The notes under the pieces were generated by a model that was given only the letters and a program-made list of their open reading frames with translations, did not search any database and was not told the DNA's origin. 30,767 nucleotides of DNA from a virus, in the IMG/VR virus record IMGVR_UViG_3300042361_000229, positions 1 to 30,767 of that record, one strand, 5' to 3'. Positions 1 to 30,767 of the stretch are shown here, one piece after another. The number at the start of each line of letters is the position of its first letter. Position 1 is the first letter of the stretch. Position numbers and translations under genes: made by a program.

Positions 1-1
1 A

Positions 2-247
2 GCTGGCCCTAATGTTCAGTCGGGTGTTTTTGCTAAGGGTATGACCGAGATGGCTACAAAGAATTTTGATGATATTGCTGGTGCTCAAAGAGAGATGGAT
101 GATGCGCAGTCGCAATGGACTTTGGAGGAGGGTCGATTGAGGTCGCAGTATGATACAGATATGGCTGATTTGGAAGCTGATAAGCAACGGCAGATTTCAT
201 CTGCGGCTGCTACGTTACAAATGTTTAAACCGTTTTTAGGAGGTTAA
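2..247 (+). CDS. Virion-type coiled-coil protein, 5' end cut off by window
   Basis: The frame is open from base 2 through a TAA at 245-247. The first ATG inside it is at 41, but sense codons continue to the edge, so the gene probably starts outside the window. The visible 81 residues are rich in Gln, Asp, Glu and Ala and have heptad-like spacing (AQREMDDAQSQW, then LRSQYDTDMADLEADKQRQ), which suggests a coiled coil. The next gene follows 2 nt later with its Shine-Dalgarno sequence inside this gene's last codons. Position directly before the internal-virion-like genes suggests a structural or morphogenesis role. I do not recognise the family. Confidence 0.65.
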   Translation, partial: AGPNVQSGVFAKGMTEMATKNFDDIAGAQREMDDAQSQWTLEEGRLRSQYDTDMADLEADKQRQISSAAATLQMFKPFLGG

Positions 248-249
248 TT

Positions 250-996
250 ATGTCTAGAAGTAGAAATTCTAATAGAAGCACCAGGGTTGTTGGTCAACAG
301 CCTATTATCCCCGATATTGTGGGTTATCAACAAAAAGAACGGGCAGCTGCCGATTCGGTTAGCCGCCTTAAAAATCAAGCTGTTGCGGATGTTAATAAAG
401 ATTATCCTCAGTCTACCACCCGAAAGGGTGGCAAAGGCGGTAAAGGTGGTACTTCCCCTATGGACAGATACACGCAAATGTTGCAAAGTCTTTTGACGGG
501 CGGAGGATATAAAAAACCTTTTGATGATTTAACTGCACAGTTGAACACTATGGGTCAGCAGGCACAGGGAACTGTGAACACTTCCATGGACCAGCTTAAG
601 ACATTCTTACAGGGGCAGACAAACCCGTTTGAGGGTATGACTGCTCAGCAAACAGCTGTTCAGCCAGGTTTGGCTGCTTTGTTGCAATCTCAAGGAGTTT
701 CTGCAGACCCTTTACAGCAGTACGCTAACACAGTAAACACACAGAACGCTGGAGCAGCCAACTCTACACAGGGTGTTATGGATACTCTTAAGGGTATTTA
801 TGGTGCTAATCAGACTGGTGCTCTTGCTGATGTTGAAACTAATCGTGCTAATTTGCAGTCACAGTTGGGTGCTAATCAAATGGGTTGGGGTTCACAAATT
901 GGAAGACAAGCAATGGGTCAGCAAAATGAATTGATGTCTATGTTGATGCAAGCTATTGCTAAGGGTGGTCGTCCTCGTGGTGGAAGGTTGTTCTAA
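250..996 (+). CDS. Gln/Gly-rich virion protein, possible small ejection protein
   Basis: This is a 248-residue protein with a strong Shine-Dalgarno (TTAGGAGGTTAATT before the ATG). It has a Lys/Gly patch near residues 58-66 (KGGKGGKGG), then a long Gln, Asn, Ala and Met-rich body without cysteine and a basic Gly/Arg tail (GGRPRGGRLF). There is no signal peptide and no catalytic motif. The composition is typical of phage internal or head-tail virion proteins. It precedes a 346-residue and a 2884-residue gene in one operon, an ascending size order like T7 gp14, gp15 and gp16; that comparison rests on order and composition, not on recognised homology. The stop codon overlaps the next start (TAATG). 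Confidence 0.65.
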   Translation: MSRSRNSNRSTRVVGQQPIIPDIVGYQQKERAAADSVSRLKNQAVADVNKDYPQSTTRKGGKGGKGGTSPMDRYTQMLQSLLTGGGYKKPFDDLTAQLNTMGQQAQGTVNTSMDQLKTFLQGQTNPFEGMTAQQTAVQPGLAALLQSQGVSADPLQQYANTVNTQNAGAANSTQGVMDTLKGIYGANQTGALADVETNRANLQSQLGANQMGWGSQIGRQAMGQQNELMSMLMQAIAKGGRPRGGRLF

Positions 997-2036
997 TGGA
1001 TGAGGAGCTTTTAAATCTTTTTCTTGTAGCGCTTCAAGGAAATAAGAATGTTTCTACGACTTTAAACAACATGATGAGTCCAGAGTTGGTTTATCTTTCG
1101 GGGCAGTATAACCCGTTGGCGGCAATGGGTAATGCGGGGGGTACTGGTCCTTTAACTGCTAAATATTCTAACGCTGAAACATATCCTGCTGTTAGTCAAA
1201 TTCTTAATCAAATCAATACTGGCGCTGATGAGTTTGAGCTTTCAACTTTTGTTAAAGGCTTAATTAACAATAATCAGACAGATGGTTTTGATTCTTATTC
1301 TTTGGAAGGTTTAGCTAAGGAATTATATAAAGAGTCCAAAGGTGGGGATGAAGGGAAAAAAACAAACTGGCAAAAAGCCGGTCTTAATGACCCTATAGAT
1401 ATTTACAGTGAGGAAAATCTTCCCAATAAACCGGTTTTGAATTCTTATCTTCAGTCTTTTATGGGTCGTCAAATCGCTAATTCGCAAGAACTTAAAAGGT
1501 TGTCTGAAGATTCTGAGTCAAAGCGTAAAGCTGTTGCTCCTTTGTATGATAAAGAGTTTACCACCGAGGACCTTTTGAGGTATTTGCGTGACGACCCTGA
1601 AGGTCGAAGACTTGCTAAGGAACGCAATATTGATATGAGTAAGGTTGATGATGAGGGTTCTGTATACACGTGGAGGGGGACACAAGCCCCTAAGAAGCGC
1701 GCGTTTTATGACCCTCGAAACATTACAGAAGCTATAGAAAAGGATTTGTCTCGTTTTGGGGAAGATTTGGTAAATAAGGTCAAAGGTGGTCAAACTAAAA
1801 CCATTGAAGAAGCTGTTGGTGGTACTGGAAAAATCATAAAAGGCCAAGATGCGAAGAAAAAAGCATACGAAACTGCCTCTAGTAAAGCTAAACAAGTTGA
1901 AGACCAAATGAAGTTGGATAAGTACCAAACCGAAAAGTATATTAAGGCTTATTTGGGTGAGATTCAAAAACGAGGGATTACCCCACTGGATGACCAGCTT
2001 AAAGGGGTCATGGGTTTCCTGTCTCAAAATAGGTAA
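996..2036 (+). CDS. Virion-type protein, possible middle ejection protein
   Basis: A 346-residue charged protein whose ATG shares one base with the previous stop codon (TAATG at 994-998), implying coupled translation. The N-terminal half is polar and Asn/Gly-rich. The C-terminal half (about residues 150-335) is strongly charged with helical, coiled-coil-like stretches (KAYETASSKAKQVEDQMK). No membrane segment, zinc site or enzyme motif is visible. It lies between the Gln-rich protein and the giant protein, so an internal-virion or DNA-ejection role is the simplest guess. Residues 223-233, around the YTWRGTQAPKK segment, contain no recognisable motif. Family not recognised. Confidence 0.6.
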   Translation: MDEELLNLFLVALQGNKNVSTTLNNMMSPELVYLSGQYNPLAAMGNAGGTGPLTAKYSNAETYPAVSQILNQINTGADEFELSTFVKGLINNNQTDGFDSYSLEGLAKELYKESKGGDEGKKTNWQKAGLNDPIDIYSEENLPNKPVLNSYLQSFMGRQIANSQELKRLSEDSESKRKAVAPLYDKEFTTEDLLRYLRDDPEGRRLAKERNIDMSKVDDEGSVYTWRGTQAPKKRAFYDPRNITEAIEKDLSRFGEDLVNKVKGGQTKTIEEAVGGTGKIIKGQDAKKKAYETASSKAKQVEDQMKLDKYQTEKYIKAYLGEIQKRGITPLDDQLKGVMGFLSQNR

Positions 2037-2053
2037 CGAATCCTTTATTAAGT

Positions 2054-5000
2054 ATGGTTAATCCGTATACAGACTCTCGTTATGCGCTGGCGAGGATGAT
2101 GGCATCCAAACCAGCGGCACCTCCTATTGGGGGCACTAGCACACCCCGTGTGCCTGCGCCTTCTCGTGCTTCTGTGCAGTTGGGTCGAGCCGCTAATGAC
2201 CTTGCAATAGGTAATCCCACACTTCAAGAGCGTCTGAATACAATCGCCAAGGGGGGCGGTAACCAAAGCACCAAAGGGCTTATGGGTACCGTTCTTGGTA
2301 ACCCTATAGCTAAAGCTGGTTTTAATGCTTTGAATGTTGTCGGCATGGTTGGTCGTGGTACTGTCGGTGTTTTGGATGAGTTCAATAAGGCTACAGATAA
2401 CAACCCTGAAACAAGAGCTTCTTTTTCTAATTTTTATGAAAACGTTAAAGATGTTGAATATGGTTTCGGTAAAGCATTCAATCCCAATACTGGAAGTATT
2501 TGGCTGGACAGGGCTATTGGTTTTGCTGGTGACGTTCTTCTTGACCCGTTAACTTACGCTACTTTTGGTGTTGGTAAGTTTGCTGGCTATGCTGGTCGTA
2601 TGGATTTGGCTAACGCTGTTGGCAAGATTACTAACGACGCTGCTTTGGTTAACCGTGTGCAACGTTTTGGTCGTACAGCTGACGGCATGACTCCTGAGCT
2701 TTTGGAAGCTGTTGGTGCAAACCGTTATGGTTTGCATTTCTTGGGTAAGCGTATTAAAGTAGGACAGTTCGACCAAGGCTTACGTTTGCCTGGTTCGGGT
2801 GCGGTTGGATATATGAGCGAAAGAGGAATGGCTAAGTTGCGCATTATTGCAACTGATAGTAAACTTGGTCAAGCTGTTAGCAAGGTTACTTTGCCTGGTG
2901 ATTTTATTGAAGCACGTCGTGCGTTGCGTGCAGGTCAATTGAGTGACGATACCGCCACTGCTCTTGTTAGTTTTTTTAATGCTGACCCTGTTCAGCGTAT
3001 TGAGGCTGGCCGTGTTTTGCAAGAACAGCGTTCTCGTTTGGTTGATTTGTTTGAACGTGAAAAAGGTAACGGTCTTGATGGGTATAAGAATTCTTTGACT
3101 GACCTGTTGGAGGATGACGCCGCTTTTGCGGCTGCATCCCCCGAGCTGCAACGTGCCGCTAACATTTATAAGAATATTTTTTCCGAGTTTGAAGATAATG
3201 TATTTCAGGGTTTAAAAGCTGTTGACGAAACTATTGACCCAACTGCTCGTTTTCGTCAAAACTATTTTCCCCGGGTGGTTACTGACCGTGGTTTAAATCT
3301 TTTGTCTGACCCCACTCATCCTTTTGGTTCTCAGTTGCGTGCTATTTTTAATCGTGACCCGCTAGCTGGTGGGCGCAACTTTAAGGCTCGTATGCTTGAA
3401 CCTGAAGATAACTTCTTCGGTAAGGTATTGACAGAAGATGATTTGGCGAGCACAACCAAGTTGAACAAGATTGCTCGTGACGCTGGATTTGGTGGGGACT
3501 TTTTCGAGACTGACATTACTAAAGTCTTGACACGCTATATTGATGAGTACGCCAAAGAGATGGGTGTTTTGGCGAAACATAAACATCTTGTTGAAACAGG
3601 TTTTTGGAAGCGTGTGCAGGATATTAAAGTTGATGGACAGTTTGTTGACGAGGAGCTTGTGTCTGCGTTAAAGAGGCGTGCGGGAACCATAGATAACGAT
3701 TTGGCTCGTTCCGCAAAGACCACTGCTGAGGCTTTGCGTTCACTTGATGGGGCTATTAAAGAATCTAAACTAAACATTGCTAAGCAAATGAAAGAAGCTG
3801 AACAGTCTTTAAGGGAGCTTGATGCTTTTGAGGGTATCGCACGCACAGCTGACGATGTCTTAAATGCGGGTATTGATTTGACTGATGCTAGCCTTCAGCA
3901 GGTTGTTGACCAGATGGGTGATTTAAAAAAGAAGTTTGTTGGGATGCTTGGTTTGAAGTTGTCTCGTGGTGGTAAGATTATTATTCCTGATGGTGTTGCC
4001 GAGTCTGATGTTCCCATGTTGTCGGAGAGTATGGTTTCTTTGTTGTCTCGTGTTGAGGCTTCTGTTAATGCTGCTAAACTTGATTTGGATTTGGCTCGTT
4101 CGGGTAAGCAAGGTGCCGATTTGCAGAAGGTTGCTGATGACCTTTTAAAGGAAATGGAGCGCATTAAGACCGAGGTTGATGCCGCACGCACAACTATGCA
4201 GAACACTATTCAGTATGGTGAGATTTTGAATGACGCTTTAGAGGGTGCTGTCGCTGGTGATGTTTCTAGATTAAGCGAAGGTCAGATGCTTGACCTTGGA
4301 GCATTGCTTTCCCCTAGCACCGGCGCTGATAGAGTGTTTGATATTGTTCAGGGTGTTGTTGGTGGTACTGCTGGAGATGCTCAAACGTATCTTCGTAGTT
4401 GGATGAACGAAGCAAACAGTGCTTATAGCCGTTTAACTTCTGCTTCGCCTGCCGAAATTAAAGACTCTATTGCCAAGATGAATAAGTCTGATTTTGAGGA
4501 AATTGTTCAGCGTGCTTTTGATTCCAAGGTTGACCCTAACGAGCTTCGCATGGCAGCTTTTTATGCTTTGGGTATGGATGCTAAACTTTATGGTGCTCAA
4601 GCTCCTGAGGCTATTTCTTTGCTTCGCACAGAGCTGGAGAGTGCATTGGAAGCGCTTGACAATGCAATGGCTTATAACTCTAAGAGGTCTGTTGAGATAG
4701 CACGGGGTGAACGTATTACTGCTAACAAAATTTTTGAAGACCAAGTAAAAGAGTCTTATGCCCGTGTTGTGGATGCGATTGATGATTTGTCTAGTTTAAG
4801 TAAACTTCAGGATGAAGATTTCTTTAAGAACATGCGTCGTGTTGTTCAGGAGAATCCTGCGGCTCTTGATGTTGTTTTAACGCCTGAAACTATTGAACCA
4901 TTTTTTAAGAAGTACCCTATTTTGCGTGATTTTTTTGGAAGTGACAATATTGCAATAGTAGAGATTAAATCTCCTTTTGATGATTCTGTTAGACTACAAA

Positions 5001-8000
5001 GTTTGGATGTTGACAGAGTTCGTGGGTTAATGAATGAGGACGCTTACGTATATAAAGCGCACGAGATGAGTCCCGTTCCTCCACCAATGGCTAAGGATTT
5101 AACCATTGGTGAGTTCTTGGATACTATTGATAATATGGTTAGAACTAAGTCTGGCATTTTGGACCAGCCTGCATATTCTTTTGGTTCCGGTGTTTCTGAA
5201 AGAGCATACACAGGCATGGAACTTAAGGGTATGGTTGACCGCTACAATGGACTGGTCGAAGAATCTAAGAGAATTCAGCGACTTCGCCGTGAATATGTTG
5301 CCGACAACTATGGCGCAACAGATGGTCCCATGCTTGAGCTTGAGGTGAAGCAACTTCTTGAATCGGGTGTTAAGGAATCTGATTCACGTATTGTGGGGCT
5401 GAATCGCCGCATTGAAGCGGCTTGGCAACAGTCCAGAAACCTTGCTTCAACTTCCGAATATGATGATGTTCTTTACGCACAACTTGAAAGGGTTGGTTAC
5501 TTCCGTGAAACTGACCGTATAAAGAAAGCTAAGCTGCGTGCAGAAGCAGAAACCGAATATGCTTTTATCAAGAAAGACCGTGAACAAATAACACGCAAGG
5601 GTGTTATCCGTTCAGGTACTTTTTCTATTGGTGACAAAGAAACAGAAATTGCTGATGCTATTAGGGAAATTTCCGGTGGTGGAGGACTTGTGCGACCCGA
5701 GGGGTTTGATGGTTTGGAGCAGGCACAGGCCAAGTTTGCCAATTCTTTAATGCAGTACACTGTTGTGTCTGAAGTTCACGGTCGATACAATGCTGTATCT
5801 AGTATTCTTGCGGGGTTTAATCAAGCACCAACGGAACGTATGGTTAGAAACATTCTTAATGTTGTCGGGTCTAAACATCTTTCACGTGTTGAGTCTAAAA
5901 TTGAATCGTTTAGACGTGCGGAAGCTATCATGAAGATATTGGATGTTGAGGTTTCTAACGCTTTGCGTGCTGGCACAATGTCTCCTAATGGTGCATTTAT
6001 TTCTAGTTTGAATTCTCTTACCGAGTCACAGCGTGCCATTTTGCGTGAAGCTATCGGTACACAGATGGCATGGACCACTGACCCTAGGGATTTAATTATT
6101 GGGCGTGTGAGAGCACTGAAGGGTAAAAGCACGGTTTCTCCTGGTCCACAGTTAAATCCTGACGGTTCTGTGCGTGTGGATGTAAACGGCAATCCTTTAA
6201 AGCTACCTAACGATAGGACTAAAGCACGCCAGGTTTATTACCGTGAAAACATTGAACCATGGTTTAGGACTACGTATCCTAACGAGCGATACAGTATGGA
6301 AGCAGCTGATAGGAAGCTTACGGCAATTCGTCAACAGAGAGGTGGAACTTCACGTTCCACCGTATCTCCGTTTTCGGAGGAAGCAACTCCTCAAGCAATT
6401 AAGCAATGGTTTGAATCTATTATTGGTGAGTCTGAAATTGGCGGACGTCGTACCCCTAATATTGGTATTGCAAAGCTTCAGCGTGAGGTTAAAAACTTTC
6501 AAAAAATTCATCAACAGATAAAAACCATGACGTCTCCCGACTTGAATATCGGCAAATGGCTTGATGACCCATCTGCAGAACAAAGAACAGCTACATGGTA
6601 TGCACATCTCATGGATGGTTCTGCTAAGCGTTTAAGGGAAGCCGTAAATGCTCATGACAGGCAAGGAAGACTGGTAACGGAGGCACAGCTGGAGGCGGCT
6701 GGGGTGTCTGCACGAGCACAACAGATTGATGAGGATATTGCTCGTGTTACTAACGCTGTCAAGGATATTGAAACTATTAGTCTTGAGGTTAAAGCGGCAG
6801 AAGCTAAAATAAAATCTATTGATAGCCAACTAAAAACCGCTACGGAAAAAACTTTTTTGAATCAACAGAAGAAGGCTGCTCTTGCTGAGCTTAGTGATGC
6901 GAAGCGTAGGTTGGTAACTGTTCAGCAAGCGCCAAAACGTTTACGTGAACTTGAAGAAAGAACTTTCAAAAAACTTAAGGCACGTAATCAACTTTCTAAA
7001 ATTGCTAATGATTTGTCGGATAGGCTTTCTACCGTTGAAGAACAGATTGCTATTATTGAAACAAGACCAAAACCTTTGTCTACAACTTCTAAAGAAAAAC
7101 TTAAGAAACTAAAAGTAGAAAAAAAGAAACTGGATTTAGACATAGAAAAAACTTTAAAGAAGTTTGACGAAACCCCCGCATTGACTGCTGGGGAAAAAGA
7201 AATCATTACCAGGTCTAGAAAAGATATTTCTGTTCGTAGAATGTCTGAAATAAATCAAGAATACGCAGAGCTTAAAGGAAACGCCGAGTATGTTCAAGCT
7301 ACTGCCGACCTGGAAATGCACAAAGCCCTTGATGTGCTTGCGGATTATAATCTTGATGAGTTTATTGATGGTTTTGTAATATCTGAAGCCATGGAAACCG
7401 GGGCACAGGGTGGACCTGCACGTGTAAAGCGTTATGTTCTTATGCCCAACGGTGAGCGGCTTGTTTTTAGCAGAGCAGAAACTACTGCTTTGTTCAGAAG
7501 TCAATATCTGTCTTCCGGTTCACCTACGGCTACCAGGATTGAAGCAAACGTGCGCAATTCCTACGTGCGTGGTTTGTTGGATGGGTTAAAGAAAGAAGAG
7601 GCTGTTAGTCTTTCTAGGGTTAATCTTCTTCAAAATAGAGTTACTGCACTTAATGAAGAAATTGCTTATGTTGAAAACTGGATTGAAGATGCTACAAGTA
7701 GAATCAATTCAGGCGACATCGTAGATGGTCGCATGCTTAATGAAAAACCAGGCGAGTTCATGGGGCGTCGTGCTTCCGAGGTGCGCCAAAATGCTAGAAT
7801 TAAAAAACAACTAGAACTGGAACAAGAACGTCTAAAAAATTCTTTAGCGTTAAAAGAAATTACACAGCGCGAAATAAAAGGTCTTGAAGATTATATTGAT
7901 GAAATTAGAAATGATGCCGCATCATGGGATGATGGGGTATTGTCTTCTGCTTTAGCTAAAGTTAAAATCTTAACAGATGGAACTACCGTTACTCAAACTG

Positions 8001-10708
8001 GTGAAGTTATTCCTGCGGTTCTTGGTCCTGAAGGAATGTCTAGGTGGCGTCAGAATATTAGCGCAATGAAAGCTAGTTCTCCTGAGCAAACCGTTGATGC
8101 CGCAACTGCTGAGTTGCGTCGTGGTCATTTAAATAATGCATGGCAAGCAAACCCGTCTAAAAAGTTTATTGACGAAGGTGAACGTTTACAAAACAGCTTA
8201 ACTAATGAAGTTTTTGAAAGCATGCGCAACGATTTGGATGGCCTGCGTGCAAGAGAGCTTGAAATGCAATACACCGTAGATAGGCGTATTGCTGAAGCCG
8301 AAAAACTTGGTGAAGAAGTTATTAACGTTCGTGAGAGCGCAATGCGTCAGGCTCGTGAAATTGAACAAGCCACCGAGGAAAGGCTTGGCGTTCCTGTTGG
8401 CAGAACAGCCGAGGATGGTACGTTTACTCCCATGGGGGAACAGGCGTTTGATACTCCCGAGTCTATTGTTGAGTTTGCCGATGTTGTGCGTGCGCAAAAC
8501 GAACCTACTGGTCCGTTTGTGCAGCCTCTTACTGGTGCTGAAGCCCGCAAGGCTTCTGCTAACGTTCGTGAAGCATACAAAAGAAAACTTGATACCGCTG
8601 AGCGTGAACTTGCTGAGTTAATAGATAGAAAAGCAGCTAAGCAGACTGTAACCAAGAAGCGTAATGAGATTAACCGTATCAAAGCAGAAGCTAGACAGGC
8701 TGTTGCTAACACCCGTACGCAGGCACAGTTGGATTACGCCATACGTCAAAAGGAGGGTGCCGTTGGACGTCGTCTTGAGGCGTATAATGCGGCTATTGAA
8801 TCTGTTGAAGAGTGGAAGAAGAAGAATCCTGGTGTGATTAAGGATGCTGAAGCAGCTTTGAAAGCGCAACAGAAAATGCTTGACGATGTGCGTTCTGTGG
8901 TTGATGAACTCCGTAGGCAGGATAAAAAGACTATTAATAAGCTTGAAAAAACTTTTGGTGGTACCGACGGATATTGGGCCAAGGTTAATGACACTAAGGC
9001 TTTGATTGATGATTTAAATGAGCAGGCTCGTATGGTAAATATGATTACCGCCATGCCGAGCGAAGAAGCTAGAAATATTATAATGCGTTTGTCGGGCAAG
9101 AAGGGTCGTGTTTCTGCGGCTAGAGCAGATAGGGCTATACAGGCTTATCGTGAGTGGATGGATGTCAACAAGTCTGTGTTTGAAGAATTGTCTAAAAACC
9201 CTGATGACCCTATTGCTAAAGCATGGGCTAATGTAGCAAGTGCAGAGTCTGAGTATATTTGGAATTCGTATCGCAACTTTGATGCTGTTGAAGCTTTGAT
9301 GGATGCTAGTGAGCCTGTGTGGGCTTCACGCATTGTTCAACCTTTTGCTGAGGAGTGGGAAAAGGCGGCCAAAGCTAGTGGCTTGTATGATGCTATGTCT
9401 CCTGGTGGTAAGCGTATTATTGATGAAGATACGGGTGCCGACTTGAGTAAGGGTTTCCCGGGTTTGATGGGTAATACAGAGGCGTTGGAGTTGTTGAATC
9501 GTATGTCAACTTTGGGTACGCCAGGTGTTGTGAATGACCTTGCCAAGTTTATGCGTGGATATACGGGCTTCTTCCGTGGCTACGCCACGTTGAGCCCTGG
9601 CTTCCATGTGCGTAACAGTATTAGCAACGTGTTTTCGTTGTTTGCCGCAGGCACAGACCCTGTTAATATGACTCGTGGTTTTGCAGTTTGGAAGCAGTTA
9701 CAGTCTGGTATTAAGTCTGGTAGAAATATTGATGATATTATTTCTTCTATTCCTAGTGACCAGCAGGAGTTTGCTCGTATTGCTTGGCGTGTTATGAATG
9801 GTTTGGGTGGTGGACGCACTGCTGACGCTCTTGAGGGTTTTATGCGTGAAGGCAATAGGATTACTTCTAATGCTTTTCTTGAAGCTTCGAGAGGTTTTGG
9901 TAATACTTTAGAAGGTTCTAGTCGTTTTATTTTGGCGTATGACTCTGCTGTTAAAGGCATGGATGAGGTTACAGCGTTTAACCGTACCGGTCGTTTCTTG
10001 GTTGACTACAACAAGAAGACGGCGATTGATGAGGTCATGCGTGACATCATGCCGTTTTGGGTGTGGATGAGCCGCAACCTTCCGTTGCAGGTAATCACAC
10101 GCTGGACTAACCCTAAGCCTTATTTGATGTGGGATAAGTTTAGTAAGAACATGCAGGATGAAAACGCCGACAACGAAGTTGTGCCTGGGTATCTTCGAGA
10201 CTTGGGTGCTATCAGTCTTGGCGGTGGCAACTTCCTCAGTGTTGACTTGCCGTTTTCTCGTGTCGATGAACAGATTCAAGGATTTGCTAATCCGAAAAGT
10301 TTCATTGGAAACATCAACCCTGGTATCAAAGCACCAATTGAATGGTTGACCAATACGGATACGTTCCGGGACCGCAAGTTCCCTGATACGTATCGCAAAG
10401 TTGATGGGATGATGCTTCCGTTCCTTCCTTTACTTCAGGCTATTGGTCAAGTAGAGTACGACTCTAACGGCAACCCGGTCACTACCGAAAAGGCTTATTC
10501 AACTTTGATGAACCTTATTCCACCTTTGGGTCGCGCAGAGCGTTTGGCTCCTTCGGATGGTGGATTTAGTGCGCAAGCAGTACGCAGTCTCTTCGGTGTG
10601 CCGTTTACGACCGTCTCAGAGGGCTCTAGAGAGGCCGAGCTGTATAAGCGACTTGACGAGGTTAAACGTGTTGCGGGGGTTCGAGGTAAGGCTGACGAAG
10701 CTCGGTAA
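2054..10708 (+). CDS. Giant 2884-residue virion protein, candidate ejected internal protein
   Basis: One uninterrupted frame of 2884 codons fills 28% of the window. The N-terminus is Ala/Pro-rich, followed by a hydrophobic helical patch near 155-180 (GFAGDVLLDPLTYATFG) and a NYFPRV motif at 403-408. Long charged helical or coiled-coil regions occupy roughly 540-640, 1560-1720, 1850-1950 and 2170-2300. The C-terminal part has GFHVRN at 2516-2521 and PFWVWM at 2667-2672. These match what I remember of the C-terminal domains of 'large polyvalent' phage proteins, a recollection only. I see no RNA polymerase, lysozyme or protease motif. Upstream genes resemble an ejection-protein cassette, so a protein packaged in the head and injected with the DNA is likely. 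A tape measure is less likely because this length would imply a tail of about 0.4 micrometre. The leftward terminator follows directly. Confidence 0.75.
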   Translation: MVNPYTDSRYALARMMASKPAAPPIGGTSTPRVPAPSRASVQLGRAANDLAIGNPTLQERLNTIAKGGGNQSTKGLMGTVLGNPIAKAGFNALNVVGMVGRGTVGVLDEFNKATDNNPETRASFSNFYENVKDVEYGFGKAFNPNTGSIWLDRAIGFAGDVLLDPLTYATFGVGKFAGYAGRMDLANAVGKITNDAALVNRVQRFGRTADGMTPELLEAVGANRYGLHFLGKRIKVGQFDQGLRLPGSGAVGYMSERGMAKLRIIATDSKLGQAVSKVTLPGDFIEARRALRAGQLSDDTATALVSFFNADPVQRIEAGRVLQEQRSRLVDLFEREKGNGLDGYKNSLTDLLEDDAAFAAASPELQRAANIYKNIFSEFEDNVFQGLKAVDETIDPTARFRQNYFPRVVTDRGLNLLSDPTHPFGSQLRAIFNRDPLAGGRNFKARMLEPEDNFFGKVLTEDDLASTTKLNKIARDAGFGGDFFETDITKVLTRYIDEYAKEMGVLAKHKHLVETGFWKRVQDIKVDGQFVDEELVSALKRRAGTIDNDLARSAKTTAEALRSLDGAIKESKLNIAKQMKEAEQSLRELDAFEGIARTADDVLNAGIDLTDASLQQVVDQMGDLKKKFVGMLGLKLSRGGKIIIPDGVAESDVPMLSESMVSLLSRVEASVNAAKLDLDLARSGKQGADLQKVADDLLKEMERIKTEVDAARTTMQNTIQYGEILNDALEGAVAGDVSRLSEGQMLDLGALLSPSTGADRVFDIVQGVVGGTAGDAQTYLRSWMNEANSAYSRLTSASPAEIKDSIAKMNKSDFEEIVQRAFDSKVDPNELRMAAFYALGMDAKLYGAQAPEAISLLRTELESALEALDNAMAYNSKRSVEIARGERITANKIFEDQVKESYARVVDAIDDLSSLSKLQDEDFFKNMRRVVQENPAALDVVLTPETIEPFFKKYPILRDFFGSDNIAIVEIKSPFDDSVRLQSLDVDRVRGLMNEDAYVYKAHEMSPVPPPMAKDLTIGEFLDTIDNMVRTKSGILDQPAYSFGSGVSERAYTGMELKGMVDRYNGLVEESKRIQRLRREYVADNYGATDGPMLELEVKQLLESGVKESDSRIVGLNRRIEAAWQQSRNLASTSEYDDVLYAQLERVGYFRETDRIKKAKLRAEAETEYAFIKKDREQITRKGVIRSGTFSIGDKETEIADAIREISGGGGLVRPEGFDGLEQAQAKFANSLMQYTVVSEVHGRYNAVSSILAGFNQAPTERMVRNILNVVGSKHLSRVESKIESFRRAEAIMKILDVEVSNALRAGTMSPNGAFISSLNSLTESQRAILREAIGTQMAWTTDPRDLIIGRVRALKGKSTVSPGPQLNPDGSVRVDVNGNPLKLPNDRTKARQVYYRENIEPWFRTTYPNERYSMEAADRKLTAIRQQRGGTSRSTVSPFSEEATPQAIKQWFESIIGESEIGGRRTPNIGIAKLQREVKNFQKIHQQIKTMTSPDLNIGKWLDDPSAEQRTATWYAHLMDGSAKRLREAVNAHDRQGRLVTEAQLEAAGVSARAQQIDEDIARVTNAVKDIETISLEVKAAEAKIKSIDSQLKTATEKTFLNQQKKAALAELSDAKRRLVTVQQAPKRLRELEERTFKKLKARNQLSKIANDLSDRLSTVEEQIAIIETRPKPLSTTSKEKLKKLKVEKKKLDLDIEKTLKKFDETPALTAGEKEIITRSRKDISVRRMSEINQEYAELKGNAEYVQATADLEMHKALDVLADYNLDEFIDGFVISEAMETGAQGGPARVKRYVLMPNGERLVFSRAETTALFRSQYLSSGSPTATRIEANVRNSYVRGLLDGLKKEEAVSLSRVNLLQNRVTALNEEIAYVENWIEDATSRINSGDIVDGRMLNEKPGEFMGRRASEVRQNARIKKQLELEQERLKNSLALKEITQREIKGLEDYIDEIRNDAASWDDGVLSSALAKVKILTDGTTVTQTGEVIPAVLGPEGMSRWRQNISAMKASSPEQTVDAATAELRRGHLNNAWQANPSKKFIDEGERLQNSLTNEVFESMRNDLDGLRARELEMQYTVDRRIAEAEKLGEEVINVRESAMRQAREIEQATEERLGVPVGRTAEDGTFTPMGEQAFDTPESIVEFADVVRAQNEPTGPFVQPLTGAEARKASANVREAYKRKLDTAERELAELIDRKAAKQTVTKKRNEINRIKAEARQAVANTRTQAQLDYAIRQKEGAVGRRLEAYNAAIESVEEWKKKNPGVIKDAEAALKAQQKMLDDVRSVVDELRRQDKKTINKLEKTFGGTDGYWAKVNDTKALIDDLNEQARMVNMITAMPSEEARNIIMRLSGKKGRVSAARADRAIQAYREWMDVNKSVFEELSKNPDDPIAKAWANVASAESEYIWNSYRNFDAVEALMDASEPVWASRIVQPFAEEWEKAAKASGLYDAMSPGGKRIIDEDTGADLSKGFPGLMGNTEALELLNRMSTLGTPGVVNDLAKFMRGYTGFFRGYATLSPGFHVRNSISNVFSLFAAGTDPVNMTRGFAVWKQLQSGIKSGRNIDDIISSIPSDQQEFARIAWRVMNGLGGGRTADALEGFMREGNRITSNAFLEASRGFGNTLEGSSRFILAYDSAVKGMDEVTAFNRTGRFLVDYNKKTAIDEVMRDIMPFWVWMSRNLPLQVITRWTNPKPYLMWDKFSKNMQDENADNEVVPGYLRDLGAISLGGGNFLSVDLPFSRVDEQIQGFANPKSFIGNINPGIKAPIEWLTNTDTFRDRKFPDTYRKVDGMMLPFLPLLQAIGQVEYDSNGNPVTTEKAYSTLMNLIPPLGRAERLAPSDGGFSAQAVRSLFGVPFTTVSEGSREAELYKRLDEVKRVAGVRGKADEAR

Positions 10709-10710
10709 AC

Positions 10711-10736
10711 GACAAAAGCCACCCCGAAGGGTGGCC
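10711..10736 (-). terminator. Rho-independent terminator of the leftward operon
   Basis: On the minus strand, arms GCCACCC and GGGTGGC enclose a TTCG tetraloop (10718-10735) and are followed by TTTTGTCGTTT. The 7-bp perfect stem, UUCG loop and T-rich tail mark a terminator for leftward transcription, 15 nt beyond the stop of the last leftward gene. It sits between convergent operons. The plus-strand version lacks a T tract, so it may stop rightward transcripts only weakly. Confidence 0.85.
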
Positions 10737-10750
10737 TGTGTCGCTGGTAT

Positions 10751-11029
10751 TTATTCTTCCCAAATATCTATACCGTCTTTTTTTAATGCATCATCCATAG
10801 TTCCCATAAGAGACATTAGGATTCCTACACCTATCATCCATGATTCATGGTCTGCTAGTTGCATTCCATACATCGCACGCACAGCTTCGGTCATGTCTTC
10901 TTGTGACATCATTACTGTCATCTCGTAGAATGTTCCGTGGGATTCTACTATGCGTTCTGCTTTGGATGTTATTTCTGCTACGTCTTCAGGAGGTATTAGG
11001 TTTTTAATCCATTCAGGGTCTTCGGTCAT
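10751..11029 (-). CDS. Small acidic protein of unknown function
   Basis: A 92-residue acidic protein, the last gene of the leftward operon before its terminator. It has many Met residues, and the segment near residues 63-75 (WMIGVGILMSLMG) is hydrophobic but short and flanked by acidic residues, so it is more likely a buried helix than a membrane span. Its start lies inside the end of the 56-residue gene upstream (17-nt overlap). No family recognised. Confidence 0.6.
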   Translation of the reverse strand: MTEDPEWIKNLIPPEDVAEITSKAERIVESHGTFYEMTVMMSQEDMTEAVRAMYGMQLADHESWMIGVGILMSLMGTMDDALKKDGIDIWEE

Positions 11030-11183
11030 TTGCTATCACTATCCAGTCTTCTGTTAAACCATTAACGAACATGCCTAGTCCTTGTTCTACGTTTTCTTTG
11101 CCGTAATGTTTTGCTAGGATTTCGTACAGCTCTCGGGCGTTAATTGGATTGTGAAACGCAACCGTGAACTGTGTTTTGGTCAT
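11013..11183 (-). CDS. 56-residue unknown protein
   Basis: A short frame from ATG at 11183 to TGA at 11013-11015. The sequence starts MTKTQFTVAFHNPINARELY and ends WIVIANDRRP. It looks real because its start forms an ATGA overlap with the stop of the upstream 67-residue gene and its end overlaps the start of the next gene, filling what would otherwise be a 150-nt gap in a tightly packed operon. A short beta-strand plus helix pattern is plausible. No function can be assigned. Confidence 0.6.
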   Translation of the reverse strand: MTKTQFTVAFHNPINARELYEILAKHYGKENVEQGLGMFVNGLTEDWIVIANDRRP

Positions 11184-11383
11184 TCAGTTTTTTCGGCCTC
11201 CGCACGCATTGAGTTTTCAATTGCTGTTGCAACCATAACTACTTGTTCAACAGCTGTTGGTCCGAACTTTTCTTCAATTAGCGCAATGATTGCAAAAATG
11301 TTTGCCACCAACCAAAAAAGGTCAACCTCGTGGGTTTCCTCAGGTTGGGTTTGTTCTTCAGTTGTGTCCGGTGTCAGTTCCAT
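11180..11383 (-). CDS. Small acidic protein with hydrophobic centre
   Basis: A 67-residue protein with an acidic Glu/Thr/Gln-rich N-terminus (about 20 residues), a hydrophobic stretch at about 22-36 (LFWLVANIFAIIALI) and an acidic helical tail. The hydrophobic stretch is borderline for a single membrane span. It begins inside the end of the HTH-Nmad1 gene (26-nt overlap) and ends in an ATGA junction with the 56-residue gene. No family recognised. Confidence 0.55.
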   Translation of the reverse strand: MELTPDTTEEQTQPEETHEVDLFWLVANIFAIIALIEEKFGPTAVEQVVMVATAIENSMRAEAEKTE

Positions 11384-12185
11384 AGTCGTCTCCTAGTTCT
11401 AACGTAAAGGTTTCATCCATAAGCATTAACGCTATTACGCTGTAGCCTACGATGTCTAATAGTGTATCATCTGTTGACTCGTTCTGAGCCGTGTTTCCTT
11501 TTTTTGTGAGGTTTGCTAGGCGTTCTACTTTGTCGCTGAGGCGTACGGTTATACCGTACACTCCGAACTTGAGGATGTTGCCATGCCCGTAGTCGTGTTG
11601 CTTTTTGCACAGTGTGGATATCATGTGTCCTGTGTCCCATGTTTCACGTAGGCGCATCTCATGGATTGCCATGCATGCCATTGATTCGTATGTGCGCTGT
11701 GTGCCTTCTACTGTTGTGATTGCGAACTGTGATTCTAGGGCGTCAATGTAGTCTCGCATCAGGTCGACGTCGGTGCGTTTGCACCGTTCGTCTTTGATGC
11801 TTGCTAGGTGCATGACCCATTGCATTGCTGATTGTTCCCATGTGTCTGCAAGTCGGATTGATTTGCGGATTGTTGTGTCTGTTGCCATGACGCTCCTCAG
11901 TTTTTCAAAGGCTGCATTCCTGAGCCTCCATACGTGTGTTTTGGTTATGCCAATTTCGTTGGCGATTTTCTGTAGCGACTTTCCTTCGCTGATACAGGCG
12001 TTGATTATCCACAGGTCTCGTGGTTCTAGTTCGTCTACTAGACGAGCTACCGCCTCTCGTAACACCATCAGGTCTTCATTGGATTGTGCTGGCTCCTCGA
12101 AAGGTTTTGCTATCATCAATGCTTCGATATCGCTGTCGGGTGCCCGGTCTGCTGTTGACCTTATGGGTTTGAACTCATTCGTCAT
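11358..12185 (-). CDS. Sigma-region-4-like HTH fused to Nmad1/MazG-like domain
   Basis: A 275-residue protein with two recognisable parts. Residues about 43-98 match a sigma-70 region-4 type helix-turn-helix: LEPRDLWIINAC, then GKSLQKIANEIGITKTHVWRLR and a basic end. Residues about 190-260 carry the pattern QHDYG, FGVYG, RLSDKVERLANL and ESTDDTLLDIVGY, as in phage DUF1599/Nmad1 and MazG-like all-alpha nucleotide pyrophosphohydrolases, where the E..D residues bind metal. A helical linker (105-185) joins them. The gene may sense or hydrolyse a nucleotide while binding DNA, or may regulate transcription; the fusion is visible, its role is inference. The start overlaps the end of the upstream nuclease gene by 11 nt. 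Confidence 0.65.
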   Translation of the reverse strand: MTNEFKPIRSTADRAPDSDIEALMIAKPFEEPAQSNEDLMVLREAVARLVDELEPRDLWIINACISEGKSLQKIANEIGITKTHVWRLRNAAFEKLRSVMATDTTIRKSIRLADTWEQSAMQWVMHLASIKDERCKRTDVDLMRDYIDALESQFAITTVEGTQRTYESMACMAIHEMRLRETWDTGHMISTLCKKQHDYGHGNILKFGVYGITVRLSDKVERLANLTKKGNTAQNESTDDTLLDIVGYSVIALMLMDETFTLELGDDYGTDTGHN

Positions 12186-12636
12186 ATGCTTGATTATACA
12201 TCATGTCCATGACTTGCTCGGGTTCTATAATCCAGCCTTTAGCTGGATTGTTTGAACGCCTTGCGAAGTCCATCATCTTTAGATTCTTTTTGTTTTTCTT
12301 GATGTACTTCTTAAGTCTTTTAACCGATACAGTGATGAATGCCCCGGATTCTCCGTCCAACGTGTAAACGTAAACCCACCATTTTGCTTTGGTGACATTG
12401 ATGCCTGACGGTTTCCATACCTGATTACCTTCTTCGTCTGTCTTGCGGAACGCATTCTGTTCCACTTCCACCGCCATGCGCCCATTGCGGTAACGGTCCG
12501 TTTTAACTTCAAACGCTCCGTCAGATAGTGAGTCAAGAAATGATTTGACAAGTGCTTCTCCTTGATGTCCATAGTCTAGGTCCTTTTTAAAATTGAATTT
12601 GGATGCCGGGATGTCCCAGTCGGAATTCTTAGGCAT
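12175..12636 (-). CDS. PD-(D/E)XK-type phage nuclease
   Basis: A 153-residue protein. GHQGEALVKSFL (24-34) supplies the conserved Glu helix. FEVKTDRYRNGRMAVEVEQ (42-60) supplies the ExK core strand plus an EVE strand, and KPSGINVTKAKWWVYV (75-90) matches the strand-helix that follows in small phage nucleases of the PD-(D/E)XK superfamily. The C-terminus is Lys-rich (about 104-120). It probably cuts or trims DNA during replication or recombination, alongside RusA and the Cas4-like nuclease in the same operon. The exact activity cannot be read from the sequence. Its ATG lies inside the last codons of the 47-residue gene. Confidence 0.7.
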   Translation of the reverse strand: MPKNSDWDIPASKFNFKKDLDYGHQGEALVKSFLDSLSDGAFEVKTDRYRNGRMAVEVEQNAFRKTDEEGNQVWKPSGINVTKAKWWVYVYTLDGESGAFITVSVKRLKKYIKKNKKNLKMMDFARRSNNPAKGWIIEPEQVMDMMYNQAYDE

Positions 12637-12772
12637 CTAACTTACCGTTAGGGCCAAAGCCTTCCATGTAGGAAATCTTTACGGGTCGGGGGTTGGACGA
12701 CGTGTATGATGGTCGTGGTGTTTTAATGTTTACTTTACGACGTGGACGTCGTCTTTTTACGCTACCGCTCAT
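12629..12772 (-). CDS. 47-residue basic protein
   Basis: A short frame from ATG at 12772 to TAA at 12629-12631. Its N-terminus is strongly basic (MSGSVKRRRPRRKVNIK) and its end reads YMEGFGPNGKLDA. The start forms an ATGA overlap with the RusA stop and the end overlaps the nuclease start by 8 nt, which supports a real gene. The basic tail suggests nucleic-acid binding, but no family is recognised. Confidence 0.6.
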   Translation of the reverse strand: MSGSVKRRRPRRKVNIKTPRPSYTSSNPRPVKISYMEGFGPNGKLDA

Positions 12773-13116
12773 TTTTTGGTTACCTGTAGTTTGTACACCA
12801 AACGGTCATCTGTGTATGCGACACCGTTTAGCCCATCGAGAATTGACTTTACGTAGTTATCTATATCCCCACGTAAAGGGCTTGGCTCTATAGTATCACA
12901 CTCTGTAACTGTCACCGTAAACTTATCTTTGTATAACGATATCGTCAGAGACACTGGCTTGTCTGCGCAAAACCCCTCGTATGCTTCGGCTACTTGGCGT
13001 TCAAACTCTAGTGTTTGGGCGGGTGTGAACACCCTGCCCCTACGCCCGAGTCGTGGTCGTTGTTTAACCTTGGGTCGGAAGTTGAATGTTTGTTTATACT
13101 TCCTAGTCATCTCCAT
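12769..13116 (-). CDS. rusA: RusA-family Holliday junction resolvase
   Basis: A 115-residue protein, the usual RusA length. It has the basic start with KQRPRLGRRGRVFTP (18-32) and the diagnostic block RGDIDNYVKSILDGLNGVAYTDD spanning residues 82-104. Asp84, Asp86, Lys90 and Asp103 or Asp104 correspond to the metal-binding and catalytic positions of RusA. It resolves four-way junctions made during phage replication or recombination, and may debranch DNA before packaging. The chosen ATG (13116) lies inside the end of the preceding gene. A second in-frame ATG two codons on has GGAG only one base upstream, too close to serve as its Shine-Dalgarno sequence. Confidence 0.85.
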   Translation of the reverse strand: MEMTRKYKQTFNFRPKVKQRPRLGRRGRVFTPAQTLEFERQVAEAYEGFCADKPVSLTISLYKDKFTVTVTECDTIEPSPLRGDIDNYVKSILDGLNGVAYTDDRLVYKLQVTKK

Positions 13117-13285
13117 ACTTTCTTAGTATCTTTTTATACATCACCATAGCTGATGATATGTATCGTAGGTCTACGGATTTAACACTGCCGAATCCGTCTG
13201 CTTCGCAGGCTGTGGCGAAAGCGTATGCTACGTCACGGAATGCATCCAACTCTTCTGCGAGTCGGTTTTTACTTTTGTTGCTCAT
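13103..13285 (-). CDS. 60-residue unknown protein
   Basis: The ATG at 13285 is chosen over one at 13321 because GGAG lies 7 nt upstream (GGAGAAAGCAATG), and the longer version would overlap the primase end by 53 nt instead of 17. The protein has a basic start (MSNKSKNRL) and a helical body with FRDVAYAFATACEADGFG, and it ends MYKKILRKYGDD. It sits between primase and RusA. The name of the family is unknown to me. Confidence 0.6.
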   Translation of the reverse strand: MSNKSKNRLAEELDAFRDVAYAFATACEADGFGSVKSVDLRYISSAMVMYKKILRKYGDD

Positions 13286-14210
13286 TGCTTTCTCCAAAGA
13301 ATATATTGTAGGAACGTTCAATCATTTTTGCTAGTTCTTGGTCGCCGTCGGGGCGAAGGTGGAACTTACCCCAACGTTCGTCTGCTGATTTGAGAATGGT
13401 GTATGCATCCTGTGGGGATGCTTCGCAGTCTCTAAGTTTACACGCCAGCCTGAACAGTGCTGACGACCTGTCGTTGCCCTCTATCGGACCGTCACGCCAA
13501 ATGACGTACGGGATGGCACCAACTCTTTTCAGTGCTTGACGTACGTCTGTTGTTGCTTCCATCTGTGCCACGTGCACACGGCGGGGTGGAACCCATAGTG
13601 ATGCGATTGATTCTAGTTGTTCTCTTGTTGCTCTAGAATGTATTGCATCGTTTAGGAACTTCTCTAGGGACATTGGCTGGTCGTTGTCGTCTAGCACCAC
13701 CCTCTCGGCGTTGTACAAACCTTGTATAGCGGTCGGGTATGGTAGGCGCACGTAGTTGCCGAACCCTGTGCCTGGTGTTTCCTGTTTAGGGTTGACTTCT
13801 TTGGCTGGATAGTTGACTGCTTGATGGGCGGCTAAGAATGCTCGGCGCATTGTTGCGCCTGACACTAGCGAGTCTGCGAAAACCCACACGTGATATCCTT
13901 TGCGTGTTTTCTCAACCCAAGACTTAATTCCCTTGGCTGTGAATGCCATCTCTAGGTTGCGTGCCGCATCTAGGTCGTCTACGTCAATGTCGGAACATCC
14001 CCACACGCAGTACCAGTTTGATTTGTACGGTAGAAGTGGGTACACGCCGATAAGTTCGTCGCCTTGTAGGTGTCCGAGGAACTTGTCGGGTGACAATGCT
14101 TTACGTACGCATCCTCCATTCCATGAGCCGTACACATCTGCACGACCCCTGAATAGGGTGACGAACTGGTCAACCATTGCTGAGGTTAAAGCAATTCTGC
14201 TTGTGACCAT
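13269..14210 (-). CDS. DNA primase, archaeo-eukaryotic (AEP) type
   Basis: A 313-residue protein with the three AEP catalytic signatures in order. CSDIDVDD (72-79) gives the paired metal-binding Asp74 and Asp76. KGYHVWVF (104-111) gives the sxH-type His107. KEVNPKQ then GNYVRLPYP (137-159) gives the late basic and hydrophobic strand. It would make primers for phage DNA synthesis. The start has GGAGAG upstream and overlaps the end of the helicase gene by 25 nt, so primase and helicase are coupled like the gp4-type functions of other phages, but as separate polypeptides. The C-terminal part (about 220-313) is a helical domain resembling those following phage AEP cores. A combined primase-polymerase activity cannot be excluded. 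Confidence 0.75.
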   Translation of the reverse strand: MVTSRIALTSAMVDQFVTLFRGRADVYGSWNGGCVRKALSPDKFLGHLQGDELIGVYPLLPYKSNWYCVWGCSDIDVDDLDAARNLEMAFTAKGIKSWVEKTRKGYHVWVFADSLVSGATMRRAFLAAHQAVNYPAKEVNPKQETPGTGFGNYVRLPYPTAIQGLYNAERVVLDDNDQPMSLEKFLNDAIHSRATREQLESIASLWVPPRRVHVAQMEATTDVRQALKRVGAIPYVIWRDGPIEGNDRSSALFRLACKLRDCEASPQDAYTILKSADERWGKFHLRPDGDQELAKMIERSYNIFFGESNEQQK

Positions 14211-15241
14211 GATTCTCTCCTAAGGTACTGGTCGGGCAGTTCGCCGTCTTTCAGTTCCCATAGTCTTCCTGTCTTGATGTCTAACTCAAAGTCTACGTCG
14301 TCTACAAGCATGCCTGCTGGTCGTTTGTTTTTCAACAAACTCAGCGTCACGGTGTATTCGTGGATGCGTTGGTCGTAGATTAAAGACTCTAGTCGTTCTT
14401 GTGATTTCTCGTTGTGGTTGCGGTCTAGCCGTTCTCGTAGGTCTTGTATCTCGGATGCTATCTCGTACTTCTTGCGTCGTACGCCGATGATGCTGGTAGC
14501 TTGTTGTTCACCACCGTATGCTCCTGATGACATTGTTAGTTTGCGTCCGTCTGCACCACTGGAACGTGATGTTTGGTGAAGCACTAACATGGGTACGTCG
14601 TGTCTGCGTCCGAAGCCTTTTAGGTAGCCCGCCTTTTCGGGGACCATCTCTCCTGCTTCTACGAGTTCCAAGTAGTCTACGACTACAAGGTCGGGCTTGT
14701 CGCCCCACACGTCGCATACCTCGTTGTATGCTCGTTCCATATCCGCAGGCACAAGGGGCTGGTCAAATACTGCTAGGTTGCTGAAGTCTTCTTCTGCTGT
14801 TTGTCGCAACAGGTCGATGGCTTCTTTGTCGTCTTGTGCTACACGCTGTTCCAACATGCGAGCATCAATGTTGTGATGCATACAGGTTAGTTTAGTGAGA
14901 ACCAATGTTTTTGGTTCGTCTGGAATAAACAACGCAATCTTTTTGTCTCGGTTGTTTCTTAGGGCGTGGAGAAGCACGAGTGTTTTACCACCGTGTGAGT
15001 AGCCAAGCATCATTGATAGTTCGCCAGGCGCTATTCCCCGCATCTCGTTGTCGATGGGTTCTATGCCTAGGTACACACGGTCTTCGGGAGACTGTGCCCA
15101 CCTTACGAATGATTGTGCGGCTTCTGTGAGTGGCACATAGTGTTTGTATTCACGGTTCGGAGAAAGGGATGAGGCCGGCACTTCCGTGCCGACCTCTACC
15201 TCGTTCCATCCCGCTTGAATTTGGTCAAGCGTTAATCTCAT
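14186..15241 (-). CDS. DnaB-like replicative helicase (RecA fold)
   Basis: A 351-residue protein with a Walker A site GYSHGGKT at 80-87 and a Walker B strand DLVVVDYLELV around Asp189. A LVLHQTSR strand (219-226) matches the sensor region of DnaB/GP4d helicases, followed by a positively charged helical insert (about 255-290) and SLLKNKRPAG near 308-317. The usual DnaB N-terminal domain is absent, so this is the helicase domain preceded by about 55 residues. It would unwind the fork with the neighbouring primase. It starts 1 nt into the stop of the preceding 129-residue gene (TAATG junction). Confidence 0.8.
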   Translation of the reverse strand: MRLTLDQIQAGWNEVEVGTEVPASSLSPNREYKHYVPLTEAAQSFVRWAQSPEDRVYLGIEPIDNEMRGIAPGELSMMLGYSHGGKTLVLLHALRNNRDKKIALFIPDEPKTLVLTKLTCMHHNIDARMLEQRVAQDDKEAIDLLRQTAEEDFSNLAVFDQPLVPADMERAYNEVCDVWGDKPDLVVVDYLELVEAGEMVPEKAGYLKGFGRRHDVPMLVLHQTSRSSGADGRKLTMSSGAYGGEQQATSIIGVRRKKYEIASEIQDLRERLDRNHNEKSQERLESLIYDQRIHEYTVTLSLLKNKRPAGMLVDDVDFELDIKTGRLWELKDGELPDQYLRRESWSQAELL

Positions 15242-15630
15242 TAAGCTCCCTTAGGTGGCCAGTATGCTTTTTCTTTGTCGTTCACGGCTTTAAACCATGG
15301 ACGCTTTGGGTTTGCGGCAAGGTCTGCACGATTGTCGTACACCTCGGTGATGCCGTCACGCTGACAGGCAGAAATCAACCATGATGGGAGTGGTCCTTGC
15401 TGGTCGTTCTTTACTCGCACTGTTCCCGATTCGCTGGTTGCGGATGGGAAAGCGGCTGTGAGTAACTGCTCGTCGGTGGGTGCGGGTGCCCCCTTGTAGA
15501 TTGCGTTCATCAAGAGTTCGGTGACAGCATCAAAGTTGTCTGCGAATGTTGCGATGTCACTGCCGTTCACTGTAAGTTCGCTCGCAATTTTTGCGGCGAC
15601 CTGTGTGATGATTGAACGGTCCTTATCCAT
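15241..15630 (-). CDS. Unknown replication-operon protein
   Basis: The ATG at 15630 is chosen because GGAGGTTAACA lies just upstream; an in-frame ATG at 15723 would overlap the nuclease gene by 101 nt. The product has 129 residues. The N-terminal half is helical (IITQVAAKIASELTVNG). The C-terminal half has PLPSWLISACQRDGITEVYDNR, then NPKRPWFK and EKAYWPPK. That end resembles a zinc-ribbon-like tail seen in phage replication proteins but with the cysteines mostly missing, so metal binding is doubtful. Its place between a Cas4-like nuclease and the helicase is where a single-strand-binding or annealing protein might sit; this is position-based inference only. Confidence 0.7.
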   Translation of the reverse strand: MDKDRSIITQVAAKIASELTVNGSDIATFADNFDAVTELLMNAIYKGAPAPTDEQLLTAAFPSATSESGTVRVKNDQQGPLPSWLISACQRDGITEVYDNRADLAANPKRPWFKAVNDKEKAYWPPKGA

Positions 15631-16474
15631 TGTTAACCTCCAAAAGGTTGTTGTCGATGTCACTGAGTCGTGACCCCTTACAGATTGACCAGTATGGGCA
15701 CCACTTCTCTGAGCAGAGTCCATGTTGGTCGTTTGCTATCCATTGGTTATCTAAACCGAGGGACATGCATGACTGCACTACAGATTGTACCTGATGTTTG
15801 AACCAGTCAACGTGTTGCTCGGTTCGTACCACAGGCACAATTTGTCCTACAGATTTGGTGGTGCGTGTCATAACACCGTAGTTGAACCGCACAGGGAACT
15901 GTGTTGTCCAACCGTTTTCTACGCACGCCAGTACATACGCTGATGCTTGGATGGATTGACGTTGCTTCTCTCCTTGGGAGTATTTGCGAGCGGCTGTTTT
16001 CCAGTCCCAAATAGTTCCGTTAGGTTCGATATAGTCGATTGTTCCTCCGAGCCACACGGCAGGCTGACAATCGAATGGTACTGATGTGTCTTCGGGTAGG
16101 TCGTATAGTTTGACGCCGAACTTCTGTTCAACTTGTCCTCCGATTTCTACGTGGGGTGCGATGTCACGGTAGAATGTGTCCATCAAGATGCTGACATATT
16201 CCCGCATGTGTTCTACACCGTTGGTGGAGTTGATACGGAAAGGTTCTTCCTGTATCAGTCGTTCCAGTTCTTCCAGTGCTACCACACCGCAGTTGCTACC
16301 GCCTCCTAGGTGTTCCTCGATGCCTCTGTGTACTGCTGTGCCAATGTGTGTGGCGTCAGAACCTGAACGCCATTCGGGCATGACCACACCCAAGCGTGAA
16401 CGCTCGGGGCATATCATGACGTCATTTAGCCATGATTGGCGTACCCACACTTTTCCGTCTTCTGCTATTCTCAT
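15623..16474 (-). CDS. Cas4/RecB-like PD-(D/E)XK exonuclease with Fe-S cysteines
   Basis: A 283-residue protein. An N-terminal Cys22 (ICPERSRLG) is followed by GTAVHRGIEEHL (45-56), GGTIDYIE (143-150) with Asp147, IWDWKT (155-160) with Asp157 and Lys159, and QASAY (176-180). The C-terminus has Cys254, Cys259 and Cys265 (LCSEKWCPYWSICKG). One N-terminal and three C-terminal cysteines are the 4Fe-4S arrangement of Cas4 and AddB-type nucleases. It probably degrades one DNA strand for recombination or genome processing. No cas1, cas2 or repeat array is nearby, so a CRISPR role is not indicated. It forms an ATGA overlap with the gene upstream. Confidence 0.85.
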   Translation of the reverse strand: MRIAEDGKVWVRQSWLNDVMICPERSRLGVVMPEWRSGSDATHIGTAVHRGIEEHLGGGSNCGVVALEELERLIQEEPFRINSTNGVEHMREYVSILMDTFYRDIAPHVEIGGQVEQKFGVKLYDLPEDTSVPFDCQPAVWLGGTIDYIEPNGTIWDWKTAARKYSQGEKQRQSIQASAYVLACVENGWTTQFPVRFNYGVMTRTTKSVGQIVPVVRTEQHVDWFKHQVQSVVQSCMSLGLDNQWIANDQHGLCSEKWCPYWSICKGSRLSDIDNNLLEVNNG

Positions 16475-16899
16475 ATTTCTCCTCTCGCCTGTAGGCGTTG
16501 TCTTAGTTTTGTTACGTAAGATTTGTTGATGGTGTAATCAAAGATGTCTATGATTTCTTGGCGTAACTGTGTCGGCTGTTTGCCGTGTGTTATTCCTCGC
16601 ACGAGATACGCATACACATCGGGGGGCAGTGTCCGTTTGAACTTGCCGTCCCTCTGTTGGTTATCATACGACTCTACACGGCTCGCACGCACAGCCTTGA
16701 TTGCTGCCCACGCCTTGTCGGATAGTTCAAACCAGTGAAGCAGTGAACCATCCCATTTGCCGTAGTGCGCTATCGCTTCGCCGTTTGTCATACCGTACGG
16801 GATTGTGACCCGCACCTCTGTTGCTTTGCGTATGATGACATCACACAGGCACATAGTGTCATGTTCCTGTACGCCACAGCCTTCGGGGCTGGCAGTCAT
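16471..16899 (-). CDS. Unknown protein with possible C-terminal HTH
   Basis: A 142-residue protein with a strong Shine-Dalgarno (AGGAAAGGAGACCT) before the ATG. The N-terminus carries three cysteines (Cys8, Cys17, Cys19). The C-terminal part from about residue 92 (LPPDVYAYLVRGITHGK, then LRQEIIDIF and INKSYVTKLRQRL) is a run of basic helices consistent with a helix-turn-helix. It is the first gene after the hairpin-bearing gap at 16900-17038 and ends in an ATGA overlap with the Cas4-like nuclease, so it may head a replication sub-operon. A DNA-binding role is possible, not shown. Confidence 0.6.
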   Translation of the reverse strand: MTASPEGCGVQEHDTMCLCDVIIRKATEVRVTIPYGMTNGEAIAHYGKWDGSLLHWFELSDKAWAAIKAVRASRVESYDNQQRDGKFKRTLPPDVYAYLVRGITHGKQPTQLRQEIIDIFDYTINKSYVTKLRQRLQARGEI

Positions 16900-16936
16900 A
16901 GGTCTCCTTTCCTGTGCTTGCGAGTTCCTGTACGGG

Positions 16937-16963
16937 GTGCCTCACCCCTTTGGGTGAAGGCAC
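16937..16963 (-). other. Hairpin in the only large gap of the replication cluster
   Basis: Arms GTGCCTCACCC (16937-16947) and GGGTGAAGGCAC (16952-16963) pair with one bulged base around a 4-nt loop. No T tract follows on either strand, so it is not a classical terminator. It lies between the leftward zinc-ribbon gene and the gene starting at 16899 and could act in the leader of that gene. Confidence 0.45.
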
Positions 16964-16985
16964 TCGGGTCTGGTGCCCCCACCCC

Positions 16986-17019
16986 CTGTAGTCCCCCTCC
17001 CCCGTGGTCGGGACTATAG
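16986..17019. repeat. Inverted CTRTAGTCCC motif
   Basis: CTGTAGTCCC (16986-16995) and GGGACTATAG (17010-17019) form a 10-bp inverted repeat with one G.T pair, separated by a C-rich 14-nt spacer. The same CTATAGTCCC string occurs at 24455-24464 upstream of the terminase genes. See the finding on this motif. Confidence 0.55.
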
Positions 17020-17021
17020 CA
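17013..17021 (-). promoter_or_regulatory. Candidate extended -10 promoter
   Basis: On the minus strand TGC TATAGT matches an extended -10 element (TGnTATAAT-like). A TTGACA lies only 9 nt upstream, too close for a standard -35. It would drive the gene starting at 16899 and the replication genes below. The evidence is motif plus position only. Confidence 0.25.
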
Positions 17022-17025
17022 AACG

Positions 17026-17061
17026 CCTGTCAACAGGTTCACTTGGGAGCCCCTGTCAACA
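17026..17061. repeat. Direct repeat CCTGTCAACA, two copies
   Basis: CCTGTCAACA occurs at 17026-17035 and 17052-17061, 26 nt apart; the first copy continues to CCTGTCAACAGG, a near dyad. It flanks the candidate leftward promoter and overlaps the 3' end of the zinc-ribbon gene. It could be a pair of operator half-sites. Confidence 0.35.
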
Positions 17062-17173
17062 CCATCTGATATACTTTACCCGAGTGACCGTAGCAGGTTG
17101 GCGGAGTCGTCAACTCTACTTCGGTAATGAACGCATTGCCACATTTGGGGCAATACCATCTATGTTTAGTCAT
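17039..17173 (-). CDS. 44-residue zinc-ribbon protein
   Basis: A short frame from ATG at 17173 to TGA at 17039-17041. It begins MTKHRWYCPKCGNAF and later has TCYGHSGKVYQMV, giving C-x2-C plus C-x2-H ligands, a one-knuckle zinc ribbon. The start forms an ATGA overlap with the upstream gene's stop. Such tiny ribbons are common phage nucleic-acid or protein-binding modules; the partner is unknown. Confidence 0.7.
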   Translation of the reverse strand: MTKHRWYCPKCGNAFITEVELTTPPTCYGHSGKVYQMVLTGAPK

Positions 17174-17355
17174 ACTTTCTCCTTGCAGTATTGTTCAATG
17201 TATTCACTGATTGATTGATGCAGGGCGTCAATGTGGTCTAGACGTTCTGCATAGTCGCCCATATGGTTGTCGTACGAGTCCAGCATGTCGCCGTATTCAT
17301 ACATAACAACTCGTGCGTTGTGAATGATTGCATCTATTAAATGTTCGTTGCTCAT
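17170..17355 (-). CDS. Small acidic helical protein
   Basis: A 61-residue protein, acidic and His/Tyr/Asp-rich (YGDMLDSYDNHMGDYAERLDH), mostly helical in appearance. It is linked by ATGA overlaps to the Rpf-like gene upstream and the zinc-ribbon gene downstream, so it is certainly in the same transcript. No family recognised. Confidence 0.6.
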   Translation of the reverse strand: MSNEHLIDAIIHNARVVMYEYGDMLDSYDNHMGDYAERLDHIDALHQSISEYIEQYCKEKV

Positions 17356-17897
17356 CTGTTCCTTAATGCTTGTCGTGGTGATGGTACTGGTGGTTTAAGG
17401 TTGGGGTTTTGCGCAATGCATCCCCAGCCGTAGAAGCCTACGGGGTTTCGGAAAAACGGTTTGTCGTTAATCTTGTCTTCGTAGGTGAGATACGATTGGG
17501 TTTGCCAACCGTAGAGCGCAATCCTGTTAGCGATAATAATCTGTTCCTCTCGTGTCGCTTTACTCGGGTGGTTAGCGAATTCGTGCCCACCGAAATTTTT
17601 CCACGTGCGTACATATATACCTAGACCTCCTGCCCATTGTCCTTTGTTCTGCCAGTTTTGTCGTGTCTCGCATTGCGCTACTTTATCCCAATACGAGTCT
17701 TTAGGTTTCTTTAAGGTTGCCAACCACTCGGCGTCATACGGCTTGTAAGGCTTCGGCGCTAGTGTCGTGGTAGTAGACACAGGCACAGTCGGCAAGATGG
17801 GCTGTACGGTCGTTGTGGTGGTTATGGTGGATGTTGTTGATGTGTTGCTAGAAGCAAGTGTAGCGGGGTAGTTAAACCCCGCCACAATCACGCACAC
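17352..17897 (-). CDS. Secreted Rpf-like transglycosylase (muralytic) protein
   Basis: The domain YWDKVAQCETRQNW (69-82), then GGLGIYVRTWKNFGG and REEQIIIANRI, matches resuscitation-promoting-factor/transglycosylase-like domains that cut peptidoglycan; Glu77 is the expected catalytic residue. Residues 18-46 form a Ser/Thr-rich linker with runs of Thr. Coordinates use the first standard start, GTG at 17897 (181 residues). That start would cut the signal peptide: eight further in-frame codons upstream give a Ser-Lys-Thr-Thr n-region and complete a hydrophobic core LLAVCVIVAG. They begin with ATT at 17921, 8 nt after GAGGGG. The protein is probably exported to the wall as a lysin, entry aid or growth-modifying enzyme. 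No other endolysin is visible in the window. Confidence 0.75.
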   Translation of the reverse strand: MCVIVAGFNYPATLASSNTSTTSTITTTTTVQPILPTVPVSTTTTLAPKPYKPYDAEWLATLKKPKDSYWDKVAQCETRQNWQNKGQWAGGLGIYVRTWKNFGGHEFANHPSKATREEQIIIANRIALYGWQTQSYLTYEDKINDKPFFRNPVGFYGWGCIAQNPNLKPPVPSPRQALRNR

Positions 17898-17920
17898 AGC
17901 AAGTAGTGTTGTCTTACTAA

Positions 17921-18196
17921 TTAGAATGACCCCTCAATCACTTCGGCTAATGCGTCTTGCATTTTGTTGTTAGCCTGCATCAACACAAGCAACTCTTCTT
18001 GTGTGTCTTTGCTGTATTTGGATGATGACAGTCTGTCTAGTTTTCGTGAGAGTTGGTCACAACCGATACTGAGTGATTTCACTACGGCTCTGAGTTCTTC
18101 AAACTGGAGACTGATTTGTATTTCTTTGTACATTGGATACACCTTACTATGCGTTGACAGGTCGTTGACAGGGTTTTCATTGATGTTTTGAGACAT
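17921..18196 (-). CDS. Unknown helical protein
   Basis: A 91-residue protein with a C-terminal helical, probably coiled-coil region (LRAVVKSLSIGCDQLSRKL and onward, ending DALAEVIEGSF). Its ATG overlaps the upstream stop by one base (TGATG). Its stop TAA overlaps the proposed ATT start of the Rpf-like gene in the same way, and its penultimate codons contain the GAGGGG that would serve that start. No family recognised. Confidence 0.65.
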   Translation of the reverse strand: MSQNINENPVNDLSTHSKVYPMYKEIQISLQFEELRAVVKSLSIGCDQLSRKLDRLSSSKYSKDTQEELLVLMQANNKMQDALAEVIEGSF

Positions 18197-18909
18197 CAGA
18201 ATGGCTCGGGTCGTGAACTTACGGTACGAGCCCAGCGAGGCGTAGCATCGGCGGCTCGGCGCAATATGTCTTCAACAGTTTCAGAACCGTTACCAGTGGA
18301 CTGAACCTCGGGCTCAGGCTTAGGCAACTCAACACAGTCTTCATACAGACCCTCGATGAATGCTACGATACGCTCACGCAACGGCTCAATATGAATGTCG
18401 TTATTGCTGTAGGCGCTACGTTCTTGACGATAGTCGTTGACAATGGTTCGCAACACAGAGTCGGGAACACTAGGCATAGTGTAGTGACGAGTTGACTCGG
18501 CAGTATCCAAGAGGCGATAACGATTGTTAGAGTCTACACGGTCAAGGAAACGCAACTTGTTGCCCCACAACTCTGCAAGACCACGCAACGAAGACCAAGT
18601 ACCTTCAAGCCAAACATTGGGACGGCTCGGCTTATCGGATGCGTGGTCAACAATGGGATACAAAGGAGTGTCCACGTGTGTCACATTGATTGCACGCCAA
18701 CCACGATAACCGCTACTCACGATTTGGTCGTTAAACTCTGCGTTAAGTTCAGGGTTTGTCTGAACAAACTCTGAGATGCGCTCACGGATAACACCAGCGG
18801 CGTGAGACGCAAGGTCAACGTCGTCACTAGCAATATCGAAACGAATATTGAAAGTAAGACCCATATCGTACTTGTATGAGCCGTTACGGTTTTTGTTTGG
18901 TGTAGTCAT
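18196..18909 (-). CDS. Unknown 237-residue protein next to the amidoligase system
   Basis: A soluble-looking 237-residue protein with a clear Shine-Dalgarno (AGGAGAACAATT). Its first third is beta-rich (YDMGLTFNIRFDIA), the middle holds RPNVWLEGTWSSLRGLAELWGNKL, and the tail after about residue 195 is Pro/Glu-rich then basic (RWARTVSSRPEPF). No enzyme motif, zinc site or membrane segment is visible. It follows the amidotransferase gene by 42 nt in the same operon, so it could be a substrate, adaptor or unrelated. I do not recognise it. Confidence 0.7.
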   Translation of the reverse strand: MTTPNKNRNGSYKYDMGLTFNIRFDIASDDVDLASHAAGVIRERISEFVQTNPELNAEFNDQIVSSGYRGWRAINVTHVDTPLYPIVDHASDKPSRPNVWLEGTWSSLRGLAELWGNKLRFLDRVDSNNRYRLLDTAESTRHYTMPSVPDSVLRTIVNDYRQERSAYSNNDIHIEPLRERIVAFIEGLYEDCVELPKPEPEVQSTGNGSETVEDILRRAADATPRWARTVSSRPEPF

Positions 18910-18951
18910 AATTGTTCTCCTAGATATCGAAATTGTAAAGATGATTGTTGA

Positions 18952-19884
18952 TTAGAAATGTTGGTCAAGTGTGCTGTCATAGTTGCCAACAGAATGTAGA
19001 TGTGAATACGAGTCGGGTTGCGCACTGTAACATTCACACGACAAGCGTGGATTATGACAGAACCAACAGCCATCACAGATAGGGCACAGGTCGGCTTGGT
19101 CTATGTTGTCCTCGTGGAAATACTCCTCGTGCTTACACAATGCGCAAGTCCACAACTCACCCCACACCTCGTTGCCGTCCTCGTCAAGATATGTACAGTC
19201 CTCAACATACTGATTGGATTGGTAATCAGAAGGCAGATACAACGGCTCAGAGTAGTCATACTTCTTGGGTGCATAAGTCTTAGACCAACCCGTAGAGTAC
19301 ATAGATGAACCACTATATGAATACACGTGGCGTGTGTACTTGTACGAGTTGTTAGACCACCACACACCGTTATGCCAGTGACCGTCATTTTCGTTGATGA
19401 TATGGTAGTCCTCGTTGACGGCGTGATTAGCAGACAGGAACACAAGTTTAGAACCTTGCGCAAACTTGGCTAGTTTCTTGCGTCGCTTGGTGCTGTTAAG
19501 GATAGATGCGCCACCCATTTGTGGAAGCATCTCCTCAGCAAAGATACGAGTATCGGACTTGCCGTCACGTTCCTTGATAGGAAGCATACCGTTATGGGCA
19601 ACAATAGTTAGCGCATCTTTGCCAACTTGGAAAGGGTGACAGTTCTCAACACTTGTACCACCGTGTGTGGTGATACGAGAGTGAAACAACGCAGGACCCG
19701 AATGCTTGGCACGCACGCTTAGGAACTCGTCAAGCACCTTGTCAAAGTTGAGACCACTATTGTGGATTATCTTTGTGCCAGCGTGAACAGCGTACCCGAA
19801 ACCATCGGGGTTGTTGTCGGCACCGACAGTCAAGTCATCAACATTGGCTGTGGTGTATTCATTCATAAAAGTCAATAAACACAT
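18952..19884 (-). CDS. Class-II (Ntn) glutamine amidotransferase with C-terminal zinc module
   Basis: A 310-residue protein starting MCLLTF, so Met removal would expose Cys2 as the Ntn nucleophile. NNPDGFGYA (24-32), HSRITTHGG (68-76), NCHPF (81-85), HNGM (97-100) and SDTRIF (110-115) are the class-II amidotransferase signatures: Arg70 for the glutamine carboxylate, Asn98-Gly99 for the oxyanion hole. It should release ammonia from glutamine. The part after about 165 is Tyr/Trp/Asn-rich and ends in a cysteine cluster (Cys247, 250, 267, 270, 273, 276, 283, 285), probably two zinc sites. There is no synthetase domain in the same chain. The start lies 2 nt after the amidoligase stop and uses GGGAAAGGAG in that gene's last codons, so the two are translationally coupled and probably act together. 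Confidence 0.85.
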   Translation of the reverse strand: MCLLTFMNEYTTANVDDLTVGADNNPDGFGYAVHAGTKIIHNSGLNFDKVLDEFLSVRAKHSGPALFHSRITTHGGTSVENCHPFQVGKDALTIVAHNGMLPIKERDGKSDTRIFAEEMLPQMGGASILNSTKRRKKLAKFAQGSKLVFLSANHAVNEDYHIINENDGHWHNGVWWSNNSYKYTRHVYSYSGSSMYSTGWSKTYAPKKYDYSEPLYLPSDYQSNQYVEDCTYLDEDGNEVWGELWTCALCKHEEYFHEDNIDQADLCPICDGCWFCHNPRLSCECYSAQPDSYSHLHSVGNYDSTLDQHF

Positions 19885-19886
19885 TA

Positions 19887-21005
19887 TTAGACTCCTTTCC
19901 CTGATGCGTAAGCATCAAACTTTGTATATTTATTTGTAATAGTCCACTCACGGAAGCGTTCCCAATCGTGAGCGGCTTTGATATTGACACGGTTACGAGT
20001 TGCGTACGCATAGTGCGCAACAGCGTGTACACCCTCAAGGCGACCGATGAAAGTCTCGGGGCGTAAAGTACCCTTGAAGAAACGCAACTCTAAAGTGTTA
20101 CGGTTCTGTAAGTTGATAGCAACATAACGCTCGTTGTTGTGTGCGTTCTGAGTAAAGTTCTTGGCGTAGTGAAGCATACGGTCAAGTTCATACTCAGACC
20201 ACGAAGCGTATGAGGAGTTCTCGCGACCAGCGAGAATTTTCCACTGCGCACTGTTGCGGTAGAACATAGACATAAACCGATACATAGTGCTTGGTGAACC
20301 ACCAAAGAAGTTACGGTTGATGTGAATATGTAAACCACAGGTACGAGTGTTGGCGGAACGCATACCAATGTCGGCAAGTTCTTTCAGTCGTTCCCAAGGA
20401 AACTGATTGACAGAAAACTTGTGAGACAACGGATGTGAAACCATCTCAAAACCATTGTTTAGCGAGCCGTCCTCTTTGAGGTAACAATAGCGACTAAATA
20501 TTTCTGTTGCCAGTTCCGCACCGTCAAAACGCTCACACCCTGACGCTTCCATTTCTAACTCAAAGCCAGTAAAGGTACGCAACTCCTTAGGAAGTTTATT
20601 GTCCTCATCAAACTTGAAGAAGTTAGGAATAGGGCGATAACTGTACGACTCAATCAAGTCGCCACCTTCGTCGCAACGCTCACAGCCGTCTCGTTCGTAA
20701 TGCGAACCGTGACGGTCACAATAGTCAACCTCGTCTATACAACTGCTACACACAGTCTCGTCTGATTGGTCAACATATGTGGTGTCGTCCTGACTGTCCG
20801 CCAAGTTGCCACAGCGAGGACAATGGAACGCCTCATAGTTACACGAGTCGCACAAAAGTGTTTCGCCGTGATTGTTGTAACGATTGCCTGACAGTAGCCA
20901 AGTGTGCATCTCGGATACTTCGTGTTCCTCGGAACAGAAAAGGCACACAGCCATCTCGGGTTCGTCTGGTTCGTCAGGGGTATTGTTGATATTGATGTCA
21001 GTCAT
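19887..21005 (-). CDS. GS-fold amidoligase (COOH-NH2 ligase) with N-terminal zinc modules
   Basis: A 372-residue protein. Residues 21-111 hold cysteine pairs typical of treble-clef or ribbon zinc sites (Cys21/24, 52/55, 62/65, 86/89, Cys96/His99, 108/111). The enzyme part follows: GFELEME (147-153), KEDGSL (177-182), EMVSHPL (187-193), GLHIHIN (224-230) and NLQNRNTLELRFFKG (298-312). These are the metal- and ATP-binding strands of the Amidoligase_2 family, glutamine-synthetase-like enzymes that join a carboxylate to an amine. With the amidotransferase next door it could amidate a carboxylate with ammonia, or link peptide-like molecules. The substrate is unknown; the zinc modules may dock it. 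GAAGGAG precedes the start. One copy of the AACTCGGAA dyad lies 41 nt upstream. Confidence 0.85.
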   Translation of the reverse strand: MTDININNTPDEPDEPEMAVCLFCSEEHEVSEMHTWLLSGNRYNNHGETLLCDSCNYEAFHCPRCGNLADSQDDTTYVDQSDETVCSSCIDEVDYCDRHGSHYERDGCERCDEGGDLIESYSYRPIPNFFKFDEDNKLPKELRTFTGFELEMEASGCERFDGAELATEIFSRYCYLKEDGSLNNGFEMVSHPLSHKFSVNQFPWERLKELADIGMRSANTRTCGLHIHINRNFFGGSPSTMYRFMSMFYRNSAQWKILAGRENSSYASWSEYELDRMLHYAKNFTQNAHNNERYVAINLQNRNTLELRFFKGTLRPETFIGRLEGVHAVAHYAYATRNRVNIKAAHDWERFREWTITNKYTKFDAYASGKGV

Positions 21006-21046
21006 AATGACTCCTTCTGTTTGTTGTTTTGTGTTGTAACTCGTGG

Positions 21047-21068
21047 AACTCGGAAACGCTTCCGAGTT
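21047..21068 (-). repeat. Start-associated dyad, copy 1 (upstream of amidoligase)
   Basis: Perfect arms AACTCGGAA and TTCCGAGTT around loop ACGC (plus-strand reading). It lies 3 nt beyond the stop of the 69-residue gene and 41 nt before the amidoligase ATG. One of six copies, all in the leftward small-gene block. Confidence 0.85.
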
Positions 21069-21071
21069 TCA

Positions 21072-21281
21072 CTACCTGAGAAAACCGTTGATATCAACCT
21101 TGTTCAAGTCAAGAACAGGCGTGATAATCCACTTACCTTCACGCTCAAAAGCATTCAGGTCTTCGTGGTCAACATAAGTAAGTTCATTGGTGCGGTGATT
21201 GACCGCCTGCCAATAAAGCACAGCATCATTAGCGAGTGCTCTGCTGGTTACTCTGAACATATTGTTATCGGGCTTAGACAT
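21072..21281 (-). CDS. Unknown 69-residue protein
   Basis: A small soluble protein with GGAAATCTA before the ATG and dyad copy 2 ending 12 nt upstream of the start. It reads like a compact alpha/beta domain (VLYWQAVNHRTNELTYVDHED, then GKWIITPVLD). It lies directly before the amidoligase and could belong to the same system or only share the transcript. No family recognised. Confidence 0.65.
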   Translation of the reverse strand: MSKPDNNMFRVTSRALANDAVLYWQAVNHRTNELTYVDHEDLNAFEREGKWIITPVLDLNKVDINGFLR

Positions 21282-21293
21282 TAGATTTCCTTT

Positions 21294-21311
21294 CTCGGAA
21301 TTGCTTCCGAG
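21294..21311 (-). repeat. Start-associated dyad, copy 2
   Basis: Arms CTCGGAA and TTCCGAG around loop TTGC, 12 nt before the ATG at 21281, with the Shine-Dalgarno between. Confidence 0.85.
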
Positions 21312-21350
21312 TTTATAGATGATAGATACGGATATGTGCTTGCGATACTA

Positions 21351-21581
21351 CTAGTCGTAATCCTCCTCATCAAATGAAAACATATCGTCGTCATTCAGGA
21401 ACTCACGAAAAGTGACAGCGTTATCATAACGGTGGCACTTGTCAATGTTGATACGGTCAATAGCGTGACCAAGCCAATTATTCATTATGTCACCAAACCT
21501 GTCAAGCGAACGCACAGCCAAACGGCGAGCACGCATCTTCACAGGCACAGACCACAACACGAAACGCATACGGCGGTTCAT
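21351..21581 (-). CDS. Unknown small protein, basic start and acidic end
   Basis: A 76-residue protein. The ATG at 21581 is chosen because AGGAGG lies 7 nt upstream and the ATG shares one base with the upstream stop (TGATG); a GTG one codon earlier is possible. The N-terminal half is Arg-rich (MNRRMRFVLW, RARRLAVRSLDRFG) and the C-terminus is acidic (DDDMFSFDEEDYD). No family recognised. Confidence 0.6.
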   Translation of the reverse strand: MNRRMRFVLWSVPVKMRARRLAVRSLDRFGDIMNNWLGHAIDRINIDKCHRYDNAVTFREFLNDDDMFSFDEEDYD

Positions 21582-21859
21582 CACTTGACCTCCTTGCGCT
21601 TAGAGATGCGATTAGACTCCCAAGCCATACGGCGAAAGACATCTTTATCGTTATGGTACTCGTGCTGTGGCATACGCATAGCCTCAAAGACAGGAATATC
21701 AAATGAGTCATCATAAGACTCACCATCATTCTCGTAGCGTTGCCACTCAACAAGCGCATCAAAGACACGCTCAAAGTCACGCTCAATAACAGCACGCACA
21801 GACGCGCCATCATCATTAGGTAAACCGTTCACAAGAACGGTGATTGTATTAGTTGGCAT
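21581..21859 (-). CDS. Unknown 92-residue acidic protein
   Basis: The ATG at 21859 is chosen: GAAAGGTGG precedes it, and the in-frame ATG at 21961 would translate straight through dyad copy 3 and part of the stop-associated hairpin. The protein starts MPTNTITVLVNGLPNDDG and has a charged helical body. Dyad copy 3 ends 18 nt upstream of the start. It is coupled to the 76-residue gene downstream. No family recognised. Confidence 0.6.
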   Translation of the reverse strand: MPTNTITVLVNGLPNDDGASVRAVIERDFERVFDALVEWQRYENDGESYDDSFDIPVFEAMRMPQHEYHNDKDVFRRMAWESNRISKRKEVK

Positions 21860-21877
21860 AAAGCCACCTTTCATTAG

Positions 21878-21899
21878 AACTCGGAACCGATTCCGAGTT
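21878..21899 (-). repeat. Start-associated dyad, copy 3
   Basis: Arms AACTCGGAA and TTCCGAGTT around a different loop, CCGA, 18 nt before the ATG at 21859. The arms are conserved while the loop has changed. Confidence 0.85.
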
Positions 21900-21911
21900 T
21901 TCTCAACAGTT

Positions 21912-21970
21912 ATTAGTTGAGAGTTGTGTCCACCAATACAAACGCACTGATGGACACGCACCCGACTAAT
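21912..21970 (-). repeat. Stop-associated hairpin, copy A
   Basis: The core is GTGTCCACCA (21926-21935) against TGATGGACAC (21948-21957), with a 12-nt loop, inside outer arms ATTAGT / ACTAAT. It begins 2 nt after the stop of the 55-residue gene and runs up to dyad copy 3. This copy has lost the UUCG loop of the other three. Confidence 0.7.
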
Positions 21971-21972
21971 TA

Positions 21973-22140
21973 TTAGTTACTAGGTAGGAACTTAGACAAA
22001 GCCTCAATGGCGTCAAGCATTGCTTGCGCTACATCAGGCTCATACCCAACTTCTTCAGAATACTCATACCAATCCTGAAGTTCCTGCGTGAGATTGTCAA
22101 TCATCACTTGTACTTCACGCCACGTCTTATGAATAACCAT
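21973..22140 (-). CDS. Unknown 55-residue acidic protein
   Basis: A frame from ATG at 22140 to TAA at 21973-21975. It begins MVIHKTWREVQVMIDNLTQE and ends ALSKFLPSN; it is helical and acidic. GGAAAGGAAAA in the last codons of the 51-residue gene serves as its Shine-Dalgarno, with 2 nt between stop and start. A stop-associated hairpin follows. Function unknown. Confidence 0.65.
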   Translation of the reverse strand: MVIHKTWREVQVMIDNLTQELQDWYEYSEEVGYEPDVAQAMLDAIEALSKFLPSN

Positions 22141-22142
22141 AA

Positions 22143-22298
22143 TTATTTTCCTTTCCTTAGTTCACGAATAGCAAGTTCCAACATAAGAACCGCCTCATCT
22201 TGAGCATTGTTTTCTAAATCCAAAACAGCGTTTTGGATAATATGCAACGCAAAATCATTTGCGTTATCAAAGTCACGACAAGTGCATTTGTATTTCAT
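22143..22298 (-). CDS. Unknown 51-residue protein
   Basis: A frame from ATG at 22298 to TAA at 22143-22145, with ACAGGAAGTAATATAACA upstream as ribosome-binding region. It begins MKYKCTCRDFDNANDF and ends LAIRELRKGK; the body is helical. The CTC pair alone is not enough for a zinc site. It follows the copy-B hairpin of the gene upstream and is coupled to the 55-residue gene. Function unknown. Confidence 0.65.
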   Translation of the reverse strand: MKYKCTCRDFDNANDFALHIIQNAVLDLENNAQDEAVLMLELAIRELRKGK

Positions 22299-22330
22299 TG
22301 TTATATTACTTCCTGTAATTCCCTACAAGG

Positions 22331-22385
22331 ATTAGTAGAGAGTAGTGCCCACGAGCCGAAACCCGTGGACACGCACCCGACTAAT
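22331..22385 (-). repeat. Stop-associated hairpin, copy B
   Basis: Twelve-base arms (22345-22356 and 22361-22372) enclose CGAA on the plus strand, TTCG on the minus strand. On minus-strand RNA every position pairs, using a few G.U pairs; on the plus strand those become A.C mismatches. The element starts right at the TAA of the 67-residue gene. Confidence 0.8.
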
Positions 22386-22588
22386 TAGGCAAGCACATCA
22401 CCCAAGATGTGATTACGGGAACGAGAGCGAGACAACTCACGCTCGGCAGTTGTGTACATAAACTCTTGGTTATCACACACAGACATAATGATGTCTTCAT
22501 CACTAATGTATCGCAACGATACATCACATAACTCACGGTATGCTTTCTTTTCTTGTTGAATAGCAATATCCATAAAGTCAATAGCCAT
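22385..22588 (-). CDS. Unknown 67-residue protein
   Basis: A small helical, charged protein (MAIDFMDIAIQQEKKAYREL at the start, RELSRSRSRNHILGDVLA at the end) with AAAAGGAGAATGTAATA before the ATG. Dyad copy 4 lies 21 nt upstream of the start and hairpin copy B begins at its stop, so it is a complete example of the dyad-gene-hairpin unit. Function unknown. Confidence 0.65.
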   Translation of the reverse strand: MAIDFMDIAIQQEKKAYRELCDVSLRYISDEDIIMSVCDNQEFMYTTAERELSRSRSRNHILGDVLA

Positions 22589-22609
22589 TATTACATTCTC
22601 CTTTTAGAG

Positions 22610-22629
22610 ACTCGGAAACGCTTCCGAGT
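22610..22629 (-). repeat. Start-associated dyad, copy 4
   Basis: Arms ACTCGGAA and TTCCGAGT around loop ACGC, 21 nt before the ATG at 22588. Hairpin copy C lies immediately on its upstream side. Confidence 0.85.
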
Positions 22630-22641
22630 TACCCAACTGGA

Positions 22642-22697
22642 ATTAGTTGAGTGTCGTACACACGAGCCGAAGCCCGTGTGTACTGCACCTAACTAAT
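22642..22697 (-). repeat. Stop-associated hairpin, copy C
   Basis: The 12-base arms (22656-22667, 22672-22683) cap a TTCG loop on the minus strand, within outer arms ATTAGTT / AACTAAT. The 28-nt core is identical to copy D. The outer arm overlaps the stop codon of the 58-residue gene. Confidence 0.85.
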
Positions 22698-22865
22698 GTC
22701 GGTTGATACGGAAACAACACGCCAACCCTTAGAGGTTTGCTGTGCCACTACAACAACATCAAGCAAGTTCTCAAAGGTGAACTTATACAAGCGCCCACCT
22801 ATATGCTCAAAGTTATCTGAACACGACAAAATCATTTGCAGTGCTTTTCTGTCAAGGTCACCCAC
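22689..22865 (-). CDS. Unknown 58-residue protein with GTG start
   Basis: A frame from GTG at 22865 to TAG at 22689-22691. AAGGAG lies 5 nt upstream of the GTG; an ATG 5 nt before it is in a frame that stops after 12 codons. The protein reads MGDLDRKALQMILSCSDNFE, then GRLYKFTFENLLDVVVVAQQ and GWRVVSVSTDIS, a compact alpha/beta pattern. It lies between hairpin copies D and C, and its leader contains copy D. Function unknown. Confidence 0.6.
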   Translation of the reverse strand: MGDLDRKALQMILSCSDNFEHIGGRLYKFTFENLLDVVVVAQQTSKGWRVVSVSTDIS

Positions 22866-22909
22866 GACATCTCCTTTGTTTTATTACCCAACCACTTTGA
22901 TTGAGAGTT

Positions 22910-22937
22910 GTACACACGAGCCGAAGCCCGTGTGTAC
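22910..22937 (-). repeat. Stop-associated hairpin family, copy D
   Basis: Identical 28-nt core to copy C, with 12-base arms and a TTCG loop on the minus strand. Unlike the others it follows a dyad (copy 5) rather than directly following a stop codon, and outer arms are weak. Confidence 0.85.
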
Positions 22938-22954
22938 TCACCCATCAAGATGAA

Positions 22955-22972
22955 CTCGGAATTGCTTCCGAG
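22955..22972 (-). repeat. Start-associated dyad family, copy 5
   Basis: Arms CTCGGAA and TTCCGAG around loop TTGC. It begins 1 nt after the TAA of the 153-residue gene and lies 89 nt from the next start, with hairpin copy D in between. Confidence 0.85.
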
Positions 22973-22973
22973 A

Positions 22974-23435
22974 TTATTTCTTCATAGCGTTCTTACGGAA
23001 CGCCAACATAGCCTCAAGTTCCTTGACGCTGTACTTCATAGCCTCACGCTCAATCACCTTAGGCGCTGGCTTCGTTGCCTTAGCACGCTGTCCCTCAGGC
23101 GCCCACTTTATGAAATAGAAAATCTCAACATAAGTTTTGCGTGTATCTTTGAGATAAGCCTTGACCGCATTATCGGCACTGCCATACTTCTTCACGGCAC
23201 GCTTGATAGCACTGAGATACTTCTCAAAGGCACCGACAGAATAATCCGTCAAACGCTTATCGTCACTTGCGTACAACTTGTGTAACTTGCTAGGCGTCAA
23301 ACCCAACTTCATCATTTCGTCATAACGCAAAATCCACGCATCAAAAATGTTTCGCTCTCCTTTCTTCTCAAGTAGGTCTGCATTGCGCAGAGTGATTGAC
23401 CGTGCGGGTAGTCCGCTTGCCTTGATAGTTGCCAT
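22974..23435 (-). CDS. Unknown 153-residue basic protein heading the small-gene block
   Basis: The ATG at 23435 is chosen: AGAAAG precedes it and dyad copy 6 lies 18 nt upstream. The frame stays open further up, but that part (to 23660) crosses the dyad and looks non-coding. The product is Lys/Ala-rich and helical (LGLTPSKLHKLYASDDKRL, SAIKRAVKKYGSADNAVKAY) and ends with a basic tail (LAFRKNAMKK). As the first gene of the block it could be a nucleic-acid-binding regulator, perhaps of the dyads; nothing in the sequence proves this. Confidence 0.65.
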   Translation of the reverse strand: MATIKASGLPARSITLRNADLLEKKGERNIFDAWILRYDEMMKLGLTPSKLHKLYASDDKRLTDYSVGAFEKYLSAIKRAVKKYGSADNAVKAYLKDTRKTYVEIFYFIKWAPEGQRAKATKPAPKVIEREAMKYSVKELEAMLAFRKNAMKK

Positions 23436-23453
23436 TGTATTGCTTTCTACTAA

Positions 23454-23475
23454 AACTCGGAAACGCTTCCGAGTT
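23454..23475 (-). repeat. Start-associated dyad, copy 6
   Basis: Arms AACTCGGAA and TTCCGAGTT around loop ACGC, 18 nt before the ATG at 23435. It is the first copy met by leftward transcription. Confidence 0.85.
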
Positions 23476-23709
23476 GCAATGGATACACACCCTCGCACAA
23501 TTGCTTGGGTATCAGTCGGGTTATTCGCCCTTCCACCTATTGTTTTGTGGGCTTTACACGCAGGCGCACCTTGTGCTTGTTGGGGTTCGCGCAGGCACAG
23601 GTACACCCCCGGGACATAGGCCCCCAGTGCCGCCCAGTATATAAGGGACTCTTCCTGCACAGGGCCGGAGCTGTGTTTGCGATAGATGTCTGGACCGTGG
23701 GTCTAGAAG

Positions 23710-23755
23710 GGGGCGGCTTGTTTTTGTGTGGAGTCCCGCCCCGTTTTATTTCCTT
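23710..23755 (+). terminator. Possible terminator-like inverted repeat
   Basis: GGGGCGG (23710-23716) and CCGCCCC (23736-23742) pair around a 19-nt loop and are followed on the plus strand by GTTTTATTTCCTTTT. The T-rich tail fits rightward termination, although no rightward gene lies upstream; on the minus strand it sits 3' of the two-gene unit 24350-23791 but lacks a good T tract. Confidence 0.35.
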
Positions 23756-23790
23756 TTGTTATATGGATTTTATCCCTTAAGGATAGGGTG

Positions 23791-24078
23791 TTACCACTTG
23801 ACTTTGTCGGCCCAGTATGCGGCTGACATTTTGCCTTTTGAGATGTTTCCAGCGTGGCGTGCTTTGAAGGATTCCCTGCGTTTCTTATAGCTAGCGGACT
23901 CTCCAGCTTTTTTGGGGGAGCCGCTGACTCCTTGTTGTCCGAAGCGAATCGTTTTAATTTGGGAACCTTGCTTGGCTACTACAACGTGTGATTTGGTTGG
24001 GTGGCTTGGTGTGCGTTTGGGTTTGTTGTATCCGCTGACGCCGGCTCGTTTCAGTCGTGGGTCGGGTGATGCTGGCAT
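23791..24078 (-). CDS. Small basic conserved phage protein
   Basis: A 95-residue very basic protein: RLKRAGVSGYNKPKRTP at the start, a VVAKQGSQIKTIRFGQQGV strand region, then KKAGESASYKKRRESFKARH and KMSAAYWADKVKW at the end. I recall close relatives of unknown function in many marine and freshwater phages, so the frame is secure but the role is not. It may bind DNA or RNA. Its ATG overlaps the upstream stop by one base (TAATG). Confidence 0.75.
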   Translation of the reverse strand: MPASPDPRLKRAGVSGYNKPKRTPSHPTKSHVVVAKQGSQIKTIRFGQQGVSGSPKKAGESASYKKRRESFKARHAGNISKGKMSAAYWADKVKW

Positions 24079-24350
24079 TATATAACCTCTACTTTAAGTA
24101 TCCATCCCAAAGGAATGTGATTAATGTCCCCAACGGTTTTTGGGGTGTCTCCTTCATGTTTGAAGATTGTGCCTGCGGTCGTGAAATAATGCTCGACACA
24201 ACCCGCCCAGTATTTACCTGTAGTGATAGCTGTAGCATCTTCCGCCTCATACTCATCTACCTCATGCCAGCCGGAATGCGGTGCGAACGCATCCCGCCAC
24301 GTCACTCTAACCTCAGTCCACGGTTGAATATATGAATAATCGTTTGACAC
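24078..24350 (-). CDS. Small conserved phage protein of unknown function
   Basis: A 90-residue, beta-rich protein. Features are VRVTWRDAFAPHSGWHEVDE (14-33), an acidic YEAEDAT, then TTGKYWAGCVEHYFTTAGT and HIPLGWILKVEVI. This pattern of a WRDA..P segment followed by a T.G segment and an IP.G..k end resembles small proteins found in many phages. The start lies in the divergent region with AGGAGTTAAAGTGTCAAACG-type sequence upstream. It is coupled to the basic protein below. Function unknown. Confidence 0.7.
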   Translation of the reverse strand: MSNDYSYIQPWTEVRVTWRDAFAPHSGWHEVDEYEAEDATAITTGKYWAGCVEHYFTTAGTIFKHEGDTPKTVGDINHIPLGWILKVEVI

Positions 24351-24412
24351 TTTAACTCCTTTGCATAAACGGGGCTACGCTCATGCTCGCCCCGATGTGC
24401 ATGCGATACTGG

Positions 24413-24443
24413 AACCGCACTCCCTTAGGGGAGGCGGTTTTTT
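24413..24443 (+). terminator. Rho-independent terminator upstream of the terminase genes
   Basis: AACCGC-A-CTCCC and GGGAG-GCGGTT (24413-24439) pair with one bulged base around TTAG, followed by a run of T to 24443. It is a textbook terminator on the plus strand. No rightward gene precedes it, so it may shield the late operon from read-through, act as an attenuator in its leader, or mark the end of a small RNA. Confidence 0.75.
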
Positions 24444-24450
24444 GGTTACC

Positions 24451-24466
24451 CCCCCTATAGTCCCCC
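24451..24466. repeat. C-rich TATAGT motif, second copy
   Basis: CCCCCTATAGTCCCCC matches 16982-16997 at 15 of 16 positions. It lies in the divergent region between the terminator and the terminase start. Confidence 0.5.
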
Positions 24467-24511
24467 CCAAACGTTACCTGGGAATCATTCTCAATTTGCA
24501 AGCACATTTAT

Positions 24512-24970
24512 GTGCGTCCAGGTGACGATAGTCGCCTATATGGTATGAGAGAAGAATTGGTTTTAACGGCCCCTCAACAGAAATATCTTGATTGGCTTTG
24601 TACGCCTCCTATGGAGCGTCAGCCGTCCACCAAGGCCGCTATGGCCCGAGAGCTAGAGGTGGATGTAAAGACGTTGCGTCGTTGGGAGAAAAAGCCTGCG
24701 TTTCGAGACCAGTGGCAGTCTCGGGTGGATGACATTCAGGGTTCTCCTGAGCGGACACAGGGCGTGTTGGATATGTTGTATGCCAAAGCTATTGATGGCG
24801 ACACTAAAGCGGCCCAGTTGTATCTTCAGGCCACGAATCGTATGGCTCCGCCTACGATTGAGGTAAAGAATGACCGCAAGGTGGCTGAGTTGTCCGATAA
24901 GGAGCTGGATGAGTTGATTGCGGCTGTTGCGGCTCGTGAGAAAGATTCTAGGTCTTTGCGGGTTGTGTGA
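24512..24970 (+). CDS. terS: Terminase small subunit
   Basis: A 152-residue protein (from GTG at 24512) with a helix-turn-helix AMARELEVDVKTLRRWEKK in about residues 43-61 after a LTAPQQKYLDWL helix, then helical oligomerisation segments and an end rich in acidic helices (LSDKELDELIAAVAAREK). It binds the packaging site and recruits the large subunit encoded two genes later. Start choice is uncertain: the in-frame ATG at 24545 would give 141 residues and lies after a small hairpin (GGTGAC/GTCGCC at 24521-24536); neither start has a good Shine-Dalgarno. Confidence 0.75.
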   Translation: MRPGDDSRLYGMREELVLTAPQQKYLDWLCTPPMERQPSTKAAMARELEVDVKTLRRWEKKPAFRDQWQSRVDDIQGSPERTQGVLDMLYAKAIDGDTKAAQLYLQATNRMAPPTIEVKNDRKVAELSDKELDELIAAVAAREKDSRSLRVV

Positions 24971-25092
24971 TGGAACTGCGGGAGTGTCTAAAGTGTGGGG
25001 AAGAATTTCCCGAGTCTTGGGATGACTGCCCGTTTTGTGATGCTACCCCCAAGCGGGGGCATAAATATAATGAGGATGAATTTTGGAATTAA
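24970..25092 (+). CDS. 40-residue zinc-ribbon protein
   Basis: A frame from ATG at 24970, sharing one base with the TerS stop (TGATG), to TAA at 25090-25092. It reads MELRECLKCGEEFPESWDDC then PFCDATPKRG, with C-x2-C at 6-9 and 20-23, a complete rubredoxin-knuckle zinc ribbon. Its acidic end overlaps the TerL start by 10 nt and provides that gene's Shine-Dalgarno. It may be a terminase accessory; that is inferred from position. Confidence 0.7.
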   Translation: MELRECLKCGEEFPESWDDCPFCDATPKRGHKYNEDEFWN

Positions 25093-26645
25093 ATGAGTTA
25101 ATACACGAACGTGAATGGCGTTTGTGTCGTGGACCCGAGGATGCGTCAGAGTCTGACTTGGCGGATGCTTTTGAGTATTTTTGTTCTACGTATTGGTTTA
25201 TTCGCCACCCTGAGCGGGGGCGTATTTTGTTTGAGATGCGTGAAGCACAGACCGAGACTGTGTATGCGTGGATTGCCAATCGTAACAGTATTGTTTTGAA
25301 AGCTCGCCAGATTGGCTTTTCTACTTTGGCTGCGGCTTTTGCTTTTTGGGAGGTTTTCTTTTGGGCTGACCGTTTTGAGGTTATGCTTAGCCGAACGGAA
25401 CGTGAGGCGGCTAAGTTACTTCAAAAGTCTAAGTATGGATACAAAATGCTTCCAGACTGGATGCGTCAACGTGGGCCGGCACTTGTATCTGATAACCAGT
25501 TAAAGATGGTTTTTAGTAATGAGTCTGCTTTGGAGTCATTACCTAGCGGCAATGACCCTGCTCGTGGTGAGTCGGTGTATCGTGTGTTTATTGATGAGAT
25601 GGCGTTCTTGCCTAACTCTGAGGAGGCGTGGGCTTCTATTGAGCCTATTGCCGACGTGGGTGGACGCATTGTTTGTCTTAGCACAGCAAAGGGAGAGGGC
25701 AATATTTTCCACAGGCTGTGGGTTGGGTCACAGAACGGCACTAACGACTTTAAAGGTATTTTTTTTCCTTGGTCTGCTGGCGACCGTAACCAAGCTTGGT
25801 ATGATGTAAAAAAAGCTCAGCTTCCTGATTGGCAACTTGCACAGGAATACCCTAGCGACCCGGATGAGGCATTTATTCGTTCAGGTAGACCAGTGTTTGA
25901 CTTGGAGGTTCTCAGGGCTATTGAGGTTACCCAGCCTGACCGTGGGTATTTATATGAAGGGCAGTTTCGTGATGATGGAGGTCCTTTGGCTGTGTGGCAG
26001 TTTCCCGAGGCTGGCGAGGTTTACTGTATTGGAGCCGACGTTGCTGAAGGTTTGGGACACGGCGACTATAGCGTAGCCCAGGTTATTAATGCTTCTACTG
26101 AGGAGGTGGTGGCTGTTTGGCATGGACACATTGACCCCGACTTGTTTGGCTCTGATGTGTTGTGTGACTTGGGTGACTGGTATAACGGTTGTTTGATTGG
26201 CGTGGAAAACAACAACCATGGTTTGACAACGCTAAAGGCGTTGCAACGTACGGGTTATAAAAATATCTATAGGCAACGTAGACTTGCTAACCGCTCTCCT
26301 CAGGCTACAGAAATTCTTGGTTGGCGTACCACTGCGGCTTCCAAGCCGCTGGCCATTGACGAACTATCCAAGTCTTTGCGTGATGGTGAGTTGTTATTGT
26401 TTGACGAGCACACTATTGCAGAGTTGCGAACGTTCGTTCGTGAAGATAACGGAAAGATGCATGGGTCCCCTCATGACGACCGTGTCATGGCTTTGGCTAT
26501 TGCTAATCAAATGTTAAAGCATGTGTGGCTTCAGGAGTATACACCTAATTTAGCTCCTCCTATGTTCTCTATGGACTGGTTTGCACAACAAATTGAACCT
26601 GAAAAGAAAGAAAAGTTCCGTATCGGACAGTTTAATGCCCGTTAG
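25083..26645 (+). CDS. terL: Terminase large subunit
   Basis: A 520-residue protein. The ATPase half has the deviant terminase Walker A KARQIGFST (73-81), Walker B VFIDE (168-172) and coupling motif STAKGEG (200-206). The nuclease half has GADVAEG with Asp319, GVENNNHG with Glu375 and HDDRV with Asp465 or Asp466, the RNase H-like metal ligands. It drives DNA into the procapsid and cuts the concatemer. The start is TTG at 25083, preceded by GAGGATGAATT; the nearby ATG at 25093 is out of frame. Confidence 0.92.
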   Translation: MELNELIHEREWRLCRGPEDASESDLADAFEYFCSTYWFIRHPERGRILFEMREAQTETVYAWIANRNSIVLKARQIGFSTLAAAFAFWEVFFWADRFEVMLSRTEREAAKLLQKSKYGYKMLPDWMRQRGPALVSDNQLKMVFSNESALESLPSGNDPARGESVYRVFIDEMAFLPNSEEAWASIEPIADVGGRIVCLSTAKGEGNIFHRLWVGSQNGTNDFKGIFFPWSAGDRNQAWYDVKKAQLPDWQLAQEYPSDPDEAFIRSGRPVFDLEVLRAIEVTQPDRGYLYEGQFRDDGGPLAVWQFPEAGEVYCIGADVAEGLGHGDYSVAQVINASTEEVVAVWHGHIDPDLFGSDVLCDLGDWYNGCLIGVENNNHGLTTLKALQRTGYKNIYRQRRLANRSPQATEILGWRTTAASKPLAIDELSKSLRDGELLLFDEHTIAELRTFVREDNGKMHGSPHDDRVMALAIANQMLKHVWLQEYTPNLAPPMFSMDWFAQQIEPEKKEKFRIGQFNAR

Positions 26646-26666
26646 GTAACGATTTTGAGATAATGT

Positions 26667-26894
26667 ATGACTGTTTTTGTATGCGATAAGTGTGATTCTC
26701 GATTTGTTGGTGATATGTTGCCACGTCGGGGCTCTATTTGTTTTAAATGCCATCTTAAAACTGTAAATATTGGTTTTACTTATGGTAAAGAAAACTTCCA
26801 TGGTGACACGATTAAAGAACGCCAGCAAAAAATTGTAGCAGATGCAGCCGCTAAAGGCATCACAGCCGAACCTGTAGGAAAAAGCTGGGTGTAA
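26667..26894 (+). CDS. Zinc-ribbon protein between terminase and lysis genes
   Basis: A 75-residue protein with C-x2-C at 6-9 (VCDKCDSRF) and C-x2-C at 25-28 (ICFKCHLKT), followed by NIGFTYGKENFHGDTIKERQ and a helical end. One zinc ribbon plus a conserved-looking FTYGKE..HG.TI segment. The ribosome-binding site is weak. It could be a packaging or virion accessory; the function is not known to me. Confidence 0.65.
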   Translation: MTVFVCDKCDSRFVGDMLPRRGSICFKCHLKTVNIGFTYGKENFHGDTIKERQQKIVADAAAKGITAEPVGKSWV

Positions 26895-26899
26895 TGTAA

Positions 26900-27112
26900 A
26901 TGAATTGGATAGCTGTGTTCATTCCTGTGCTTGTGGCTATTATTACAGGACCCGCCGTAGTTTTATTACAGAAACTTCGTAGCGAAAACACTACACAGCA
27001 TGAAGAATCCAGAGGCTTGCTAGAGCATCTGGTTATGAAGGTAGACCGCATAGACGATAAACTAGATGACCACATGAATGATGGTCACAACCACAAGAGA
27101 GGTGTAGCATGA
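26900..27112 (+). CDS. Small membrane protein with cytoplasmic coiled coil
   Basis: A 70-residue protein with one N-terminal membrane span (about 3-24, IAVFIPVLVAIITGPAVVLL), then a charged coiled coil (HEESRGLLEHLVMKVDRIDDKL) and a His-rich end (HMNDGHNHKRG). Single-span proteins with such tails are often paired with phage holins. It overlaps the next gene by ATGA, so it is probably an antiholin, second holin or spanin-like partner; which one is not resolvable here. Confidence 0.6.
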   Translation: MNWIAVFIPVLVAIITGPAVVLLQKLRSENTTQHEESRGLLEHLVMKVDRIDDKLDDHMNDGHNHKRGVA

Positions 27113-27300
27113 ATTACGTTGAAGCAGCAAAAAGAGCTTTAGCTACTTTTGTTTTTGGGGCTTTTTCTGCCCCCGTTACTGCGGCATGGATTGACGCAGA
27201 AGCATGGAAACTGGCTGTTGCATCTGGAGTAGCAGCTCTAGTTAACTTAGCGGTACGCCTATCTCAGGCTTATCTCGCAACATTTCCTGAAGGTGAATAA
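27109..27300 (+). CDS. Holin candidate, r1t-like
   Basis: A 63-residue protein with two hydrophobic segments (about 10-27, LATFVFGAFSAPVTAAWI, and 33-56, KLAVASGVAALVNLAVRLSQAYL) joined by a short acidic turn, starting AAKRALATF. This matches the size and pattern of r1t-type holins, which open the membrane at lysis. It is coupled to the membrane protein before it (ATGA) and to the portal gene after it (TAATG). The assignment is by pattern, not by a catalytic motif. Confidence 0.6.
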   Translation: MNYVEAAKRALATFVFGAFSAPVTAAWIDAEAWKLAVASGVAALVNLAVRLSQAYLATFPEGE

Positions 27301-29126
27301 TGGCCCGTCCAAGTAACAAAACATTCCTTGCGTCTTACCGACGCAAAATTGACCATTCCCGAAACTGGCGTAGAGAAGAAAAATACGACAAGTTGTGGAG
27401 ACGAATGATTGACCTGTATCGTGGCAAACACTTTACAGACCTAGCCGATGAAGACAGAATTTTGGTTAACGCCGCTTTTTCAACGATTAACGTTATTGCC
27501 CCTAGCGTTGCGGTTAACCATCCTAAGATTACCGTGGGTGCACGACGCTCCGAAGATGGGGACAAAGCTATCGTTACTGAAGCTATTATTAACTATTGGT
27601 GGCGTCACTATGACTGTCAAAAAGAAGTACGCCGTGCGGTAGACGACTATCTAATTATTGGTCATGCATGGCTAAAGGTTGGATATCGTTTTGTTGAAGA
27701 AGAAAAAGTTAAAGAAGTAGAAAACTCTGAGTTTGCTGAAGTTTCAGACCCCGAACAAGGTTTATCTCTAGAAACCGAACTAATTGTTTTGGAGGACCGC
27801 CCATTCGTGGAGCGTGTTTCACCCTTTGATGTGTTTGTGGACCCTGATGCTACCTCGGTTGAGGATATCAAGTGGATTGCACAACGCATTCGCCGTCCTT
27901 TGTTGGACGTGCGAAGCGATGAACGATACAACCGCCAAGCACGCCTCGATGCGGCTGCTTCACGCTACAGCAAGTGGACAGGCGAAGAGGACCGCCCACG
28001 CCAGTCTCACGACGAGCAGGACGCATACACAGACGTGTGGGAGTTTTACGACCTTAAACGCCAAACAATGTCTATATTCTGCGATGGTGGCGAAAACTTT
28101 CTTGTAAGCCCAACAAAGATGCCGTATGCTTTTGGTCATCCTTTTGTAATGATGCGCAACTATGATGTTCCGGAGCATTTTTACCCCATGGGTGAGTTGG
28201 AAGCTATTGAGCCTTTGCAATACGAGTTGAACGCTACCCGTACACAGATGATGAATCATCGTAAGCGTTTCTCACGCAAGTGGCTATATAAGGAATCTGC
28301 ATTTGATTCCCAGGGTCGTGATGCACTTGAATCCGATGAAGACAACGTCATGGTTCCTGTTATTTCCGATGAGCCTTTGGGTGCGGTTGTTCAATCCATG
28401 CCTGCAATTGTTAACCCACCTGAAATGTATACTTTAACCAATCAAATCATGGGCGATATTGACCGCATCAGCGGTGTGGCGGAGTTTATGCGTGGCGGAG
28501 CATCGGAGATTGCCCGCACCGCTACTGAAGCCGCCATGATGCAAGATGCTCAAAACGCACGCACATCTGATAAGTTGGCTGAAGTTGAACGCACCATTGC
28601 TTCAACAGCCAAACGTCTTATTGGTTTAGCACAGCAGTTCTTAACTGGTGAGCATGTTGCTCGCGTGGTTGGTTCTTCAGCTATGCCTATTTGGGTAAAC
28701 TTTGACCGTGACTACATTATGGGTGAGTTTGACTTCGAGGTTGAAGCCGGTTCTACACAGCCAGTTAACGAATCTTTCCGTCGTCAAATGGCTTTACAGA
28801 TGGTTGATGCCATGGCACCGTTTGTTGGTGCTGGTGTTGTTGATATGAGTGTTTTAGCTCGTCACGTTTTGCAATTTGGTTTTGGTGTTAAAACGCCTGA
28901 AGCATTTTTGGCGCAACCACAGCAACAAATGCAACCTGAAGGTGCACCCGCTGACCCTGCAATGCAACAAGGTGCCCCTCCTATGCCTCCAATGGGTGAG
29001 ATGCCTATGGAGCCTGACATGTCAGGTATGCCGCCTACCGGCGGTATGCCAATGCCTAGTTCTATTCCACCACAAGTTCTCGCCATGATTGAGAATCAAA
29101 CTGGTGGTTTACCAAATACAATGTAA
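27300..29126 (+). CDS. Portal protein
   Basis: A 608-residue protein with portal features: a charged N-terminus, NAAFSTINVIAPSVAVNHPK (about 57-76), VRRAVDDYLIIGHAWLKVGY (about 104-123), FVERVSPFDVFVDPDA (about 168-183) and a long helical wing and stem region in the second half. The end (about 539-592) is Pro/Met/Gln-rich low complexity. It forms the dodecameric vertex ring through which DNA enters. Size and the following scaffold and capsid genes fit podovirus-like portals, but tail type cannot be decided from this window. Confidence 0.85.
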   Translation: MARPSNKTFLASYRRKIDHSRNWRREEKYDKLWRRMIDLYRGKHFTDLADEDRILVNAAFSTINVIAPSVAVNHPKITVGARRSEDGDKAIVTEAIINYWWRHYDCQKEVRRAVDDYLIIGHAWLKVGYRFVEEEKVKEVENSEFAEVSDPEQGLSLETELIVLEDRPFVERVSPFDVFVDPDATSVEDIKWIAQRIRRPLLDVRSDERYNRQARLDAAASRYSKWTGEEDRPRQSHDEQDAYTDVWEFYDLKRQTMSIFCDGGENFLVSPTKMPYAFGHPFVMMRNYDVPEHFYPMGELEAIEPLQYELNATRTQMMNHRKRFSRKWLYKESAFDSQGRDALESDEDNVMVPVISDEPLGAVVQSMPAIVNPPEMYTLTNQIMGDIDRISGVAEFMRGGASEIARTATEAAMMQDAQNARTSDKLAEVERTIASTAKRLIGLAQQFLTGEHVARVVGSSAMPIWVNFDRDYIMGEFDFEVEAGSTQPVNESFRRQMALQMVDAMAPFVGAGVVDMSVLARHVLQFGFGVKTPEAFLAQPQQQMQPEGAPADPAMQQGAPPMPPMGEMPMEPDMSGMPPTGGMPMPSSIPPQVLAMIENQTGGLPNTM

Positions 29127-29173
29127 CGAAATTACTACTACTATAGAGCAACCGTTTAGGACTCTGGAGAATT

Positions 29174-29953
29174 ATGGAAACCGAAAATTTTGAATCAGAA
29201 GCTGTAGACCCCATTATTGATGGACAAGTTGAAGGTGGAGAAGAAGTAGTCTTTGAAGAAGAGGCACAACCGGAATATATTGATATCGATGGCTTTGCTG
29301 ACAAATATGTCAAAATTGTTGTTGATGGAGAAGAACTGGAAGTTCCACTTAAGGAGGCTGTTTCGGGTTATCAGCGTCAATCGGATTATACCCGAAAGAC
29401 GCAACAACTAGCGGAAGAACGCAAAAACGTTCAGTTTGCGCAGGCAATCCAACAAGCGTTGGACAATGACCCTAGTGCAACAATTGAACTACTGAAAAGC
29501 CATTATGGTCTTGAACAAACCGATTCATATGATGAGGATGATTTGTTTGCCGACCCGATGGAGAAACAGTATCGACAACTTGAAAACCGCCTTCGTTCCT
29601 TTGAGGAACAACAGGCGTTAAACGATTTGGAACGTAATATTAGTGGACTTCAGCAAAAGTATGGCGAAGATTTCGACGCTAATGAAGTTGTATCACAAGC
29701 ACTTGCTTTAGGCACCACCAATTTGGAGGCTGTGTATAAGCAGATTGCTTTTGACCGACTTTACAGCAAGGATAGGGCGCAACGTGAGATGCAGCAACGC
29801 AAAGCAGAGCAGGAACAAAAAGTTGTTCAAGCTAAGCGAACTAGCGGAATTGTAGCTGGCGGGTCGTCTTCTCAGAGTTCTTCCGCCGATACTGCACCAA
29901 TCAACTCATTAAGAGATGCTTTTTCTGTCGCTAAACGACAGCTTGGTATCTGA
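29174..29953 (+). CDS. Scaffolding protein
   Basis: A 259-residue acidic protein. The first 40 residues are very acidic, then KYVKIVVDGEELEVPLKEAV (44-63) and a YQRQSDYTRKTQQL segment (66-79) typical of phage scaffolds, followed by long Gln/Glu/Lys helices to about residue 220 and a basic-helical end (LRDAFSVAKRQLGI). It lies immediately before the capsid gene and has CTGGAGAATT as Shine-Dalgarno. It should guide procapsid assembly and leave or be degraded. No protease domain is visible. Confidence 0.8.
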   Translation: METENFESEAVDPIIDGQVEGGEEVVFEEEAQPEYIDIDGFADKYVKIVVDGEELEVPLKEAVSGYQRQSDYTRKTQQLAEERKNVQFAQAIQQALDNDPSATIELLKSHYGLEQTDSYDEDDLFADPMEKQYRQLENRLRSFEEQQALNDLERNISGLQQKYGEDFDANEVVSQALALGTTNLEAVYKQIAFDRLYSKDRAQREMQQRKAEQEQKVVQAKRTSGIVAGGSSSQSSSADTAPINSLRDAFSVAKRQLGI

Positions 29954-29977
29954 TTATAATTTTAGGAGGAAACTCAA

Positions 29978-30767
29978 ATGGCTAACCCCAATTTTGATGC
30001 ACTGCTTTCAACTACGCTTGCCAACTACCGTGACAAGCTTACTGACAACGTGTTTAGTGCACGCCCACTTACATATTGGCTTATGGACAAGGGTCGCATT
30101 CGCACCGAGTCCGGCGGTACAAAGCTCGTTGAGCAATTGATTTACGGCAAGAACACCACTGTTGGTTCTTACACAGGTTACGAAACTCTGAGCTTGACAC
30201 CACAAGAAGGCATCACAGCTGCTGAATACGATTGGAAGCAGTATGCTGCTTCTATCGCTATCAGCGGTATTGAAGAAGCCAAGAACAACGGTGAGCATGC
30301 AATCATTGACTTGCTTGAAGCTAAAATTATGCAGGCTGAAGAGTCACTGCGTGAAGGCTTCAACCAAATGTTCTTTGGCGATGGAACTGGCAACAGCGGA
30401 AAAAACTGGAACGGTCTTGGCAACTTGGTTGAGTCTGGTAACACTGTTGGTGGTATCAACTCCGCAACTGCTGGTAACGAATACTGGCGTTCATATGAGG
30501 AAAACACTGCTGGTGCTTTGACTCTTGCCCAAATGGCAACCGCATACAACAGCACTTCAGTTGGCAATGACCATCCTGACGTGATTCTTACAACTCAAAC
30601 ATTGTTTGAAAAGTATGAGTCTTTGTTGCAACCACAGTTGCGCTACACTGACACAAAGACAGCAGATGCTGGTTTCCAAAACTTGTTGTTCAAGTCAGCT
30701 CCAATCATGTATGATGTGCACGCTCCTGCAGGAACAATGTTCTTCTTGAATAGCAAGTACATCAAGC
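29978..30767 (+). CDS. Major capsid protein, 3' end cut off by window
   Basis: The frame starts at ATG 29978 after a strong AGGAGG (8-nt spacing) and stays open to the edge; 263 residues are visible. The sequence MANPNFDALLSTTLANYRDK, then GGTKLVEQLIYGKN, AISGIEEAKNNGEHAIIDLL and EGFNQMFFGDG, and DVILTTQTLFEKYE, follows the order of HK97-fold coat proteins of this type: N-arm, E-loop region, spine helix and P-domain. It builds the icosahedral shell. Position after the scaffold and portal confirms the call. Confidence 0.85.
   Translation, partial: MANPNFDALLSTTLANYRDKLTDNVFSARPLTYWLMDKGRIRTESGGTKLVEQLIYGKNTTVGSYTGYETLSLTPQEGITAAEYDWKQYAASIAISGIEEAKNNGEHAIIDLLEAKIMQAEESLREGFNQMFFGDGTGNSGKNWNGLGNLVESGNTVGGINSATAGNEYWRSYEENTAGALTLAQMATAYNSTSVGNDHPDVILTTQTLFEKYESLLQPQLRYTDTKTADAGFQNLLFKSAPIMYDVHAPAGTMFFLNSKYIK

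Follow-up and report, generated by a model that had tools for sequence, protein, structure and literature searches.

A conserved amidoligase and class-II glutamine amidotransferase gene pair as a candidate two-component amidation system in a tailed phage

By 2009, a gene pair for an amidoligase and a glutamine amidotransferase (GATase) had been described in phage phiEco32 (Iyer et al., 2009, as cited in PMC10580990), and the same source credits the 2012 Marvin paper with reporting a phage pair as well. The pair of the OM43 phages MEP401 and MEP402 has been published as auxiliary genes (PMC10580990), and genome papers on LUZ24-like phages list the genes (PMC3890496, PMC3517423). In the literature examined, no biochemistry or tested function was found for the phage pair. 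A mechanistic precedent is offered by MurT/GatD, in which the ligase touches the glutaminase through a Cys-rich, zinc-ribbon-like insertion at the interface, and mutation of this insertion affects association (PMC6085368).

The window analysed here is the whole of an incomplete tailed-phage record, 30,767 bases in length. Its right part encodes the terminase, a P22-like portal, a scaffold and an SU10-like capsid protein on the plus strand, while a leftward operon of approximately 11.3-24.4 kb encodes a RusA-like nuclease, a primase of the archaeo-eukaryotic type, a DnaB-like helicase and a PD-(D/E)XK exonuclease. The amidoligase and GATase genes sit toward the upstream end of this leftward early/replication operon, separated by 2 nucleotides (Table 1). 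With a probability of roughly 0.55, the pair would constitute an ATP-driven, glutamine-dependent amidation system of two components, acting on an acceptor carboxylate of a host or phage macromolecule.

Table 1. Positions in the window of the two genes and of their principal features
Feature	Positions	Strand	Evidence
Amidoligase gene, 372 aa, first of the pair	19887..21005	-	PF12224 9.2e-7; phrog_16683 4.5e-37; AlphaFold pLDDT 91.3; Foldseek YbdK/GS/GMAS/Dop
Amidoligase N-terminal Cys-rich module (probable zinc ribbon / LIM-like), residues ~21-112	20670..20945	-	C62/C65/C86/C89 conservation; pLDDT; LIM-like PDB profile matches
GFELEME motif (G147-E153 region), an acidic strand that probably binds Mg/ATP in the active site of the GS fold	20547..20567	-	No variation at G147, E149 and E151 among 93 relatives
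Class-II glutamine amidotransferase gene, 310 aa, second of the pair	18952..19884	-	GATase_4 at cut-off; phrog_25883 3.9e-30; GlmS profile 3.7e-7 (its family)
Ntn-type glutaminase domain, residues 1-185 (C2 nucleophile, R70, T73, N98, G99, D111)	19330..19884	-	Invariant residues; homologous domain of L066 against GlmS 1.2e-6
Amidotransferase C-terminal eight-cysteine cluster, C247-C285	19030..19146	-	Cys kept in all or at least 90% of 43 viral relatives; rare in bacterial partners (2/67)
AAGGAG Shine-Dalgarno-like element within the last amidoligase codons, 7 nt ahead of the amidotransferase ATG	19892..19897	-	Sequence

Several other genes of the window deserve mention. An open frame of 2884 amino acids on the structural-gene strand, 2054-10708 (+), has no Pfam or PHROG match at E 0.001; its product is probably a virion or internal protein of very large size. 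In a protein of 275 amino acids, 11358-12185 (-), a helix-turn-helix resembling sigma-70 region 4 is combined with a DUF1599 (nucleotide modification associated) domain. Within the early/replication operon and away from the structural genes lies a protein with an Rpf/transglycosylase-like domain (PF06737 1.1e-14), 17352-17897 (-); together with the WhiB genes of related loci (L118), this Rpf-type protein suggests actinobacterial hosts.

Both reading frames were found where the original prediction had placed them, and with them all of the motifs that it had named: GFELEME, GLHIHIN and LELRFFKG in the amidoligase, and an MC start, NNPDGFG, HSRITTHGG, NCHPF and HNGM in the amidotransferase. These motifs, like the Cys clusters of the two proteins, are far beyond chance. 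Its family assignments were borne out by profile searches, in which the amidoligase scored above the Amidoligase_2 cut-off (PF12224, 29.4 bits against 22) and the amidotransferase exactly at that of GATase_4 (PF13230, 4.3e-5). Amidoligase_2 is also matched by 90 of 93 amidoligase relatives (E 0.001), and the window protein matches the phage family phrog_22302 in addition to phrog_16683. In the alignments, from which rows from annotated public records were excluded whole, the Gly and two Glu residues of the GxExE motif are accompanied by further acidic, His and Arg positions (D179, E187, H226, R261, E306, R308) that are invariant across all 93 amidoligases. An AlphaFold model based on the alignment of these relatives has high mean confidence (Table 1), and Foldseek matched it to YbdK (2.2e-5), glutamine synthetase (GS, 8.8e-5), gamma-glutamylmethylamide synthetase (GMAS, 1.1e-4) and Dop (4.4e-4), with the Pup enzymes Dop and PafA among the top structural matches in an overall range of E 2e-5 to 1e-3. 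The TM-scores of these matches are modest (0.3-0.4), as may be expected for a distant relative with an extra domain. Taken together, the matches support a glutamine synthetase/GCS fold, as had been predicted. Judged by its sequence, the amidoligase is probably an ATP-dependent amide-forming enzyme that adds ammonia to an acid group.

For the amidotransferase, the GATase_4 profile is matched by 36 of the 43 members of its phage family, all of which share G75 in addition to the invariant residues listed in Table 1. Near its H-x-R-x-x-T-H-G and HNG motifs the family can be aligned with GlmS, and the glutamine-binding and oxyanion-hole residues of GlmS have invariant counterparts in the phage family. 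The Ntn fold that had been anticipated was seen in L066, a relative that was modelled in place of the window protein and whose GATase domain matched the GlmS glutaminase structure 1xff at 1.2e-6 and EgtC structures more weakly, at 7.2e-4. Among the PDB sequence matches of the GATase family, considered up to an E-value of 1, EgtC is absent. GlmS ranks first by sequence and by fold, whereas EgtC appears by fold only, and the Pfam family GATase_4 fits either. The amidotransferase is probably a glutaminase that releases ammonia from glutamine, so far as can be read from its residues and relatives.

The chief rival to an ammonia donor is an arrangement like that of EgtA and EgtC, in which the amidoligase would couple gamma-glutamyl (or another amino acid) to an amine or to an amino acid, and the product would be cleaved by the Ntn protein, acting as a gamma-glutamyl amide hydrolase. 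EgtA (GCS fold) and EgtC (Ntn) act in this manner in ergothioneine synthesis, and DUG3, a gamma-glutamyl hydrolase included in Pfam GATase_4, does so on glutathione. The EgtC structures among the Foldseek matches and the GATase_4 matches of the phage GATases are consistent with such a role, and the gamma-glutamyl cyclotransferase of the LUZ24 and phiEco32 operons keeps it in play, as this enzyme would fit gamma-glutamyl amides over primary amides and would count against amidation by ammonia. However, GlmS and PurF glutaminases match better than EgtC by sequence and fold, the clostridial and LUZ24 partners are GlmS/PurF/AsnB-like proteins of GATase_6/7, and among the scanned genes of the window no further member of the ergothioneine pathway was recognised. 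In sum, we regard this arrangement as unlikely.

The pairing of the two genes was followed through viral contigs in four scans, two seeded with the enzyme families (one each) and two with the window proteins. The resulting sample of 174 viral loci holds 143 distinct pairs in 21 amidoligase clades. In 170 of the 174, both genes are present and adjacent with the amidoligase first. This count covers the top-scoring loci of scans whose seeds were paired phages, and certain loci overlap on one contig, so that distant unpaired relatives are under-sampled. Of the four remaining loci, two (L096, L114) are cut at or near the contig end, a third (L006) has the amidoligase beside a different class-II GATase, and one, the Clostridioides phage AR1086-1, truly lacks a GATase beside the amidoligase, as does the plasmid pCd18_2. 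Three apparent reversals of gene order were rejected as over-extended GATase frames. The pairwise distances of amidoligases and GATases are correlated at r = 0.89 (0 of 1000 permutations), and the correlations of the amidoligase with the other neighbours tested, 0.49-0.87, all lie below that value. Across 142 pairs, the median gap is 11 nucleotides, and a Shine-Dalgarno-like element lies at most 20 nucleotides from the GATase start in 106. The pair is also found in one spring-water podovirus; a DNA-level search of the named phages gave no matches. Outside the core phage genes, no third gene is fixed beside the pair, the recurring neighbours being core replication genes, WhiB (71 related loci) and small open reading frames. 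The gene pair is real, with strong support for a partnership, and probably works together, and the joint pathway first proposed holds as a genetic unit, with co-occurrence being the rule among these viral relatives.

A single coriobacterial locus (L181, 4969-7215) has the amidoligase and GATase in one frame of 681 amino acids, which may be an assembly error. As this frame is changed relative to the nearly identical L177, it was read as a frameshift or assembly effect and was not counted as a natural fusion, which would have been strong evidence for the partnership.

In bacteria, the relatives recovered by one genome scan are mostly from Clostridia, and in 66 of the 76 loci with a callable amidoligase, that gene has a class-II GATase a short distance downstream. 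The clostridial partner belongs to GATase_6/7, a sublineage nearer PurF/GlmS and distinct from the GATase_4-like partner of phages, although a GATase_6/7-like partner also occurs in LUZ24. The use of two GATase-II sublineages in the same slot points to a shared requirement, most simply for glutamine-derived ammonia, and glutaminase activity is most plausibly their common property. The pair is also present, in the same order, on mycobacterial plasmids. Many of the clostridial loci are probably mobile elements, given the resolvases, integrases and relaxases that they carry.

The arrangement of the genes varies in some of these loci. Two tandem amidoligase genes are followed by one GATase gene in clostridial L226 (5118-7356) and L228 (5821-8083), and clostridial L212 (5998-12060) contains two complete pairs. 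In AR1086-1 and pCd18_2 (L005, 5138-7947; L256, 4138-6946), the GATase-less amidoligase gene is located between those of a DUF1653 protein and an RlaP-type RNA-repair nucleotidyltransferase, and upstream lies that of an RNA 2'-phosphotransferase. With no adjacent GATase, the ligase can act without one there, which speaks against a joint amidation system.

The occurrence of the pair in both phages and mobile elements would be explained if it amidated (or aminoacylated) a host protein or defence factor in counter-defence or host take-over. The location in an early/replication operon and the Cys modules, which suggest a macromolecular partner, agree with this role, and so do the clostridial pairs near resolvase, integrase, relaxase and NikA-like genes. 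It nevertheless appears distinctly unlikely, as the connection is one of association, with no PADLOC match and no anti-defence neighbours identified. Membership of the pair in a defence system was itself rejected for want of a PADLOC match.

Cysteine clusters had been noted on both enzymes, and they proved to be highly conserved among the viral relatives. The N-terminal region of the amidoligase (about 110 residues) is Cys-rich, mostly modelled at pLDDT 80-96, and matches LIM-like PDB profiles. Its C62, C65, C86 and C89 are invariant or at least 90% conserved in the 93 relatives, the pairs 62/65 and 86/89 reach at least 90% in viral and bacterial relatives alike, and further CxxC pairs are present. 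The tail of the GATase lies behind the Ntn domain and follows the eight-Cys pattern C-x2-C ... C-x2-C-x2-C-x2-C ... C-x-C, in which C247, C250, C267 and C270 are invariant and C273, C276, C283 and C285 at least 90% conserved among 43 viral relatives. Both clusters presumably bind zinc. Of 143 viral pairs, 113 have two or more CxxC motifs at the N-terminus of the amidoligase and again in the tail of the GATase. The Cys module is carried by 72 of 78 bacterial amidoligases, whereas the GATase Cys tail is found in 131 of 143 viral against 2 of 67 bacterial proteins. The module of the amidoligase is therefore characteristic of the family, and the GATase tail was added in certain lineages.

Docking of the two enzymes through these clusters, as envisaged in the original prediction, is upheld only in part. 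The near-universal amidoligase module and the MurT/GatD precedent (PMC6085368) speak for it, but the GATase tail is lineage-specific, being absent from the OM43 phages and nearly all clostridial partners, in which the pairs are kept nonetheless. A joined AlphaFold model (L066 with its stop codon read through, 34 paired rows) has confident domains, and with a pTM of 0.46 no interface can be claimed from it.

The preferred reading, a glutamine-dependent amidation system, builds on families, active-site residues, folds and a near-obligate pairing that were established computationally. After the Ntn-fold GATase had lost its initiator Met, its Cys2 would hydrolyse glutamine and free ammonia, and the GS-fold amidoligase would activate a carboxylate with ATP and Mg and form the amide from this ammonia. 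The Cys-rich modules probably help to hold together the two proteins, or the amidoligase and a macromolecular substrate, much as the MurT insertion does with GatD. The most likely acceptor would be a carboxylate of a host macromolecule, either a peptidoglycan precursor or a protein.

A version of this reading with a specific target, the amidation of the cell wall or envelope to exclude superinfecting phages or to protect the wall of the host, was suggested for phiEco32 by Iyer et al. (2009), as cited in PMC10580990. The shared gene order of phiEco32 and the window, and the actinobacterial context given by WhiB in 71 related loci and the Rpf-type transglycosylase domain in the window, are in keeping with this target. 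Yet the pair also occurs in Methylophilales phages and in mobile elements of Clostridia, it has no linked envelope gene, and no sequence feature points to peptidoglycan as the substrate, so we hold this version to be possible but rather doubtful. Amidation of a carboxylated base in nucleic acid, together with the DUF1599 gene (11358-12185), is highly improbable. DUF1599 is matched in the window (2.6e-8) and in 24 of 40 related phage records, and Cys modules can bind nucleic acids; however, it was not found in the pair-bearing Tesla, MEP402 and about 12 other such records, and no recognised base hypermodification enzymes were seen among the scanned genes. DNA hypermodification through DUF1599 was rejected on account of the many pair-bearing records in which that domain was not found.

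That the two genes stay so tightly paired in 21 viral amidoligase clades and in mobile elements of bacteria suggests a minimal working unit of these two genes alone. The main value of the window pair is that, as such a unit, it provides a clean version of the prediction of 2009 that is directly testable with two small proteins. More speculatively, a minimal zinc-bearing pair common to actinobacterial, proteobacterial and clostridial phages and mobile elements might amidate one particular macromolecule of host or phage as a step in counter-defence or take-over; this is improbable, and we know of no such step in any virus.

Among the known systems, phiEco32 (gp84-83) and LUZ24 (gp18-19) share with the window an amidoligase directly followed by a class-II GATase, which in these two phages is a GATase_6 protein longer than that of the window. 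Their operon adds a COOH-NH2 ligase, a RimK-like ligase and a gamma-glutamyl cyclotransferase, whereas the scanned genes of the incomplete window record gave no Pfam match to a COOH-NH2 ligase (PF14395), an ATP-grasp ligase or a gamma-glutamyl cyclotransferase. The OM43 phages MEP401 and MEP402 have PF12224 and GATase genes in the order of the window, overlapping and with homologous cores, but their GATase is without the Cys tail and their amidoligase has a long extra N-terminal region. The clostridial mobile-element pair likewise has a homologous amidoligase with N-terminal CxxC modules ahead of a class-II GATase, which is of another sublineage without the Cys tail, and its neighbours are DUF960, DUF3846 and DUF4314 genes. 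MurT/GatD resembles the window pair in combining a ligase with a separate glutaminase and in carrying a Cys module on the ligase, located in MurT at the interface (PMC6085368), but it consists of a Mur-ligase fold and a class-I (triad) glutaminase rather than a GS fold and an Ntn class-II GATase; the window pair works like MurT/GatD at most and is not a member of that system. The Marvinvirus pair (mycobacteriophage Tesla gp108-gp109; Marvin 105-106) has the same order and adjacency as the window, identities of approximately 30% for the amidoligase and 36% for the GATase, and both the N-terminal Cys module and the C-terminal Cys tail, though with a gap of 81 nucleotides, a longer amidoligase C-terminus and another phage backbone. 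The window pair belongs to a kind known since 2009, of which it is a minimal two-gene form, most like that of Marvin.
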